A stretch of DNA of 64,000 nucleotides. Origin: Novosphingobium sp. 9U (lineage in GTDB: Bacteria > Pseudomonadota > Alphaproteobacteria > Sphingomonadales > Sphingomonadaceae). Under the pieces are notes generated by a model. That model did not search any database and was not told the DNA's origin. It was given only the letters and a program-made list of their open reading frames with translations. The stretch lies in contig NZ_LR732469.1 of assembly GCF_902506425.1 (NCBI RefSeq), forward strand, positions 2,093,285-2,157,284, read 5' to 3'. Positions 1 to 64,000 of the stretch are shown here, one piece after another (position 1 is the stretch's first letter; each line of letters begins with the position of its first letter). The position numbers were made by a program, and so were the translations under genes.

Positions 1-166
1 GCGACCAGCTCGCCGCGAGCGTGTAGCCCGCCACTGCCGTTCGCCGCGGCGGACCGTCGGGTGCAACCGAACCGACAGGATCGATGCGAGTCGGCGGCGT
101 GCACTGATAGGCCTGCGCGAGAGCCGGCGCAGGCAGCAACGCGAGCAGCAGTGCCAGCCGCCTCAC
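1..166 (-). CDS. Ribonuclease T2 family protein (N-terminal part, cut by window edge)
   Basis: Only the first 55 codons are present. The product starts with a clear Sec signal peptide (two arginines, a leucine-rich core, then ALAQA) followed by YQC and, near the cut, the motif YTLAASWS. A YTL-x-x-SWSP segment is typical of the first conserved region of secreted RNase T2 endonucleases, which cleave RNA in the periplasm or outside the cell. The start is a GTG whose last two bases form part of the nadC stop codon (GTGA overlap), so the gene is probably translationally coupled to nadC. The family call rests on this short N-terminus; the catalytic histidines lie outside the window. Confidence 0.6.
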   Translation of the reverse strand, partial: MRRLALLLALLPAPALAQAYQCTPPTRIDPVGSVAPDGPPRRTAVAGYTLAASWS

Positions 167-1020
167 AGCGGCGTGAAGTCCAGCCCGATGTCCGCCGCAG
201 GCGCGCTCTGGGTCAGGCGGCCGACTGAGACGTAGGTCACGCCGGTGGCCGCGATCGCGCCGATGGTCGAGAGGTTCACGCCCCCCGACGCCTCGGTCGG
301 GACACGTCCGGCGACCAGGCCGACCGCCTCGCGCAAGGTCGGCGGGTCCATGTTGTCGAGCAGGAGGTGGTCGGCTCCGGCAGCCAGGGCCGGCTCGATC
401 TGGTCCAGGTTGTCGACCTCGCAGATGACCTGCGCGACACCCGCCGCCTTTGCGCGCGCCACGGCAGGGCCGACACCGCCCGCCACGAGGACGTGGTTGT
501 CCTTGATCATCGCGGCATCCCACAGCCCCATGCGGTGGTTCTGCGCGCCGCCCATGCGGGTCGCGTACTTCTCGATGTGACGCAGGCCGGGAATCGTCTT
601 GCGGGTATCCAGCAAAGTCGCATGGCCCTGCATCGCCGCCACGTACTGCGCCGTCATGGTGGCGATGCCTGACAAGTGCTGCACTGTGTTGAGTGCCGAA
701 CGCTCTGCCGTCAGCATCGCGCGCGCCTTGCCGGACAGCCGCATGAGCTGAGAGCCGGGTTCCACTTGCGCGCCCTCCTCGACCAGGATCTCGACCTGCA
801 TGTCTGGGTCAAGCCTGCGAAAGAAGGCCGCGGCGATAGGCAGGCCGGCGACGGTGATCGCATCGCGCGAGTCCATCACGCCCGAGAATCGTGCATCGGC
901 GTCGATCACGCTCTCGGAGGTGACATCGTGGCCGCCACCGGGAAGGCCGACGCCAAGATCCTCGTCGAGCGTGGCGGTGACGAATGCGTCGAGGTCGAAG
1001 CCGTTGATGGAGAAGCTCAT
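163..1020 (-). CDS. nadC: Nicotinate-nucleotide pyrophosphorylase (carboxylating), quinolinate phosphoribosyltransferase
   Basis: Converts quinolinate and PRPP to nicotinate mononucleotide, CO2 and PPi in de novo NAD synthesis; cytoplasmic, usually a dimer or hexamer. The 285-residue length is normal. Visible family motifs are ERSALN (106-111), DTRKTIPGLR (138-147), NHRMGL (161-166), IKDNH (172-176), the acidic residues in EVDN (201-204) and LDN (221-223), and SGG (245-247), which together line the quinolinate and phosphate pocket. The ATG at 1020 is chosen because family homology begins there; the open frame extends far upstream antisense to the transporter and is spurious. Divergent from the dctA-like gene; no nadA or nadB is in the window. 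Confidence 0.96.
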   Translation of the reverse strand: MSFSINGFDLDAFVTATLDEDLGVGLPGGGHDVTSESVIDADARFSGVMDSRDAITVAGLPIAAAFFRRLDPDMQVEILVEEGAQVEPGSQLMRLSGKARAMLTAERSALNTVQHLSGIATMTAQYVAAMQGHATLLDTRKTIPGLRHIEKYATRMGGAQNHRMGLWDAAMIKDNHVLVAGGVGPAVARAKAAGVAQVICEVDNLDQIEPALAAGADHLLLDNMDPPTLREAVGLVAGRVPTEASGGVNLSTIGAIAATGVTYVSVGRLTQSAPAADIGLDFTPL

Positions 1021-1083
1021 GGCCGCGTCTTTCGCCCGTGCGGAACATTCGCGCAAGCGCCAGCATGATGCTAGCACCGTGAC

Positions 1084-2379
1084 ATGATCCCCGCGCCTCC
1101 TGACGCCGCTGCCCCGACCTCGATCCACGGCCCGGGCCGCTGGTACACGCTGACTTACGTCCAGGTCCTGATCGCCATCGCGCTCGGCGCAACGCTGGGG
1201 TACCTGGCGCCGCAGACGGGCGAGGCGATGAAGCCACTGGGCGATGCCTTCATCGCGCTGGTCAAGATGATCATCTCTCCGGTGATCTTCCTGACGATCG
1301 TCACCGGCATCGCCGGCATGCGCGATCTGGCATCCGTCGGCCGAGTAGCGGCCAAGGCGTTCGCCTATTTCCTGTTCTTCTCGACCTTGGCGCTGTTCGT
1401 TGGATTGATCATCGCCAACGTGGTGCAGCCGGGCGCCGGGCTGAACATCGATCCGGCCTCGCTCGACGCCGGCAAGGTCGCGCAATATGCCGCCAAGGCG
1501 CACGAGAACAGCCTGACCGGCTTCCTGCTCGGCATGATCCCGACCAGCCTGGTTTCGCCACTGGTGGGTGAGAACATCCTGCAGACGCTGCTGGTCGCAA
1601 TCCTGTTCGGAGTGGCGCTTCCGCTGGTCGGACCACGCGGCGAACGCATCCTCTCGGTGCTGGAGGATGTCGCGCTGGTGGTGTTCAAGATCGTCGGCAT
1701 CCTGATGAAGGCCGCGCCGATCGGGGCGTTCGGCGCGATGGCCTTCACCATCGGCAGCTACGGCATCGGCGCGCTGGCCAAGCTCGCGTTCCTGGTGGGC
1801 ACGTTCTACGCGACCTCGATCCTGTTCGTCGTCGTGGTGCTGGGCGCGGTGGGTCTGTGGGCGGGGTTCTCGATCCTGCGGCTGATCGCCTACCTCAAGG
1901 CCGAGCTGCTGCTGGTGCTGGGGACTTCCTCGTCCGAGAGCGCGCTGCCCTTGCTGATCGAGAAGATGGAGCATGCCGGCTGCCCGCGCGAGGTGGTGGG
2001 GCTGGTTGTGCCGACCGGCTACTCGTTCAACCTCGACGGCACCAACATCTACATGACGCTTGCCGCGCTGTTCATCGCCCAGGCTTGCAACGTGCATTTG
2101 CCGCTGTCCGAGCAGTTGCTGCTGCTGGGCGTCGCGATGATCTCGTCCAAGGGTGCGGCCGGGGTGACCGGGGCCGGGTTCGTGACGCTGGCGGCGACGC
2201 TCCAGGTGGTGCCGGCGGTGCCGCTGGCGGGCATGACGCTGATCCTGGGGGTCGACCGCTTCATGTCGGAATGCCGCAGCCTGACGAACTTCGTCGGCAA
2301 CGCGGTGGCGGCGATCGTGGTGTCGAAGTGGGAGGGTGGCCTCGATCACGCCAAGCTCGACGCGACACTGAAGGGCTAG
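1084..2379 (+). CDS. dctA: Dicarboxylate/amino acid:cation symporter (DAACS family)
   Basis: Inner-membrane secondary transporter that imports C4-dicarboxylates or acidic amino acids with Na+ or H+. The 431-residue protein shows the family fold: an N-terminal helix after [16 protein letters not shown], the serine-rich re-entrant motif TSSSESALP (281-289) and the substrate/cation-binding NLDGT motif (316-320). An arginine/aspartate-containing helix near the C-terminus ([17 protein letters not shown]) matches DctA/GltP proteins. The ATG at 1084 follows a 63-bp divergent spacer shared with nadC that contains the small palindrome AGCATGATGCT (1062-1072). Substrate (succinate versus glutamate) cannot be fixed from sequence, so the symbol is approximate. 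Confidence 0.88.
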
Positions 2380-2390
2380 GCCGCGCCTAT

Positions 2391-2411
2391 CCTCTCCCCG
2401 GCGGGGAGAGG
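2391..2411. terminator. Perfect 9-bp hairpin between convergent genes
   Basis: CCTCTCCCC (2391-2399) pairs with GGGGAGAGG (2403-2411) across a 3-base loop, in the 42 bp between the convergent dctA-like gene and the LytTR regulator. Neither side has a T-run, so it is either a weak bidirectional terminator or a remnant of the CTCCCC/GGGGAG-type intergenic repeats seen at 21.8 kb. Confidence 0.5.
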
Positions 2412-2421
2412 AGTTAAGCGG

Positions 2422-3219
2422 TTAGTGTACGAAGCGGGCGATCACGTCACGGTAGGACCGGCTGACCTTCACCTGCGCGCCGGAGTCGAGCACCAGGAAG
2501 CACTCGCCATTGGTGTGCGGCTTCACCTGACGCACCTGGTTCAGGTTGACGATGGTCGAGCGGTGGACGCGCTGGAACACGCGCGGGTCGAGACGGCGTT
2601 CCAGGTCCTTCATCGTCTCGCGCAGGATCAGCGAGTTGTCGGCCGTGCGAATGCACATGTAGTCGCCCGCCGCCTCGATATGCTCGATCGAATCGACATC
2701 GATGCGGAAGATCTGCCCGCGATCCTTGATGTTGATCAGCTTTTCGAAGCGGTCTGCGCTGTGCTCGGCATCCTCGGGTATGGCGTCGATCGCATCGGGC
2801 GCCACTTCGGCCAGCACCGTCTTGAGCTTCTCCGCCTCCTCGGCCGAGCGCTTCTCGGCCAGACGGGTGCGGACGCGGGCGAGGGTATCGGCCAGCTTGT
2901 CGTCCTCGACCGGCTTCATCAGGTAATTGACGGCATTGGCCTCGAACGCCTTGACCGCATGCTCCTGGTAGGCGGTGACAAAGACGAAAAGCGGCGGCTC
3001 GATCTCCATCACACCCTTGACGACCGAGAAGCCGTCGAACCCCGGCATCTGGATGTCGAGGAAGACCAGATCGGGCTTTTCCGTCTTGATCTTGCGGATG
3101 GCCTCGCGCCCGTTCGAGCAGGTGTCGATGATCTCGACATCGGGATACTTCTCCAGCCGTAGCTGGAGGCCCTGGATGGCGAGCTTTTCGTCATCGACGA
3201 GGATGGTGCGGATAGTCAT
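2422..3219 (-). CDS. LytTR-family response regulator
   Basis: Two-component response regulator that binds DNA through a LytTR domain. The receiver domain (about 4-120) has the acidic pair D9-D10, phosphoacceptor D55 in LVFLDIQMPG, and conserved K102 in the MKP motif. A charged linker leads to a LytTR domain (about 160-265) with the typical DYM-x-I-R, RRLDPRVFQRVHRSTIVN and KVSRSYRD segments. The sensor kinase gene lies directly upstream on the same strand (95-bp gap), so the two form a cognate pair. Target genes are not evident; regulators of this type often control exopolysaccharide, autolysis or virulence traits, but nothing here decides it. Confidence 0.93.
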   Translation of the reverse strand: MTIRTILVDDEKLAIQGLQLRLEKYPDVEIIDTCSNGREAIRKIKTEKPDLVFLDIQMPGFDGFSVVKGVMEIEPPLFVFVTAYQEHAVKAFEANAVNYLMKPVEDDKLADTLARVRTRLAEKRSAEEAEKLKTVLAEVAPDAIDAIPEDAEHSADRFEKLINIKDRGQIFRIDVDSIEHIEAAGDYMCIRTADNSLILRETMKDLERRLDPRVFQRVHRSTIVNLNQVRQVKPHTNGECFLVLDSGAQVKVSRSYRDVIARFVH

Positions 3220-3314
3220 GCGGTGAAATCTCCGGCGCTCGAACGCGCGGCCTCCATCAAGGTTTCAGCTTGAACGGTGGATGACCGGGTCCGGCGAGTG
3301 CATGCGGCAATGTA

Positions 3315-4478
3315 TCAGCGAGATGACGCGGCGGCGAGTCGGGGCGCTTGCGTGGGCTCTTCGGCAGCCTGCGCACGCTCGAAGGGCAGTTCGATGACCA
3401 CGGCGAAGCCACCCTCGGGTGGTTCGATCGTCTCGAAACGGTGGTCTTCGCCATAAGCCTGCGAAAGGCGATCACGAATGTTCGACAATCCCACGCCGGT
3501 CGAAACCGGCTCCCCACCATCGTAAGTCATGCCTGAGAGCCTGTTGTCGGTGGTGGTGGTTTGCAAGCCCGGGCCGGTATCCGAGACGACGATGCGAAGC
3601 GTCGAACCGATGAGTTGCGTGGTGATCGTGATCTCCGCGCCGGACTCCTGCTGGCTGACCGCATACTTGATCGCGTTCTCGACCAGGGGCTGGAGCAGGA
3701 GTGAGGGAAGGAGACCCTGCTCGGTATCAGGCGCGATATCGAAGGTCGTGCGCAGCCGCTCCTCGAAGCGCATGCGCTCGATGTCGAGATAGAGCTTCAG
3801 CGTCTCCACCTCCAGCGCAACCGTCACCTTGGCGGAGGGCTTGTTCACCAGTGTGTAGCGCAGGAAGCTCGACAGGCGGCTGAGCATCGCGTTCGCCGGC
3901 TCGGTCTGCTTGAGCAGCACCAGGGTGGAGATCGAGTTCAGTGTGTTGAACAGGAAGTGCGGGTTCAACTGATAGCGCAGCATGGCCAACTGCGCCTGCG
4001 TCGCCTGGTTCTCAAGCCTGAGCAGCTGGTCGTTCTGCTCCTCCACCGTCAGGTAGAAGTTGATCGCGTAGTACAGTGCGGACCAAGCGCCCAGCAGGGT
4101 AGCGTCGTAGTAGAAGTAGCCGATGAACAGCTGCGCGAAGCTCGCCTCGGTTTCGGCGCGGTAGAGCCAGATCACCCAAGCATCGACAAAGGCGTAGAGG
4201 CCCACCGCGACCGGGATCGCCAGAACCGTCACGCCCCAGGTCAGCAATGGCTGTCGGCCGATCAGCTGGCGGAAGATCACGGCCAGCACCAGCGAGATCG
4301 AGAAGCCGGTGACGGTGCCGATCAGGACGATGACGAGGAACGTCAGCGCCTGGTCGTTGGCGATCGCGGACATCGCACGCAACAACATGGCGCCTGCCCA
4401 GCCGACCGCCTGAAGCCGCCAGAACGCCTGGTTCTTGTTGGCGAAGAACGGGATAGGCTTGATCGGAAGCACGGCCAT
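3315..4478 (-). CDS. LytS-type sensor histidine kinase (HisKA_2/His_kinase family)
   Basis: Membrane sensor kinase partner of the adjacent LytTR regulator. The 387-residue protein has about four hydrophobic segments in the first 140 residues, then a coiled stretch, the phosphoacceptor motif NPHFLFN (172-178, H174), and an HATPase domain with LLQPLVENAIKYAV (261-274, N-box) and glycine boxes around SDTGPGLQ and GVGLSNIRDRL. There is no recognisable periplasmic ligand domain, so the signal is probably sensed in or near the membrane. A proline/alanine-rich tail ends the protein. Start ATG at 4478. Confidence 0.93.
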   Translation of the reverse strand: MAVLPIKPIPFFANKNQAFWRLQAVGWAGAMLLRAMSAIANDQALTFLVIVLIGTVTGFSISLVLAVIFRQLIGRQPLLTWGVTVLAIPVAVGLYAFVDAWVIWLYRAETEASFAQLFIGYFYYDATLLGAWSALYYAINFYLTVEEQNDQLLRLENQATQAQLAMLRYQLNPHFLFNTLNSISTLVLLKQTEPANAMLSRLSSFLRYTLVNKPSAKVTVALEVETLKLYLDIERMRFEERLRTTFDIAPDTEQGLLPSLLLQPLVENAIKYAVSQQESGAEITITTQLIGSTLRIVVSDTGPGLQTTTTDNRLSGMTYDGGEPVSTGVGLSNIRDRLSQAYGEDHRFETIEPPEGGFAVVIELPFERAQAAEEPTQAPRLAAASSR

Positions 4479-4558
4479 CGCAGCGATTCGTAGCGCAGAA
4501 GGACGGCGGTGGGAATCCTTGTGAATGCGTGCGAGTTGTCCATGGCCCGCAGTCAGTT

Positions 4559-4693
4559 GTCACCCTGATCTCGTTTCAGGGTTCATTTCGAGGTGTAGAC
4601 CGAACAGCTTCACGCGCAGGTTGGGAGTGCGGCTTACGGCGGCAGAGGACTGAGATTGCGGCACAATGGACCCTGAAACAAGTTCAAGGTGAC
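4559..4693. repeat. Intergenic inverted-repeat element (CACCCTGA...TTTCAGGGT type)
   Basis: The arms at 4559-4587 (starting GTCACCCTGATCTCG) and 4665-4693 (ending AAGTTCAAGGTGAC) are imperfect inverted copies of about 29 bp, separated by about 77 bp of unrelated sequence. It occupies most of the gap between the LytS-type kinase and the DsbA-like gene. It resembles the CACCCTGAACTTGTTTCAGGGT repeats common in sphingomonad genomes; that comparison is from memory. Confidence 0.7.
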
Positions 4694-4709
4694 GAGGTTC
4701 TGCAAGCCG

Positions 4710-5456
4710 TCAGCTCTTGCGCGCGGCCTTAATCGCCTCGGCCAGCTTGTCGGTGCCGACCGCGCCCGAGATCAGTTCATCTCCGGCCACCCAGCTGGGC
4801 GTGCCGCCAAAGCCTAGCTTCTGAGCCAGTGCCATGTTGCGCTGGATCTCCTCCTCCACGGGCGCGCTGGCAGCGACCTTGCGCGCCCGCTCCATGTCGA
4901 GACCCGCAACACCGGCAGCCGCCTCGATCGAGACAGGATCGAGCTGGCCGGCAGAGAACATCGCGTCATGGAACTGCGGGTACTTGCCCTGTTCCGCCGC
5001 AGCGAGCGCCATCCGCGCGGCAGCTGCACTGTGCGGGCTGATGATCGGCAGCTCACGGATAACGATCTTCAGATCGGGGTTGGCCTTGGCGAGCGCGGCA
5101 ATGTCACCAACGGACTTGCGGCAATAGCCGCAGGCGAAGTCGGTGAACTCGACCAGCGTCACCGACCCGCGGGGATTGCCCAGCACCGCCCCCGGAAACG
5201 GCGTGTGAACCGGCGTGCGCACTTGCGCGAGCTGGCCGCGCCCCTGGTTGCGTTGCAGGTTGTCCATCGCCTCGGGCAGGATCTCGGGATGCTCGAGGAT
5301 ATAGGATCGCACGATCTGCTCGACCGCGGCGCGGTCCGACGCGGGCGCGAACTGCCTATGCGCGAACCAGCCACCGAGCGCGGCAAGCGCGATCACGCCC
5401 ACCACGAGCGCCGTGCGTCTGCCCGAGCCGGCTGACTTGTCCTGGGTCGATGTCAT
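4710..5456 (-). CDS. DsbA-family thioredoxin-fold protein, membrane-anchored
   Basis: Probable periplasmic thiol:disulfide oxidoreductase, anchored by one N-terminal transmembrane helix (about residues 14-32). After an N-terminal helix-rich region (VEQIVRSYILEHPEILPEAM, typical of the DsbA_N/Com1-like subfamily) comes a thioredoxin fold with the redox motif CGYC in FTDFACGYCRKS, and a cis-proline segment GFGGTPSW. It would oxidise or isomerise disulfides in exported proteins. It starts 9 bp after the stop of the upstream M48 protease gene, so the two are almost certainly co-transcribed, suggesting a shared envelope quality-control role. No partner DsbB is visible. Confidence 0.88.
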   Translation of the reverse strand: MTSTQDKSAGSGRRTALVVGVIALAALGGWFAHRQFAPASDRAAVEQIVRSYILEHPEILPEAMDNLQRNQGRGQLAQVRTPVHTPFPGAVLGNPRGSVTLVEFTDFACGYCRKSVGDIAALAKANPDLKIVIRELPIISPHSAAAARMALAAAEQGKYPQFHDAMFSAGQLDPVSIEAAAGVAGLDMERARKVAASAPVEEEIQRNMALAQKLGFGGTPSWVAGDELISGAVGTDKLAEAIKAARKS

Positions 5457-5465
5457 CGCTGGGGC

Positions 5466-6821
5466 CTACTTGCGTTTGCGGGTGCGTTCAACTTCGGCGC
5501 GGGCCTGGAACTCGATATCCTGCGCGCGCAGCCAGTCGGGCGAGCCTTCGGGCAGGCCCAGTTGCGCGGCTCGAGCGCTCGCCAGCGCTTCCTCCATCCG
5601 GCCGCTGAGCACTTGCTGCTCCGCGCTGGCCAACCGCGCGCGGGGCATGTCGCCCTGGTTGGCGTAGATGACGCCCAGCTGGTACCAGGCGAACGGGTTC
5701 TCCCGATCGCGGGCAACGGCCGCACGCAGCACGGTCTGCGCTTCGGCGAAGTTCTTGCGGTCCTCGGTAGCGATCAGGGCATGGCCGAACAGCGTCGCGA
5801 TCAGCGGCTGGTTGGCGGTGAGTTCGGTAGCACGGCGCAAAGGCGCCAGGGCCTCGGTCGGCTTGCCGGCTTCCAGCAGGATCTGGCCCTTGAGCTCCAG
5901 GAAGTACGGATCGTCGGGCGCGGTCTGCAACAGCGCGTCGGCCTCGGCCGTCGCGCGGTCGAGCTGCGAATCCTTGTGATAGGCGTAAGCGCGAGCATAG
6001 TGCGCGGGCACCGAGTTGTCGGTGGGCGGGTAGACCCGCAGCGTATCACGGGGCTCGGCCAGAAAGCCGAACAGCTTGGCCTTCACCCGAGTAAAGCGCG
6101 CCTCGATCTTGGGATCGCTTGGGCGGTTCCACGCCGGATCGTCCTGATATGTGTCAGTCAGCGTGGCGATGCGGTCGCCGGTCATCGGGTGGGTCGAGTA
6201 GAACTCGTCACCATCGGCCGGACGGTAGCCATGGCGGAACTCCAGGTTCTGCAGCTTCTTGAAGAACTCTAGCGATCCCTTGCCGGTGATCCCTGCCTTG
6301 GAGAGGTACGAGGCGCCGGCCGCATCGGCGCTGGCTTCCTGCGCGCGGTTGTAGGACAGGAACTTGCCCATGGCCGCCTGCTGCCCGGCCATCAGCACGC
6401 CCATCGCCGCCTCACCGCCGCCGGCAGCCGCCGCTGCAGCCCCGAGCAGGAGCGAAAGCAGACTGATGTTGGTCGCACCCTTGGCACCCTGGTTGAGCAC
6501 CGCATGCCCGCCAACCACGTGCCCGAGTTCGTGCGCGACCACGCCCTGCACCTCGTTGGCGTTGTCCGCCTCGTTGATCAGGCCCGAGTTCACGTAGACC
6601 GCCTGCCCGCCGACCACGAAGGCGTTCACGCTGGGATCGTTGACCAGCACGACGTCGACGTTCTTGGGATCGAGCCCCGTCTGCGCGATGATCGGGCGCG
6701 ACATGTCGCGGAACAGCGCCTCTGTCTCCGCATCGCGCAGGATCGACTGCGCCGCCGCCGGCACCGAAGCCAGCAGCGCGAGCGGAGCAAGCAGAAGAGC
6801 GGAAAGCCGCGGCATGTGCAT
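5466..6821 (-). CDS. M48-family zinc metalloprotease with C-terminal TPR-like repeats (BepA/LoiP-like)
   Basis: Secreted periplasmic zinc endopeptidase; BepA-type relatives assemble or degrade outer-membrane proteins. From the chosen start (MHMPRLS, ATG at 6821; an equally possible ATG is at 6815) there is a signal peptide ending at PAAAQS, the zinc motif HELGH (97-101) with a further histidine at 106, and a downstream EASADAAG segment supplying the third ligand. The C-terminal half has helix-pair repeats rich in AxAxYAxxKDSQLDRA-like units, consistent with TPRs. An ATG at 6890 is in frame, but it would place a charged extension before the signal peptide. Forms an operon with the DsbA-like gene downstream. 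Confidence 0.92.
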   Translation of the reverse strand: MHMPRLSALLLAPLALLASVPAAAQSILRDAETEALFRDMSRPIIAQTGLDPKNVDVVLVNDPSVNAFVVGGQAVYVNSGLINEADNANEVQGVVAHELGHVVGGHAVLNQGAKGATNISLLSLLLGAAAAAAGGGEAAMGVLMAGQQAAMGKFLSYNRAQEASADAAGASYLSKAGITGKGSLEFFKKLQNLEFRHGYRPADGDEFYSTHPMTGDRIATLTDTYQDDPAWNRPSDPKIEARFTRVKAKLFGFLAEPRDTLRVYPPTDNSVPAHYARAYAYHKDSQLDRATAEADALLQTAPDDPYFLELKGQILLEAGKPTEALAPLRRATELTANQPLIATLFGHALIATEDRKNFAEAQTVLRAAVARDRENPFAWYQLGVIYANQGDMPRARLASAEQQVLSGRMEEALASARAAQLGLPEGSPDWLRAQDIEFQARAEVERTRKRK

Positions 6822-6929
6822 CGCGCGCAGCCTAGCCGCCCGAGGCGTGAACCGATGCTGAAGGGCAGAGTGCGTCACAGCCGCGGTCATGCCTTGGCGC
6901 AGGCAGTGCGTCGACCCGGATCTGCTCCG

Positions 6930-7790
6930 CTACGCGCCGATCAGCCCACGCGCCGCACGCTCGACCAGCGTGGACTTGTGCGGCACTTCGCCCAGCACGA
7001 TGACCTGTCCGTCCGGCCCCCGCCGGGCGAGCAGGACCGTGAACTCCTCGCCTTGCGCTGGCAGGCTGGCGAGCGGCACTTCGGGCAGAGCACGCAAACC
7101 TTCGTGCAAGTCGCGCAGCGGTTGCGCCTCGGCCCCCGCGTCCGGGCCGTTCGCCCAATCCGCCAGGCCCTCGGGTTCGAGCCGCAAGCGGCGCAGCGGC
7201 TCGTAGGATTCGGCGATCTCTCGCTGCAACGCGTTGACGACGCGCGCGTCGAGCACTTCCTTCCAGTTGATCACGCACAGCACGTGGTCGATCTCGGCAT
7301 CGTCGCGCGAGAAAGGCAGCAGGATGCCGCGGTAGAGGATCGTCGCGCCGCGCCAGTTGACGAACTCGGCCTCGAACCCGACCGGTGCGTCGCTGGCGAA
7401 GACCTGGCGATAGTGGTCGGTGATGCACGAGAGGAGCGACCCTTGCGGAGCCTCGCTCAAATGCGTGAGCGCCTCGGCCACACCGCATTCCTGCGCCAAC
7501 GCCATGCCGACGTGGCCCAGCCTCGGAGCTTCGCGATCGTCGCTGACGTCCAGCAGCACGCAGTAGCCGGCAAAGTCCGCCAAGCGTTGAAGATCGAGCG
7601 CGTCGCTGGCCGGAAACCGGCGCTCGCCCAAGAGCGCCGCCCAGAAGTTGTAAGCCCGGACCTGCAGGCGCCGCTCGGCATGCCCAATCGCCATGGGAAG
7701 CGGCTCGCGTCCGGTGTCCTCGTCCTCCGGCGCATGATGCCCGGCGAGAGGATGGTGCAACTCCTTATATTCGCCGCGCAAGCTATCCAT
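6930..7790 (-). CDS. PAS_5-domain protein of unknown role
   Basis: A 286-residue soluble protein without a membrane segment. The middle (about residues 45-190) fits the PAS_5 family found in alphaproteobacteria: a charged LQVRAYNFWAALLGERRFP entry, LADFAGYCVLLDVS, and RGILLPFSRDDAEIDHVLCVINWK at the end of the fold. No kinase, cyclase or DNA-binding domain follows; the C-terminal about 90 residues are low in recognisable motifs. It may sense a small ligand or bind another protein. It is transcribed alone between the M48 protease and the MFS gene. I cannot assign a function beyond the PAS fold. Confidence 0.7.
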   Translation of the reverse strand: MDSLRGEYKELHHPLAGHHAPEDEDTGREPLPMAIGHAERRLQVRAYNFWAALLGERRFPASDALDLQRLADFAGYCVLLDVSDDREAPRLGHVGMALAQECGVAEALTHLSEAPQGSLLSCITDHYRQVFASDAPVGFEAEFVNWRGATILYRGILLPFSRDDAEIDHVLCVINWKEVLDARVVNALQREIAESYEPLRRLRLEPEGLADWANGPDAGAEAQPLRDLHEGLRALPEVPLASLPAQGEEFTVLLARRGPDGQVIVLGEVPHKSTLVERAARGLIGA

Positions 7791-7872
7791 GACGTGTCCC
7801 TAGGTCCGATGCGGACAACGCGTTCTCAAGCCTCGTGGTGAATAAGCCGTAAACGAGGGCCTAGAGCTCGAC

Positions 7873-9153
7873 TCAGTCGCGCACCACGCCCTCGCCGGGC
7901 TTCGGCAGCGGCGCGACGAAACGAAGCAGCAGGAACGACGCGATCAGGAACACCGAACCGGCATGCAGCGCAAAAGGCAGCCCGCGCCAGTCTGCGACCG
8001 CGCCCCAGGCCCAGGATCCCAAAGCCATGCCGCCGAACGTGACGGCCTGGTAGATCGACAGGCACCGGCCCAGGATCGCGTCGGGCGAGCGCAGTTGTAC
8101 GGCGGTGTTGATGCTCGTCAGGATCATCACCCAGCCCACGCCCCCCACGAAAGCAGCGGGCAGCGCGAACCACACGACCTGCACTTCGGCCAGGAGCGAC
8201 AGGACGAAGACGAACATAACCGAGCCCAGCAGCAGGATGCCCTCCAGATGCAGCTTGCGCCGCAGCGGCCCGACGAAGGGTGCGGCCATGATCGAGCCGA
8301 TGCCGAACAGGCCCAGCATCAGGCCGAACTGGAACTCGTCGCCGTGAAGCTGGTCGCTGACGATGGTGGGCAGCAGCGCCTGATAGGCCGCCAGGCTGAA
8401 GCCCAGGCTCAACCCGCGCACGAGGATGCGCCGCAGTGGCTGCGAGCCGGCGCAGTAGCGGATGCCCGCTCCCACGGCCGGGATGATCGGCCGCCGCTCG
8501 ATCGCACGGGCTTCGGGCTTCCACCAGAGCAGCACGCCGATCAGGCCGATGTAGCTCACCGCGTTGATCAGGAAGGCGAACGAGGTGCCCCAGATCGAGA
8601 TCAGTACGCCGCCCATGGCCGGGCCGATGCTGCGCGCGATATTGAACGAGATCGAGTTGAGCGCGATCGCTTGCGGTAGCTGCTTGCTGTCCACCTGCTG
8701 GCGAACCGAGGCCTGCCACGCCGGCGAGTTCAGCGCCGTGCCGATGCCGACCGCCAGCGTAAAGACGAGCAACAGCACCGGGCTGAGGATGTCGAGATAG
8801 GCGAGCACGGCCAGGACGCCGGAGAACACCAGCATGCCGATCTGCGCCCAGAGCATGACTTGGCGTCGGTCGTAGTTGTCCGCGATGGCTCCGGCGAACA
8901 CGCCGAACAGCATGATCGGGACCGTGGCCGAGGACTGCACCAGCGCCACCAGCTGGTGCGAGGTGGTCAGCTCGGTCATCATCCAGGCCGCGGCGATCGA
9001 CTGGATCGTGCCGCCCAGGTTGGAGAACAGGTTGGCGATCCAGATCGCGCGGAACACCGGATAGCGGAACGGCGAGAACGTGCCGGTGCCGGGATCGGGG
9101 TGCCCGATTGGCTCCAGCGCCTTGCTGGTCAGGGATGGTTTCGCGTCTGGCAC
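7873..9153 (-). CDS. MFS transporter (EntS/DHA3-like exporter)
   Basis: Inner-membrane major facilitator with about 12 predicted helices in 426 residues. The N-terminus (FRYPVFRAIWIANLFSNLGGTIQSIAAAWMM), the loop motif ADNYDRRQVML and the segment FNIARSIGPAMGG are typical of the MFS_3/EntS group, which exports siderophores, macrolides or other small molecules. The best start is GTG at 9153 (V-P-D-A-K-P). It is the last gene of a three-gene leftward unit after the fatty acid hydroxylase and DUF2141 genes (37-bp gap to the latter). Substrate is unknown. Confidence 0.9.
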   Translation of the reverse strand: MPDAKPSLTSKALEPIGHPDPGTGTFSPFRYPVFRAIWIANLFSNLGGTIQSIAAAWMMTELTTSHQLVALVQSSATVPIMLFGVFAGAIADNYDRRQVMLWAQIGMLVFSGVLAVLAYLDILSPVLLLVFTLAVGIGTALNSPAWQASVRQQVDSKQLPQAIALNSISFNIARSIGPAMGGVLISIWGTSFAFLINAVSYIGLIGVLLWWKPEARAIERRPIIPAVGAGIRYCAGSQPLRRILVRGLSLGFSLAAYQALLPTIVSDQLHGDEFQFGLMLGLFGIGSIMAAPFVGPLRRKLHLEGILLLGSVMFVFVLSLLAEVQVVWFALPAAFVGGVGWVMILTSINTAVQLRSPDAILGRCLSIYQAVTFGGMALGSWAWGAVADWRGLPFALHAGSVFLIASFLLLRFVAPLPKPGEGVVRD

Positions 9154-9190
9154 CCGATTCGGGTAAGGCGCAGAAGCGCGGCCCGCAAGT

Positions 9191-9637
9191 TCAGAACAGG
9201 TAGCGCATCTTGATGTTGAGATGCTCGCCGAAGCCGTTGACGGGGAAAGCGGCGCTGTCGAAGCGGGGCGGCCCCATCATCACCGGCGCGTCCTGCGAAA
9301 AGCCGAAACCCTCGCGCGGGATCATCAGTCGCTTGTCGAGCTTGCCGTTCGCGTTCTCGTCATGGATCAGCGCGATAGCGTAGCGGCCAGCGCCGACCTT
9401 GCCGAAGTCCAGCGACGGTGCGGCCGCCGGCACGATCAGGCGCTTGGCCGCGGGATCGTTCTGGCAGTTGGGGAACTTGTCTGGCCGCATCGTCAGGCAG
9501 GCGAGGATCTGCCCCTTGGCGGAGCGCAAGCCGGTGACGGAGGCACTGACGTCGGTACTCGGCTGCACCGCGCCCACCAGAGCGGGCGCGGCCGCAACGA
9601 CGATCAGGGCGCCGAGAGCCCGCGATCGGTCGCGCAA
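9191..9637 (-). CDS. DUF2141 domain protein, secreted
   Basis: Small exported protein of about 148 residues with the DUF2141 pattern: a beta-rich domain with VTGLRSAKGQILACLT near the start and YAIALIHDENANGKLD in the middle, ending in a phenylalanine-rich GFGFSQDAPV section. I choose the TTG at 9637 because it gives a compact signal peptide (MRDRSR, then a hydrophobic core ending VGAVQ); the ATG at 9676 would extend the n-region and overlap the upstream gene by 73 bp. With TTG the overlap with the fatty acid hydroxylase stop is 34 bp. The function of DUF2141 proteins is not known; they sit in the periplasm or outer envelope. Confidence 0.8.
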   Translation of the reverse strand: MRDRSRALGALIVVAAAPALVGAVQPSTDVSASVTGLRSAKGQILACLTMRPDKFPNCQNDPAAKRLIVPAAAPSLDFGKVGAGRYAIALIHDENANGKLDKRLMIPREGFGFSQDAPVMMGPPRFDSAAFPVNGFGEHLNIKMRYLF

Positions 9638-10326
9638 AGGTGATCCCAGAACCGGAAGTAGAGGCCGTAGTTGCATTTGTACTGCTCGTGATGGCGCTGA
9701 TGGTGGCTGGCCGTTATCAGCCAGTGTCCCAACGACGAATTAATGAGCCAACGCGGGAACATCTCCCACCCCATGTGGTTGGTTATGCCCATTACCGTCA
9801 TCACGAGCAAGACAATGCCGAGCACGGCGACGTGGATCGGCACGAAAAACACCAGCGCGGGCACCACCACGGCGCCGGTGATCGCCTCCAGAGGATGAAA
9901 GCTCATCGCTGCCCAGGCTGTCGGCGGCCGGCTGGCGTGGTGCACGGCATGGGCCGCCGCGAACACCTTGGGCCGGTGCATCCAGCGATGGGTCCAGTAG
10001 AACCAGGTGTCGTGCAGGAACAGGTAGACGAATAGCGAGCCCGGCAGCCACCACAGCGGGTAGGCATGCACATCGGTGTAGATGCGTGTCCACCCTCGCG
10101 ACTGCCAGCCCCAGGCCGCCACGCCGGCAGGCACGCCGTAGATGGCGGCGGAGAGCAGCGACCAGCGCAGTTCGCTGCCGATCTGCTTGTTCATGCCCCG
10201 GTAGAGGCCGGGCCGCACGCGCGAGGTGATCCAGGCGAACAGGCCGCTGGTCAGCAGATAACGCACGCCGACGATCGCGGTCATGGCGAGCGCGGAAAGC
10301 GTTACGGCGATTAGGGCTTGAGCCAT
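9604..10326 (-). CDS. Sterol desaturase / fatty acid hydroxylase family membrane protein
   Basis: Integral membrane di-iron enzyme that hydroxylates or desaturates a lipid. All histidine clusters of the family are present: HDTWFYWTHRWMH, HAVHH and HHQRHHEQYKCNYG, with hydrophobic helices between them and a tryptophan-rich N-terminal half. At 240 residues it is a typical bacterial single-domain member. Substrates in bacteria include fatty acids, carotenoids, hopanoids and sterol-like lipids; context (DUF2141 secreted protein and an MFS exporter downstream in the same unit) does not settle which. First gene of the leftward operon. Confidence 0.9.
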   Translation of the reverse strand: MAQALIAVTLSALAMTAIVGVRYLLTSGLFAWITSRVRPGLYRGMNKQIGSELRWSLLSAAIYGVPAGVAAWGWQSRGWTRIYTDVHAYPLWWLPGSLFVYLFLHDTWFYWTHRWMHRPKVFAAAHAVHHASRPPTAWAAMSFHPLEAITGAVVVPALVFFVPIHVAVLGIVLLVMTVMGITNHMGWEMFPRWLINSSLGHWLITASHHQRHHEQYKCNYGLYFRFWDHLCATDRGLSAP

Positions 10327-10442
10327 GCGCGGCTTATGCCCTCTGTTACATGTAAGGCATAGCGCGTTCTAGAACGCAGCCGTCGCAAGCCCCTCCACCG
10401 CCGCCGCAGGCAGTGGTGGAGGGGCTTGACCTCTTCACTCGA

Positions 10443-11912
10443 TCAACCAGCGCGGCGAACGCTGCCCTTGTGCGCGCCGACGGTCTTGGGTCCACGCGGA
10501 CGGAAGCTGCGCTTCTGCCCGTCGCCCTGTGCGCGATCACCAACAGGACGCTCACCCTGCGGACGGTCCGAGCGCGGACGATCGTCGCGGCGCTTCTCGC
10601 CTTCAGGACGCGGGCCCTGCGGACGACCGCCACGCTGGCCACCCTGGCGCTCACCCGAGCGGCCACCGCCCTGGCCACCACGGGCATGCGGGTTGCGCTG
10701 CTCGGTCTCGGTGGTCTTGCGCGAGGGTGCGGGCAGGCGCGCGGCCTGGCGCTGGAAGTCCTCGGGCAGCGGCAGCGGCATCAACTTGACGCGAGTCAGC
10801 TTCTCGATGTCGCGCAGGTAAGCCTTTTCGTCCGGTGCGACGTAGCTAACGGCAATGCCGTCGGCACCGTTGCGCGCGGTGCGGCCGATGCGGTGGACGT
10901 ACTGCTCGGCGACGTTGGGCAGCTCGAAGTTGTAGACGTGGCTGACGCCCGAAACGTCGATGCCGCGCGCCGCAATGTCGGTGGCGACCAGCACGCGGAC
11001 GGTGCCCTGGCGGAACCCGCCGAGCGCCGCGGTGCGCTGCGCCTGGCTCTTGTTGCCGTGGATCGCGGCGGCGGGGATGCCGGCCGTCATCAGGTGGCGC
11101 ACGATGCGGTCGGCCCCGTGCTTGGTGCGGCTGAACACCAGCGCGCGGTCGATCTTGCTGACGCCGTCCTCATCCTTGGCGAGGCCATCGCGCAAGTTGA
11201 TGGTGAGCAGCGCCTGCTTCTCGGCCTGGTTGATGTAGACGCCGAACTGCTCGACGCGCTCTGCCGTGGTCGACTGCGGTGCGACTTCAACCTTGACCGG
11301 ATTGTTGATGAATTGGCGGCCCAGGTCGGCGATCGCCTGCGGCATGGTCGCCGAGAAGAACAGGCTCTGGCGCTCCTTGGGCAGCATCGCAGCCACACGC
11401 TTCAGGGCGTGGATGAAGCCGAGGTCCATCATCTGGTCGGCTTCGTCGAGCACGAAGATCTCGACATGGCGCAGCGTCAGCGCGCGCTGGTCGATCAAAT
11501 CGAGCAGGCGGCCGGGGGTGGCGACCAGCACGTCGGTGCCGCGCTCCAGGGCACGCGCCTGCTTGCCGACGGGCACGCCGCCAAACACGCACTGCACGTT
11601 GAGCGCCAGGTACTTGGCATAGCCGCGCATGTTCTCGGCGATCTGCGCCGCCAGCTCACGCGTGGGGCTGAGGATCAGCATGCGGCATCCGGCGTTCTGG
11701 CGCGGGCGGGCGTCGGCGGCCAGGCGGTGAAGCGAGGGCAGCGAGAAGGCCGCGGTCTTGCCGGTGCCGGTCTGCGCAATGCCGAGCAGATCTCGCCCTT
11801 CCATCAGCGCGGGGATCGCCTGGCGCTGAATGGGGGTGGGATCGGCATAGCCCTTGGTTTCGAGCGCACGAAGAATGGGCTCGGCCAAGCCGAGATCGGA
11901 AAAATAGGACAT
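10443..11912 (-). CDS. DEAD-box ATP-dependent RNA helicase (RhlE-like)
   Basis: Unwinds structured RNA, probably in ribosome assembly or mRNA decay. From ATG 11912 (MSYFSDLGL) the 489-residue protein carries every core motif: Q-motif PTPIQ, AQTGTGKT (46-53), PTRELA, DEAD (156-159), SAT (187-189), ATDIAARGID and HRIGRTAR (340-347). From about residue 400 it has an arginine/glycine/glutamine-rich basic tail (RSGERQGGQRGGRPQGPRP type), probably an RNA-binding extension. The frame is open upstream of the chosen start but homology begins at MSYFSDL. The 282-bp gap upstream (11913-12194) holds no gene I can support; it is probably a long leader as seen in cold-inducible helicases. Confidence 0.94.
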   Translation of the reverse strand: MSYFSDLGLAEPILRALETKGYADPTPIQRQAIPALMEGRDLLGIAQTGTGKTAAFSLPSLHRLAADARPRQNAGCRMLILSPTRELAAQIAENMRGYAKYLALNVQCVFGGVPVGKQARALERGTDVLVATPGRLLDLIDQRALTLRHVEIFVLDEADQMMDLGFIHALKRVAAMLPKERQSLFFSATMPQAIADLGRQFINNPVKVEVAPQSTTAERVEQFGVYINQAEKQALLTINLRDGLAKDEDGVSKIDRALVFSRTKHGADRIVRHLMTAGIPAAAIHGNKSQAQRTAALGGFRQGTVRVLVATDIAARGIDVSGVSHVYNFELPNVAEQYVHRIGRTARNGADGIAVSYVAPDEKAYLRDIEKLTRVKLMPLPLPEDFQRQAARLPAPSRKTTETEQRNPHARGGQGGGRSGERQGGQRGGRPQGPRPEGEKRRDDRPRSDRPQGERPVGDRAQGDGQKRSFRPRGPKTVGAHKGSVRRAG

Positions 11913-12194
11913 GGAAGTCTTTCGCGTATTCGCGTGGCGCGCGAAGATCACGCGCACATCGCAAGGGTTCGTTCGATGCGACCCTGCGTGAAAAGGAAGC
12001 TGGTTGGGCAACCGCTCATCCGGGCCGGTCTTCGGCTTGGGCCGGGACCTCACGCTGCCAACGGATTGCGGCGCACCTCGAAGGTCACGCTCGCCGATTG
12101 CCCCGGCCATGTAGGTGATATTGCGAGCAAGCGCAAGATAATTGCGGAGCTAGCCGGCGCTGCCGCTAGCCCTCGTCTGAATGGAAGGCAACGA

Positions 12195-13550
12195 TCAGGC
12201 CGCCACTGCCTCCTTGGCGTCCTTCTTCTTGCCGCCCTTCTTGTCCTTGGCCTCTTTCTGCTCCGGACCGTCGACCAGCGTCTGCACCGCCTTGGATGTC
12301 GCCACGGTGCCAAGCTCGGTTAGGGCGAAGTGGTTGGCCTCGATCTCGGCCAAGTCATAGACGTAGTTTACCATCACGCCGTGCGCCTGGCGCTGCCCAT
12401 TCTCCGACAAGTCGGCATTGGCGTGGATCGCCTCCAGCCGCGCGCCGTTGCCGAGATGAAAACGCGCCACCGGGTCGAGCGGCTGGCCGCCCTTGCCCTT
12501 GGCGGTGACGAGGTACTTGGCCCCCAGGCTGCGCAAGTCGGCAGCGCCCGGGACGCGTTCGGCGGCTTCGGGCTCCTTGGCGAGCCACTTGGCGAAACCG
12601 GGCACCGGCGACAGGGTTGCGAACGTGTTCAACTGCGGCATTTCCTGCTGCAGCAGGCCAACCACCCGCTTGATCAGGTAATTGCCGAAGGGAATGCCCT
12701 TGAGCCCCGTGCGGCAGTTGTTGATGGAGTAGAAGATCGCGCAGCTCGCATCGCTGGGATCGACCGTCTCGCGCTCTTCGGCGATGATCTGGTGGATGGC
12801 GCTGGGCAGTTCCCTGGTCAGCGCGACTTCGACGAAGATCAACGGATCATCCATCATCTGCGGGTGGAAGAAGCCATAGCAGCGCCGGTCGATGGGCTCG
12901 ACCCGGCGGCGCAAGTCGTCCCAGCCGCGAATTTGGTGCACTGCCTCGTAGCGGATGATGCGCTCCAGCAAGCAGGCAGGCGAGTCCCATGAGATGCGGC
13001 GCAGTTCCAGGAAGCCGGCGTTGAACCAGTTGGTGAACGCACCTTCCAGGTCGCGATCGAACGCCGCCAGACTTGCGCTCTTGGGCGCGGCGAGCAGATC
13101 CTCACGCATGCCGATGAGCCGTTCGGTCCCTTGCGGCGCCAGGTTGAGCACCCGGATCAGCTTCTGGCTGGGCGATTCGGTTGCCTCGTGCAGCGCCCGC
13201 GCGCTAGCCTCGTCGTGCAGCTGTGCCCACTTGGCGATCGCCTTTTCGATAGCCTCGGCATCCGCCGGATGAGCATCGTGGATCTTGCCGAGGAACTCCT
13301 GCCGAGCCGCGATATCGCTGGCTTCGTAGAGGTCGAAGAAGGCCGAAGCCAGCGCCGGACCGGACGCGCGGCCGCGCAGCGAGAGCAGCGCATCGGCCAG
13401 GTCGAGCAGGCTTTCCCCCTCGTTCTCAGGGCGCGGCGCCACGCCGATGCCGCGCAGCATCTTGCCCAGGCCCGAGGCCATCAGGAGGTCGAGCGCGCTG
13501 CGCTTGCGTGCCGGGCTATCTACCTTGGTGCGGGTTCGGGCCGTGTTCAT
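12195..13550 (-). CDS. Malonyl-CoA decarboxylase
   Basis: Decarboxylates malonyl-CoA to acetyl-CoA, lowering malonyl-CoA or recycling malonate. The 451-residue protein matches the MCD family along its length: a helical N-terminal domain (FFDLYEASDIAARQEF, NLAPQGTERLIGMREDLLA), then a catalytic GNAT-like domain with RRCYGFFHPQMMDDPLIFVEVALT, IFYSINNCRTGLKGIPFGNYLIKRVV and FATLSPVPGFAKWL; the serine in LSPVPGF and a histidine in GARLEAIHANAD are near the active site in this family. The lysine-rich tail (EAKDKKGGKKKDAKE) is not conserved. No malonyl-CoA synthetase (matB) is adjacent, so its malonyl-CoA probably comes from acetyl-CoA carboxylase, whose full operon is about 9 kb away. Confidence 0.95.
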   Translation of the reverse strand: MNTARTRTKVDSPARKRSALDLLMASGLGKMLRGIGVAPRPENEGESLLDLADALLSLRGRASGPALASAFFDLYEASDIAARQEFLGKIHDAHPADAEAIEKAIAKWAQLHDEASARALHEATESPSQKLIRVLNLAPQGTERLIGMREDLLAAPKSASLAAFDRDLEGAFTNWFNAGFLELRRISWDSPACLLERIIRYEAVHQIRGWDDLRRRVEPIDRRCYGFFHPQMMDDPLIFVEVALTRELPSAIHQIIAEERETVDPSDASCAIFYSINNCRTGLKGIPFGNYLIKRVVGLLQQEMPQLNTFATLSPVPGFAKWLAKEPEAAERVPGAADLRSLGAKYLVTAKGKGGQPLDPVARFHLGNGARLEAIHANADLSENGQRQAHGVMVNYVYDLAEIEANHFALTELGTVATSKAVQTLVDGPEQKEAKDKKGGKKKDAKEAVAA

Positions 13551-13747
13551 GGTGCGAGCACCCCTTCTTGCAAGCGGACCGGCCGCAGCCCGTCCCTGAG
13601 TCGACGAAGGCTATCATGAGGGTTCCGACAGCTGTGTGACAAGCCCAGCACCTCCAGCTTCGCCGGGGCGAAGACGAGCGCTGCCGGGAACAACGTCATA
13701 GCGGCGTTGCGAGGGTTCGGACGGGAAGTTCGCCCTCGCCGCTGTCG

Positions 13748-13963
13748 TCAGGCCTCTCTATCGCTCTGGGGCAGACCCGGCAGGATCGCCCAGACGCCAT
13801 CGACGTTGCGCGCCACCGTGAAGATGAACTCGCCGTCGCGGATCACGCGCGCGGCGTTCCACCCATAGCCATAGACCTGATTCAACAAGTCGCGCGGGCC
13901 ATCGGCGACCAGCTCTTCGGGTTCGTAGTCGTGCTCATCTGGGATGAGAGTGTAAGTCGGCAT
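13748..13963 (-). CDS. Small conserved acidic protein, unknown function
   Basis: A 71-residue protein beginning MPTYTLIPDEHDYEPEELV, with an acidic N-terminus, an aromatic middle (QVYGYGWNAARVIRDGEFIFTVARN) and GVWAILPGLPQ near the end. No signal peptide or membrane segment. It lies 83 bp downstream of the OPT transporter stop on the same strand and may be co-transcribed. Its frame is also open upstream through the OPT gene, which would give a false fusion; the ATG at 13963 is the sensible start. I do not recognise a family. Confidence 0.6.
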   Translation of the reverse strand: MPTYTLIPDEHDYEPEELVADGPRDLLNQVYGYGWNAARVIRDGEFIFTVARNVDGVWAILPGLPQSDREA

Positions 13964-14046
13964 GCTCGCCCTCTTGCCCCGGCGCATGCCGATCCAACCC
14001 GCTACGGCCTGTCGAGTTCCAGATCGCTCGTCATCGGCGGCGCGGC

Positions 14047-16017
14047 TCAAGCGCGGCTGCGGCGCACCGTCTGCTGGTAGAGCAGGCCGGTCAGCACCGC
14101 GAAGACCAGCGTCCCGCCGATCAGCGCGATGCTGGGCGCAAGCCCCGTCGTCAACGCGAGCGGGCTGTCGGAGCCAGTCACCGCCACGATGCCGGCGAAG
14201 GCGACGCCCCACAGGCTTTCGCCCACGATCATCCCGGTTGCGGTCAGCACGCCCATGCGCAGCCCGCTCTCGGGCTTGCGGCTGCGCTGCGCCCAGCGGT
14301 CGTAGAACCAGCCGAGGATCGAGCCGATCACCACCGGCAGGATCACCGCCATCGGCAGGTAGATGCCGATGCCGACGGCCAGCGGAGGGAAGCGCAGCAG
14401 CCGCGCCTTGCCCATCAGCTCGTCGAAGATCACGAAAGCAACGCCCGCAAGAGCGCCGTACTCGATCATCGGCCAGTTGAGATCGCCGCCGAGCACGCCT
14501 TGTGCCAGCGCCGAGATCAGCCCGGCCTGCGGAGCGGACAGTGCATTCGGCCCTGCTCCGGGCGCGCCAACGAAGCCGAAGGCGGTGTTCAGCAGATCGA
14601 GGACGGGAGGGATGACGAGGCTGCCGAACACCACGCCGATGATCAGCGCGACCTGCTGCTTCCACGGCGTGGCCCCGACCAGCTGGCCGGTCTTGAGGTC
14701 CTGCAGATTGTCGTTGGAGATCGTCGAGACACCGAATACCACGCCGGTCACGATCAGAGCGTAGGCGATGAGCGCGCGGGTGGTCTCGGGCGGGCTCTCG
14801 CGCCCGAACAGGGCGGCCAGCAGCAGCGCGGCGGCGAGCACGGCGAGGATGCCGATGGCCGAGACGGGCGAGTTCGACGCCCCGATCAGTCCCGCCATGT
14901 AGCCGCACACCGCCGCCACCAGCATGCCGAGCACCAGCACGAACAGGAGCGAACCCGCGACCAGCAGCAGCGTCGATCCTGCGAGCGGCCCCGCCTGCAG
15001 GGTCGACCACAGCAGCCACGCGATCGGCACGAGCAGCGCGAGTACTCCGCCGATCACGGTCGCGATCGGCAGGTCCCGCTCTTCCAAAGCCAAGGCCTCG
15101 CCGCCATGGCGCGCGCGGCTGGCCTGGAAGGCGGAGCGTACGCCGCCGATCACCGGCGCGGCGATCTTGATCAGCGTCCAGATCGCCGCCACGCCTATGA
15201 CCCCGGCTCCGAAGAACCGCACATCCGCGCGGAACACGGTGTTGGCCCAAGTCTCCACGTCGCCGGGGAGCGGATGGTGCCCGGTGAGGATCGGCAGCAG
15301 CACCCACCAGCCAGTCACCAGCCCCAGCAGCTGCGCCATGCCGACCGACAGGCCGACGAGGTGGCCCACACCGAGCAGTGCGAACGAAAGCCCGCCGGCG
15401 ATGCCGGTCGCGCCGGCGCCGGCGCGGAACCAGGCCGCAGCCTCGGCAACGACGAGCCTGGTCTGCGTCAGGATGGCGAAGCCGGCCGAAGCCACGCTTC
15501 CCGCGACGAGCAACCACAGCCCGTTCGCGCTCTCCTCCGCGCCCATGTCGCTCGCCGCGCCGACCTTGAGCACTTCGGCAGCGGCGCGGCCTTCGGGGTA
15601 GGGTAGGTCGGTGTCGATGACCAAGGCGCGGCGGAGCGGGACCGAGAACATGACGCCCAGGATGCCGCCCAGACCGGTGATCGCCGCGGTGGTCACATAG
15701 GGGAAGCCCTGCCACCAGCCGATCATCACCAGGCCGGGGAGCACGAAGATGATTGCGGCCAGGGTGCCCGCAGCGCTGGCGATGGTCTGGACGATGTTGT
15801 TTTCCAGGATGCTGCTGCCGGGCAAGTATCGCAGCACCGCCATCGAGATTACCGCCGCCGGGATCGAGGTCGCGAAAGTCAGGCCGACCTTGAGGCCCAG
15901 ATAGACGTTCGCCGCGGTGAACAGCAGCGTGATGATCCCGCCCAGGACAACGCCGCGGATCGTCAGTTCGGCAAGCGGTTTGGCGTGTGGCGCGCTCAAG
16001 TCGGTTCTCTCAGGCAT
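14047..16017 (-). CDS. OPT-family oligopeptide transporter
   Basis: Large inner-membrane transporter with about 14-16 hydrophobic helices in 656 residues (from MPERTDLS, ATG at 16017; an in-frame ATG at 16041 adds 8 residues). The N-terminal TIRGVVLGGIITLLFTAANVYLGLK is the signature first helix of the prokaryotic OPT group, and PYPEGRAAAEVLK followed by GGLLGVMFSVP-like segments are also typical. Family members move peptides, glutathione-like compounds or metal chelates by proton symport; the substrate here is unknown. It lies 37 bp downstream of the sulfotransferase gene on the same strand. Confidence 0.92.
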   Translation of the reverse strand: MPERTDLSAPHAKPLAELTIRGVVLGGIITLLFTAANVYLGLKVGLTFATSIPAAVISMAVLRYLPGSSILENNIVQTIASAAGTLAAIIFVLPGLVMIGWWQGFPYVTTAAITGLGGILGVMFSVPLRRALVIDTDLPYPEGRAAAEVLKVGAASDMGAEESANGLWLLVAGSVASAGFAILTQTRLVVAEAAAWFRAGAGATGIAGGLSFALLGVGHLVGLSVGMAQLLGLVTGWWVLLPILTGHHPLPGDVETWANTVFRADVRFFGAGVIGVAAIWTLIKIAAPVIGGVRSAFQASRARHGGEALALEERDLPIATVIGGVLALLVPIAWLLWSTLQAGPLAGSTLLLVAGSLLFVLVLGMLVAAVCGYMAGLIGASNSPVSAIGILAVLAAALLLAALFGRESPPETTRALIAYALIVTGVVFGVSTISNDNLQDLKTGQLVGATPWKQQVALIIGVVFGSLVIPPVLDLLNTAFGFVGAPGAGPNALSAPQAGLISALAQGVLGGDLNWPMIEYGALAGVAFVIFDELMGKARLLRFPPLAVGIGIYLPMAVILPVVIGSILGWFYDRWAQRSRKPESGLRMGVLTATGMIVGESLWGVAFAGIVAVTGSDSPLALTTGLAPSIALIGGTLVFAVLTGLLYQQTVRRSRA

Positions 16018-16054
16018 GGCTGTTCGCGCAACCTGTCGCACAGACGCTGCGCAG

Positions 16055-17236
16055 TTACGAGTGCACTCCTTGCGATGCGCTCAGGCCTTCTCCTTCACTC
16101 GGGATGGCGAAGCGGCGGCGGTATTCGGCGAAGGTGGCCGTTACCACATCGTGGTCGAGCCCGTATTCGGCAAGGCTGTAGTCGTTGCGGCCGCGCGCGT
16201 TCTTGGGATTGGCGGCGTGCCAGCCCTGCACGGCAGTGGCGACACCCTCCGGCGTGTCGATGCCGAGGCCGGCATGGATCCGCCGCATCTCACCAACCGG
16301 GTCGGCTATGAGCGCGTAGTAGTCGACATGCACCACGCGGCCTCCCGCAGGACCGGCGTCGAAGGCCATGATACGTTCGACGTGCCGTGCGATGAAGGCG
16401 AGCATGTCCTGCCCGACCTCGCGCTTGTCCACCGGTGCGGCGGCGCGCTGGCTGCGCAGGTTCCACGTCATCTTTGCGATTGAGGCGACGACTTGCGCCG
16501 GATCGCGATGCGTCATCACGAAGCGCGCGTCAGGATGGACCTGCAGGATCTGATCCATCGCCAGCACATGGTTGGGGTACTTGAGCGCCCATGGCCGCGG
16601 TTCCGACCGCCACTGCAGGCATTGCAGCTGGCGCTTGTGGATGCGGTAGGTCTCGACCAGGTCTAGGCCGCTCAGCATCCACTCGAAGTAGGCCGGCACG
16701 CGGTAGAGGTTGTGGAGCCCGGCGGCGCCATAGCTCTGTTCCAGGAAAGCGTGGCATTCGTCGGAGCCATCCTCGTCATAGAGGTGCAGCGCCTCGAAGC
16801 CGTCGAAGTGCGCGCGTGCCTTCTGGATCTCCACCCAGGCGGCGCGGCGGCGTGTCACCGATGCCGGATCGAAGCCGGGCGGCGGCGCGGGCATGATCGA
16901 CTCCCAGGTCCTGATCAGGCGAAATCGCGGGTCGCGATCGAAGAGGTACTGGAAGTACGTGGTGCCGGAGCGCGGCAGGCCCATGAGGAAGACCGGGGCG
17001 ACGATCGGCTCCTCGGCGATCTCGGGGTATTGCTGCACCCACTTGGCGCTTTCGAGGCGGTTGATGCTGTCCGTCACCAGCATGCGCCGCGCCTGCGCCT
17101 CTCCTGCCGCCGACATGGGGAAAGTCTCGGCCAGCGAGGCGGTGAGGCGCGCCAGGTTCTCCGCGACGCCTGGGTCGGGATCGGCGATCCCGACGTGCGC
17201 CTCGGCCTCGGCGATGATCGCGGCAGCGTCCAGCAT
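16055..17236 (-). CDS. Sulfotransferase family protein (Sulfotransfer_3 type)
   Basis: Probable PAPS-dependent sulfotransferase. From the ATG at 17236, which has a strong GGAGG ribosome site 7 bp upstream, the 393-residue protein shows the 5'-phosphosulfate loop LPRSGTT (87-93) after the hydrophobic strand APVFLMG, and the 3'-phosphate region FVMTHRDPAQVVASI. Bacterial members with a FQYLF(D) helix and DECHAFLEQSY segment act on lipids or small molecules and are numerous in sphingomonads; the acceptor is not known. The gene precedes the OPT transporter on the same strand and is convergent with nothing; the TetR gene ends 44 bp upstream on the same strand. Confidence 0.88.
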   Translation of the reverse strand: MLDAAAIIAEAEAHVGIADPDPGVAENLARLTASLAETFPMSAAGEAQARRMLVTDSINRLESAKWVQQYPEIAEEPIVAPVFLMGLPRSGTTYFQYLFDRDPRFRLIRTWESIMPAPPPGFDPASVTRRRAAWVEIQKARAHFDGFEALHLYDEDGSDECHAFLEQSYGAAGLHNLYRVPAYFEWMLSGLDLVETYRIHKRQLQCLQWRSEPRPWALKYPNHVLAMDQILQVHPDARFVMTHRDPAQVVASIAKMTWNLRSQRAAAPVDKREVGQDMLAFIARHVERIMAFDAGPAGGRVVHVDYYALIADPVGEMRRIHAGLGIDTPEGVATAVQGWHAANPKNARGRNDYSLAEYGLDHDVVTATFAEYRRRFAIPSEGEGLSASQGVHS

Positions 17237-17280
17237 GTGTCCTCCCCTCTCCGCTCGTGCGGACGATGGCTGCATGGAGG

Positions 17281-17850
17281 CTAGGCGTCCACGGCGTCAC
17301 CGTCCACGAGAGCTTGCAGCGTCCGCGCGGCCCAGCGCTCGGATGGCGCAGAGATCGCGCCCTCGGCGAGCCCGTGCACTTGGAAGGTCAGCCCGGACAT
17401 GAGCCCGAACAGCATCGCCGCGCGTCCATGCGCATCGGGCGGGCCGAGCCATTCGACCAGCGGCGCGATCATGTGCTCCTCCCACACCCGCACGGCCACC
17501 TCGCGGGACTCAGGATCGGCGAGCGCCAGCATCAGAGTGGCGGTGATGGTCACGTTGCTGCGCTCGCGGATGAGGCGCGTCATCGTCTTGCCGAAGTCTT
17601 GCTTGCGCCAGGTGAAGACCGAGTTGGCGCGCAGGATCTCGATCAGCGCGGCCTCGAACAGCGCCGCCTTGGTCCCGAAGTATCGGACCGGCAGGGAAGA
17701 GGCGACGCCGGCACGCGCGGAAATGTCACGCAGGCCGGCTTGCGAGTAGCCGAACTCGGTGAAGACCTCGACCGCGGCGGCGAGGATGCGCGCCTTGGTG
17801 GCAACGGAATCGCGGCGCCGAACGTCCGGCCTGATCACAGCAGCGGTCAT
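17281..17850 (-). CDS. TetR-family transcriptional regulator
   Basis: A 189-residue repressor with an N-terminal helix-turn-helix (ATKARILAAAVEVFTEFGYSQAGLRDISARAGVASSLPVRYFGTKAAL split over residues about 18-62) and a helical ligand-binding domain. The ATG at 17850 gives the usual short N-terminal arm. It is divergent from the molybdopterin oxidoreductase (120-bp spacer) and the spacer holds three copies of a CAAGT(A/G)A(A/G)C half-site, so autoregulation and control of that oxidoreductase are likely. Inducer unknown. Confidence 0.92.
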   Translation of the reverse strand: MTAAVIRPDVRRRDSVATKARILAAAVEVFTEFGYSQAGLRDISARAGVASSLPVRYFGTKAALFEAALIEILRANSVFTWRKQDFGKTMTRLIRERSNVTITATLMLALADPESREVAVRVWEEHMIAPLVEWLGPPDAHGRAAMLFGLMSGLTFQVHGLAEGAISAPSERWAARTLQALVDGDAVDA

Positions 17851-17882
17851 CCCCAAGCGATAACGGCCCGACGGATCGCCCG

Positions 17883-17925
17883 CAAGTAAACAGCTGCTCA
17901 CTTGTGTTGAGCAATGGTTCACTTG
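17883..17925. promoter_or_regulatory. Candidate TetR operator array
   Basis: Between the divergent TetR and molybdopterin oxidoreductase genes are CAAGTAAAC (17883-17891), inverted GCTCACTTG (17896-17904) and inverted GTTCACTTG (17917-17925). The first two form an inverted repeat (7 of 9 positions complementary), and the second and third are direct copies 21 bp apart, i.e. two helical turns. This layout suits cooperative binding of two TetR dimers. Inferred from symmetry and position only. Confidence 0.55.
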
Positions 17926-17970
17926 TGCTATGCCGTGCAGCAACAACGAACGCGGGAACGGGAGAGAATC

Positions 17971-20022
17971 ATGGGCCAGGTCGTGCGCAGCCACTGCCGC
18001 ATCTGCACCAACCAGTGCGGCATCGCCGTCACGGTCGAAGGCGACCAGATCGTGCGGGTGAAGGGCGACTTCGATCACCCGCTCAGCAAGGGGTATACTT
18101 GCCCCAAAGGCCGCGCCGTGGGTCGCTTGCACCATCACGACCAGGCCATCCTGCGCCCTTCTCTCGTACGGGAAGGCGTGCGCGTCGAGGCGGACTGGGA
18201 CACGGTGCTCGACGATCTGGCCCAGCGGCTTCGCGCCGTGGTCGACGAACATGGGCCCGGGAGCGTCGGCTTCTACTTCGGCAGCGGCCTCGGCATGGAC
18301 GCAGCCGGCTTTCGCATGGGCGAGGCCTTGTACAACGCGCTCGGCCATCCACCCAAGTTCTCGCCGCTGACGATCGACGGTACGGCCAAAGTGCTGGTCA
18401 GCAGCCTTGTTGGCGGTTTCCCCGGCCTGTCGGGCAAGACCGATAACGAGAACGTGGACCTGCTGCTCTACGTCGGCGTCAATCCGATGGTGAGCCATGG
18501 CCATAATACCGGCATGTTCTCGCCGCCCACCTGGATCCGCGCCATCGCCGAGCGCGGCGAGGTCTGGACGATCGACCCGCTGCGCACCGAGACGGCCGCC
18601 TTCTCCACCCGCCACATCGCGCCGCTGCCCGGCAAGGACTACGCCATACTCGCCTGGCTGGTGCGCGAGGTGATCGACGGCGGGCCGCTGGCACCCGCCC
18701 AGCCGGTGCAGGGCCTCGACGCCTTGCGCACCGCGCTCGACGGCTACGACCGCGTCACCGCCGCACGGGTCGCTGGCGTGCGCGAGGACGAGCTGGCAGA
18801 CTTGCTGGACTCTGTACGCAGGTTAGGCGGGGTCACCGTCGAAACCGGCACCGGCGTCACCATGTCCGAAGGTGCCAATGTGACGCAATGGTTCGCCTGG
18901 CTGCTCAACATCCTGACCGGCCGCATGAACCGCGTGGGCGGAGTGTGGTTCCACCCCGGCTTCATCACACAGTTCGACAGCTTCGAGCTGCCGCGCATGG
19001 ACAATCCCTTTACCCCCGGCGCACCGACCATGCCGGAGGTCAACGGGATCATCGGCGACTGGCCCTGCGCGGCACTGCCCGGAGAGATCGAGGCTGGCAA
19101 CATCCGCGCGCTGGTCAACCTGGGTGGCAGCCTGGTGCGCTCGTTCCCCGATGCCAACGTGCTGGTGCCGGCGCTGCGCAAGCTGGACACCTTTGCGACC
19201 TTCGAGGTGGTCGAGAACGAAACGACCGCGCTCTCCACTCACGTGCTGCCGACCAAGGATCAGGCGGAGCGGCCGGACATCTCGTTCTGGGATACGCTGT
19301 GCGGCAGCCTGTCCATGCTCTACTCGCCCGCGGTGGTGCCGCCGCTCGGGGAGCGTCGCTCGGCCTGGTGGATCCTGTCGCAGCTGATGGGGCGCATGGG
19401 CCTGCCCGTCCCGGAGGACCTGCCCGAGAGCGACCAGGTTCCTGGCGCCGACGATGCCATGCTGGCGCGCCAGATGGCGGGCGCACGCTGCAGCTTCGAG
19501 GAGCTGAAGGCGGCGGGCACCGTCACGCGCGAGATGCAGTTCCCGGGCGAGTGGGTCGATCGCCACATCGAGCGGATCGGCGGCTGGATCCTCGCGCCGC
19601 AACCGCTGCTCGATCTCTGGGCCGCAACGCGCACCGCCGACGCGGCTCGAGGTGGGCCGCCGCAGCTCAGCTTCATCCCGCGTCGCCAGCGGCGCAAGCT
19701 GAATGCCTCGCTTTCGTTCCTGGGCAGTCCGGCCGACGTGATCCTCAATCCGCAGGATGCCGCCGCGTATGGCATCGCGCACGGCGACCGCGTGCAGGTG
19801 ACCACGGCCAGCGGCGAGATCACTCTGATCGCCAACGTCAGCGACGCGATCCGACCGGGTGTGGCCTCGATCCCGCACGGACACGAGACGGCGAACGTCA
19901 ACCTGCTGACGAGCGTGCAGTCGATCGACGCGATGACCGGCATGGTGCTCTACTCGGGCATTCCGATCAGCCTCACCCGTGTGGAGGAGTCCGAAACGCA
20001 GCTCGCAGCTGAAACTGCGTAG
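17971..20022 (+). CDS. Molybdopterin-dependent oxidoreductase with N-terminal [4Fe-4S] site
   Basis: A 683-residue bis-MGD enzyme of the DMSO reductase/formate dehydrogenase superfamily. From the ATG at 17971 (GGAGAG site 8 bp upstream) the cysteines C9-x2-C12-x3-C16 and C44 (CPKG) coordinate a [4Fe-4S] cluster. The molybdopterin domain follows, and a C-terminal dinucleotide-binding domain contains VILNPQDAAAYGIAHGDRV and the PHGHE region. There is no Tat signal, so it is cytoplasmic, and no electron-transfer or membrane subunit is adjacent, so it probably works alone with a soluble partner. An upstream in-frame ATG (17914) lies inside the operator array and is unlikely. Substrate is unknown; control by the divergent TetR regulator is likely. 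Confidence 0.9.
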   Translation: MGQVVRSHCRICTNQCGIAVTVEGDQIVRVKGDFDHPLSKGYTCPKGRAVGRLHHHDQAILRPSLVREGVRVEADWDTVLDDLAQRLRAVVDEHGPGSVGFYFGSGLGMDAAGFRMGEALYNALGHPPKFSPLTIDGTAKVLVSSLVGGFPGLSGKTDNENVDLLLYVGVNPMVSHGHNTGMFSPPTWIRAIAERGEVWTIDPLRTETAAFSTRHIAPLPGKDYAILAWLVREVIDGGPLAPAQPVQGLDALRTALDGYDRVTAARVAGVREDELADLLDSVRRLGGVTVETGTGVTMSEGANVTQWFAWLLNILTGRMNRVGGVWFHPGFITQFDSFELPRMDNPFTPGAPTMPEVNGIIGDWPCAALPGEIEAGNIRALVNLGGSLVRSFPDANVLVPALRKLDTFATFEVVENETTALSTHVLPTKDQAERPDISFWDTLCGSLSMLYSPAVVPPLGERRSAWWILSQLMGRMGLPVPEDLPESDQVPGADDAMLARQMAGARCSFEELKAAGTVTREMQFPGEWVDRHIERIGGWILAPQPLLDLWAATRTADAARGGPPQLSFIPRRQRRKLNASLSFLGSPADVILNPQDAAAYGIAHGDRVQVTTASGEITLIANVSDAIRPGVASIPHGHETANVNLLTSVQSIDAMTGMVLYSGIPISLTRVEESETQLAAETA

Positions 20023-20061
20023 ACACGCAGCGCCGCACAGCACGTCGGCGGCTACTCACAA

Positions 20062-20108
20062 CAAGGTACCTTGCTCCACCTCTGAACAAACTCATGCAAG
20101 GTATCTTG
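20062..20108. promoter_or_regulatory. Twin palindromic operators, probable PadR sites
   Basis: Two near-identical 12-bp palindromes, CAAGGTACCTTG (20062-20073) and CAAGGTATCTTG (20097-20108), lie 35 bp apart upstream of the PadR gene. The second overlaps the -35 box of the promoter, the position expected for an autorepressor. Spacing, symmetry and context support a PadR operator; binding is not shown. Confidence 0.7.
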
Positions 20109-20134
20109 CGTTGAATAGTACCAGGCGATATACA
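20106..20134 (+). promoter_or_regulatory. Promoter of the PadR-DUF1700-GIN operon
   Basis: TTGCGT (20106-20111) and TATACA (20129-20134) are separated by 17 bp, a good housekeeping sigma factor spacing, and lie 25 bp before the GTG start. The -35 hexamer overlaps the second palindromic operator. An unusually strong ribosome site, AGGAGGTGAT, follows. Confidence 0.55.
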
Positions 20135-20158
20135 CTCCTCATCCGCAGGAGGTGATTC

Positions 20159-20515
20159 GTGCCTGACACCATCGAAATTCAGTTGAAGAAGGGAGTGCTC
20201 GGCCTGTGCGTGCTCGCCCTTCTGTCGCGTGGCGACAGCTACGCTTATGAGATCGCCAGCCGAATGGCCGACGCCGTCGACATGGGCGAGGGCACGATCT
20301 ACCCGCTCATGCGCCGCATGCAGTCTGACGGGCTGGTCGCGACCTACCTCGAGGAGTCGCCCTCGGGTCCGCCGCGTAAGTACTATCGCATCACCGAGAT
20401 CGGTCGTGACCGCCTCGACGCACAAGTCGCCGAATGGCGCGCGTTCGTCGGTGCCGTCGAAGGCCTGATCGTTCCCACCACCTCTGACGCCACGGAGGCT
20501 CGCCATGACGCGTAA
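20159..20515 (+). CDS. PadR-family transcriptional regulator
   Basis: A 118-residue winged-helix repressor: KKGVLGLCVLALLSRGDSYAYEI opens the domain, followed by GEGTIYPLMRRMQSDGLV (recognition helix and turn) and GPPRKYYRITEIGRDRL (wing). The start is GTG at 20159, preceded by a near-perfect Shine-Dalgarno. It overlaps the DUF1700 gene by 11 bp. PadR-DUF1700-GIN/DUF4097 units recur in many bacteria and appear to respond to envelope stress. The twin palindromes upstream are its likely autoregulatory sites. Confidence 0.93.
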   Translation: MPDTIEIQLKKGVLGLCVLALLSRGDSYAYEIASRMADAVDMGEGTIYPLMRRMQSDGLVATYLEESPSGPPRKYYRITEIGRDRLDAQVAEWRAFVGAVEGLIVPTTSDATEARHDA

Positions 20516-21074
20516 GGAATTCATCCGCCGCCTTCGAGACGGCTTGAAGGGCCTGGAGCCCGCCACCGTCGCCGATATCGTCGCTGACTACGAGGACCAC
20601 TTCGAGGCCGCTGCTGCCGAGGGCCGCTCTGAAGCCGAAGTCGCAGAGGCTCTGGGCAATCCGAGCCGCCTCGCCCGCGAGTTGCGGCTCGAAGCGGGCA
20701 TCCGCAACTGGCAGACCGAGCGCAGCCCCTCGTCCGCATGGGCGGCGGTGCTGGCCTTCATGGGCTTGGCCACGATCGACATCCTGATCCTGCTGCCGAT
20801 CGTCCTGCCCATCCTGGGCGTGCTGTTCGGCCTGTTCGTGGCCGTGTTCGCGCTGTTCATCGCCGGCGGCTTCGTGCTGATCGCCGGACCGTTCAGCGGC
20901 TTTCCCGGCGGCGTGCTCGTCGCGATCTTCGGCGGGCTCGGCATGATGGCCGGCGCCGTCGCGGTGGGAGCGTTGCTTGCCATCGTCAGCATCTGGATCA
21001 TCAACGCCCTCATGTGGTTCGGCCGCCTGCACTACAAGGTGATCGAGCCCGCCATTCACGCCGACCCTGCCTGA
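20505..21074 (+). CDS. DUF1700 family membrane protein
   Basis: A 189-residue protein whose N-terminal about 60 residues (EFIRRLRDGLKGLEPATVADIVADYEDHF split; SEAEVAEALGNPSRLARELR) form the soluble helical DUF1700 motif, followed by three to four hydrophobic helices (about 78-115, 118-140, 145-175). Such proteins often act as membrane partners for PadR-controlled stress or anti-sigma-like modules. It overlaps the PadR gene by 11 bp and precedes the GIN-domain gene by 27 bp, so all three are one transcript. Exact role unknown. Confidence 0.88.
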   Translation: MTRKEFIRRLRDGLKGLEPATVADIVADYEDHFEAAAAEGRSEAEVAEALGNPSRLARELRLEAGIRNWQTERSPSSAWAAVLAFMGLATIDILILLPIVLPILGVLFGLFVAVFALFIAGGFVLIAGPFSGFPGGVLVAIFGGLGMMAGAVAVGALLAIVSIWIINALMWFGRLHYKVIEPAIHADPA

Positions 21075-21101
21075 TCGGCCCTGAGAAGAAGGAGACAGAC
21101 C

Positions 21102-21809
21102 ATGCTCCGCAAGCTGCTTATCGTATTCGCCAGCGGCCTCGTCATTGCCATCGTCGCGCTCAGCGCAGCGTGGATGGCAGGGGGCAGAGAACTGCGCGAC
21201 CAGGTCGCCAGCGGCGATGTCGACTGGACCATCGGCGGCGAACGCCTCGGCGGGCCGCGCGTCACCCGCCAGTTTGCCCTCGCCTCCGGCGCGCGGCTGA
21301 TCATGGCCTTGCCGGTGGACCTGGAGTTCCGCCGCGGCGACCAGGCCGGTATGACCGTGGAAGGCCCCAAGCAGGCGGTCGACCGCCTGGTCTGGGAAGA
21401 TGGCCGCCTCTCGCTTCCCGGCCGCAGCCATGTGCGTGACTCGATCAAGGTCACGATCGTCGCCCCCGAGATCGGCGACCTCGACCTGAATGCACCCGCC
21501 GATGTCGAACTGCGCGGGCTGAACCAGGAACAGCTGCGCCTGACCGCGCGCGGTGCGGTCGACCTCGACGCCACCGGCCGCGTGCGCAAGCTATGGGTCA
21601 CCTCCGAAGGCGCCGCCGACATCGACGTGTCCGAGCTCGAGAACGAAGATGCGGTGATCCGCGTGCATGGCGTCGGCGATGTCGAGGCTGCCCCCGTCAA
21701 CCTTGCCGACATCGAAGTGAACGGCGCCGGCAACATCACGCTGAAGAAGCGTGCGCGCACCGAACGTGCGCAAGTGCACGGCGTCGGCTCCGTCGAGCAC
21801 GTGTATTGA
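21102..21809 (+). CDS. GIN (DUF2807/DUF4097-like) domain protein, envelope-anchored
   Basis: A 235-residue protein with an N-terminal signal anchor (about 5-26) and a repetitive beta-strand region characteristic of head-GIN/DUF2807 adhesin-like folds: repeated units such as LDLNAPADVELRGLN, LRLTARGAVDLDATG, LWVTSEGAADIDVS and IEVNGAGNITLKK. These form a right-handed beta solenoid in known structures. It is the third gene of the PadR operon, with a GAAGAAGGAGA ribosome site. It probably sits on the periplasmic side of the inner membrane or is secreted; function unproven. Confidence 0.85.
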   Translation: MLRKLLIVFASGLVIAIVALSAAWMAGGRELRDQVASGDVDWTIGGERLGGPRVTRQFALASGARLIMALPVDLEFRRGDQAGMTVEGPKQAVDRLVWEDGRLSLPGRSHVRDSIKVTIVAPEIGDLDLNAPADVELRGLNQEQLRLTARGAVDLDATGRVRKLWVTSEGAADIDVSELENEDAVIRVHGVGDVEAAPVNLADIEVNGAGNITLKKRARTERAQVHGVGSVEHVY

Positions 21810-21814
21810 TGGAA

Positions 21815-21943
21815 GTCCTCCCCGACACGGGGAGGTGGCGCGCGCGTAGCGCGTGACGGAGGGGACTCACAACCCAGCGCAGCGCGCGCGGCGAGTCCCC
21901 TCCACCATCCTGCGGATGGCCCCCTCCCCGTGCAGGGGAGGAC
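21815..21943. repeat. Palindromic intergenic repeat (GTCCTCCCC...GGGGAGGAC type)
   Basis: A 129-bp element bounded by GTCCTCCCC and its inverse GGGGAGGAC, with nested hairpins (CCTCCCC/GGGGAGG at the left, CTCCCCGTGCAGGGGAG at the right) and a GCGCGCGTAGCGCGTGAC segment followed by GGAGGGGACTC and its inverse GAGTCCCCTCC. It lies between the GIN-domain gene and accD. This looks like a mobile, non-coding REP or MITE-like element rather than a terminator. Confidence 0.7.
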
Positions 21944-22037
21944 AACAAGCCGCTCAGATTTGCATCGCCCCAGCGATACGCCTATGGGGTCCGCCCGCGC
22001 CGCTCCACCGGCGGCAAGAGGCATGGCGTCGCAGGAC

Positions 22038-22886
22038 ATGAGCTGGATCACCAAAGTACGCAATTCGCTCGGCTCGCTGGGCAAGCGCGACACGCCGGAC
22101 AACTTGTGGATCAAGTGTCCGAGCTGCCAGGAGATGGTCTTCACCCAGGCTTGGGAAGACAACCTCTCGGTCTGCCCGCGCTGCGAGTACCACGGCCGCA
22201 TCGGCGCGCAGGCTCGCTTCGCCCAAGTGCTCGACGCAGGTTACGCAGTGCTGCCGGCACCCAGTGTACCCGAGAACCCGCTGAATTTCCGCGACAGCAA
22301 GAAGTACTCCGATCGCCTGAAGGCCGCGCGCGCCGCCAACCCCTATCCTGATGCGCTGACGGCCGCAGAAGGCGCCATCAACGGTCAGCCTGCGGTTGTC
22401 GCCGTGCAGGACTTCGCCTTCATGGGCGGGTCGATGGGCATGGCGGTAGGCGAGGCCTTCGTCCGCGCCGTCGAGCGGGCGATCGAGCGGCGCTGCGGCT
22501 TTGTGATGTTCACCGCCGCGGGCGGCGCGCGCATGCAGGAGGGCATCCTCTCACTCATGCAAATGCCCAAGACCACGGTGGCGCTGCGCCGCCTCAGCCG
22601 TGCGGGCCTGCCCTATCTCGTCGTGCTGACCGATCCCACCACGGGCGGCGTCACCGCCAGCTACGCCATGCTGGGCGACGTCCAAATCGCCGAGCCGGGC
22701 GCCCTTATCGGCTTTGCCGGCCAACGCGTGATCCGCGACACCATCCGCGAGAAGCTGCCCGAAGGCTTCCAGCGCGCCGAATACTTGCGCGAACACGGCA
22801 TGGTCGACCTTGTCGTCGACCGCCACGAGTTGAAGGCGACATGCGCGCGCTTGCTCGACTATCTGAACCGAAAGGACGTAGCGTGA
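22038..22886 (+). CDS. accD: Acetyl-CoA carboxylase carboxyltransferase subunit beta
   Basis: Beta half of the carboxyltransferase that moves CO2 from biotin to acetyl-CoA, making malonyl-CoA. The 282-residue protein begins MSWITKVRN and has the zinc ribbon cysteines C27, C30, C46 and C49, then the crotonase-fold with [32 protein letters not shown] and [12 protein letters not shown]. The ATG at 22038 matches family N-termini; an ATG at 22023 would add five residues. The stop overlaps the accB start (GTGA). Unusually, all four ACC genes are together here. Confidence 0.94.
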
Positions 22887-23335
22887 ACATCGACAGCGCC
22901 CTGGTGCGCGAGCTGGCCGAGCTGCTGGCGGCGACCGGCCTCACCGAGATCGAAGTGGAAGACGGCGAACGCAAGATCCGCGTCGTGCGCCAGCTCGCGC
23001 CCGTGGTGGCGAGCGTGGCCGCTCCGGCTGCGGCTGCGGCTCCCGCGCCGGTTGCGGCCGCCGCCACTCCGGCCGAGGCTCCTGCCGCCGCCGCGGTTTC
23101 GGCCGATGCCGTGAAGTCGCCGATGGTCGGCACCGTCTACTTGGCCGCCGAGCCGAGCGCGCCGAACTTCGTCAGTGTCGGCCAGCAGGTGAAAGCCGGC
23201 GACGTGCTGCTGATCGTTGAAGCGATGAAGGTCATGAACCAGATCACCGCGCCCAAGTCCGGCACGGTCTCGGCGATCATGGTCGAGAACGGCCAGCCCG
23301 TCGAATACGACCAGCCCTTGGTGGTGATCGGCTAA
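22883..23335 (+). CDS. accB: Biotin carboxyl carrier protein of acetyl-CoA carboxylase
   Basis: Carries the biotin swung between carboxylase and carboxyltransferase. The 150-residue protein has a short N-terminal domain ([29 protein letters not shown] split), a flexible Ala/Pro linker (about 40-75) and a biotinyl domain with the EAMKV motif, K116 being the biotinylation site. The start is a GTG at 22883 overlapping the accD stop (GTGA) with AAGGA upstream; an in-frame ATG at 22841 lies within accD and is rejected. accC follows after 3 bp. Confidence 0.96.
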
Positions 23336-23338
23336 GAC

Positions 23339-24688
23339 ATGGCCATAAAGCGCCTCCTGATCGCCAACCGCGGCGAGATCGCGCTGCGCATCCACCGCGC
23401 CGCGCACGAGATGGGGATCGAGACGGTGGCGGTGCACTCCACCGCCGACGCCGACGCCATGCACGTGCGCCTGGCCGACCATGCGGTCTGCATCGGGCCG
23501 CCAGCCGCCAAGGACAGCTACCTCAACGTCGCCGCGATCATCTCGGCCGCCGAGATCACCCAGGCCGACGCGATCCACCCCGGCTACGGCTTCCTGTCCG
23601 AGAACGCGCAGTTCGCCGAGATCGTCGAGGCGCACGGGCTGATCTGGGTCGGGCCCAAGCCCGAGCACATCCGCACCATGGGCGACAAGGTGGAAGCCAA
23701 GCGCACTGCGGGCGCACTAGGCCTGCCGCTCGTTCCCGGCTCGGACGGCGCGATCGAGGATGTCGCCGAAGCCAAGGCGCTGGCCGAGGAGATCGGCTAT
23801 CCGGTGCTGATCAAGGCGGCTTCGGGTGGCGGCGGGCGCGGCATGAAGGTCGTCCAGCACGCCGACGAGCTGGAAAGCCAGATGGGGCAGGCGCGCTCCG
23901 AGGCGAAGGCGGCGTTCGGCGATGCCACCGTCTACATGGAAAAGTACCTCGGCAATCCGCGGCACATCGAATTCCAGATCTTCGGCGACGGCAAGGGCGA
24001 GGCGATCCACCTGGGCGAGCGCGACTGCTCGCTCCAGCGCCGCCACCAGAAGGTGCTGGAAGAAGCGCCTTCCCCGGTCATCACGCCCGAGGAGCGCGAG
24101 CGCATGGGCGGGATCGTCGCGAAGGCCATGGCCGACATGGCCTATCGCGGCGCGGGCACCATCGAGTTCCTGTGGGAAGCGGGCGAATTCTACTTCATCG
24201 AGATGAACACCCGCCTGCAGGTGGAGCATCCGGTCACCGAGGCGATCACCGGCATCGACCTGGTGCGCGAGCAAATCCGCGTCGCCGAGGGTCATCCCCT
24301 CACCTTCCGCCAGGAGGACGTGCAATTCCGCGGCCACTCGATCGAGTGCCGCATCAACGCCGAGGACCCCTGGACCTTCGCGCCCTCGCCCGGCCTGGTG
24401 CAGCACTACCACGCGGCCGGCGGCCTCAACGTGCGCGTCGATTCTGGGCTCTACGCTGGCTACCGGGTGCCGCCGTATTACGATTCGATGATCGCCAAGC
24501 TGATCGTCTCGGGCCGCACGCGTGAAGGCTGCATCATGCGCCTCAAACGTGCGCTGGAGGAAATGGTGATCGACGGGGTGAAGACCTCGATCCCCTTGCA
24601 TCAGGCGCTGCTCGAGCAGCCCGACTTTCGCTCGGGCGATTACACCATCAAGTGGCTGGAAGAGTGGCTGGCGGAGCGCGCCGCGTGA
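23339..24688 (+). CDS. accC: Biotin carboxylase subunit of acetyl-CoA carboxylase
   Basis: ATP-dependent carboxylation of biotin on AccB. The 449-residue length is standard. Visible: N-terminal [30 protein letters not shown], the ATP-grasp loop [44 protein letters not shown] with catalytic Glu/Asn/Arg residues, and the C-terminal YDSMIAKLI. It starts 3 bp after accB and its stop overlaps the GTG start of accA, so the order is accD-accB-accC-accA in one transcript. Confidence 0.97.
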
Positions 24689-25632
24689 TCACCTTCCTCG
24701 ACTTCGAGAAGCCCATCGCCGAGTTGGAAGCGCGCATCGCCGAGCTGCGCGCCACCGCCGAGACCGGCCAGCTCGACCTTGCCAGCGAGATCGACAAGCT
24801 GGAAAAGAAAAGCGCCGCGCTGCTGAAGGGTACGTACGGCAAGCTGACGCCCTGGCAGAAGACGCAAGTCGCCCGCCATCCGCAACGGCCGCACTTCTTC
24901 GACTACGTGCGGCTGATGTTCGACGAGTTCATGCCGCTCGGCGGCGATCGCCGCTTCGGTGAGGACGAGGCGATCCTGGGCGGGCCGGCGCGTCTGAACG
25001 GTCGCAAGGTCATGCTAATCGGCCACGAGAAGGGCCACGACACCGCGAGCCGGCTGAAGCACAACTTCGGAATGGGCAAGCCGGAAGGGTATCGCAAGGC
25101 GGTCCGGTTGATGGAGATGGCGGGCAAGTTCGGCCTGCCGGTGGTCACGCTGGTGGACACTGCCGGCGCCTTCCCCGGCGTCGAAGCGGAAGAGCGCGGC
25201 CAGTCCGAGGCGATCGCCCGCGCCACCGAGGCGTGCCTCTCACTGCCGGTGCCCATGGTCGCCGCGATCGTCGGCGAGGGCGGGTCTGGCGGTGCGGTCG
25301 CCATCGCCAGCGCCGAGCGGGTGCTGATGCTGGAGCACGCGGTCTATTCGGTGATCTCGCCCGAAGGTGCCTCCTCAATCCTGTGGCGCACGCCGGAGAA
25401 GGCTGCGGATGCGGCTGAGGCGATGAAAGTCACCGCCCAGGACCTGCTGGGGCTAGGCGTGATCGACCGGATCGTGCCCGAGCCGCTCGGCGGCGCGCAC
25501 CGCGATGCGGCGGCGACGGCTGCGGCTTTGAGCGCGGCGATCGGCGAGGAGCTGGACGGACTGTCAGGGTTCTCGGGCGATCAGCTGACCGAGCGGCGCG
25601 AAGAGCGGTTCCTGCGCATCGGGCGCCTTTGA
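24685..25632 (+). CDS. accA: Acetyl-CoA carboxylase carboxyltransferase subunit alpha
   Basis: Alpha half of carboxyltransferase, partner of AccD. The 315-residue protein has the helical N-terminal [18 protein letters not shown] and the crotonase-fold [34 protein letters not shown] and [14 protein letters not shown]. The start is GTG at 24685 overlapping the accC TGA. An upstream ATG at 24652 lies within accC and is less likely. The gene ends convergent to a phosphoesterase, with a hairpin at 25647-25671 between them. Confidence 0.96.
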
Positions 25633-25646
25633 ACTGGAGTCGGGCG

Positions 25647-25671
25647 TCGACTCGGGCTTGACCCGGGTCGA
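25647..25671. terminator. Hairpin between accA and the phosphoesterase gene
   Basis: TCGACTCGGG (25647-25656) pairs with CCCGGGTCGA (25662-25671) with one G-T pair over a 5-base loop. It sits between two convergent stops and may terminate both transcripts, although no T-run follows. It resembles the hairpin at 38597-38627. Confidence 0.5.
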
Positions 25672-25686
25672 TGCAGACCTTCCAGG

Positions 25687-26559
25687 TCAATGCACCGGCG
25701 GATCCACCGGCGGCACCGCAGCCACTGGTGACACGGGTTCCTCCGGCTTCCTGGGCGGCAGCGCATTGGGCGGCACGTCGTCGATCTGCATGTCGCGCGT
25801 CGCCACCTTCTCCAGGTTGCGCGCCTCGACGACAACCTTGGTGCCGTCGATTGTAATCTGGTTGAAGCTGGGTGGCGTGGAGCGCAGGCGCTTGGACAAC
25901 GTACCCGCACCGATCATTCGCACGGGTCCAGCCGACGTCTGCTCGATCATGTCGAACGGATCGTGGACGTGACCGGTAAGAATGCCCAGCACCTTGCGCT
26001 TGGCCAGCTCCTCCAGTGCCTGTGACCCCCGTTTGGTCAGCACGTTGCCGCGCGAATTCACCTCCACCAGCGGATGATGCGCGGTGACCAGCACCGGAGT
26101 GCCTTCGGGCAGCGCATCGATGATCGCCAGCGTCTTCTTCAGCGCCGGACGCGTGATCCAGCCGCGCGACCAGTTGGTGCGCCACTGCGCGCGCGCCGTG
26201 GTCTTGAGCGGCACGATCGCAAGTCCACCCAAGTCCAGCTCACGCTCGAGCACCGCCTCGATGCCGCGGAACCGCTTGTAGGGGTCCAGGAACCGCTCGA
26301 TTGGATTGAAATACGGCATGTCGTGGTTGCCGATCTCCACCGTCACCGGCACGTCGAGCGAGCTGATCCACTTGCACGCGGCGATGAATTCCTTGTGCCG
26401 CGCACGCATGGTGAGATCGCCGGTGATGGCGATCGCATCCGGCCGCCCTGCGCCGATGCAATCCTCGACCCACGCCAGCGCTGCCGGATCTTCAAGCCCG
26501 AAGTGGATGTCCGAGATGTGGAACAGCTTGATCGGACCTGCCTTGGCTGCCTTGCGCAT
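25687..26559 (-). CDS. Metallophosphoesterase (calcineurin-like)
   Basis: Cytoplasmic dinuclear metal phosphoesterase. From ATG 26559 (MRKAAKAGPIKLFHISD; GGCGGG ribosome site) the 290-residue protein carries D17-x-H19, GD (47-48), GNHD (77-80), a TAHHP histidine and GHVH. The sequence is close to the 3',5'-cyclic-nucleotide phosphodiesterase-like branch, but substrate is not fixed. The C-terminal about 45 residues are proline-rich and variable. Longer starts (ATG 26580 or 26643) overlap the lipid kinase gene upstream. It follows that gene on the same strand with 10 bp between, so they are probably one operon. Confidence 0.9.
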   Translation of the reverse strand: MRKAAKAGPIKLFHISDIHFGLEDPAALAWVEDCIGAGRPDAIAITGDLTMRARHKEFIAACKWISSLDVPVTVEIGNHDMPYFNPIERFLDPYKRFRGIEAVLERELDLGGLAIVPLKTTARAQWRTNWSRGWITRPALKKTLAIIDALPEGTPVLVTAHHPLVEVNSRGNVLTKRGSQALEELAKRKVLGILTGHVHDPFDMIEQTSAGPVRMIGAGTLSKRLRSTPPSFNQITIDGTKVVVEARNLEKVATRDMQIDDVPPNALPPRKPEEPVSPVAAVPPVDPPVH

Positions 26560-26569
26560 ATCGCCCGCC

Positions 26570-27463
26570 TTACCGTGCATCGGCCGTGGCCCAGAAGTCG
26601 ACATGGCTGGCGCCCAATTCGAATTCCTCCTCGGCATCGCCATCGTAGGACTCGCCGTCGATCAGCAGTCCCATCGGCTCCTTGTTGGAGCTGGCGATGC
26701 GCAGTTTCCGATGCCGTCCCAGCGACTCGTTGGGACCGCTACGGAAGTCACGTTGCAACAGCGCGACACCATGGCGAGCATAGTCAGCCAGTGACGCGGT
26801 ATAGTAGCCCGCGCCTTCGATCCCGTCGTCGCGCGGGGTCAGCGTGATCGCGGTGTAGCCCTCCTCGCGTCCGCAATCGGCATCCAGGCACACGACCTTG
26901 GCCCCACCGGTCGATGAGGAGATCGCCTCGCTCGCGGTGCTGACCAGTTCCTTGAGATTGGGATCGCGCATCGCCTCTCGCACGTCGGCCCAGGCGGTGC
27001 CGGGACCGGCAAGCGCTCCGGTCAGGCCGACGGCATGGCGGCTCTGCAGGACAGTGGGCCGCACGCGCTGGACGATCCCGTCCTTGAGACGCGCCACCAC
27101 CTCGGGCGCGGTCGCATCGCCATGGAGACGGCGCGCAAGCATGTTCATCGTGCCGCCCGGCAGCGGCAGGACTGCGCCCTGCCAACCGCCGAGCCCTGCC
27201 ACGACCGAGCTGATCGTCCCGTCGCCGGCGAAGATGGCGACCGTGTCGGCACCCGCTCCGTCGAGATCGGCGGGGCTGGGCGCATCGTCACGCGGAAAAC
27301 AGCTGTCGCCCACGAGGCTCAGCCCCGCGGTGCCGAAGGCATCGCGCAAGGCTTCAAGCGCATCGTCGTCGTTGCTCCCGCTCGACTTGTTGTGGACGAG
27401 CCAGACCTTCGCAGCCTTGGCTTCGAGTTCCGGGTTTGCGACGGGTGCGGTGGGGTCGGTCAT
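26570..27463 (-). CDS. Diacylglycerol/lipid kinase family protein (DAGK_cat domain)
   Basis: Cytoplasmic ATP-dependent lipid kinase related to YegS/DgkB. The 297-residue protein begins MTDPTAPVANPELE and shows VWLVHNKSSG, the ATP motif AGDGTIS (GDG at 80-82) and LPGGTMNMLARRL. Family members phosphorylate diacylglycerol or similar lipids. The region after residue 200 is the usual beta-sandwich. The N-terminus is weakly conserved; the ATG at 27463 is preferred over 27535. Directly precedes the phosphoesterase gene. Confidence 0.87.
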   Translation of the reverse strand: MTDPTAPVANPELEAKAAKVWLVHNKSSGSNDDDALEALRDAFGTAGLSLVGDSCFPRDDAPSPADLDGAGADTVAIFAGDGTISSVVAGLGGWQGAVLPLPGGTMNMLARRLHGDATAPEVVARLKDGIVQRVRPTVLQSRHAVGLTGALAGPGTAWADVREAMRDPNLKELVSTASEAISSSTGGAKVVCLDADCGREEGYTAITLTPRDDGIEGAGYYTASLADYARHGVALLQRDFRSGPNESLGRHRKLRIASSNKEPMGLLIDGESYDGDAEEEFELGASHVDFWATADAR

Positions 27464-27500
27464 GCCGCAGCAAACCGGAGGGAGGCGCTCCGGTTCCCCA

Positions 27501-27767
27501 TCAGGCGCGACCGGACAGAATAAGCCAGGCAGCAAGCCCGTTCATCGCGCTGTAGCACAAGTATGCGGTCGCCCAACCGGTCGAGCCCACGGCCACCATC
27601 CACAGTGCACCCAGCAGCAGCGCGAACTCGACGACGAAGCTCATGCGCCCGCCGAGCAGGCGGAACGCGCGCGGCATGACGTCGATCAGCGGATGCCCGC
27701 TTTCGAGCACCGCGCGGTGCGCAGCGAAGTTGGCGATGCCGAGGAGGAAGACGATCACGATGGCCAT
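27501..27767 (-). CDS. Small integral membrane protein, unknown function
   Basis: An 88-residue protein with hydrophobic segments at about 1-11, 43-59 and 62-84 (MAIVIVFLLGIANFAAHR, FVVEFALLLGALWMVAVG, TAYLCYSAMNGLAAWLILS), so about two to three transmembrane helices. From ATG 27767 it reads into no known family that I recognise. Upstream of the lipid kinase (37-bp gap, same strand) and possibly its co-transcribed partner. The longer reading frame to 27974 has an atypical composition and is unlikely. Confidence 0.65.
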   Translation of the reverse strand: MAIVIVFLLGIANFAAHRAVLESGHPLIDVMPRAFRLLGGRMSFVVEFALLLGALWMVAVGSTGWATAYLCYSAMNGLAAWLILSGRA

Positions 27768-28028
27768 CTGCGGCACCGATGTAGTGCCTGCGCGCGCTGC
27801 TGGCCAGCGCTCCCTCGCGATTCGCAGCACCGAGCACGCCACAGCACCGAGCACGACTATGCATTTCGTCGGTGCAAGACGGCCGCTCGTCCGCTCTCCC
27901 CAGCGCTCGTCGACGCCTGCAGCGCCGCAGTCGAGCACGCGGTGCATGCCGGGGCGCCCTTGTGCACAACACACTCATCGAGCCGGTCACCACCCCCGCA
28001 GCCGGCTCCACCGCAAGGGAGACATACC

Positions 28029-28319
28029 ATGATCAAGACTGCTCTGTTCGCCGCTGCCGCCGCTCTCGCCACGGCTGCCACCGCCGCCCCCGTCCTCGCC
28101 AAGGATGTCGTCGTGTCCTACGGCGACCTCGACCTCGCCAGCCCCCAAGGTCAGCACGATTTCGCCCGCCGCATCGACCGCGCCGCGCGCAAGGCCTGCG
28201 AGTTCGAAGCCAACGGCCGCCTGCCCAGCCACTCGGCGATGACCTGCTACCGCCAGGCCCGCGTCAAGGCGAAGGTTGAGATGGCCTCCATCGTCGAGAA
28301 CACCCGCCTTGGCGGCTGA
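28029..28319 (+). CDS. UrcA family protein (copy 1)
   Basis: A 96-residue secreted protein: signal peptide (MIKTALFAAAAALATAATAAPVLA split) then the UrcA signature KDVVVSYGDLDL, an Arg-rich segment ARRIDRAARKAC and a second cysteine in the RxAMTCYRQA region, which probably pair in a disulfide. UrcA proteins are common in sphingomonads and other alphaproteobacteria; function unknown. ATG at 28029 with AGGGAGA upstream. Followed by a strong intrinsic terminator and, 271 bp later, a paralogue. Confidence 0.88.
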   Translation: MIKTALFAAAAALATAATAAPVLAKDVVVSYGDLDLASPQGQHDFARRIDRAARKACEFEANGRLPSHSAMTCYRQARVKAKVEMASIVENTRLGG

Positions 28320-28348
28320 TTGCTCCGACATCGATGCAAGAGTACCCA

Positions 28349-28375
28349 GGCGGACCCTAGCGGTCCGCCTTTTTG
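28349..28375 (+). terminator. Rho-independent terminator after urcA copy 1
   Basis: GGCGGACC (28349-28356) pairs perfectly with GGTCCGCC (28362-28369) over a 5-base loop and is followed by TTTTTG. A textbook intrinsic terminator 30 bp after the stop codon. Confidence 0.93.
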
Positions 28376-28590
28376 TTTGTTCACTGCCCGTGGCGACCGA
28401 TGCCTCGTTGTCTCGCAAGCCCCGAAGCGGTTCGTCGATCCGCCAAGTCGCTCGTCGCCGCCCATGCATCCCGTCGAGCGCCGCCACACGATCGTCGAGC
28501 ACGAAGTGCATCGGACTGCCGCCACCGCCAAAAGGGTTGCAACGAGCCGCCAAGCGCATCTTCCGGCTCGATCAACAGAGGACCAGACCC

Positions 28591-28890
28591 ATGATCAAGA
28601 TCGCCCTTGCCGCCGCTACCCTCACCGCTGCCGCCCTGAGCATCGCGGCCCCCGCTTTCGCCAACGACGTCACGGTCAACTATAAGGATCTCGATCTCTC
28701 GACCGCCAAGGGCCAGAGCACACTCGCGCGCCGGCTCGACAACGCCGCCAAGAACGCCTGTGGCCTAGGCGGCTCGACCACCGGATCGCGCCTCGGCTCG
28801 CCTTCGGCGAAGGCCTGCTACAAGGACGCCAAGACCCGTTCGCAAGCGACGCTCGCCACCATCATCGGCGAGGCGCAGAACGGCGGCTGA
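28591..28890 (+). CDS. UrcA family protein (copy 2)
   Basis: A 99-residue secreted paralogue of the preceding gene: signal peptide ending SIAAPAFA, then NDVTVNYKDLDL, TLARRLDNAAKNACGL and SAKACYKDAKTRSQATLATI, with the same two conserved cysteines. ATG at 28591 (ACAGAGGACC upstream). It has its own terminator. Both copies have a GTCGAGCACG...GTGCAT segment about 90 bp upstream, hinting that the duplication included the promoter. Function unknown. Confidence 0.88.
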   Translation: MIKIALAAATLTAAALSIAAPAFANDVTVNYKDLDLSTAKGQSTLARRLDNAAKNACGLGGSTTGSRLGSPSAKACYKDAKTRSQATLATIIGEAQNGG

Positions 28891-28953
28891 GTGCCGTGGG
28901 GCTCACGCCCTTCCATTTCACGAGGTCCCTTAGAACAGAAACCGGATACAGAC

Positions 28954-28983
28954 TGGCGGGCCCGCAAGGGTCCGCCATTTTTC
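28954..28983 (+). terminator. Rho-independent terminator after urcA copy 2
   Basis: GGCGGGCCC (28955-28963) pairs with GGGTCCGCC (28968-28976), one G-T pair, over a 4-base loop, followed by ATTTTTCC. Lies between the convergent urcA copy 2 and the second LytTR regulator. Confidence 0.88.
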
Positions 28984-28990
28984 CGTAGCT

Positions 28991-29734
28991 TCAGCGCCCC
29001 GCCATTTTCTTGACGTTGGGCAGGTAGGTGCGGCCGATACGCAGCACCTGACCATCGGCGGTCTCCGCCGACCAGACGCCCAGCCCTTCGTGCCGCAGTC
29101 CGGTGATGCGATCGCGCCGCAAGATGCAGCTGCGGTGGATGCGGATGAACTGCTCTGGGTCGAGCCGCTCCTCGAGGCTGGTGATGGTTTGGAGCAGCAG
29201 GAAGTTCTGGCCGTTCACATGCAGCCGCACGTAGTCGCGCTCGGCATCGATTCGTTCGACATCGGTGGCGCCGATGCGCACCAGTTCGGAGCGGTGGGGC
29301 ACCCAGAACTCGCTGAGCCACTGGCTTTCCTGCACCGGCCGCTCGCTGACCTGACCGCGGCGCGAACCGACGCGCTGGATGGCGCGCTGCAGGCGATCGG
29401 GCGAGACGGGTTTCAGCACATAGTCGATCGCTTCGAGGTCGAAGGCCTCGACCGCGAACTCGTCGTGAGCGGTTACGAAGATCACCGCCGGCGGGTTGGA
29501 CTGCGTACCCAGCTTGCGCGCCACAGTCAGCCCGTCGGTGAGCGGCATCGTCATGTCGAGCAGGACCAGGTCGGGCGTCAGCGCCTCGATCAGGCGCAGT
29601 CCCGCCTGCCCGTCGCCTGCGGTACCGACGACTTGCACGCCTTCCAGGCGCGCGCAGATCACCTGCAGGCGCTCAACCGCGAGCGGCTCATCGTCGACGA
29701 TGAGGGTGCGCAGCGCCGGCGCGGGCTCAGTCAT
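28991..29734 (-). CDS. LytTR-family response regulator (second pair)
   Basis: A 247-residue regulator: receiver domain with the acidic pair at D14-D15, phosphoacceptor D60 in LVLLDMTMP and K108 in VLKPV, linker, then a LytTR DNA-binding domain (SELVRIGATDVERIDAERDYVRLHV split, RLDPEQFIRIHRSCILRRDRI). The ATG at 29734 overlaps the kinase stop by 8 bp, so kinase and regulator are translationally coupled. Paralogous in architecture to the pair at 2.4-4.5 kb. Targets unknown. Confidence 0.94.
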   Translation of the reverse strand: MTEPAPALRTLIVDDEPLAVERLQVICARLEGVQVVGTAGDGQAGLRLIEALTPDLVLLDMTMPLTDGLTVARKLGTQSNPPAVIFVTAHDEFAVEAFDLEAIDYVLKPVSPDRLQRAIQRVGSRRGQVSERPVQESQWLSEFWVPHRSELVRIGATDVERIDAERDYVRLHVNGQNFLLLQTITSLEERLDPEQFIRIHRSCILRRDRITGLRHEGLGVWSAETADGQVLRIGRTYLPNVKKMAGR

Positions 29735-31010
29735 GCCGGTGCTCCAGCGGCATGCGCACGACGGTGCGGAACCCTCCGGCCGATGGCTTGCCGAATTCCA
29801 GCCTGGCGGTCTCACCGAAGCGAGCACGGAGGCGATGGCGGACGTTGGAGAGCCCGATGCCGCATCCCGGCGTACCCGGCTGCGAGGTGCCTGGGCCATC
29901 GTCGCTGACGGTCAGGACCAGATCGTTGCCCTCGGGTCGCGCAGCAATGGTGATGGTGACTTGCGCCTGCGTCGCGGCGACGGCGTACTTGACCGAGTTC
30001 TCGACAAGCGGCTGCAGGATCATGCCCGGTACCATGGCGTCGGCGACATCGGCGTCAACCACAATCTCGGTCTTCAAGCGATCCGGGAAGCGTACGGCCT
30101 CGATCGCCAGGTATAGCTTCTGCAACTCGATCTCGTCGGTCAGCGCCAGATCGTTGGTCGGATCGCCCGAAAGCGTATGGCGATAGAACGTCGACAGTGT
30201 CTGGATCATCTGTTCGGCATCGTCATGCCGCCCGGTCATCACGAGCGCTGACAACGAGTTAAGCGTGTTGAACAGGAAGTGCGGGTTGATCTGGTAGCGC
30301 AGCGAACGCAGCTCCGCTTGTTCGGCGGCGCGGCGGTACTCGCCTTCGCGCCGTTCGGCCGCGCGCGCTTCCTCGGCCTTGGCGAGCGCGAAGTAGAATG
30401 CCGCCCAGGCCAGTACGAGGAAGTAGCGGCCGAACGCAGTGTCGGCGATCATGCCCCAGCGTTCATGCCCCTCGTCCGCCCCGTCCGCGGCGCCGTCGCG
30501 CTTGCCGGAGTTGATGGTGATCGTGCGATTGCCCTCGTCGTGCGTGACGATCGGCACCGGTGGGGGCACTGGAGCGCTGGTGGAGCCAGGCTGCGGCGGA
30601 GCGGGCGGCGTCGGCGGGGGCAGGTCGACCAGGATGTTACCCGCCGCATCGCGGGAAACCTTCACGTTGGCCTGTGCGTCCTCGTGATCGCTGATGACCT
30701 GGATGTCGGCAAAAATCGCCTCGTTGATGAAGCTAAGGGCCAGGCTCACCGGCAATGCGCCGATGATGACCACCGCCAGACGCGTGCCGAACGACTTGCG
30801 GTCGAACAGTTGCAGCACCGGCCACAAGGCGGCCATGACAAGCATGGAAATGATGCAGATCGTCAGCCGGCGCGAAACGATCGGCCAGACGAAATCCAAG
30901 CCGAGAAAGATGCCGCGAAGGGTGGCTACCAGGAAATAGCAGGCCCAGAGCGCACCAAGCGAGGCCAGCACCAGGCGTGCCGGCACCCGCGGGTGAGTGA
31001 GATCGATCAT
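29727..31010 (-). CDS. LytS-type sensor histidine kinase (second pair)
   Basis: A 427-residue membrane kinase. N-terminal about 1-98 has three to four hydrophobic helices, then a variable proline-rich loop (about 130-155, VDLPPPTPPAPPQP) that is probably periplasmic, another helix (about 195-212), a coiled coil, the phosphoacceptor NPHFLFN (242-248, H244), and an HATPase domain with LQPLVENSVKYAV and SDDGPG. ATG at 31010 (MIDLTHPRV) is preferred over the frame-extending ATG at 31091. Cognate to the adjacent LytTR regulator. Confidence 0.92.
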   Translation of the reverse strand: MIDLTHPRVPARLVLASLGALWACYFLVATLRGIFLGLDFVWPIVSRRLTICIISMLVMAALWPVLQLFDRKSFGTRLAVVIIGALPVSLALSFINEAIFADIQVISDHEDAQANVKVSRDAAGNILVDLPPPTPPAPPQPGSTSAPVPPPVPIVTHDEGNRTITINSGKRDGAADGADEGHERWGMIADTAFGRYFLVLAWAAFYFALAKAEEARAAERREGEYRRAAEQAELRSLRYQINPHFLFNTLNSLSALVMTGRHDDAEQMIQTLSTFYRHTLSGDPTNDLALTDEIELQKLYLAIEAVRFPDRLKTEIVVDADVADAMVPGMILQPLVENSVKYAVAATQAQVTITIAARPEGNDLVLTVSDDGPGTSQPGTPGCGIGLSNVRHRLRARFGETARLEFGKPSAGGFRTVVRMPLEHRHD

Positions 31011-31107
31011 TGTCGGCCGTGATAGCGCACGTGCGCCAGGCGTAGCCAATGCACCGGTCGACGGGAGTATGCGCTTCGTCGATCCGGGCACGTTTTTCCC
31101 TGTCTAG

Positions 31108-31190
31108 CCCCGCCCGTGTCGAGCGTAGTCGAGACACGGACAACTCAGCACTGCGTCAACATGTCTCGACTAAGCTCGACACGAACGGGG
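31108..31190. repeat. Palindromic intergenic repeat (TGTCGAGC/AGTCGAGACA type)
   Basis: Arms at 31108-31136 (CCCGTGTCGAGCGTAGTCGA core) and 31162-31190 (inverse, TCGACTAAGCTCGACACG core) are separated by about 25 bp. It occupies the gap between the second LytS kinase and fumarase. The sequence resembles TTCGTGTCGAGC(G/T)(A/T)AGTCGAGACA repeats that I know from several sphingomonad genomes. Confidence 0.7.
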
Positions 31191-31219
31191 GGGTGCGGCA
31201 CACCCTCCCCGATCACAAG

Positions 31220-32740
31220 TCAAACCGTCTCCGCCTCGCGCGCGATGCGCTCCTTCCAGACCAAGGGCGCGAGCTGGTGGACGTTGTTGCCCTGCGAATC
31301 GACGGCCACAGTCACCGGCATGTCGGTCACGGTGAATTCGTAGATCGCCTCCATGCCCAGGTCCTCGAAGCCGACGACCCGCGCCTCGCGAATCGCGCGT
31401 GCCACCAGGTAGGCCGCGCCGCCGACCGCCATCAGGTAGGCGACCTTGTGCTTGGCGATCACCTGGGTCGCGCCCTGCCCGCGCTCGGCCTTGCCGATCA
31501 TCGCCAGCAGCCCGAGGTCGAGCATCATGTCGGTGAACTTGTCCATGCGCGTCGCCGTCGTCGGGCCCGCCGGGCCGACCACTTCGCCCATCACCGGATC
31601 GACCGGGCCGACGTAGTAGATCGCCCGTCCGCGGAAATCGACGGGCAGTTCCTCGCCGCGAGCGATCATGTCCTGGATGCGCTTGTGCGCCGCGTCCCGG
31701 CCAGTCAGCATCGTGCCGTTGAGCAGCAGACGGTCGCCATGCTTCCAACTCTGCACTTCCTCGTGGGTCAGCGTGTCGAGGTTGACCCGCTTGGCCTCGC
31801 GGTCGGGCGTCCAAGTGACGTCAGGCCACTCGTCGAGCTTCGGCGTCTCCAGGAAGCTCGGACCCGAACCATCGAGCGTGAAGTGCGCGTGGCGCGTTGC
31901 CGAGCAGTTGGGGATCATGGCCACCGGCTTGCCCGCGGCATGGCACGGCCACTCCTTGATCTTGACGTCGAGCACGGTGGTGAGGCCGCCCAGCCCTTGC
32001 GCCCCGATGCCCAGCGCATTGACCTTCTCGAAGATCTCCAGCCGCAGCGCCTCGGTGTCCGTCTTGGGCCCGCGCTCCTTGATCTCGTGGATGTCGATCT
32101 CTTCCATGAGCGACTCCTTGGCGAGCAGCACGGCCTTTTCCGCGGTGCCGCCGATGCCGATGCCGATCTGGCCTGGCGGGCACCAGCCGGCGCCCATCTG
32201 CGGGATCATCTCCAGCACCCAGTCGACGATCGAATCGCTAGGATTCATCATCTTGAACTTCGACTTGTTCTCGCTGCCGCCGCCCTTGGCCGCGACGTCG
32301 ACGTGGACCTTGTCACCGGGCACGAACTCGACGTTCAGCACGCACGGCGTGTTGTCCTTGGTGTTGCGGCGGGTGAAGGCCGGATCCGCCACGATCGAGG
32401 CGCGCAGCTTGTTCTCCGGGTGGTTGTAGGCACGGCGCACGCCTTCATCGACCACTTCCTGCATCGACTTGTCGGAGTCGAGCCGGCAGTTCTGGCCCCA
32501 CTTCAGGAACACGTTAACGATGCCGGTGTCCTGGCAGATCGGCCGGTGACCTGTCGCGCACATCTTGGAGTTCGCCAGCACCTGCGCCATCGCGTCCTTG
32601 GCGGCGGGGTTCTCCTCGCGCTCATAGGCTGCGGCAAGCGCGCGGATGTAGTCCATCGGATGGAAGTAGCTGATGTACTGGAGCGCATCGGCCACGCTCT
32701 CGATAAGGTCCTGTTCGCGGATGGTGACCATTTCGGCCAT
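31220..32740 (-). CDS. Fumarate hydratase class I (iron-sulfur)
   Basis: Interconverts fumarate and (S)-malate in the TCA cycle using an oxygen-sensitive [4Fe-4S] cluster. From ATG 32740 (MAEMVTIRE) the 506-residue protein has the alpha and beta domains fused, as usual. Cysteines expected to hold the cluster lie in PICQDTG (C69), AGWCPPG and PNCSATRH; KDNTPCVLN and GPAGPTTATRMDKF are further family motifs. There is no class II fumarase in the window. Starts upstream of 32740 are unlikely. It is divergent from the PCMT-like gene, with a 154-bp spacer. Confidence 0.94.
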   Translation of the reverse strand: MAEMVTIREQDLIESVADALQYISYFHPMDYIRALAAAYEREENPAAKDAMAQVLANSKMCATGHRPICQDTGIVNVFLKWGQNCRLDSDKSMQEVVDEGVRRAYNHPENKLRASIVADPAFTRRNTKDNTPCVLNVEFVPGDKVHVDVAAKGGGSENKSKFKMMNPSDSIVDWVLEMIPQMGAGWCPPGQIGIGIGGTAEKAVLLAKESLMEEIDIHEIKERGPKTDTEALRLEIFEKVNALGIGAQGLGGLTTVLDVKIKEWPCHAAGKPVAMIPNCSATRHAHFTLDGSGPSFLETPKLDEWPDVTWTPDREAKRVNLDTLTHEEVQSWKHGDRLLLNGTMLTGRDAAHKRIQDMIARGEELPVDFRGRAIYYVGPVDPVMGEVVGPAGPTTATRMDKFTDMMLDLGLLAMIGKAERGQGATQVIAKHKVAYLMAVGGAAYLVARAIREARVVGFEDLGMEAIYEFTVTDMPVTVAVDSQGNNVHQLAPLVWKERIAREAETV

Positions 32741-32894
32741 GATCGTTGCACTCCTGATACGCTCTTGCGCGATTCCATAGGCGTGCGACGGGCGTTCCGT
32801 CAAAGCGCTTGGCCATGCGTGGACCATGACTTAGAAGGCGCGGCCATGGCATGCCTGCGAAAACGTGCGGGCGCTTGAGGGAACTACGAAGCCA

Positions 32895-33497
32895 ATGACG
32901 GTGACTCCAATGACCGAGGAACGGTCAAGCGAAGCAGCGCGCCGGGCCATGATCGACAGCCAGCTGCGCACCAGTGGCGTCAACGAGCCGTGGATCCTGG
33001 ACGCGATGGGCTCGCTCCCGCGCGAGGATTTCGTGCCCGCCACCATGCGTGAGGCCGCCTATATCGACCGCGCGATCCCGCTCGGAGAAGGCCGCATGCT
33101 GGCCGCCCCGATCGTGCACGGCCGCCTGCTGGCAGAGGCGCGTCCGACGCAGGGCGACAAGGCTCTGCTGGTCGGCGAAGCGCAAGGCTACCTTGCCGCA
33201 CTGCTGCGGCCTCTGGTGGGCTCGCTGGACGTGATCGCGCCCTCTGAAGCGCAGGACGCAAGCGGTTCGGGCGACTACTCGCTGATCGTCATCGACGGTG
33301 CCGTCGAAGTGCTGCCTGACCTCCTTGCCGACAACTTGGCAGATGATGGCCGCGTGGTCACCGGCCAGGTGCTGCGCGGCGTGACCCGCATCGCGGTAGG
33401 CCGCAAGGCCTCGAACACAATCACGCTGCTCCCCCTGGCCGAGGTCGGCATCCCGATCCTGCCCGAATTCGCCGCACCCAAACGCTGGACGTTCTGA
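32895..33497 (+). CDS. PCMT-like protein (degenerate protein-L-isoaspartate methyltransferase)
   Basis: A 200-residue relative of protein-L-isoaspartate O-methyltransferase: the N-terminal RRAMIDSQLRTSGVNEPWILDAM and PREDFVPATMREAAYIDRAIPLGEGRML are standard. However the SAM-binding motif I, normally (V/I)LEIGTGSGY, reads ALLVGEAQGY here, and the acceptor region after it is shortened. It may have lost methyltransferase activity and work as a scaffold or regulator. The pcm-tolC-popZ order is common in alphaproteobacteria; valS usually follows but is absent. Start at 32895 (MTVTPMTEE); the second methionine (32910) is possible. Confidence 0.85.
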   Translation: MTVTPMTEERSSEAARRAMIDSQLRTSGVNEPWILDAMGSLPREDFVPATMREAAYIDRAIPLGEGRMLAAPIVHGRLLAEARPTQGDKALLVGEAQGYLAALLRPLVGSLDVIAPSEAQDASGSGDYSLIVIDGAVEVLPDLLADNLADDGRVVTGQVLRGVTRIAVGRKASNTITLLPLAEVGIPILPEFAAPKRWTF

Positions 33498-33499
33498 CC

Positions 33500-35152
33500 G
33501 TGGCCCGGTTCGCACAGCGTGCCGGGCTTCGGACGGGGGCGGGACTTCTGGCACTGGCACTCGCGGGGGCGAGCGCCGGAGCGGCACAGGCCGATACTCT
33601 GACCGAGGCGCTGGTCCAAGCATACCAGACCAACCCGACGCTCGAGTCCTCGCGCGCGCAGCAGCGTGCCAACGACGAGAACGTGCCGATCGCCAAGGCT
33701 TCTGGCCGGCCGAACGCCGACGTGACGGGCACATATACCGAGTTCGTCCAGCGTCCCGTCAACGCCTTCACTGCACCCGAGCGGGTCCTGCAGGCGCAGG
33801 CGCAGCTCGGTGTGCCGATCTATTCGGGCGGCGGCGTCAAGAACCAGATCAAGGCCGCCAAGTTCCGCGTCGCGGCCGGGCAGGCCGACTTGCGCGGGAC
33901 CGAATCGTCGCTCTTCAGCAATGTCGTTGCCGCCTACATGGACGTGATCCAGAACCAGGCCATCGTCGGGCTGAACCGCAGCAACGTCGCCGCGCTGGGC
34001 ACCAACTTGCAGGCGACAAGCGACCGCTTCCAGATCGGCGACCTGACCCGCACCGACGTCGCGCAAAGCCAATCGCGGCTGGCACTCGCGCGGGGTGACT
34101 TGCGCAACGCCGAGGCGAACCTCGTCAATGCGCGCGAACGCTACATCCAGCTGGTCGGCAAGGCGCCGATCGACCTCCAGCCCCCTCCCCCGCTCCCCAA
34201 CCTGCCGGAGAGCGCGGAGACGGCAGTGGCCTACGCGCTGGACAACAATCCCGACTTGGTCGGCGCGCGCGAGCGGGTGAAGGCGTCCGAGAAAGACATT
34301 GACGTTGCCGGTGCGAGCCGCCTGCCAACGGTTAGCCTGTTCGGCACCGGTACTTACAGCAACTACCTTGACACCCTGGCCAGCGGAGTCGCCGGCGTCT
34401 CGCAAACCGATCGGCAGGCGCAAGTCGGCGCGCAGCTTTCGATCCCCATCTTCCAGGGCGGGCGTCCGGCAGCCCAGCGGCGACAGGCGCAGGCAAACGC
34501 ATCCGCCACGATGGAGACGGAGATCGCGACCGAACGCGGCGTGATCGCGCAGGTGCGCTCGGCCTATCAGTCGTATCTCGCCGCCAACGAGCTGATCGCG
34601 CTCAACCAGACCGCCGTCGACGCCGCTGCGCTCAGCCTGGAGGGCGTTCAGGCCGAAAACAGCGTCGGCAACCGCACTATCCTCGACATTCTCGATGCCG
34701 AGCAGGAGCGGCTGCGCGCACAAGTCCAGCTCGTGATCGCGCGGCGTAACGCCTATGTCGCCGGCTTCAGCCTGCTGGCCGCAATGGGACGGGCCGAAGC
34801 GCGTGACCTCAACCTGGACGGCGGCGCGCTTTACGATCCACAGGTCAATTACGACCGGGTGAAGCGCAAGTTCTTCGACTTCGACGACGATCCCGCGCCC
34901 GTCGCCCGCTCCACGCGCACGGTTGACACGCCGGTGCAGGACGGAGAAATTCCGAACGAGGACGTGCCGGCTCCGGCTATCCAGCCGGGCGATGTGGGCA
35001 CCGGACCGACGGCGGTCGAAGCGACGGCGCGAAGCCCTGCAACGACGGCCGGCAAGCCGATGGCGGGTACGCCGGCGTTGGGCACGCCCGGATCGGACAT
35101 GCAGGGAACTGGTACGCAGGCGCCGGGGCCAACAGGGGACACTAGGCGATGA
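33500..35152 (+). CDS. TolC-family outer membrane channel
   Basis: Outer-membrane exit duct of tripartite efflux and type I secretion systems. GTG at 33500, 2 bp after the PCMT-like stop. Signal peptide ending GAAQA, then two tandem OEP repeats with ADTLTEALVQAYQTNPTLES, RFQIGDLTRTDVAQSQSRLALARGDL split and a second repeat ending at NRTILDILDAEQERLRAQVQLV (about residues 400-420). The last about 90 residues (after about 460) are an unusual Pro/Thr/Gly-rich tail not part of the beta-barrel. 550 residues in all, longer than the usual 450-490 because of this tail. No inner-membrane transporter is beside it. Confidence 0.93.
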   Translation: MARFAQRAGLRTGAGLLALALAGASAGAAQADTLTEALVQAYQTNPTLESSRAQQRANDENVPIAKASGRPNADVTGTYTEFVQRPVNAFTAPERVLQAQAQLGVPIYSGGGVKNQIKAAKFRVAAGQADLRGTESSLFSNVVAAYMDVIQNQAIVGLNRSNVAALGTNLQATSDRFQIGDLTRTDVAQSQSRLALARGDLRNAEANLVNARERYIQLVGKAPIDLQPPPPLPNLPESAETAVAYALDNNPDLVGARERVKASEKDIDVAGASRLPTVSLFGTGTYSNYLDTLASGVAGVSQTDRQAQVGAQLSIPIFQGGRPAAQRRQAQANASATMETEIATERGVIAQVRSAYQSYLAANELIALNQTAVDAAALSLEGVQAENSVGNRTILDILDAEQERLRAQVQLVIARRNAYVAGFSLLAAMGRAEARDLNLDGGALYDPQVNYDRVKRKFFDFDDDPAPVARSTRTVDTPVQDGEIPNEDVPAPAIQPGDVGTGPTAVEATARSPATTAGKPMAGTPALGTPGSDMQGTGTQAPGPTGDTRR

Positions 35153-35607
35153 AGCAGAACGGCGAACCTTCGGTCGAGGAGATCCTCGCCTCGATCAAGC
35201 AAGTGATCGCGCGCGACAGCCGCGTCGGCAGCGCCTTCGATACTCCACGCCGCGAGACCTCTCCTGCCGAACAGCCGCAGTCGCGCGACGAAGCGGAGGA
35301 CGTACTCGACCTTACCGAGACAGTAGCCGTCGATCCGGCTGCCGATGTGGCGTCCGCAGAGCCGTCCACGCCGCTCCTCAACGAAGTGGCGCACGCCGCG
35401 ATGCGCGAGTCGCTCGCCGCGCTGGCCGCCATCTCCGGCCCAGGCGCATCGCCGCAGATCGTCCGCTCGGGTGAGACATCGCTCGAGGGCCTCGTACGTG
35501 AACTGCTGCGGCCTGCTCTGACCGAGTGGCTCGACAAGAACCTGCCCGGCATCGTGGAGCGGATGGTGGCAGCCGAAATCGCGCGAATTGTCGGCAAGAA
35601 GGCCTAA
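35149..35607 (+). CDS. popZ: PopZ-type polar organising protein (DUF2497)
   Basis: A 152-residue protein: a short N-terminal helix EPSVEEILASIKQVIARD, an acidic/Pro-rich linker (about 45-90), and the C-terminal oligomerisation region LEGLVRELLRPALTEWLDKN followed by LPGIVERMVAAEIARIV, which is diagnostic of PopZ. In Caulobacter PopZ forms a polar matrix that anchors ParB-parS and recruits ParA, so it connects to the par locus here. The linker is much shorter than in some PopZ proteins. It overlaps the tolC stop by 4 bp (ATGA). Confidence 0.85.
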   Translation: MKQNGEPSVEEILASIKQVIARDSRVGSAFDTPRRETSPAEQPQSRDEAEDVLDLTETVAVDPAADVASAEPSTPLLNEVAHAAMRESLAALAAISGPGASPQIVRSGETSLEGLVRELLRPALTEWLDKNLPGIVERMVAAEIARIVGKKA

Positions 35608-35666
35608 GGGCTTAGGCTCGGCTCCGGCACTGGACGCCGCCTTCTCCCGCACCTACTTCGTCGGAC

Positions 35667-36101
35667 ATGCCAAAACCTGACCCGGCGCTGCTCGATCCGG
35701 AGCGCTACCTCTTCACGTGCCGGATCGAACCGCGCTTCAGCGATCTCGACGTCAACCTGCACATCAATAACGTCGCCATGGCCGCATTCCTGGAAGAGGC
35801 GCACATCCGCTTCCATCGCGTGAACGGGTATCGCCAGGGTATAACTGGCGGGCTGACCACGATGGTGGCGAGCGTAACGATCGAATACCTTGGCCAGGGC
35901 TCCTACCCTGCTCCGATCGACGTCCACCTCGCGATCGAGCGCGTGGGCAGGACCAGCCATGAGATGGTCAAGCTGGTGACTCAGGAAGGCGCGCCCATCG
36001 CCTTCTCGCGCACTGTTATGGTGACGGTCGGGGCCGATGGTCCCGCGCCCAACCCCACGGGGTTCACCCAGACTGCTGCGGAGTGGACACTGCGACCATG
36101 A
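35667..36101 (+). CDS. Acyl-CoA thioesterase (4HBT hotdog fold)
   Basis: A 144-residue hotdog thioesterase hydrolysing acyl-CoA. The conserved segment [20 protein letters not shown] has the DxNxHxNN catalytic pattern, followed by the central helix [15 protein letters not shown] and the strand [14 protein letters not shown]. Starts at ATG 35667; the stop overlaps the next gene by ATGA. Substrate chain length is not evident. Located where valS would normally sit after popZ. Confidence 0.85.
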
Positions 36102-36502
36102 GCACCAGCGCCAAGGATCTCGCGCAAGCCCGCGCCGCCCTCGCCAAAGCCGGCGGCACGGGTATCCACAACCACATCTTCCTGTGTGCCGAGCCGCAGA
36201 AGGGCGAGTGCTGCCGCCCGGAAGTGGGTGCGGCTGCCTGGAAGTATCTCAAGAAGCGATTGAAACAGCTTGGTCTCGACGGGCGCGGCGGAGTCGCACG
36301 GACCAAGGCGGATTGCCTGCGCATCTGCGTCGCCGGCCCGATCGCGGTCGTGTGGCCAGATGGGGTATGGTACCACTCTTGCACCGAAGAGGTGCTCGAG
36401 CGCGTGATCCAGCAGCACCTGATCGGCGGGATACCGGTGGAGGAGTTCCGCTTGCGTCCCGATCAGGACCCTCAGGTAGAGCTGCTGCCGATCGAGGATT
36501 GA
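36098..36502 (+). CDS. Thioredoxin-fold (2Fe-2S) ferredoxin-like protein
   Basis: A 134-residue protein with the pattern [14 protein letters not shown] at the start and [19 protein letters not shown] in the middle; the four-cysteine spacing (C-x8-CC ... C-x3-C) fits thin [2Fe-2S] ferredoxins related to the 24-kDa subunit of respiratory complex I. It ends with a [22 protein letters not shown] helix. Start ATG 36098 overlaps the upstream stop (ATGA), so it is co-translated with the thioesterase. Electron partners unknown. Confidence 0.85.
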
Positions 36503-36505
36503 GCC

Positions 36506-36799
36506 TTAGCGGTTGCGCTCTTCCTCAAGCTTGTCGGCAATCGCATCGTCATGGCCGGTACCGCTCGACAGGAACAGTAGCCCCATCAATGCCGACGTCA
36601 GCAGCATGGTGAACCCGATCCCCAGCGCCGCGGCGATGTACATGTGGATCGAGACCATGCCGTTGCTCTTGTAGAGCACCCACAGCGAGCCGGCGACCAG
36701 CGTCACGGTGACCAGCATCATCCACCGCATGATCTGGCGGTAACGCGCCCAGGCGTGCGCGGCTTTCTCAGGGTCGTCGAGCGGGGAGCGAGGTATCAT
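36506..36799 (-). CDS. Small two-helix membrane protein, unknown function
   Basis: A 97-residue protein from ATG 36799 (AGGAC ribosome site) with an N-terminal charged helix (DDPEKAAHAWARYRQIMRW) and two hydrophobic helices (about 28-45 and 50-75), ending in a charged IADKLEEERNR tail. No family recognised with confidence. Convergent with the ferredoxin-like gene (3-bp gap) and divergent from the CBS gene. Confidence 0.7.
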   Translation of the reverse strand: MIPRSPLDDPEKAAHAWARYRQIMRWMMLVTVTLVAGSLWVLYKSNGMVSIHMYIAAALGIGFTMLLTSALMGLLFLSSGTGHDDAIADKLEEERNR

Positions 36800-36890
36800 G
36801 ATGCGTCCTATGTGCGCGCAGGCTCGCCTGCTCGCAAGGGCCTGGCGGCCAATCGAGCTCCGGTCGCGAGAAGAACCAGGGCGCACCGGT

Positions 36891-36918
36891 TTGCGCGCCG
36901 CCGGTGCTGTGTTATCCT
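36891..36918 (+). promoter_or_regulatory. Candidate promoter of the CBS gene
   Basis: TTGCGC (36891-36896) and TATCCT (36913-36918) with a 16-bp spacer, 31 bp before the CBS gene ATG. Weak match, supported by position. Confidence 0.35.
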
Positions 36919-36949
36919 CCTCGCAACAACAAGATACAGGAGAGCGATA

Positions 36950-37378
36950 ATGACCGTGGGTCGTCTCATCCAAGGCCGCGACACGGCCGTCCTGACTTGC
37001 AGCACACAGACTCTGGTCCGCGAGGCGGCCGGCATGCTCGCAGAGCGGCGGATCGGTGCCCTGCCCGTCATGGAGGGCGAGGCGCTGGCCGGCATGTTCT
37101 CGGAGCGCGACGTGATCTACGGGCTCAGCCAGCATGGCCCTGAGGTGCTGGCAAAGATCGTCGGAGAGGTCATGACCGCGCCCGCAGTCAGCGTCGAGCC
37201 GGATACCACCGTGCTCCAAGCCCTCTCGCTGATGACGCGCCGACGGATTCGCCACCTGCCGGTGCTGACCGGGGGCAAGATGATCGGCTTCGTCTCCATC
37301 GGGGACTTGGTGAAGCACCGCATCGACCAGATCCAGTCCGAGGCTGAGGCGATGCGCACTTATATCCAGATGGCCTGA
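36950..37378 (+). CDS. CBS-pair domain protein
   Basis: A 142-residue stand-alone protein of two CBS motifs (about 8-65 and 75-130): LVREAAGMLAERRIGALPVM and SEAEAMRTY at the ends, with the second half showing FVSIGDLVKHRI. CBS pairs sense AMP, ATP or S-adenosylmethionine and regulate partner enzymes. No fused enzyme domain. ATG at 36950 with CAGGAGAG site. The partner is not evident from context. Confidence 0.92.
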   Translation: MTVGRLIQGRDTAVLTCSTQTLVREAAGMLAERRIGALPVMEGEALAGMFSERDVIYGLSQHGPEVLAKIVGEVMTAPAVSVEPDTTVLQALSLMTRRRIRHLPVLTGGKMIGFVSIGDLVKHRIDQIQSEAEAMRTYIQMA

Positions 37379-37460
37379 GGGCGAGCGGCCCAGCCGAGGG
37401 CGCTCTCGACCAACCCCTCACCTGCTTGCCGCAAGCACAAGCCGGGCCTACATTCCCTGC

Positions 37461-37805
37461 ATGGAAACCGACCTGCAGATCGCACCCGTCACCCTCAGTC
37501 CTTCCGCCGCGGCGCGGGTCGCCGCGATCGCGAGCAAGCAAGGCAAGCCGGCGATCCTGCGCCTCTCGGTAGAGGGCGGCGGTTGCTCGGGCTTCCAGTA
37601 CAAATTCGGCCTGGCTGAGGGGCAGGAACCCGCCGACACAGTGACCGAGACGGATGGCGTGCGGCTGGTGGTCGATGATGTCAGCATCGACCTCGTCGCC
37701 GGCTGCGTAGTGGACTACGTCGAGTCGCTGGGCGGTGCGGCCTTTCGGGTCGAGAATCCGCAAGCCAGCGCCGGCTGCGGTTGCGGCTCCAGCTTCGCGA
37801 TCTGA
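37461..37805 (+). CDS. erpA: Iron-sulfur cluster insertion protein (A-type carrier)
   Basis: A 114-residue A-type Fe-S carrier delivering clusters to apoproteins. The three cysteine ligands are C42 in GGGCSGFQY and C106 and C108 in AGCGCGSSF. The ErpA-type N-terminus (VTLSPSAAARVAAIAS) supports that subfamily over IscA, although this is not decisive. Close upstream of xthA (8-bp gap), same strand. No SUF or ISC operon is nearby. Confidence 0.9.
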   Translation: METDLQIAPVTLSPSAAARVAAIASKQGKPAILRLSVEGGGCSGFQYKFGLAEGQEPADTVTETDGVRLVVDDVSIDLVAGCVVDYVESLGGAAFRVENPQASAGCGCGSSFAI

Positions 37806-37813
37806 CCGCACCG

Positions 37814-38590
37814 ATGATCAAGGTCGCGTCGTTCAACATCAATGGCATCAAGGCGCGCCTGCCGCGCTTGCTGGAGTGGCTGGAGGAGACCCGCCCTTCG
37901 GTCGCCTGCCTGCAGGAAATCAAGACTCAGGACGAAGGCTTCCCCGCCGACGAGTTCGAGAAGTTGGGCTACAAGGCGATCTGGCACGGCCAAAAGGGCT
38001 TCAACGGCGTCGCCATCCTGGCGGATGGCGAGCAGCCGGTCGAAGTGCAGCGCGGTCTGGATGGCGAGCCGGAGGACGAGCACTCGCGCTATATCGAGGC
38101 TGATGTTTTTGGTGTGCGCGTCGCCTGCATCTATCTGCCCAACGGCAATCCCCAGCCCGGCCCCAAGTTCGACTACAAGCTGCGCTGGATGGAGCGCCTG
38201 CGCCGCCGCATGCATGCCATCGCGGCCGAAGAAGTGCCGGCGATCGTCACCGGCGACTACAACGTCATTCCCAACGATTGCGACGTGTGGGCGCCCAAGG
38301 CGATGGCCAGCGACGCACTGATGCAGCCTGAGTCGCGCAACGCCTACACGCGGCTGATGCACGATGGCTGGACCGACGCTTTGGCGACTCACAACCCGCG
38401 CGGCGGCGTGTGGACGTACTGGGACTATCAGGCCGGTGCTTGGCAGCGAGACCATGGCTTCCGCATCGACCACGCCCTGCTCTCACCCGAGCTGGCCGAC
38501 CGGCTAGTCGCCTGCGGTGTCGACAAGGCGCATCGCGGCAGGGAAAAGGCCAGCGACCATGCACCGGTATGGGTAGCGCTGCGAGCCTGA
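37814..38590 (+). CDS. xthA: Exodeoxyribonuclease III / AP endonuclease
   Basis: Base-excision repair endonuclease that cuts at abasic sites and removes 3' blocks. The 258-residue protein has FNINGIKARL, LQEIKTQD (catalytic Glu), GDYNVIP (Asp/Asn) and SDHAPV (His) at the expected positions. Start ATG 37814. Converges with the cell wall hydrolase gene across a hairpin. Confidence 0.95.
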   Translation: MIKVASFNINGIKARLPRLLEWLEETRPSVACLQEIKTQDEGFPADEFEKLGYKAIWHGQKGFNGVAILADGEQPVEVQRGLDGEPEDEHSRYIEADVFGVRVACIYLPNGNPQPGPKFDYKLRWMERLRRRMHAIAAEEVPAIVTGDYNVIPNDCDVWAPKAMASDALMQPESRNAYTRLMHDGWTDALATHNPRGGVWTYWDYQAGAWQRDHGFRIDHALLSPELADRLVACGVDKAHRGREKASDHAPVWVALRA

Positions 38591-38596
38591 AGTCTC

Positions 38597-38627
38597 ACGT
38601 CGACCCGGATCAAACCTGGGTCGACGT
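38597..38627. terminator. Bidirectional hairpin between xthA and hydrolase
   Basis: ACGTCGACCC (38597-38606) pairs with GGGTCGACGT (38618-38627), 10 bp, with an 11-base loop. It lies between convergent stops and could end both transcripts. Confidence 0.55.
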
Positions 38628-38633
38628 CTGATC

Positions 38634-39284
38634 TCAGCGGTAGAACACGTGATTGTCGACCCGCGCCAGGCGAGTCAGGCGCCAGTTGGGCGATACACGT
38701 GCGGCGTGGAAGTAGAGGGCGTTAGGCGCCTCACTGCTCCAGCTGCCCTGATCGGCGATGCGAGCGATCGCCATCGCCTCACGCCAGTCCTGCGAGGCGG
38801 TGCGTACCGCCGGCATGCTGCGGCCGCGTACGAACGAGAACTGCGAGGGCTGGTAAACGACGCCGCAGTAGCTCGCCGGGAAGCGGCCGGACTTGGAGCG
38901 GTTCACGACCACGCGGCCGACAGCCAGTTGGCCTTCCAGCGACTCGCCGCGCGCTTCGAAATAGATGGCGCCGGCAAGGCAGCGCATTTCGGAAGAGAGA
39001 TCGGCCTCGGTAGGCTGGGCATCGACGAGAGCGTCGAGCGTGCCGGCCTGTCGCGCTGCGGCGAGCTGGGCTTCGGCGTCGGTGCCTGTTCCGGTGCCAG
39101 CGCCGACTTGCGGCAGAGGCTGCACCACGGGATTGGCAACGAACTGGGTGGATGTTGTATCCGGCAACACGATGGTCGGGATCATCACTTCGGCTGCTGC
39201 GCCTGCGGCTCGGAACCCCAGCAGACCGGTCAACAGCGTTCCGGCAAGCGCCACTGCGCTCGCCGCTCGTACTTTACGTAGCAT
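38634..39284 (-). CDS. Cell wall hydrolase (SleB/Hydrolase_2 family)
   Basis: Secreted murein hydrolase-like protein of 216 residues. Signal/anchor region (about 1-30), a variable middle, and a C-terminal Hydrolase_2 domain with AGAIYFEARGESLEGQLAV (catalytic Glu), VNRSKSGRFPASYCGVVYQP and QFSFV. The family cleaves glycan strands or the cortex; here it probably assists wall remodelling. ATG at 39284. Upstream is an AT-containing gap with no gene. Confidence 0.88.
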   Translation of the reverse strand: MLRKVRAASAVALAGTLLTGLLGFRAAGAAAEVMIPTIVLPDTTSTQFVANPVVQPLPQVGAGTGTGTDAEAQLAAARQAGTLDALVDAQPTEADLSSEMRCLAGAIYFEARGESLEGQLAVGRVVVNRSKSGRFPASYCGVVYQPSQFSFVRGRSMPAVRTASQDWREAMAIARIADQGSWSSEAPNALYFHAARVSPNWRLTRLARVDNHVFYR

Positions 39285-39473
39285 TTAAGGCGTTCAAAAA
39301 GCGGTGAGCATCCGTCGCACACGGGAACGCTTTGCCCCTCAAGCACGTATATATGACGTGCACGCCTGCCGATGGCCCCCCGTCTGCGTGCTAGCTGGTG
39401 CGCTGAACTGCGTCCCAAGCCGCTTCCGCATGTGAGCGAGGTGGCCACTGGCCTACCGCAACTGCGAAGTCAA

Positions 39474-39806
39474 TCAGCCTTGCGCCAGCTCTTCGATGAA
39501 GCGTTCACCATCACGGACGTCCAGTTCGACGATCCATAAATCGCTATCCTGGTCCTTCCGACGCTCCAGGTATTCACCGAAAGTGAACGGCGCGTTGGCG
39601 TCCTGCTGGCGCGACACGGACCAGCGCCGGGTGCCATCGGCCTGCGGCATGCGCTCGTAAGCCGTGGATAAGGAACCGCGATCGTTCAGGACCACCAGCA
39701 GTGTTCCGGAGTCGCGATCGCCGCGCGCCAGCACCGTCGCGAAGCCGCCCTCCCCTTCGACCCGGCGGACTAGGGCGCTGACTTCCAGGTGCGTCGGGAG
39801 CCGCAA
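39474..39806 (-). CDS. DUF1491 family protein
   Basis: A 110-residue cytoplasmic protein typical of the DUF1491 family in alphaproteobacteria: LPTHLEVSALVRRVEGEGGF at the start, RGDRDSGTLLVVL and LWIVELDVRDGERFIEEL. No function is known. ATG at 39806, 9 bp after the thioesterase stop, so co-transcribed with ptsN and the thioesterase. Confidence 0.9.
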   Translation of the reverse strand: MRLPTHLEVSALVRRVEGEGGFATVLARGDRDSGTLLVVLNDRGSLSTAYERMPQADGTRRWSVSRQQDANAPFTFGEYLERRKDQDSDLWIVELDVRDGERFIEELAQG

Positions 39807-39815
39807 CGGGTCCGC

Positions 39816-40301
39816 TCAGCCCGCCGACGGGGCGGCATAGCCCGGCAGACCAGAGAGCGCGATGCGCGAGCGCATGAAGGTGCCGGTGCCCCGCCCGATC
39901 TCCTCGCCCTCTTCATCCACCAAGCGCGATTCGGCCACCAGGACGCGACGCCGGCCGCTTACCCAGTGCCCTTCGGCGACGATGGTACCGCCACGCACCG
40001 GCTTGGTCAGGTGGAGGTTGAAGGCGGTGGTCAGCAGGAAACGGTCCGTGACCAGCGAGTTCGCCGCATAGAACGCGGCGTCGTCCAGCATCTTGAAGTA
40101 CATGGTGCCATGCGCCGCACCCGCGGCATGGAAGACCTCCGGCTCTACCGGAAAGACGATGCGGGCACGCCCTTCCCCAGTGACCGACAATGACGAGCGG
40201 AACAGCTGGTTGATCGGTGCGGAGGCGTAGAGACCTTCCAGCGCGCGCCAGTGAACCTCGGCGCCCGAAGCCGCCTCAGGCGGCGTCGCGGTCGATGACA
40301 T
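39816..40301 (-). CDS. PaaI-family thioesterase
   Basis: Hotdog thioesterase of 161 residues with IVFPVEPEVFHAAGAAHGTMYFKMLDDAAFYAANSL, the HG...D region of PaaI/YbgC-like enzymes, and a second half with LHLTKPVRGGTIVAEGHWV. ATG at 40301 overlaps the ptsN stop by 26 bp; no later start codon in frame is plausible. Substrate unknown. Part of a ptsN-thioesterase-DUF1491 unit. Confidence 0.87.
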   Translation of the reverse strand: MSSTATPPEAASGAEVHWRALEGLYASAPINQLFRSSLSVTGEGRARIVFPVEPEVFHAAGAAHGTMYFKMLDDAAFYAANSLVTDRFLLTTAFNLHLTKPVRGGTIVAEGHWVSGRRRVLVAESRLVDEEGEEIGRGTGTFMRSRIALSGLPGYAAPSAG

Positions 40302-40737
40302 TGGAAAGCAGACTGTAGATCACATCGGTGCCCGATGCGGCCACCAGCGCGGCATGCATGCGCTCGTCCCGCATCATGCGCGAGATCGCAGCGAGCGCCT
40401 GGAGGTGAGTCGCGCCCGCGCCATCGGGCGAGAGCAAGCCGAAGACCAGATCGACCGGCATGCCGTCGGCAGCATCGAAATCGACCGGGCGATCCAGCCG
40501 GATCACGGCCGCTACCGGGCGAGTCAGACCGGGAATGCGCGCATGCGGGATCGCGACGTGGCGACCGAAGCCGGTGCTGCCCAACCGTTCACGCTCGGTG
40601 ACGCGCTCCAGCACGAGATCGCGGTCAAGCTCGTAGACTTGCGCGAAAACGTCGGCGAGGCGAGCCAGGATACTGGCCTTGTCGTCCCCGCTCGCCATTG
40701 TGACGGCCTCGGGCAGAAGAATGAAAAGAGTACTCAT
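40276..40737 (-). CDS. ptsN: PTS IIA-like nitrogen-regulatory protein
   Basis: The EIIA component of the nitrogen phosphotransferase system, phosphorylated on H65 in GRHVAIPHARI by NPr. In alphaproteobacteria it links carbon, nitrogen and potassium control and can regulate ppGpp. Length 153 is normal. Start ATG 40737. Separated from hpf by 143 bp containing a hairpin, so it may have its own promoter. Confidence 0.93.
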   Translation of the reverse strand: MSTLFILLPEAVTMASGDDKASILARLADVFAQVYELDRDLVLERVTERERLGSTGFGRHVAIPHARIPGLTRPVAAVIRLDRPVDFDAADGMPVDLVFGLLSPDGAGATHLQALAAISRMMRDERMHAALVAASGTDVIYSLLSNVIDRDAA

Positions 40738-40820
40738 TCAATCATCAATCGTGTTCGAGTCAGGCTGGCCATGCAGGACCACCAGACCCCATGATCGCCG
40801 GTCCCACCGGAACCGCGAAA

Positions 40821-40839
40821 CCCCCGGCACTGCCGGGGG
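40821..40839 (-). terminator. Hairpin downstream of hpf
   Basis: CCCCCGG (40821-40827) and CCGGGGG (40833-40839) form a strong GC hairpin with a 5-base loop; on the minus strand it is followed by TTTCGC. Likely a weak terminator between hpf and ptsN. Confidence 0.6.
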
Positions 40840-40880
40840 CCTCGGCCCACTTCTTCAGATCTGAAGAGCGTGACGCCCGC

Positions 40881-41453
40881 TCAGGGGGTCGAAGAAGGCT
40901 CGACCCAGCCGATCGATCCGTCGCCGCGGCGGTAAACCATATTGTGACGGCCAGTGCCAGCATTTTTAAACAGCAACGCCGTGGTGTTGCGCAAGTCGAG
41001 CATCATGACGGCATCCGACACGGTCGCTTCGGGTACGTCGACGCGCGTCTCGGCAATGACCAGCGGCGCGTCGGCCTGCTCCTCTTCCTGCTCGGGTTGC
41101 TCTTCGAAGATCGTGTAGGCAGCCTCTTCGGTGGCCATGGCGAACGTGCTCTGCTCATGGCGATCGACGAGGCGGCGCTTGTAGCGGCGCAGCTGCTTGT
41201 CGATCTTCTCCGCAGCCTGGTCGAAGGCCACGTGTGCGTCCTGCGCGGCCCCGGTGCCCTTGAGCACCAGGTTCTGCATGACATGCATGATGATGTCACA
41301 GCGGAAGGCATTGGCCGGCGCCTTGCCGAAGGTCACGTGGCTCGACAGCGCGCGGCTGAAGTACTTCTCCACCATCGTGCTGAGGCGGTCGCTGGCATGG
41401 GTTTGCAGCGCCTCGCCCGTGTCGACCTGATGGCCGGAAACGCGAATATCCAT
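40881..41453 (-). CDS. hpf: Ribosome hibernation promoting factor, long form
   Basis: Long-form HPF dimerises 70S ribosomes into inactive 100S particles in stationary phase. The 190-residue protein has the RaiA-like N-terminal domain (about 1-100, MDIRVSGHQVDTGEAL) and a C-terminal dimerisation domain (about 130-190) with DAVMMLDLRNTTALLFKNA and HNMVYRRGDGSIGWV. It lies 26 bp after dnaQ, so is in the origin-proximal leftward operon; in many alphaproteobacteria it is next to rpoN, but here dnaQ is the neighbour. Confidence 0.94.
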   Translation of the reverse strand: MDIRVSGHQVDTGEALQTHASDRLSTMVEKYFSRALSSHVTFGKAPANAFRCDIIMHVMQNLVLKGTGAAQDAHVAFDQAAEKIDKQLRRYKRRLVDRHEQSTFAMATEEAAYTIFEEQPEQEEEQADAPLVIAETRVDVPEATVSDAVMMLDLRNTTALLFKNAGTGRHNMVYRRGDGSIGWVEPSSTP

Positions 41454-41479
41454 GGGCGTTCTCTCCTCTTGGTTGGAAA

Positions 41480-42163
41480 TCAGTTGGACCAGATCGGCGT
41501 GTCCACCGTAGCCAAAAACGCGAGGTGCGCGGCCAGTTCCTCCGCACTGGCGGAATGAGGCCGAGCCGGGCGAAGCGGGCGCTCGCGGCGGACCAATACG
41601 GTACCGGCGCTGATCGTTTCCGCGACATCGGCGACAAGCTCGAGCCCGATCTGCCGTCCACCGCGCAGTTCCACATAGACCTGGGCCAGAAGCTCGGCAT
41701 CGAGCAGGGCGCCGTGCATCGTGCGATGACTGCGATCGATACCGTAGCGCGAGCAGAGCGCGTCGAGCGAGAGCTTGGCGCCCGGGTGCCGCACGCGGGC
41801 GAGTGCGACGGTGTCGACCATGCGGGTGCGGCAGACCGGGGGATGGCCGCAGAGGTTCAGCTCGGCATCAAGGAAGCCGAAGTCGAACCCGGCGTTGTGC
41901 GCGACCAGCGGGCTATCGCCGATGAACTCCAGCAGTTCATGCACGCGCTCGGCAAAGGCGGGCTTGTCCGAAAGGAACACGTCGGAAAGCCCGTGCACCG
42001 CCTCCGCTTCGGCGGGCATCGATCGGCCAGGATTGAAATAGGCGTGAAAGGTGCGGCCGGTGGTGACCCGGTTGACCATCTCGATGCAGCCGATCTCCAC
42101 CATTCTGTCTCCCGTTCGGGGATCGAGTCCGGTGGTTTCGGTGTCGAATATGATCTCGCGCAT
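41480..42163 (-). CDS. dnaQ: DNA polymerase III subunit epsilon
   Basis: 3'-5' proofreading exonuclease of the replicative polymerase. The 227-residue protein has the DEDDh motifs FDTETTGLD, HNAGFDFGFLD and the H in RSHRTMHGALLDAELL. It lies 48 bp after coaE. Fits the conserved origin operon of alphaproteobacteria. Confidence 0.95.
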   Translation of the reverse strand: MREIIFDTETTGLDPRTGDRMVEIGCIEMVNRVTTGRTFHAYFNPGRSMPAEAEAVHGLSDVFLSDKPAFAERVHELLEFIGDSPLVAHNAGFDFGFLDAELNLCGHPPVCRTRMVDTVALARVRHPGAKLSLDALCSRYGIDRSHRTMHGALLDAELLAQVYVELRGGRQIGLELVADVAETISAGTVLVRRERPLRPARPHSASAEELAAHLAFLATVDTPIWSN

Positions 42164-42211
42164 TCCACTTCATATCGACGCCCTGCCAGCGGGGCGCAAG
42201 AGTGCAGCACC

Positions 42212-42814
42212 TTATTCGTGCGTGACGAACTCTTGCACGATGCGCTCTACCGCAGCGCGGGTGGCGGGCAGATCGGTGCCGGTATCGATCACGAAGTCGG
42301 CCCGCGCCCGCTTCTCGGCATCGGGCACCTGAAGCGCCAAAATCTGCTCGAACTTGGCCTCGGTCATGCCCGGACGCGCCAGCACGCGCTCACGCTGGGC
42401 AGCTGCTGGCGCGGAGACAACGGCAACAGCATCGAGCCCCTGCGCCCCACCTTTCTCGAACAGCAAGGGGATATCGAACACGACGAGCGGGCGCGCGGCA
42501 TTGTCGTGCAGGAACGCTCTTCGCATCTTGGCGACGGCCGGGTGGACGATCCCCTCGAGCCTGGCGAGCGCTTCGGGGTTGCCAAACACGAGCGCGCCGA
42601 GCTTGGGCCGGTCCACACCGGCGGCACTGGTGGTGCCGGGAAATGCCGCTTCGATGGCGGGCAGCAATGCACCGCCCGGTCCTTGCAATGCATGCACCGC
42701 GGCGTCGGCATCGAAGACCGGTACGCCCAAGTCGCGCAGCATGGCCGCGACCGTCGACTTGCCCATGCCGATCGAGCCGGTGAGTCCCAGGATCTTGGGC
42801 CGGCTCGCGCTCAC
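42212..42814 (-). CDS. coaE: Dephospho-CoA kinase
   Basis: Last step of coenzyme A synthesis: phosphorylates dephospho-CoA at the 3'-OH. 200 residues with P-loop GSIGMGKST (13-21), [10 protein letters not shown], and the lid IPLLFEKGG. Its start overlaps the aroE stop by 4 bp. Confidence 0.96.
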
Positions 42815-43641
42815 TCGCGACGGCCAGACACGATCCGCTCGCGCAGGCGAGCGTCCTCGACGCGCGGCGGCTTGGTACCAAAGAAGCGTGCGAAGGCGTG
42901 GTCGGCCTGGCCGATCAGCATGGCAAGTCCGTCCACGGTGACGAACCCGCGTTCGCGCGCTTCGCGCAGCAGCTCGGTATCGAGCGGACTGGTGACGATG
43001 TCGTAGACCACCGCACCGTCCGCCACGTCGTCGAGCAAGTGCGGCAACGGTGGCTGCCCGGTCATGCCCAGCGCCGAGGTGTTGACCAGGAGATCGGCCG
43101 GCGGAACTTGCTCACCCAGCGCAAAGGCGTGCCCGGGCAGGCCGAATTCGGCGAGCAGCGCCTGCGCCTTCTCAAGGCTGCGGTTCTGGAGCGAGACCCA
43201 TGAGGTTCCGACGTCGGCCAGCGCCGCCAGCACGGCTCGGGCTGCGCCTCCCGCCCCGATCACGGTCACCGTTTCGAACCGCGTGGCGCCAAGCGGCTCC
43301 ATGAAGCCCGGCGCGTCGGTGTTGGTGCCGCTGAGCGTGCCATCGGCAGCACGCACGATCGTATTCACCGCGCCGATCCGTTGCGCAATGGGCTCGATGG
43401 TGTCGAGCAAGGGCAGCACAGCCTGCTTGTGCGGCATCGTCACGTTGCAGCCGCGCCAAGCGGCATCGGCGCGCCGCAGTTCGAGGTAGGTCGGCAGGCC
43501 GTCCATCGTGACGTGACAATGGTCGTAGCGCCCATCGAGGCCGAGCTCATCCAGCCAGAAACCGTGGATCGCCGGAGACTTCGACTGGATAATCGGATCG
43601 CCGATGACTTCGGCGTACGGCTGGGCTGGCGTGTGGCTCAC
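42811..43641 (-). CDS. aroE: Shikimate dehydrogenase
   Basis: Reduces 3-dehydroshikimate to shikimate with NADPH in aromatic amino acid synthesis. 276 residues with SKSPAIH (20-26) for substrate binding, catalytic lysine in NVTMPHKQ, and the NADPH motif [14 protein letters not shown]. Overlaps maf by 4 bp. Second gene of the coupled ppsR-maf-aroE-coaE-dnaQ series. Confidence 0.96.
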
Positions 43642-44225
43642 TGCCGCAGCACTCCCAGTTCGCGCAGGAAGGCGAGGACGCTCAGCAACGGCATACCAAG
43701 CACGGTGAAATGATCGCCTTCGATTGCGCGGAACAGTTGCACACCGCGGCCTTCAATCCGGAACACGCCGACGCAGGCGGCGACCGCTGGCCACTCGTAA
43801 TCGAGATAATCCTCGATAAAGCGCTCGGACATGTCGATCGCGTGGAGGCGGGCGACCTTGGCCTCGCCGCACATGACCTCGCCATCGCGCGCCAGGACGG
43901 CGGCGCTGTGGAGGTTGAGGACCTTGCCCGAGAAGAAGCGCAAGTGTTCCGCCGCGGCGTCGCGGCTCTCGGGCTTGTCGAAACGGCGGCCGGCGCACTC
44001 CACCAGCGAGTCGCTGCCTAGTACCAGCTCGCCGGGCACTCTGGCGCAGACCGCGAGGGCCTTAGCACGGGCGAGTGCCAGCGCGACTTCACCGGGCGCC
44101 GCATCAGCAAGCGCAGCTTCAATCGCACGCTCGTCGACGTCGGCGGGCAGGGCGGTGAACGGAACCCCGGCCGCGGTCAGCATGGCCTGGCGCGAAGCGC
44201 TCTTGGAGGCGAGGACAAGGCTCAT
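43638..44225 (-). CDS. Maf-family nucleotide pyrophosphatase
   Basis: Hydrolyses non-canonical or dTTP/UTP nucleotides. 195 residues from ATG 44225 with LASKSASRQAML, DVDERAIEA, VLGSDSLVE, and a FRIEGRGVQLF segment. Start is 19 bp after the ppsR stop; a longer frame upstream is spurious. Subtype (YhdE-like or YceF-like) not decided. Confidence 0.93.
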   Translation of the reverse strand: MSLVLASKSASRQAMLTAAGVPFTALPADVDERAIEAALADAAPGEVALALARAKALAVCARVPGELVLGSDSLVECAGRRFDKPESRDAAAEHLRFFSGKVLNLHSAAVLARDGEVMCGEAKVARLHAIDMSERFIEDYLDYEWPAVAACVGVFRIEGRGVQLFRAIEGDHFTVLGMPLLSVLAFLRELGVLRQ

Positions 44226-44244
44226 CCGCGGATAGTCTGGCGCA

Positions 44245-45090
44245 TCATATCGGGCGCGGATCGCTGCCGGTCTGGCCACTCACTGCCTGGCGCTCGTTGT
44301 AGAGGTTGATCACGGCTGCGGCGGTCTCCTCGATCGAGCGGCGGGTAACGTCAATCACCGGCCAGGAGTTGTCGGCAAACATGCGCCGCGCGTATTTCAG
44401 CTCGCTCTCAACCTTATCCTGATTAACATAGTCAGTGTCGGGCGATTGGCTCAGCGAGAGCAGGCGGTTGCGCCGAATGGCGATCAGCCGCTCGGGCGCG
44501 GTGGTCAGCCCTACGACCAGCGGCTGCTTCAACTCGTAGAGCAGCGGCGGAGGTGGGCTCTCGACCACAATGGGAATGTTGGCGACCTTGTAGCCGCGAT
44601 TGGCGAGATAGATGCTGGTCGGCGTCTTGGACGAGCGCGAGACACCGGCCAGCACAATGTCCGCCTCTTCCCAGTTCTCCCAACCGACGCCATCGTCGTG
44701 CGCTATCGTGAATTGAATCGCATCTACCCGTGCGAAGTAGGCCTCGTCCAACCGGTGTTGACGTCCCGGCCGCCCCTTGGCTTCCTGGCCAAGCAGGTCT
44801 TCCAGCGCATCGGTGACGCCATCGAGCACCGCGATTGCCGGCAGGCCGAGCACCTGGCAGCGTGCTTCCAGCTTGCCGCGGGTCTCGTCGTTGACCAGGG
44901 TGAAGAACACCAGGCCCGGATTGGCGGCGATCTCTCCCATGATCCGATCGAGGTGCTGCTGCGAGCGAACCATGGGCCAAAAGTGGCGAACGACTTCGGT
45001 ATCGTCGAATTGCGCGAGCGCCGCCTTCGCGATCATCTCGAGCGTCTCTCCGGTGGAGTCCGAGAGCAGATGGAGATGGAAGCGCGCCAT
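44245..45090 (-). CDS. Pyruvate, phosphate dikinase regulatory protein (DUF299)
   Basis: Bifunctional ADP-dependent kinase and Pi-dependent phosphorylase controlling PEP synthase or PPDK. The 281-residue protein has FHLHLLSDSTGETLEMIAKAA at the start and the P-loop GVSRSSKTPTS (149-159), followed by YLANRGYKVANIP. The ATG at 45090 matches family starts; the open frame upstream is spurious and covers oriC. This gene is the left flank of oriC in Caulobacter and Rickettsia too. Confidence 0.95.
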   Translation of the reverse strand: MARFHLHLLSDSTGETLEMIAKAALAQFDDTEVVRHFWPMVRSQQHLDRIMGEIAANPGLVFFTLVNDETRGKLEARCQVLGLPAIAVLDGVTDALEDLLGQEAKGRPGRQHRLDEAYFARVDAIQFTIAHDDGVGWENWEEADIVLAGVSRSSKTPTSIYLANRGYKVANIPIVVESPPPPLLYELKQPLVVGLTTAPERLIAIRRNRLLSLSQSPDTDYVNQDKVESELKYARRMFADNSWPVIDVTRRSIEETAAAVINLYNERQAVSGQTGSDPRPI

Positions 45091-45151
45091 GAACGTCTCT
45101 TCGCGAACCTGTGCTGTCCGCCAGCCCGACTTTTCAATCGCCCGGCAACCC

Positions 45152-45160
45152 TGTGGATAC
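45152..45160 (-). promoter_or_regulatory. DnaA box (near consensus)
   Basis: TGTGGATAC on the plus strand, GTATCCACA on the minus strand; one mismatch from TTATCCACA. Within oriC. Confidence 0.75.
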
Positions 45161-45274
45161 GCGTGGCATAAACCACGGGAGAGGGCGGGTGACAACTCGA
45201 CAGCGGGATTCCACCCCCACTGCCAGGCATTTGGCGCCACAGTTACGGACAGGGCAGGGCGGTTCTCGACAGCC

Positions 45275-45283
45275 TGGGGATAT
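45275..45283 (-). promoter_or_regulatory. Weak DnaA-like box
   Basis: TGGGGATAT, two mismatches from TGTGGATAA; included because of its oriC setting. Confidence 0.35.
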
Positions 45284-45382
45284 GGCGGACAACCTTTGCT
45301 TGACCGCGCTAGGGTCAGGAGTCGGTCATGGCAGCGGGACTGGCCAGCGCCGGACAAATCGGGCAAGGCGCCGCCGTCCCCA

Positions 45383-45391
45383 GTTTCCACA
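45383..45391 (+). promoter_or_regulatory. DnaA-like box near the AT-rich element
   Basis: GTTTCCACA, two mismatches from TTATCCACA, 23 bp before the AT-rich stretch, the spacing expected of an origin box that helps unwinding. Confidence 0.5.
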
Positions 45392-45453
45392 GGGCCAACA
45401 GACTCCATCATCCTTCTAAGAATCTATTATTATTTAAGTGGGACCAAGCCGCG

Positions 45454-46479
45454 ATGCCCGGAACTCTGCTGAACGTGCTCAAGGGCGAAACCTCCAAGAG
45501 GCGACCGGTCTGGCTGATGCGGCAGGCCGGGCGCTACCTACCCGAGTACCGCGCATTGCGGGCCGAGAAGGGCGGTTTTCTGGCGCTCGTCTACGACAGC
45601 GACGCTGCGGCCGAGATCACGCTGCAGCCGATCCGCCGCTTCGGCTTCGACGGGGCGATCCTGTTCTCCGACATCCTGATCGTGCCCTACGCGATGGGAC
45701 AGGATCTGGCGTTCCTCGTCGGCGAGGGGCCCCGGCTTTCGCCCAAGCTGGTGGACACGGCGCTGGCCAGCCTTGCGCCTGTGCCCGAGCGCCTCTCTCC
45801 GATCTACGATACCGTTACCAAGGTCCGCGCCGCGCTCGGCGAGGAGGCGACGCTGCTTGGCTTCGCTGGCAGTCCCTGGACCGTGGCGACGTACATGGTT
45901 GCCGGCGAGGGCAGCCGCGACCAGCACGAAACACGCGCAATGGCATACCGCGACCCGGCGGGCTTCCAGGCGATCGTCGATGCGATCGTCGCGGTGACGA
46001 TCGAATACCTCTCCGGCCAGATCGCGGCGGGTGCCGAGGCGGTGCAGCTGTTCGACAGCTGGGCGGGTAGCCTCGCCCCGGCCGAGTTCGAGCGCTGGGT
46101 GATCGCGCCCAATGCGCGGATTACGGCCGCTATTCACGAGCGGCACCCGGGCGTGCCAGTGATCGGTTTTCCCAAGGGTGCTGGCGAGAAGTTGCCGGCT
46201 TATGCCCGCGAAACCGGTGTCGATGCCGTCGGGCTCGACGAGACGATCGATCCGGTATGGGCGGCACAAGCTTTGCCGCAGGGCATGCCGGTTCAGGGCA
46301 ACCTCGATCCGTTGCTGCTGCTGGCAGGCGGGGATGAGTTGGACCGCCAGACACGCCGGGTGCTCGATACCTTCGCCGGGCGGCCGCATGTGTTCAATCT
46401 CGGCCACGGCATTGGCCAGTTCACGCCGATCGAGCATGTCGAGCGGTTGCTAGCGACGGTGCGGGGCTGGCAGGCTTAG
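45454..46479 (+). CDS. hemE: Uroporphyrinogen decarboxylase
   Basis: Decarboxylates uroporphyrinogen III to coproporphyrinogen III in heme synthesis. 341 residues from ATG 45454 (MPGTLLNVLKGET) with RPVWLMRQAGRYLPEYR, FSDILIVPYAMG and GFAGSPWTVATYMVAGEGS. Right flank of oriC. An in-frame ATG upstream at 45328 lies within the origin and is rejected. hemJ follows after a repeat element. Confidence 0.96.
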   Translation: MPGTLLNVLKGETSKRRPVWLMRQAGRYLPEYRALRAEKGGFLALVYDSDAAAEITLQPIRRFGFDGAILFSDILIVPYAMGQDLAFLVGEGPRLSPKLVDTALASLAPVPERLSPIYDTVTKVRAALGEEATLLGFAGSPWTVATYMVAGEGSRDQHETRAMAYRDPAGFQAIVDAIVAVTIEYLSGQIAAGAEAVQLFDSWAGSLAPAEFERWVIAPNARITAAIHERHPGVPVIGFPKGAGEKLPAYARETGVDAVGLDETIDPVWAAQALPQGMPVQGNLDPLLLLAGGDELDRQTRRVLDTFAGRPHVFNLGHGIGQFTPIEHVERLLATVRGWQA

Positions 46480-46490
46480 AGCCCCGCGTC

Positions 46491-46604
46491 CGTCCCGGAC
46501 TTGATCCGGGACCGGGTCCTTCAAGGCGCGATCTGGCGGGAGTGCGCCTTGGCGATAGCTGGCTCGCATTCCGCAACCGGTCCCGGGTCGAGCCCGGGAC
46601 GACG
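46491..46604. repeat. Palindromic repeat, family A copy 1 (CGTCCCGG...CCGGGACG)
   Basis: Arms 46491-46515 (CGTCCCGGACTTGATCC...) and 46577-46604 (inverse, ending CCCGGGACGACG) enclose about 60 bp, filling the hemE-hemJ gap. Related copies at 47109-47223 and 49402-49513. Confidence 0.8.
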
Positions 46605-46661
46605 CGATACTTGCCGCTCGCCAGGGCTGACGTAGCCTCGTAACCGCGCTAAGGCCCGCAC

Positions 46662-47102
46662 ATGGACGAGCTTTCCGCAATCTACCTCTGGCTCAAGGCC
46701 GGGCATGTCATCTTCGTGATCTTCTGGATGGCGGGGCTGTTCATGCTGCCGCGCTTCTTCGTCTATCACCAGGAAAGCGATGCCGGCTCGGCCGAAGAGG
46801 CACGCTGGGTCGATCGTGAGGCCAAGCTGCGCAAGATCATCCTCACGCCTTCGCTGATCCTCGTCTGGATCCTGGGCCTGACGCTGGCGAGCGCGGGTCA
46901 GTGGTGGGTCGCCGGCTGGCTCCACATCAAGCTGCTGCTGGTGCTCGTCCTGTCGGGTTATCACGGCTGGATGGTCGGGTATTCGAAGAAACTGGCCAAG
47001 GGCGAGCGTCGCCTGTCCGGGAAGGCGCTGCGCCTGTTGAACGAGATCCCAGGCGTCACCGTCGCGCTGATCGTCATCCTGGTGGTGGTGAAGCCGTTCT
47101 GA
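46662..47102 (+). CDS. hemJ: Protoporphyrinogen IX oxidase, HemJ type
   Basis: Membrane heme-synthesis oxidase converting protoporphyrinogen IX to protoporphyrin IX. The 146-residue protein has four to five helices with conserved IYLWLKAGHVIFVIFWMAGL (His), LPRFFVYHQE, WMVGYSKKLA and a central WLHIKLLLVLVLSGYHGWM. HemJ homologues are heme-binding through these histidines. Pairs functionally with hemE just upstream. Confidence 0.92.
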   Translation: MDELSAIYLWLKAGHVIFVIFWMAGLFMLPRFFVYHQESDAGSAEEARWVDREAKLRKIILTPSLILVWILGLTLASAGQWWVAGWLHIKLLLVLVLSGYHGWMVGYSKKLAKGERRLSGKALRLLNEIPGVTVALIVILVVVKPF

Positions 47103-47108
47103 GGATCG

Positions 47109-47223
47109 CGTCGTCCCGGATTTGATCCGGGTCCGGTTTCGCCACGGCAAGCGTTCTCGTCGAGGTGCCGTCCAGCAAGCTCGTGAGATGGCGAAACCGG
47201 TCCGGGTCAAGCCCGAGACGACG
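47109..47223. repeat. Palindromic repeat, family A copy 2
   Basis: Arms 47109-47144 (CGTCGTCCCGGATTTGATCC... to TTTCGCCA) and 47189-47223 (TGGCGAAACCGGTCCGGGTC..., inverse). About 35-bp arms, 44-bp centre. In the hemJ-rho gap, upstream of the rho promoter. Confidence 0.8.
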
Positions 47224-47252
47224 CCACGATCTCACACCCTGTCGCGAGTCGA

Positions 47253-47281
47253 TTGACCGTCACGGCGACAGCGCTTATCTA
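47253..47281 (+). promoter_or_regulatory. Candidate rho promoter
   Basis: TTGACC (47253-47258) and TATCTA (47276-47281), 17-bp spacer, giving a leader of about 115 nt before the rho ATG at 47400. A long leader is consistent with rho autoregulation by its own termination. Predicted only. Confidence 0.5.
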
Positions 47282-47399
47282 AAACCCGTTCCGGCACAGG
47301 GCCGCGAGGGTACCCCCTCGCCTTGCCCGGATCCGCTTTCCCCAAGCCCATCGGTCCGCCGGCCATTCCCCGATCCTCACGGAAACAAGAAATCACACG

Positions 47400-48656
47400 A
47401 TGCACCTGAAAGAACTCAAGCAGAAAACCCCGGCCGAGCTGGTCGAAATGGCCGAGGAACTCGGCGTCGAAGGCGCCTCGACGATGCGCCGCCAGGAACT
47501 CATGTTCGGCATCCTCAAGGAAGTGGCCGAAGATGGCGAGGAGATCATGGGCCTGGGCACCATCGAAGTGCTCACCGACGGCTTCGGCTTCCTGCGCAGC
47601 CCGCAGGCGAACTATCTCGCCGGTCCCGACGACATCTACGTCTCGCCGAACCAGGTGCGCAAATGGGGCCTGCGCACCGGCGACACCGTGGAAGGCGAGA
47701 TCCGCGCACCGCGCGATGGCGAGCGCTATTTCGCGATCACCAAGCTAACCAAGGTCAACTTCGACGATCCCGACATGGTCCGCCACCGGACCAACTTCGA
47801 CAACCTGACGCCGCTCTATCCCGACGAGCGCCTGAACCTCGACAGCCTCGACCCCACGGTCAAGGACAAGTCGGCGCGCGTGATCGACCTCATCAGCCCC
47901 CAGGGCAAGGGCCAGCGCGCGTTGATCGTGGCGCCGCCGCGCACCGGTAAGACCGTGCTGCTGCAGAACATGGCTAAGGCCATCACCGACAACCATCCCG
48001 AGGTGTTCCTGCTCGTCCTGCTGGTCGACGAACGCCCCGAGGAAGTTACCGACATGCAGCGCTCGGTGAAGGGCGAGGTGATCTCCTCGACCTTCGACGA
48101 ACCCGCGCAGCGCCACGTGCAGGTGGCCGAGATGGTGATCGAAAAGGCCAAGCGCCTGGTCGAGCACAAGCGCGACGTCGTCATCCTGCTGGATTCGATC
48201 ACCCGCCTGGGCCGTGCCTACAACACCGTTGTCCCCAGCTCGGGCAAGGTGCTGACCGGCGGTGTCGACGCGAACGCCCTGCAGCGCCCCAAGCGCTTCT
48301 TCGGCGCGGCACGCAACATCGAGGAGGGCGGTTCGCTCTCGATCATCGCCACGGCCCTGATCGACACCGGCAGCCGCATGGACGAGGTCATCTTCGAAGA
48401 GTTCAAGGGTACCGGTAACTCGGAAATCGTGCTCGACCGGAAGGTCTCCGACAAGCGCATCTTCCCCGCGCTCGACGTCGGCAAGTCCGGCACCCGCAAG
48501 GAAGAGCTGCTGGTCCCCAAGGACCAGCTCAGCAAGATGTGGGTGCTGCGCCGCATCCTCATGCAGATGGGCACCGTCGACGCGATGGAGTTCCTGCTCG
48601 ACAAGATGAAGGACTCCAAGACCAACGAGGACTTCTTCGCGACGATGAACCAGTAA
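47400..48656 (+). CDS. rho: Transcription termination factor Rho
   Basis: Hexameric RNA-dependent ATPase that ends transcription. 418 residues: N-terminal [20 protein letters not shown] (NHB), the RNA-binding cold-shock-like domain with GFGFLRSP, and the ATPase with APPRTGKT (178-185) and [36 protein letters not shown]. Standard length. TerC gene follows 4 bp later. Conserved next to oriC. Confidence 0.98.
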
Positions 48657-48660
48657 GGGC

Positions 48661-49395
48661 ATGGCCGTGGACATCCTCCTCACGCTCGCCGCCGCCGCAC
48701 CGTCGCTGGGCGGGCCCGCGGAGATCTGGCAGCACATCGTCGACGATTTTTCGAACATCGGCACGCCCTCGGCCTTCGCGGCCTTCGTGCAGGTGTTGAT
48801 GATCGACCTCGTGCTGGCGGGCGATAACGCCATCGTCGTGGGTGCGCTTGCCGCCGGTCTGCCTGCGGAGCAGCGCAAGAAGGTCATCGTCATCGGTGTC
48901 CTCGCGGCGCTGGTGCTGCGCGTCGGCTTCGCGCTGATCGTCACCTGGCTGCTCGGCATCGTCGGGCTGGTCTTTGCCGGCGGATTGCTGCTGCTGTGGG
49001 TGGCGTGGAAGATGTACCGCGAGCTTCACACGCATGGTGGCCAGGATGTCCACTCGCACGGCTCGCCCGAAGTCGAGGGCGACGAGCACTCGGGTCTGAA
49101 GCCCGCCAAGAGCTTCGCCAGCGCGGCGATCTCGGTGGCGGTGGCGGATGTCTCGATGAGCATCGACAACGTGCTCGGCGTCGCCGGCGCCGCCCGCGAG
49201 CATCCCGGCATCCTGATCGTCGGCCTGATCTTTGCGGTTGCCCTGATGGGCTTGGCGGCCAACGTGATCGCCCGCTACATTGAGCGTTTCCGCTGGATCG
49301 CGTGGATCGGCCTGGCGGTGATCGTCTACGTGTCGTTGAAGATGATCTACGAAGGCTGGGTAGACCCGCAGCTGGGCGTCGGCACTCTGTTCTGA
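48661..49395 (+). CDS. TerC/YjbE-family integral membrane protein
   Basis: A 244-residue membrane protein with about seven helices; the two acidic motifs MIDLVLAGDNAIVVGALAA and ADVSMSIDNVLGVAGAA are characteristic of TerC-type proteins, implicated in metal (Mn2+, possibly others) efflux and envelope metalation of secreted enzymes. A histidine-rich cytosolic loop (ELHTHGGQDVHSHG, about 120-133) supports a metal role. Start 4 bp after rho. Exact ion unknown. Confidence 0.87.
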   Translation: MAVDILLTLAAAAPSLGGPAEIWQHIVDDFSNIGTPSAFAAFVQVLMIDLVLAGDNAIVVGALAAGLPAEQRKKVIVIGVLAALVLRVGFALIVTWLLGIVGLVFAGGLLLLWVAWKMYRELHTHGGQDVHSHGSPEVEGDEHSGLKPAKSFASAAISVAVADVSMSIDNVLGVAGAAREHPGILIVGLIFAVALMGLAANVIARYIERFRWIAWIGLAVIVYVSLKMIYEGWVDPQLGVGTLF

Positions 49396-49401
49396 ACTCA
49401 G

Positions 49402-49513
49402 CGTCGTCCCGGGCTGGACCCGGGACCGGTTTCGCCAGCGATGAACCTCGAAGGTGCACGCTGCAGAGCTCGCGACATGACGAAACTGGTCCCGGGTCAA
49501 GCCCGGGACGACG
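49402..49513. repeat. Palindromic repeat, family A copy 3
   Basis: Arms 49402-49434 (CGTCGTCCCGGGCTGGACCC...) and 49481-49513 (inverse, ending CCCGGGACGACG). Between convergent terC and quinone reductase genes; could also act as a terminator. Confidence 0.82.
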
Positions 49514-49519
49514 TACGGG

Positions 49520-50488
49520 TCAGGGGATCAGCACCGTGGAACCGGTGGTTTCCCGCGCCTCCAAGGCCCGATGCGCGTCGGCCGCATCGCTCAATGCGAA
49601 CCGCTGACCGATCACAGGCTTGACCACACCGCGTTCGATCCGGTCGAACAGACGTTGCGCCGTATGCGCCAAGTCGTCGGGCGTGGCGATGTAATCGGCC
49701 AACGTCGGTCGGATGACCATCACCGAGCCCGCACGCATCAGGTCGGTCAGCGCCACCGGCGGCACCGCGCCTGAGGCATTGCCATAGCTGACCATCAAGC
49801 CACGCTTGCGCAGGCAGGCCAGCGAGGCGCTCCAGGAGGCCTTGCCGACCCCGTCGAACACCACGTCCGCCTTGCGCCCGCCAGTGGCCTGCAGCAGCGC
49901 CGTGGGCAGCTCCTCGAAGCTGCAGCTGAGGGCGTGGTCGGCATCGATGCCGGCAGCCTTCTCCGGCGTTCCCGCATGTCCCACGACGATCACGCCCTTG
50001 TCGCGCAGCCAGGGCACCAGCAGCGAACCCACACCGCCCGCTGCCGAGTGCACCAGAGCGACGTCGCCGGCTTTCAGCGGAATGATGTCCTCGGCCAGGT
50101 AGCAGGCGGTGAAGCCCTTCAGCATCGAGGCTGCAGCCACCTCTGAGCTGATGGCATCCGGCAGTCGAACCGCTTGCCCGGCCTTGATCGTGCGATGGGT
50201 CGCGTAAGCGCCTTCGCCCTGCGCACAGCCGACGCGATCGCCCGGCTTGAAGCCGTCGACGCCTTGGCCGATGGCGATGACCCTGCCCGCGCTCTCCGAG
50301 CCGAGCGTCATCGGCAGCGGCGCCTGGTAGAGCCCGGTGCGGTAATAGACGTCGATGAAGTTCAGCCCGACGGCTTCCGTCTCGATCAGCAGCTCGCTAC
50401 GGCCGGGATCGGCGAAGCGGGTGTCCTCGCGCGTGATCGCCTCGGGGCCGCCGTGCTCGCGGATCACCAATCGATAGCCGTCAACCAT
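49520..50488 (-). CDS. NADPH:quinone oxidoreductase (zeta-crystallin/Qor type)
   Basis: Medium-chain zinc-free alcohol-dehydrogenase-fold enzyme reducing quinones. 322 residues from ATG 50488 (GAGGACA ribosome site): VGLNFIDVYYRTGLY, PLPMTLGSESAGRV, AYATHRTIKA and the NADP-binding AAGGVGSLLVPWLRDKG. Upstream ATG at 50500 is less likely. Precedes no obvious partner. Confidence 0.92.
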   Translation of the reverse strand: MVDGYRLVIREHGGPEAITREDTRFADPGRSELLIETEAVGLNFIDVYYRTGLYQAPLPMTLGSESAGRVIAIGQGVDGFKPGDRVGCAQGEGAYATHRTIKAGQAVRLPDAISSEVAAASMLKGFTACYLAEDIIPLKAGDVALVHSAAGGVGSLLVPWLRDKGVIVVGHAGTPEKAAGIDADHALSCSFEELPTALLQATGGRKADVVFDGVGKASWSASLACLRKRGLMVSYGNASGAVPPVALTDLMRAGSVMVIRPTLADYIATPDDLAHTAQRLFDRIERGVVKPVIGQRFALSDAADAHRALEARETTGSTVLIP

Positions 50489-50513
50489 GCCTGTCCTCAC
50501 TGCTGGCGCAGTG

Positions 50514-52099
50514 TCAAAGCACCGCGCGGAAGGTGTCGGCCCGCGAGGTTCGCCAAGCCCGAGCGTAATGTGTGCTTTCGGGATCGTCGATCAACTGCCC
50601 AGGCTTGAGGAATTGGTATACCTCGTCGAGGGGTCCGGCGCGGGCGCCATCGATGCGCTGGTACATGTCGTGGTGGCTCAGCTCCCAGGGTGAGTTCAGG
50701 CCCATGGCGACGACGATCTCGCGCAGGGAGTGCAGCGTCTCGCGCTGGAACCGTGCCACGCGCTCGGCCTTCTCGTCGACGACGAGGCCGCGCTGCCGCC
50801 ATTCGGTCTGGGTTGCAACGCCGGTGGGACACGCGCCGGTGTGGCACTTCATCGACTGCACGCAACCCAGCGAGAACATGAACGCACGCGCGGCATTGCA
50901 CCAGTCCGCACCCAGCGCGAACGCCCGCGCCATGCCTGCGCCCGAGTGGATCTTGCCCGAAGCGCCGAGCCGGACCCGGTCCTTCAGGTTCATACCAACC
51001 AGGGCATTGCGCATCAGGATCAGCCCCTCGCGCAGCGGCATCCCGACGTTGTCGGTCAGCTCCTGCGGCGCCGCGCCGGTCCCACCCTCGGCCCCATCGA
51101 CGACAATGAAGTCGGGCGTGATGCCGCTCTCGTGCATGGCTTTCACCAGGGCCATGACTTCGTGCGGCAAGCCTACGCACAGCTTCATGCCGACCGGCTT
51201 GCCGCCCGAAAGCTCGCGCAGCTGCACGATCCACTCGAGCAACCCATGCGGCGTGGAGAAGGTTGAGTGCGCTGCAGGCGAGAGGCAGTCCTTGCCTTGC
51301 TCGACCGCCCGTGCCTCGGCGATCTCGGCGGTGACCTTGGGGCCAGTAAGCACACCGCCATGGCCTGGCTTGGCGCCTTGGCTCAGCTTGATCTCGACCA
51401 TCTTGATCTGCGGCTCGGATGCGGCAGCGGCGAAGGCCTCGGGGTCAAAGCTGCCGTCCTTGTGCCGGCAGCCGAAGTAGCCACTGCCCAGCTCCCAGAT
51501 CAGGTCACCGCCATGTTTGCGATGGTAGCGCGAGATGCCGCCTTCGCCGGTATCGTGCGCGAAGCCGCCCATCGCCGCGCCCTTGTTGAGCGCTTCGATG
51601 GCGTTGGCGGAGAGCGAGCCGAAGCTCATCGCAGAAACGTTCAGCAGGGCCGCATCGTAAGGCTTTCGGCAGTGCTGCCACCCACGCGCACGTGCCAGCT
51701 TTCGGGCGCGGCCTCATGCGGGACGATGGAATGGCCCAGCCACTCATACTCGTCCGAATAGACGTCGAGCTCGGTGCCCATCGGGTGCGTGGCGATGTCG
51801 CCCTTGGCGCGCGCATAGACCAGCGCACGCTCGTCTATGGTGAAGGGTCGGCCCTCGCGGTCGCTCTCGACGATGTAGGCGCGCAGGAACGGCCGCAGGT
51901 CCTCGAAGAACCAGCGCGCGCGGGCGATCAAGGGGTAGTTGCGCCGCAAGGCATGATGGCGCTGCGCAAAGTCCCACAAGGCGAGGGCGAGCAGCGGAAC
52001 CAGGGCCCACAAGGCCCACCGTCCCGGCGGACTGGCGACTGCCAGGGCGGTGAGTACCACCAGTGCTCCGGGGACCAGATAACGCGGAGCAGGACTCAT
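50514..52099 (-). pseudogene. FMN-binding glutamate synthase family protein, frameshifted
   Basis: Encodes a GltB/GltS-like FMN- and [3Fe-4S]-containing domain with SFGSLSANAIEALNKGAAMGG, GAEGGTGAAPQELTDNVG, GADWCNAARAFMFSLGCVQ and CHTGACPTGVATQ. The N-terminal segment (52099-51641: MSPAPRYLVPG, two helices, then RSFI-like) reads in one frame and stops at TGA 51641; the rest reads in another frame, joined through ...VRVGG|C.KPYDAALLNVSAMSFG. A one-base loss near 51675-51680 would explain it. In intact homologues the two parts are continuous, so this is a real disruption or a sequencing error. Confidence 0.8.
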
Positions 52100-52183
52100 G
52101 GTCGGCCTTCCTCGATCCCCTCGGGCAGCGACCTTAACGGCCGCCGCCCGGCCAGGCAGCATCAATACGCCCGGTGGGGGCGC

Positions 52184-52882
52184 TCAGCCCAGGTGTTCTG
52201 CCAAGAACGCAGCGGTGCGCTCGTCGGCGAGGGTCGCATTGGCCTCGTCACGACGTGAGCCGATCTCCGCCGCGAAGCCGTGGTCCAGGCCTTCGTAGTC
52301 GTACAGCGTCACCTTGGGGTGATCGTCGAGTCCCTCGTGGATGGCCTTCTGCGCATCCGGACCGACGAAGTGATCCGCCGTCGGAATGTGCAGCATCAGC
52401 GGCTTTGCGATCGCGTGCTTCTCACCCAACATCTGGTCGATCATCACGCCATAGTAGCCCACCGAAGCATCGATGTCGGTGCGCGCGGCGGCCATGTAGG
52501 CGACGCGTCCGCCCATGCAGAAGCCGACCAGTCCGACCTTCGGAACGCCGGCCTCGCGGCGGATCCAGTGGATCACGGCCTCGATATCCCTGATGCCGAG
52601 ATCGAAGTCGTGCTTCATCATGTAGCCGATGGCTTCCTGGAACTGCTCGGGAATGTCAGCGTCCAGCTCGACCCCGGGCTGCTGCCGCCAGAACGTGTCG
52701 GGTGCGACAGCGAGGTAACCCCGATCAGCCCAGTCCTGCGCCTTCTTGCGGATGCCGGCGTCCACGCCGAAGATCTCCTGCTGCACGATTACCGCTCCGC
52801 ACGGCGTACCCTCGGGCTTGATCACCAGAGCAGGGATCTCGCCATCGCCAGCGAGGGTAGGGATCTGGGTGTTCGTCGTCAT
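52184..52882 (-). CDS. Dienelactone hydrolase family protein
   Basis: A 232-residue alpha/beta hydrolase with nucleophile C122 in GFCMGGR, Asp170 in the TAD motif and His201 in YEGLDHGFAAE, the Cys-Asp-His triad of carboxymethylenebutenolidase-type enzymes. In beta-ketoadipate and chlorocatechol pathways it opens dienelactones, but most genome copies have unknown substrate; no catechol genes are nearby. ATG at 52882. Confidence 0.9.
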   Translation of the reverse strand: MTTNTQIPTLAGDGEIPALVIKPEGTPCGAVIVQQEIFGVDAGIRKKAQDWADRGYLAVAPDTFWRQQPGVELDADIPEQFQEAIGYMMKHDFDLGIRDIEAVIHWIRREAGVPKVGLVGFCMGGRVAYMAAARTDIDASVGYYGVMIDQMLGEKHAIAKPLMLHIPTADHFVGPDAQKAIHEGLDDHPKVTLYDYEGLDHGFAAEIGSRRDEANATLADERTAAFLAEHLG

Positions 52883-53003
52883 CGGGCTCTCCTTGATGTG
52901 GCGGCAACGGTCTCACGGTTTGCATGGGATTAGGCGGCTGCAATGGACTTTGCCAAGCGTATGTGTCAGCACGGCAAGAGGAAAGCGACGCAGGAGAGCC
53001 CCG

Positions 53004-53273
53004 ATGAAGGTCAATGTCGAGGTGGACTGCTCGCCGGAAGAGGCGCGCCGCTTTCTGGGTCTTCCCGATGTGACGCGCGCGAACGACGTCTATGTCGATG
53101 CGATCACCAAGGCCATGCAGGGTGTCGGCAATGTCGATCAGCTCCAGGACCTGGCCAAGCAGATGGCGCCTATGGGCCAGTTCGGGCTCAAGCTGTTCCA
53201 GCAATTGATGGAAGGTGGCGCGGCCATGGCGATGTCGAAGCCGGGCAACAACCCGAAGCGCGACGACAGCTGA
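53004..53273 (+). CDS. DUF6489 family protein
   Basis: An 89-residue protein, MKVNVEVDCSPEEARRFLGLPDV then a helical ADVYVDAITKAMQGVGNVDQLQDLAKQ-like stretch and a Gln/Met-rich FGLKLFQQLMEGG end. CAGGAGAG ribosome site before ATG 53004. Found in sphingomonads with unknown role; its Ser-Pro-Glu-Glu-Ala N-terminus recalls polyhydroxyalkanoate or membrane-associated small proteins, but I cannot assign one. 28 bp before mnmE. Confidence 0.75.
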   Translation: MKVNVEVDCSPEEARRFLGLPDVTRANDVYVDAITKAMQGVGNVDQLQDLAKQMAPMGQFGLKLFQQLMEGGAAMAMSKPGNNPKRDDS

Positions 53274-53301
53274 CTCCCGAACGAGCCATGTGAACTGCCG
53301 C

Positions 53302-54582
53302 GTGAGTGACACGATCTTCGCTTTGTCCAGCGGGGCGCCACCGGCCGCGATCGGGATCATGCGGATCAGCGGACCGGAGGCAGCCGCGGCCCTGAAGGCG
53401 ATCGCAAGCGAAGTTCCCAAGCCTCGGTTCGCAAGCGTCCGGCGCTTGCATGATGCGCGCGGTGACCAACTCGATCAGGCATTGGTGCTGTGGTTTCCGG
53501 GGCCCGCAACTGCGACTGGCGAAGACCTCGCCGAACTTCATCTACATGGTGGCCGGGCTATCATTGCGGCGGTAGAGCGTGCCTTGGCCGAGATGCCAGG
53601 CCTGCGTCGCGCCGCGCCTGGAGAGTTCACGCGTCGTGCCTTCGCAAACGGCAGGATCGATCTTGCCGAAGCGGAGGGGCTAGCCGATCTCTTGACGGCC
53701 GAGACCGAACTGCAACGCCGCCATGCCTTGGCTCTCGCAAATGGCAGTCTCTCGTCGCGGGTATACGAATGGCGTGACCGGGTCCTGATGCTATCTGCGC
53801 AGGTGGAGGCGGTGCTCGATTTTGGCGACGAGGATGATGTCTCGGACCTTCCCCCGCGATTCGCGGCGCAGGTGGAAGACACCGCCCGAGAGCTAGACAC
53901 TCTCCTCGTCGCGCCAAAAGCCGAGACTCTGCGCGAAGGGTTCCGCGTTGTGCTGGCAGGTCCACCCAACTCGGGAAAAAGTAGCCTGTTCAATCGTTTG
54001 GTCGGTGACGATGCGGCAATCGCGACACCCGTACCAGGAACCACACGCGATGTGCTGTCTCGGCCCGTAGCAATCGATGGCGTGCCGTTCGTCTTTGTCG
54101 ATACTGCCGGACTGCGGGACGCGACCGATGATACTATCGAGGCAATTGGTATTGAGCGCGCGACACAGGAACTGTCACGTGCCGATCTGGTGCTCTGGAT
54201 GGGTCCAGAGGCGGAAGGGCAGGGCGTTCGCTTGTGGGAAGTAGATAGCTTCGCCGATCTGCCAAAGGATGTGTCGAAAGCTACGCCGCGCCATCGCGTA
54301 TCGGCAGCCACAGGTCAGGGCATCGCCGAGCTGCAGAGCGACCTTGTTACCCTCGCCAGACAGGCGCTGCCGGGACCGAGCGATGTTGCTTTAAACCGGC
54401 GCCAGCGTGAGTTGTTGGAGGATGCATCGGCCGCCTTGCACCAATCATCGACAGTGACAAACCCGTTGCTGATCGCCGAGCTGCTCCGTACGGCTCGCGC
54501 GGCTTTCGACCGCCTGCTAGGGCGCGCGGCGACAGAGGACATGCTCGACACCCTCTTCGGTCGATTCTGCATCGGCAAGTGA
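53302..54582 (+). CDS. mnmE: tRNA uridine-5-carboxymethylaminomethyl modification GTPase MnmE
   Basis: With MnmG modifies the wobble uridine of several tRNAs. 426 residues from GTG 53302: N-terminal MSDTIFALSSGAPPAAIGIM, the formyl-THF-binding domain, GTPase G1 GPPNSGKSS (220-228), switch II DTAG, and C-terminal CIGK (423-426), the catalytic tail. GTG 53290 is a second possible start. The stop is directly followed by parS. Confidence 0.95.
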   Translation: MSDTIFALSSGAPPAAIGIMRISGPEAAAALKAIASEVPKPRFASVRRLHDARGDQLDQALVLWFPGPATATGEDLAELHLHGGRAIIAAVERALAEMPGLRRAAPGEFTRRAFANGRIDLAEAEGLADLLTAETELQRRHALALANGSLSSRVYEWRDRVLMLSAQVEAVLDFGDEDDVSDLPPRFAAQVEDTARELDTLLVAPKAETLREGFRVVLAGPPNSGKSSLFNRLVGDDAAIATPVPGTTRDVLSRPVAIDGVPFVFVDTAGLRDATDDTIEAIGIERATQELSRADLVLWMGPEAEGQGVRLWEVDSFADLPKDVSKATPRHRVSAATGQGIAELQSDLVTLARQALPGPSDVALNRRQRELLEDASAALHQSSTVTNPLLIAELLRTARAAFDRLLGRAATEDMLDTLFGRFCIGK

Positions 54583-54598
54583 TGTTCCACGTGGAACA
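54583..54598. other. parS: parS centromere site 1
   Basis: TGTTCCACGTGGAACA, a perfect 16-bp palindrome identical to the alphaproteobacterial parS consensus. Starts immediately after the mnmE stop (54582) and lies before mnmG. ParB loads here and spreads; parA and parB are 2.5 kb downstream. Confidence 0.93.
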
Positions 54599-54643
54599 AG
54601 CATGCGCTTTGACCAGAGCGGAGCGCTGAGTTAAAAGCCAGCC

Positions 54644-56494
54644 ATGCACACATACGATATCGTAGTCGTCGGCGGCGGACATGCCGGCTGCGAAGCGGCC
54701 GCTGTCGCGGCTCGCATGGGAGCACGCGTCGCCCTCATCAACTTCGATCTGAAAACAATCGGCGCGATGAGTTGCAATCCGGCGATTGGCGGTCTCGGCA
54801 AGGGCCATCTCGTGCGTGAGGTCGATGCCTTTGACGGTCTGATCGCACGCGCTGCTGACGCCGCCGCAATCCACTATCGTATGCTCAACCGCTCGAAGGG
54901 GAGTGCCGTTCAGGGCCCGCGTGTCCAGGCCGACCGTGTCTTGTTCAAGGCCGCTATTCAAAACCAGCTGCGTGCGACCAAGGACCTTGATCTGATTGAG
55001 GGTGAAGTCGCAGCGCTGCGGATCGAACATGGCACGGTTCGAGGAATTGAACTCGCCGATGGGCAGGTAATCGACGCGGCTGCGACGATCCTATGCACGG
55101 GAACGTTCTTGGGGGGCACGCTCTTCCGGGGTGAAGAACGCCTGGAAGGAGGCCGTATAGGCGAGGCCTCAGCGCATCGTCTCGCCAGGCAACTGCGCGA
55201 TTATGCACTGCCGATGGCGCGGCTCAAGACAGGCACACCGCCACGTCTTGATGCTCGGACGATCGACTGGTCACGCTTGGCTGAACAACCATCCGATGCG
55301 GAGCCTTGGACGATGTCGGCCATGATTCGCCACAGGACCAATCCGCAGGTGTTCTGCGCGATCACTCGCACTACGCCGCAAACGCATGATGTGATCCGCG
55401 CGAATCTGCATCGGTCACCCCTGTTCAGCGGAGCGATCGGCGCGAGGGGGCCGCGCTACTGCCCCTCGATCGAGGACAAGATCCACCGCTTTGCCGATCG
55501 GGATGGGCACCAGGTCTTCCTGGAACCGGAGGGCCTGCAGACGCACATGGTCTATCCCAACGGCATCAGCACCTCGCTTCCGAGCGACGTGCAATTGCAG
55601 ATGCTGCGCACGATCGAAGGCTTGGAGCAGGTCGAGATGGCGGTGCCGGGCTATGCCGTCGAATACGATCATATCGATCCGCGCGCGTTGCGCTCCACGC
55701 TTGAATTGAAAGACTTACCCGGCCTCTATTGCGCCGGCCAGATCAACGGCACAACCGGCTATGAAGAGGCAGCGGGGCAGGGGCTTGTCGCCGGCATGAG
55801 TGCGGCATGCGCGGTACTCGACCGAGACTTGCCCGCGATCGATCGTTCGAACAGCTACCTTGCGGTGATGATCGATGATCTCACACTGCAAGGTGTCAGT
55901 GAGCCTTACCGCATGCTCACTGCCCGGGCCGAGTACCGGCTACGCCTGCGCGCGAACAATGCTTCCACCCGCCTGACCGACATTGCAAAGAACATCGGCG
56001 CTGTTGGCCAAGAGCGGGCGACATGGTTCGATAAGCGGAAGCAGCACCAAGCGCACGTTGAGAGGCAATTGACGGAGGCGGTCACCGGAGTTGATCTCGC
56101 TGCGGAGGGGTTGCCGGTGCGGTCAGACCTGGGCGCCATGCCACTTCGTGAGTGGATGCGCTTCGATGGTGTGGATCTGACGTCCGTAGCCAAATGGCTG
56201 CCTAGCATTCCAATCTGTGACGGTAACCTGTTGGAGGAGATTGGCGAAGATCTTGCCTATGCTCCTTATCTTGAGAGGCAAGAGCGCGAACTCCGCGATC
56301 TTCGTGCGAGTGAGGCACTACGGCTTGAAGATGCTTTTCCCTACGCTGAGGTTCCGGGTCTCTCGAACGAGATGGTGGAACGTCTCTCCCGTGTTCGGCC
56401 GGAGACGCTTGCAGCGGCAGGACGGGTTCCCGGAGTCACGCCCGCGGCGCTGTCGGCCTTGCTGGTCCATGCGCGACGGAAGGTCGCAGCATGA
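54644..56494 (+). CDS. mnmG: tRNA uridine-5-carboxymethylaminomethyl modification enzyme MnmG
   Basis: FAD-dependent partner of MnmE. 616 residues: [10 protein letters not shown] (10-19, FAD), [35 protein letters not shown], and the C-terminal helical domain with [18 protein letters not shown]. Standard length. The stop overlaps the rsmG start by 4 bp (ATGA). Confidence 0.97.
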
Positions 56495-57120
56495 GTGAGG
56501 ATGAGGCGCAGGAGACGGTCGCAACTATGGCGACCGATTCCGCGCAGATGGAAATGCTCTCGCGTTTTGTCGATCTGCTGGTGGAGGAGAACGAGCGTCA
56601 GAACGTTGTAGCGCGGGCTACTCTGCCACTAATTTGGGAGCGGCACATCCTCGACAGTGCACAGCTTCTCCATCATGTTCCACGTGAAACATCGACTTGG
56701 CTTGACCTCGGAACCGGCGCCGGCTTCCCAGGGCTTATCATCGCCACACTCAGGCCCAATTGGAAAGTCACCCTTGTCGAGTCGCGGACAAGACGCGTTC
56801 AGTGGCTCGCACGAGCAGTGAACGAACTGCAACTCGCTAACGTGGTGATCGAAGGTCGTCGGCTGGAACTTGTCGACACAAGCCCATCCGACGTGATCTC
56901 GGCACGTGCATTCGCTCCATTGACCGATCTGCTCAAGTTATCCGCGCGCTTTTCGACAGCGGCTACATACTGGGTCTTGCCGAAAGGAAGGTCCGCAGCG
57001 CAAGAAGTGCATGACCTTCACGGATGGCAGCATGCGTTCCACGTGGAACAATCAATGACAGATCCCGAGTCTGGGATAGTTGTCGGTCACTTGTATGGCC
57101 GGAAAGGCGCCGCAGCATGA
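56491..57120 (+). CDS. rsmG: 16S rRNA m7G527 methyltransferase RsmG
   Basis: Methylates G527 of 16S rRNA. 209 residues: [26 protein letters not shown] (SAM), [24 protein letters not shown]. Overlaps mnmG and parA by ATGA. Contains two parS sites (56676 and 57035) inside the reading frame, so its codons are constrained by the centromere. Confidence 0.95.
56676..56691. other. parS: parS centromere site 2 (inside rsmG)
   Basis: TGTTCCACGTGAAACA, 15 of 16 positions match the palindromic consensus (one A/G change). Read in rsmG as HVPRET. Confidence 0.88.
57035..57050. other. parS: parS centromere site 3 (inside rsmG)
   Basis: CGTTCCACGTGGAACA, 15 of 16 positions. Read in rsmG as FHVEQ, a different frame from site 2. 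It lies 67 bp before the parA start. Confidence 0.88.
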
Positions 57121-57893
57121 TCCGCATCGCTATCGCCAATCAGAAGGGCGGAGTGGGCAAGACGACCACCGCGATCAACGTTTCGACCGCGCTGGCGGCG
57201 ACGGGATGGAAGACCCTGCTCATCGACCTCGACCCGCAAGGTAACGCGTCAACGGGCATCGGGGTAGGAGCTTCGCAACGCGAGCGGTCGAGCTACGACG
57301 TACTCGTGGATCAAGCTTCTCTCGAAAGCTGCATCATGCCCACGCCGATTCCCAAGCTGGACTTGTGCCCGGCCACAGTGGATCTGTCCGGCGCCGAAGT
57401 GGAATTGGTCGGCGCCGAGGATCGCGCCTATCGTTTGCAAAAGGCGCTGAGGCCCGATCTCGGCTACGATGTTTGCCTGATCGACTGCCCACCATCCTTG
57501 GGCCTGCTGACCCTGAACGCGATGACGGCGGCCGATACGCTGCTCGTACCTCTGCAATGCGAATTCTTCGCCCTCGAAGGGCTGAGCCAATTGCTGACGA
57601 CGGTCGAGCGGGTGCAGCAGCGGTTCAACGCCGATCTCGGCATCATCGGCATTGCGCTCACCATGTTCGATCGACGCAATCGCTTGACCGATCAGGTCGC
57701 CGAGGATGTGCGCTCGTGCCTGGGGAAGCTGGTGTTCGAAACGACGATCCCGCGTAATGTGCGCTTGTCCGAGGCGCCGAGCCATGGCGTACCGGCGCTG
57801 ATCTATGATCACGCCTGTGCAGGGAGCCGGGCTTACATCGCGCTCGCTAGGGAGCTGATTACGCGCTTGCCTGAAGAGAGGAAGGCCGCATGA
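57117..57893 (+). CDS. parA: Chromosome-partitioning ATPase ParA
   Basis: Walker-type ATPase forming dynamic gradients that move ParB-parS. 258 residues from ATG 57117: deviant Walker A KGGVGKTT (10-17), DLDPQGNAST, LIDCPPSLG and a C-terminal ALIYDHACAGS. Overlaps rsmG (ATGA) and parB (4 bp). A frame reaching 57024 is open but lies within rsmG. Confidence 0.97.
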   Translation: MIRIAIANQKGGVGKTTTAINVSTALAATGWKTLLIDLDPQGNASTGIGVGASQRERSSYDVLVDQASLESCIMPTPIPKLDLCPATVDLSGAEVELVGAEDRAYRLQKALRPDLGYDVCLIDCPPSLGLLTLNAMTAADTLLVPLQCEFFALEGLSQLLTTVERVQQRFNADLGIIGIALTMFDRRNRLTDQVAEDVRSCLGKLVFETTIPRNVRLSEAPSHGVPALIYDHACAGSRAYIALARELITRLPEERKAA

Positions 57894-58840
57894 GCGAGGA
57901 AGTCGGTGTGACGACCGCACCGGTCGCCAAGTCCAAGGCCAAGGGCCTGGGCCGTGGGCTGGGAGCACTGCTCGGTGAGACGCGGCGAGAGGAGCCGGTT
58001 GCGACGGGCGCAAGTTCACCCGCAAGCGACGAACCCAGATCGCCGGGGCTGGCGCTTCTCCCGGTGGCCTTGATATCGCCCGATCCTCAGCAGCCGCGCC
58101 GTCATTTCGATGAGGACGCGCTGGACGAACTGGCAGCATCGATCGCGCAGCGGGGAGTGATCCAGCCAGTCGTCGTTCGCGCGCTAGACCAAGGCCGCTA
58201 TCAACTCGTTGCCGGTGAGCGGCGCTGGAGAGCAGCGCAGAAGGCGCAGCTGCACGAGATCCCGGCGCTCATCCGCGACCTAAGTGACCGCGATGTCATG
58301 GCGCTGGCTCTCATCGAAAACCTGCAGCGCGAGGACCTTAATCCGATCGAGGAGGCCCGAGCTTACCACCGGCTGGCCGAGAGCGAGGGGCTCACTCAGG
58401 CCGAGATCGCCAAGATGGTCGACAAGAGCCGCAGCCACGTGGCGAACCTGCAGCGGCTGCTGGCTCTGCCTGAAACGGTGATGGACCTGGTCGAGCGAGG
58501 TTCGCTGTCGATGGGTCATGCACGCGCGCTGATCGGCTCAGACGATGCCGAAGAGATTGCGCAAGCGGCCGTTGCTAAGCAGATGTCCGTGCGCGAGGTC
58601 GAAAAGCTGATCCGCCGCAAGTCCAAGGGCGAGGCTGCGCCGCGCCGCGCGCGCACTGCCCGCAACTCGAGCGACGATGCCGACATCGTCGCCGTCCAGG
58701 GGCATCTTGAAGAATTTCTTGGCTTGCCTGTCCGTATCCAGAGTGACGCCGATCCGAAATCGGGGCTCGTCACGATCAAGTATACGACCTTGGACCAACT
58801 CGACTTGATCTGTCAAAGACTGACCGGTGGCTCGATCTAA
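57890..58840 (+). CDS. parB: Chromosome-partitioning protein ParB
   Basis: CTP-dependent parS-binding clamp. 316 residues: KGLGRGLGALLGE at the start, box with GERRWRAAQKAQ and LIENLQREDLNPIEEARAYHRL, helix-turn-helix TQAEIAKMVDKSRSHVANLQRLL, and a C-terminal dimerisation domain. Overlaps parA by ATGA. A hairpin spans the stop codon. Confidence 0.97.
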   Translation: MSEEVGVTTAPVAKSKAKGLGRGLGALLGETRREEPVATGASSPASDEPRSPGLALLPVALISPDPQQPRRHFDEDALDELAASIAQRGVIQPVVVRALDQGRYQLVAGERRWRAAQKAQLHEIPALIRDLSDRDVMALALIENLQREDLNPIEEARAYHRLAESEGLTQAEIAKMVDKSRSHVANLQRLLALPETVMDLVERGSLSMGHARALIGSDDAEEIAQAAVAKQMSVREVEKLIRRKSKGEAAPRRARTARNSSDDADIVAVQGHLEEFLGLPVRIQSDADPKSGLVTIKYTTLDQLDLICQRLTGGSI

Positions 58841-58849
58841 GCCACCGGT
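58823..58849 (+). terminator. Hairpin at parB end
   Basis: ACCGGTGGC (58823-58831) pairs with GCCACCGGT (58841-58849) across a 9-base loop containing the parB stop (58838-58840). Followed by GGTTGTACTAATG, no T-run; plausible weak terminator. Confidence 0.5.
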
Positions 58850-58874
58850 GGTTGTACTAATGTGATTAGTAACG

Positions 58875-59624
58875 TTACTTGATCATGACCCGCTTGTCGG
58901 GAACGATCTTGACGCGCTTGTCCGGTACGATCTTCACGCGCTTGTCGCGAACGTAGCGACGAGCGCGCGGACGGACCGGCACATCTTCGTAAACGTATTC
59001 GACTGTTTCGGTGCACTGCGGCGCCGCCTGCACGGGGACCATCATGACCGGTGCGCCGTTGCAGCATCCGCCGGTATAAGCATAGCCGGGAGCATAAGCC
59101 GGCGCGTAGCCAGGGTAGGCGTAGCCGCCATAGCCCGGCTGCGGATAGCTGGCGGTGTAGCGGGCATAGTAGTCGTCGAGATAGGCTTCGCACTCGTCGC
59201 GCGCGCGCCCTCGATCCTCGGCACGGTCGATCGCCGCGCCAGCCACGGCACCGACAGCCGCTCCGGCGACCGTACCCACGGTGCGATTGCCGCGCCCGGC
59301 GATCCGGTTGCCGGCGACTCCCCCAACGACGCCGCCGATCACGGCACCACCCAGGCCATCGTCGCGCGCGGAGACACGCTGGCGGCAATCGGCGAGCCAC
59401 GCGTCGCGGGCCCTGGGATCGTAGTTCGGCGCGCGATAATCAGGCCGGCGAGGGTCGGGGTAGGGCGGGGCCGAGGCTTCGGGCGGCGGCGCCTCGCCAT
59501 ACCAGCTGCCGTTGTGCCAGCCCGAGGGCTGATCGCGATGCGAGTCGGCGAACGCAGGTGAGGTGCCAACCGCCAGCATCGCTGCGGCCGTCAGCATGCG
59601 TGACAGAGGATAAGCGAGCGCCAT
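58875..59624 (-). CDS. Glycine-zipper envelope protein
   Basis: A 249-residue exported protein from ATG 59624 (AAAGGA site) with signal peptide ending PAFADSH, an aromatic Pro-rich segment, then a glycine-zipper core (DDGLGGAVIGGVVGGVAGNRI, VGTVAGAAVGAVAGAAI; about 92-128), a Tyr/Gly-rich stretch (YPGYAPAYAPGYA) and C-terminal near-perfect repeats RVKIVPDK. Resembles Rick_17kDa/glycine-zipper 2TM proteins, which sit in the envelope. Convergent with parB. Confidence 0.82.
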   Translation of the reverse strand: MALAYPLSRMLTAAAMLAVGTSPAFADSHRDQPSGWHNGSWYGEAPPPEASAPPYPDPRRPDYRAPNYDPRARDAWLADCRQRVSARDDGLGGAVIGGVVGGVAGNRIAGRGNRTVGTVAGAAVGAVAGAAIDRAEDRGRARDECEAYLDDYYARYTASYPQPGYGGYAYPGYAPAYAPGYAYTGGCCNGAPVMMVPVQAAPQCTETVEYVYEDVPVRPRARRYVRDKRVKIVPDKRVKIVPDKRVMIK

Positions 59625-59778
59625 GCGCAGTCCTTTCGCGTTCGTCGGGTGCCGGGTCATTCGGCATTAACGCGAAATTTAGCATCTTAGCTCGTTGTAG
59701 ACCAAGGCTATGGCCTGCTCATTGCAGGTCTGTGCCGATTTGGAGCAGGCGCAAAGCCCAGCGCTAAAAGGGGAAGCG

Positions 59779-60261
59779 CTAAAGGAATGTCGCCGCAACG
59801 CGGGCGACGAGCTCGATCCCCGCTGCGTCTTCCTCGTCGAAGCGAGCGAGTTCGGGACTGTCGAGGTCGATCACGGCTCTGACCTGCCCATGGACCATGA
59901 CCGGCACCACCAGTTCGGAGCGGCTTTCGGCATCGCAGGCGATGTGCCCTGGGAAGGCGTGTACATCCTGCACCAGCTGAGTCGCTCCGCCGGCTGCCGC
60001 GGTGCCACACACGCCCTGACCGATGGGGATGCGGATGCAGGCCGGCTTGCCGATGAAGGGCCCCAGCACCAGCTCGCCATCCACGGCGCGGTAGAAGCCG
60101 GCCCAGTTCAGTCGGGGAACCGACATCCAGATCAGCGCAGCCAAGTTGGCCATGTTGGCGACCGGATCACGCTCTCCTTCCACCAGTGCGGCGGCGGAAC
60201 GGGCCAATGCGGCATAGGCGAGGGGCTTCGGAAGGTCGGTGTCGGGAGCGATGTCGAACAT
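59779..60261 (-). CDS. Free methionine-(R)-sulfoxide reductase (GAF domain)
   Basis: A 160-residue GAF-domain enzyme reducing free Met-R-SO with thioredoxin. It carries the three cysteines of fRMsr: C in GKPACIRI, C in GQGVCGTAAA and C in HIACDAES, in the typical order. ATG at 60261 (MFDIAPDTDLPKP). Divergent from the sorbosone-type gene. A longer upstream frame overlaps that gene and is spurious. Confidence 0.88.
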   Translation of the reverse strand: MFDIAPDTDLPKPLAYAALARSAAALVEGERDPVANMANLAALIWMSVPRLNWAGFYRAVDGELVLGPFIGKPACIRIPIGQGVCGTAAAGGATQLVQDVHAFPGHIACDAESRSELVVPVMVHGQVRAVIDLDSPELARFDEEDAAGIELVARVAATFL

Positions 60262-60321
60262 CCGCGCGACATAGCCCGCTCGGCGGTTGTCGCCTAGGGC
60301 GCGCCGGACTATCTCGATGGC

Positions 60322-61797
60322 ATGAAAAGCTGGCAGCGCACGGCGCTCATCGTTCTGGTCGTCATCGTCCTCCTGGTGGCGGCACTCTTCGCCTACCTCA
60401 ACTTCGCCCATCGCTCGGACCGGGACCCGGCCGCGACAACCGGCGTCGATCCGGTCCTGGTCGAGCCCGCTGCGCAGACGCTGCCGAGCGTCAGCCTGGC
60501 CAAGCCCTCGGGCTGGGGAGACGATCTGGCGCCGCAAGCCGTGCAAGGCCTCGTCGTCAGCCGCTTTGCCAGCGGCCTGGATCACCCGCGCACGCTGCTG
60601 ACGCTGCCCAATGGAGACGTGCTGGCGGCACTCACCAATGCGCCGGCGAGCGGGCGTCAGGGCGGCATCACCGGATTTTTCATGAAGCTGTTCATGGGCC
60701 GCGTCGGTGCGGCGGATCCGTCTCCCGACACGATCGTACTGCTGCGCGATGCCGCCGGTGACGGCAAGGCGGAGACGCGCTCGGTGTTCCGCCAGGCCGA
60801 CATGCACTCTCCCTCCGGCATGGCTTACGGCAACGGCAAGCTCTACATCGCCAACCACAACGCCGTGCTGGAGTTCGCCTTCACTCCGGGCGAGACCAAG
60901 CTGGTCGGCAAGCCGAAGCAGCTGATGGAGCTGCCGGGCGGGGGCAACCACTGGATGCGCAACCTGCTGCTGAGTCCCGATGGCGCACACCTGTACGCGG
61001 CTGTCGGTTCGGCCACGAATATCGCCGACAACGGCATGGAGGCCGAAACCGGGCGTGCGGCGATCTGGGAGATCGACACTGCGACCGGCCGCCGCCGCCA
61101 GTACGCGGCAGGCATGCGCAACCCGAATGGCATGGACTGGAACCCTTCGACCGCCGAGATGTGGGCGGTGGTGCAGGAGCGCGACATGCTCGGCCCCGAT
61201 CTGGTGCCGGACTACCTCACCAACGTGCCGGTGGGCGCGCAGTACGGTTGGCCGTGGGTCTACTGGAAGGACAAGTTCGACGAGCGCGTGACCTGGCCGA
61301 TGGACACCTACATGCTCGAATACACCCGCAAGCCCGAGTATGCGATGGGCGCGCATACCGCCGTGCTGGGGCTCAAGTTCGCTGGTGCCGGCAATCGGCT
61401 GGGGGACAAGTTCGAGAACGGCGCATTCGTCGCTCGCCATGGTTCGTGGAACCGCAAGCCGCCGTCCGGTTACGACGTGGTCTTCGTGCCGTTCGACGCC
61501 AATGGCAATCCGCGCGGCAAGCCTCTTGAGGTGCTGACCGGCTTCCTCGAGAAGGGCGGCGACAAGGCGCATGGGCGACCGGTGTGGCTCGCCTTCGACA
61601 AGGCGGGCGGGCTGCTGGTCAGCGATGACACCGGCGGCGTGATCTGGCGTGTGATCGCGCCGGGAGCTGCTCCCTCCGCGGGCCCTCGCGCGGTTGTCAC
61701 CAAGCACATGGAGCCGTCGAAGGAACTGGTCGATCCCACGCAGCCGCGCGGATCGCAGGCGAACTTCAAAGCCGGGCCCGACCGCCTGCTGCCCTGA
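60322..61797 (+). CDS. PQQ-dependent sugar dehydrogenase-like (sorbosone dehydrogenase family)
   Basis: A 491-residue exported protein with an N-terminal signal anchor (about 8-28) and a beta-propeller of the glucose/sorbosone dehydrogenase family: LDHPRTLLTLPNGDVLAAL, SPSGMAYGNGKLYIANHN, AAGMRNPNGMDWNPSTAEMW, and FVARHGSWNRKPPSGY. Members oxidise sugars with PQQ; some are not enzymes. No PQQ synthesis genes here. Follows the fRMsr gene divergently (60 bp). Confidence 0.87.
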   Translation: MKSWQRTALIVLVVIVLLVAALFAYLNFAHRSDRDPAATTGVDPVLVEPAAQTLPSVSLAKPSGWGDDLAPQAVQGLVVSRFASGLDHPRTLLTLPNGDVLAALTNAPASGRQGGITGFFMKLFMGRVGAADPSPDTIVLLRDAAGDGKAETRSVFRQADMHSPSGMAYGNGKLYIANHNAVLEFAFTPGETKLVGKPKQLMELPGGGNHWMRNLLLSPDGAHLYAAVGSATNIADNGMEAETGRAAIWEIDTATGRRRQYAAGMRNPNGMDWNPSTAEMWAVVQERDMLGPDLVPDYLTNVPVGAQYGWPWVYWKDKFDERVTWPMDTYMLEYTRKPEYAMGAHTAVLGLKFAGAGNRLGDKFENGAFVARHGSWNRKPPSGYDVVFVPFDANGNPRGKPLEVLTGFLEKGGDKAHGRPVWLAFDKAGGLLVSDDTGGVIWRVIAPGAAPSAGPRAVVTKHMEPSKELVDPTQPRGSQANFKAGPDRLLP

Positions 61798-61800
61798 GCC

Positions 61801-62640
61801 TCAGAGCGCGACGCCGGCGCGCCCGGCCAGCTCGGCGATGTACTGCCAGGCCACTCGGCCCGAACGTGCGCCGCGCCGCTGTGCCCACTCCAGCGCGTCG
61901 GCGGCGTCCCATGCCAGGCCGAGTGCGCTGGCGTAGCCGCCGATGATGGCCAGGTAATCGTCCTGGCTGCAGTTGTGGAAGCCGATCGACAAGCCGAAGC
62001 GATCGGCGAGCGCGAGCTTGTCGTCCACGGCGTCGCGCGCATTGATGGGGTCGTCCTGCTCGGTCATTGAGCGCGAGACGATCGCCCTGCGGTTGGCGGT
62101 GACGGCCAGGCGGACGTTCGCCGGGCGGGCTTCGACGCCGCCTTCAAGCCAGGAGCGTAGCAGGCGAGGGCCGGACAGGTCGCCTTCCTCAAAGCCGAGA
62201 TCGTCGATGAAAACTAGGAAGCGCCGGTTCTCGCGGCCCAGGTCGGCGAAGAGTTCAGAAACGCCCGCAAGCGCGTCCTGACCCACCTGAACCAAGGCGA
62301 TTGCGCCGGGTGCGTCGATCTGTGCTTCGCGGATCGCGGCTCGCAGCAAGGCGGACTTACCCATGCCGCGCGACCCCCACAGCAGCATGTCATGTGCCGC
62401 GTGGCCAGCCGCGAGGCGCTGCACGTTGGTGACCACGCGGGCTTTCTGGTTGTCGATGCCTTGCAGCAGATCGAGCGCCGGAGCCTCCAGTCGCGCGATC
62501 GGGCGTACACCGCTGGCCGACCAGACGTAGGCAGGGGCGCAGAGCCAATCGACCGCGGGTGAGGGCGGCGGTGCAAGCCGCTCCAGAGCACCGGCGATAC
62601 GATCGAGAAGGGTGCTGATGTCGGGAGCTTGGGTGGGCAT
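61801..62640 (-). CDS. DUF815 ATP-binding protein (AAA-like)
   Basis: A P-loop protein of 279 residues with LLWGSRGMGKSALLRAAI (Walker A), RRFLVFIDDLGFEEGD (Walker B) and RLAVTANRRAIVSR. DUF815 proteins resemble AAA+ ATPases and are of unknown role. ATG at 62640 (MPTQAPDI); a GTG at 62649 has AAGGA 3 bp upstream and is possible. Convergent with the propeller gene (3 bp gap). Confidence 0.88.
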   Translation of the reverse strand: MPTQAPDISTLLDRIAGALERLAPPPSPAVDWLCAPAYVWSASGVRPIARLEAPALDLLQGIDNQKARVVTNVQRLAAGHAAHDMLLWGSRGMGKSALLRAAIREAQIDAPGAIALVQVGQDALAGVSELFADLGRENRRFLVFIDDLGFEEGDLSGPRLLRSWLEGGVEARPANVRLAVTANRRAIVSRSMTEQDDPINARDAVDDKLALADRFGLSIGFHNCSQDDYLAIIGGYASALGLAWDAADALEWAQRRGARSGRVAWQYIAELAGRAGVAL

Positions 62641-62691
62641 GTGCGGCACTTTTCCTTGGCAAGCAGACCGGTGCGCCTATAGCGGCGAGCC

Positions 62692-63636
62692 ATGACGCCG
62701 GCCAGCCGATCCCCTGTCATCGCCGCCGACCCTGACGGAATCCGCCGCGCCGCGCAGCACTTGCGCGATGGCGGCTTGGCAGCGTTGCCGACTGAGACGG
62801 TCTACGGCCTGGGGGCACGGGCCGACCGCGATGCGAGCGTGGCCGCCATCTACCGCGCCAAAGGGCGGCCGAGCTTCAATCCGCTCATCGTGCATGTGGG
62901 TGGCTTGCAGCAGGCCGAGGGCCTGGCCGAGTTCGACGATCGCGCAAGAGCGCTCGCGGCGGCGTTCTGGCCGGGCCCGCTGACGATGGTGCTGCCTTTG
63001 CGCGAAGCGGCGGGGCTCGCGAGCGCAGTGACGGCAGGCTTGCCGACTGTCGCGCTGCGCTGCCCCGCGCATCCGGTCATGCGGGCGGTGCTGGAGGTGG
63101 CTGGCGTCCCGATCGCCGCGCCCTCTGCCAACCGCAGCGGTGGCGTAAGCCCCACCACGGCTCAGCATGTCGCGGCTTCGCTCGGCGCTGCGGTCGACCT
63201 TATACTCGATGCCGGACCTTGCACGGCGGGCGTCGAGTCAACGATCGTGGCGCTGCGGCCGGATGGCTGGCAGATCCTGAGGCCGGGGCCGATCACCGAA
63301 GCTCACATCGTCGCGGTACTCGGCACGCCTTCGCTTGCGACGAGTGGCCACGGCATCGAAGCGCCAGGGCAGCTCGCCAGCCACTACGCGCCTGGTAAGC
63401 CCGTGCGCTTGGCCGCCCTGACGGCAGAGCCAGACGAATTCTGGATCGGCTTCGGCTCGGTCGCCGGTCACGCCAGCCTGTCGGCGGGCGGTGACCTCGA
63501 TGAAGCCGCGTCGCGGCTCTACGCTCTGCTGCACGAGGCGGCGGCAGCGCCTCAACCGCGGATTGCGGTCGCGCCGATACCTGAGCTGGGTGTGGGCAGC
63601 GCGATCAACGACCGTCTGCGCCGCGCCGCGGCGTGA
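62692..63636 (+). CDS. L-threonylcarbamoyladenylate synthase (Sua5/YwlC type)
   Basis: Makes threonylcarbamoyl-AMP for the universal t6A37 tRNA modification. 314 residues: YrdC/Sua5 fold with LAALPTETVYGLGARAD, AKGRPSFNPLIVHV, RCPAHPVMRAVLE, SANRSGGVSPTTAQHV, GVESTIVAL, and a C-terminal Sua5 domain (about 225-314) with APGQLASHYAPGKPVRL. The two-domain form is Sua5/TsaC2-like. Confidence 0.94.
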   Translation: MTPASRSPVIAADPDGIRRAAQHLRDGGLAALPTETVYGLGARADRDASVAAIYRAKGRPSFNPLIVHVGGLQQAEGLAEFDDRARALAAAFWPGPLTMVLPLREAAGLASAVTAGLPTVALRCPAHPVMRAVLEVAGVPIAAPSANRSGGVSPTTAQHVAASLGAAVDLILDAGPCTAGVESTIVALRPDGWQILRPGPITEAHIVAVLGTPSLATSGHGIEAPGQLASHYAPGKPVRLAALTAEPDEFWIGFGSVAGHASLSAGGDLDEAASRLYALLHEAAAAPQPRIAVAPIPELGVGSAINDRLRRAAA

Positions 63637-63637
63637 A

Positions 63638-63964
63638 TCAGCGCGGCTCGCGCGGCAATCCGGGCAGCAGATCCTGGATCTGGTCGTACTCCTGGCGCGC
63701 GATGCCGCAGGCATTCTGGTCGCCATCGTCGCATTGGCGGCGGTGCTTGTCGTAGCTGCGCTGGAGCTTGCCAACCTGAGCCTCGCGCCGGCGTATCTCG
63801 CGCCCGCGCTTCTCGTCGGCTTCCGACTGGCTGGTGGTGGTCCAGTCCACGGCCTTGGAGGCGACGCGGACCGGGGCGGTCACCACACCGACAGCGGTTC
63901 GCGCCAGGCAGCCGGACAAGGCAAGCATGGCCACAGGAGCGAGCAGGAGGGCAGGGCGCTTCAT
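63638..63964 (-). CDS. Small putative lipoprotein
   Basis: A 108-residue protein from ATG 63964 with a lipobox LALSGC at about 15-20, then VTAPVRVASKAVDWTT and a charged helical region (SEADEKRGREIRRREAQVGK). Two later cysteines (RRQCDDGDQNACG) may form a disulfide. Convergent with the threonylcarbamoyl-AMP synthase gene (1-bp gap). Family not recognised. Confidence 0.75.
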   Translation of the reverse strand: MKRPALLLAPVAMLALSGCLARTAVGVVTAPVRVASKAVDWTTTSQSEADEKRGREIRRREAQVGKLQRSYDKHRRQCDDGDQNACGIARQEYDQIQDLLPGLPREPR

Positions 63965-64000
63965 CCCACCACCGCTGCCACGCGCGCGCTTGCGAGGCAA

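Follow-up and report, generated by a model that had tools for sequence, protein, structure and literature searches.

A 64-kb stretch of the Novosphingobium sp. 9U genome (hereafter, the window) contains mnmE, mnmG, rsmG, parA and parB in a row. Three 16-bp palindromes, named sites A, C and D, lie upstream of parA. The letter B is used for a place in rsmG at which relatives possess a site of the same kind. The features are as follows.

45092-45453, no strand: likely oriC, a gap bounded by hemE and a PpsR-type gene (inferred starts of both)
53215-54582, + strand: mnmE (NF003661, 490.6 bits); the true start is probably downstream (family match from residue 31)
54583-54598, no strand: putative parS site A, a perfect 16-bp palindrome (16/16) directly 3′ of the mnmE stop codon
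54644-56494, + strand: mnmG (TIGR00136, 715.1 bits)
56491-57120, + strand: rsmG, 16S rRNA (guanine527-N7)-methyltransferase (TIGR00138, 126.9 bits; cut-off 99.5), which carries sites C and D
56532-56547, + strand: homologue of the old B place, at about codons 14-19 of rsmG; this genome has no parS here
56676-56691, no strand: putative parS site C, TGTTCCACGTGAAACA, in rsmG codons 62-67, read V-P-R-E-T; 15/16
57035-57050, no strand: putative parS site D, CGTTCCACGTGGAACA, in rsmG codons 182-187, read A-F-H-V-E-Q; 15/16
57117-57893, + strand: parA (Pfam AAA_31, 2e-60)
57890-58840, + strand: parB (ParB_N, HTH_ParB and ParB_C; TIGR00180, 198.9 bits; cut-off 58.45)

The 64-kb window was scanned with TGTTCCACGTGGAACA. 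Site A had no mismatch to this sequence and sites C and D had one each. With the degenerate form TGTTYCACGTGRAACA, the mismatches of A, C and D were 0, 0 and 1, respectively. Position 1 of site D is C in this genome. No further match to TGTTCCACGTGGAACA with three or fewer mismatches was present anywhere in the window. The original prediction had given the same coordinates and scores, namely 54583 (16/16), 56676 (15/16) and 57035 (15/16), and had described parS sites clustered around mnmG-rsmG. The locus was right, but the exact arrangement differs: one site lies between mnmE and mnmG, and the other two lie within the rsmG ORF. The location of sites C and D within the rsmG coding sequence and the abutting of site A on the mnmE stop codon were not part of that prediction. 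All three sites had been placed within 2.5 kb upstream of parAB, and the measured distances to parA (57117) agree with this: 2.5 kb for A, 0.44 kb for C and 0.08 kb for D.

In shuffled windows, the mean number of matches was 0.14, and three matches were reached in 0 of 100 shuffles. We also scanned the whole genome (4,636,195 bases, 4.64 Mb, in 75 contigs). Only three places were found within two mismatches of TGTTCCACGTGGAACA; these were sites A, C and D, all less than 2.6 kb upstream of parA, and an equal density of the motif elsewhere in the genome was not observed. When the bases are treated as independent, the numbers expected by chance for the genome are 0.026 at one or fewer mismatches and 0.67 at two or fewer. 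The original observation is confirmed by these scans. When up to three mismatches were allowed, 12 places were found (nine with exactly three), and a reversed-pattern control gave 25 places.

The oriC of alphaproteobacteria is often beside hemE. From the gene context, oriC is likely to be in the gap between hemE and the PpsR-type gene (45092-45453), and the 40-mer with the highest A+T content in the window is found in this gap. Sites A, C and D are 9.1-12.0 kb from the hemE gap; the original prediction had given about 9-12 kb from a proposed oriC. Placement of oriC by DnaA boxes or GC skew was dropped because the boxes were not above the chance level (4 within one mismatch versus 2.94 expected) and the skew is locally weak. 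By eye, palindromic intergenic repeats resembling GTCCCGGACTTGATCCGGGAC were seen at 46497-46600 and 47110-47225, where they flank the gene after hemE.

Sites within rsmG in the Sphingomonadaceae

In a draw of 149 Sphingomonadaceae genomes, 145 contained a match with two or fewer mismatches. The number per genome ranged from 0 to 14 and was mostly 2-5, chance hits included. The reversed-pattern control gave 0-5 matches per genome in the same draw. We compared 118 rsmG loci: 100 from this draw, 17 from named organisms, which may duplicate species of the others, and that of the window. The nearest named relative of the window's genome is Novosphingobium chloroacetimidivorans (L011). The gene order mnmE-mnmG-rsmG-parA-parB was observed in 113 of the 118 loci, and the other five have the same order without an mnmE hit. 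Site A was found in the mnmE-mnmG gap of 112 loci. Within the gene, a site was called when TGTTYCACGTGRAACA occurred in frame in rsmG with two or fewer mismatches. These sites fall at three homologous alignment columns, with one phase each: B in 48, C in 51 and D in 79 of the 118 loci. Site B is near rsmG codon 17, and its alignment column (column 80) corresponds to residue 17 of the window RsmG. Four other in-frame sites were found outside these columns.

The loci carried C and D (50), B only (36), D only (17), B and D (12), C only (1) or none of the three (2; L111 and L113). Thus, 70 rows lack B, and 68 of these possess C and/or D. The median spacing was 2108 bp for A-C (2081-2169, n = 51), 362 bp for C-D (359-383, n = 50), 1952.5 bp for A-B (1781-2093, n = 44) and 509 bp for B-D (503-521, n = 12).

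The matches in rsmG might be by-products of peptides that the enzyme requires (V-S-R-E-T and F-H-V-E-Q), and site A alone would then be a real centromere site. These peptides are well conserved where they are present. Furthermore, H-V at the C-terminal strand may suit RsmG, and parS-like sites occur at or near this strand in two distant loci (L237 and L350, described below). In the codon test, rows were picked by the peptide alone and their codons were compared with usage in neighbouring genes of the same locus. All four parS codons were used in 91 of the 93 rows with the B peptide (expected, 0.23; exceptions, L229 and L241). The parS codons were also used in 47 of 47 rows with the C peptide (expected, 0.06) and in 79 of 80 rows with the D peptide (expected, 5.96; exception, L129). 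At the residue level, rows with site B carry Ser (77) or Pro (21) and Glu (90) or Gly (8), rows with site C carry Pro (36) or Ser (15) and Glu (40) or Gly (11), and few other residues are seen at either site (e.g. Arg/His, 4 at each). Rows with site D carry Glu (71) or Lys (8). Thus, the swaps in site-bearing rows are almost only those that the degeneracy of parS allows (Ser/Pro, Glu/Gly and Glu/Lys). The range of residues in these rows is partly set by the definition of the site, but the codon test with peptide-chosen rows is free of this effect. In family rows without a site, the residues at these positions are scattered. Because the codon choice is far from usage and the residues are scattered where a site is absent, selection on a DNA signal, not on the enzyme, seems to set the RsmG residues at the sites.

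In an AlphaFold model of the window RsmG (mean pLDDT, 96.9), the B place (residues 14-19) comprises a loop (12-16) and the start of a helix (17-36), C is at the end of helix 42-62 and in the following loop, and D is in strand 184-187. The three places are away in sequence from the invariant G74/G76/G78 of RsmG. This separation, the codon choice, the varied residues where no site is present and the tracking of parS wobble by the Ser/Pro and Glu/Gly swaps all argue against by-products of the peptides. So does site B of L241, where V-S-R-E-T is kept around another core by synonymous codons, together with Ala201 in ParB. We therefore consider the by-product explanation extremely improbable; conservation of RsmG peptides as the cause of the matches was rejected on the grounds of codon use and residue scatter.

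Age and probable turnover of the sites

The outgroup consisted of 60 loci, one per alphaproteobacterial family, and rsmG was found in 56 of them. Site B was present in 50 of these 56 genes, and C and D were present in none (0/56 each). A joint alignment with the outgroup confirmed that the sites fall at three homologous codon positions, with one phase each. Site A, at 600 bp or less upstream of mnmG, was found in 49 of the 60 loci. In each of the six rows without B (L209, L212, L213, L225, L237 and L244), one or more other parS-like sites lie between mnmE and parA. In a further draw, the genomes of which are partly shared with the earlier samples, B was present in 15 of 21 alphaproteobacterial rows, and of the six without B, four are from outside the Sphingomonadaceae and two belong to this family (G086 and the genome of the window). 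Altogether, B, C or D is kept in 166 of 174 rows (118 family and 56 outgroup), and C and D were found in Sphingomonadaceae only among the rows compared. From this outgroup distribution, A and B look like an old alphaproteobacterial pair, and C and D look derived within Sphingomonadaceae. An origin of B older than the Alphaproteobacteria was rejected because the 29 non-alphaproteobacterial rsmG rows compared (from 56 with a match) all lacked B.

Two rows far from Sphingomonadaceae have a parS-like site in rsmG close to D: one alignment column from D in L350, a non-alphaproteobacterium, and two columns from D in L237 of the outgroup. These are perhaps cases of independent use of the same RsmG strand, so sites may have arisen at the D place on more than one occasion.

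Site C reads V-[S/P]-R-[E/G]-T, which is identical to B, in the same frame and 48 codons downstream of B. The idea that C is a misaligned B was rejected on three grounds: 48 window residues separate the columns of B and C, other residues occupy the B column in every one of the 51 C rows, and the two places belong to different parts of the RsmG model (residues 14-19 versus 62-67). In a FastTree tree of MnmG and ParA (174 rows), all 51 C rows fall into one 58-row clade (SH-like support, 100), which includes the window's genome, and B is present in none of the clade. Because C is restricted to this one clade, the mutual exclusion of B and C is in effect one event. Site C requires at least 8 changes on the tree, D at least 6 and B at least 12. 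The eight changes for C fit one gain and seven losses, and such counts do not distinguish gain from loss. Rows with both B and D lie outside the C clade; therefore, D probably arose before C.

ParB residues and the site core

Solved ParB structures, among them Caulobacter ParB 6t1f, can be aligned with the window ParB. According to PMC7383237, residue 201 of ParB bears on position 6 of the site; in the contrast between ParB and Noc, G201 corresponds to parS and R201 to NBS (C6), and the Noc residues at positions 173, 179, 184 and 201 are Q, K, K and R. In this numbering, the window ParB possesses R173, L179, A184 and G201, which are of the parS type and not of the Noc type. It also possesses Q162, K171, S172, N178 and R204. 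The palindromes could be NBS sites of a Noc-type protein, and the window ParB does give 223.5 bits with the Noc model TIGR04285; this score is below the cut-off of 315. The combination of Q173, R201 and K at 179 or 184, which marks Noc/NBS, is absent from the window ParB, and the sites have G at position 1 (site D: C) and A at position 6. NBS sites are therefore scarcely conceivable here.

Both R173 and G201 are present in 118 of 118 family ParBs, and G201 is present in 53 of 54 outgroup ParBs. Position 170, given in PMC7383237 as a conserved parS-contacting glycine, is D in the window ParB and in 52 of 118 family ParBs; G is present in 26 of 118 family and 51 of 54 outgroup ParBs.

The outgroup ParB without G201 is that of L241, which has A201. 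In this locus, A and B are both TGTTTCGCGCGAAACA, and V-S-R-E-T is kept at B via synonymous codons. In its genus (g199 of family f109; L241 and L255-L265), A201 was found in 11 of 11 ParBs. Ten sites are visible in g199, at the same location as in L241 (1389-1407 bp upstream of parB); none has A at position 6, where G, T or C is found instead. In other genera of f109, G201 was found in 10 ParBs, and the four visible sites all have A6. One further match in f109 (L276) is probably another protein. In two f109 genomes (G342 and G344), neither site pattern was found within one mismatch. At the sequence level, the co-change of site core and ParB residue 201 in g199 ties the rsmG-embedded site (in the outgroup, site B) to ParB.

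This co-change also bears on the idea that another CACGTG-binding regulator uses the palindromes, or that they fold into an RNA hairpin in an mnmE-mnmG-rsmG-par mRNA. The location of the palindromes within one row of co-directional genes is compatible with either. However, three sites in a whole genome are few for a regulator, the core co-varies with residue 201 of ParB, which is reported to read the changed base, and the palindromes match published parS. ParB of the alphaproteobacterium Hyphomonas neptunium bound TGTTTCACGTGAAACA in vitro (PMC6650430). A regulator or hairpin is thus very unlikely.

Proposed role of the sites and related repeats

We conclude that, very probably, A, C and D serve the genome's own ParABS system as its chromosomal parS (centromere) sites, C and D are dual-coding, and B was lost and C arose within the clade. 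The parS assignment of the original prediction is supported by the sequence of the sites, their rarity in the genome, the adjacency of parAB, recurrence in the family, the ParB residues and the outgroup co-change. Sequence data could not make this assignment stronger, and it is unremarkable in kind.

ParB loads at parS, closes with CTP and slides outward. ParA would then move the region that ParB covers towards the daughter half; this region is about 9-12 kb from the likely oriC. Sites C and D would serve twice, as ParB targets and as rsmG codons. The ancestral pair would have been A, after mnmE, and B, at about rsmG codon 17. In Sphingomonadaceae, D would have arisen at the C-terminal strand of rsmG; in the clade of the window's genome, B would have been lost and C would have arisen 48 codons downstream, and D may have buffered the loss of B. 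The comparisons directly show the sites and where they lie, how they are conserved, the selection at codon level and the distribution over clades; binding by ParB, the role in segregation and the order of gain and loss are what we infer from them.

It is conceivable, although we lean against it, that rsmG specifically holds the alphaproteobacterial centromere. A ParB loading site would be kept at one or another of three codon positions tolerated by RsmG, a decayed old site would be replaced de novo in rsmG, and some feature of rsmG (its fixed spacing to A, or its transcription) would matter to the centromere's function. If this is true, chromosome segregation has rewritten an rRNA methyltransferase.

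In Caulobacter crescentus, parS sites lie within essential or high-fitness-cost genes (PMC5815017). Its sites, clustered like those of the window, lie about 8 kb from the origin and number at least five and up to seven, in contrast to three here. The main text of that paper does not contain gidA or gidB, and we found in it no conservation or replacement of sites within genes. In H. neptunium, the parS sites are also upstream of parAB, which is about 7 kb from hemE, but there are two sites instead of three, as far as described in PMC6650430. In the literature on parS and ParB that we searched, largely outside subscription journals, we found neither conservation or replacement of parS within genes nor a paper joining parS sites with rsmG; a 2007 survey by Livny and colleagues may list such positions. 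Genic parS as such is already known; what deserves attention is that these sites lie within a gene at fixed codons and appear to have been replaced. The presence of B at the same rsmG codons in 50 of 56 alphaproteobacterial families would clearly exemplify how a DNA-binding site can dictate the sequence of a protein. In one clade, one centromere site appears to be replaced by another in the same gene, and the turnover of a bacterial centromere may thus be traceable base by base. A site at a fixed place in a gene could also serve as a convenient readout when ParB specificity changes, which is suggested by the A201 lineages. Besides the G201 versus R201 contrast of PMC7383237, these lineages are a further natural state of this residue and possibly a further natural ParB specificity.

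Two other alphaproteobacterial genomes, G401 (L280 and L286) and G216 (L281, L287, L293 and L296), also encode ParB with A201. Within one mismatch, TGTTTCNCGNGAAACA gave 148 matches in G401 and 155 in G216, and the matches listed come from several contigs in these genomes. In G401, the matches partly form arrays with a spacing of 33-37 bp, and canonical cores are still common there. No match was found in G313 (same family as G216, A201), and four were found in G258 (same family as G401, G201). A scan of 385 genomes for non-A cores gave two further genomes with one hit each. The repeats of G401 and G216 possibly represent many-centromere chromosomes or a parS-like repeat.
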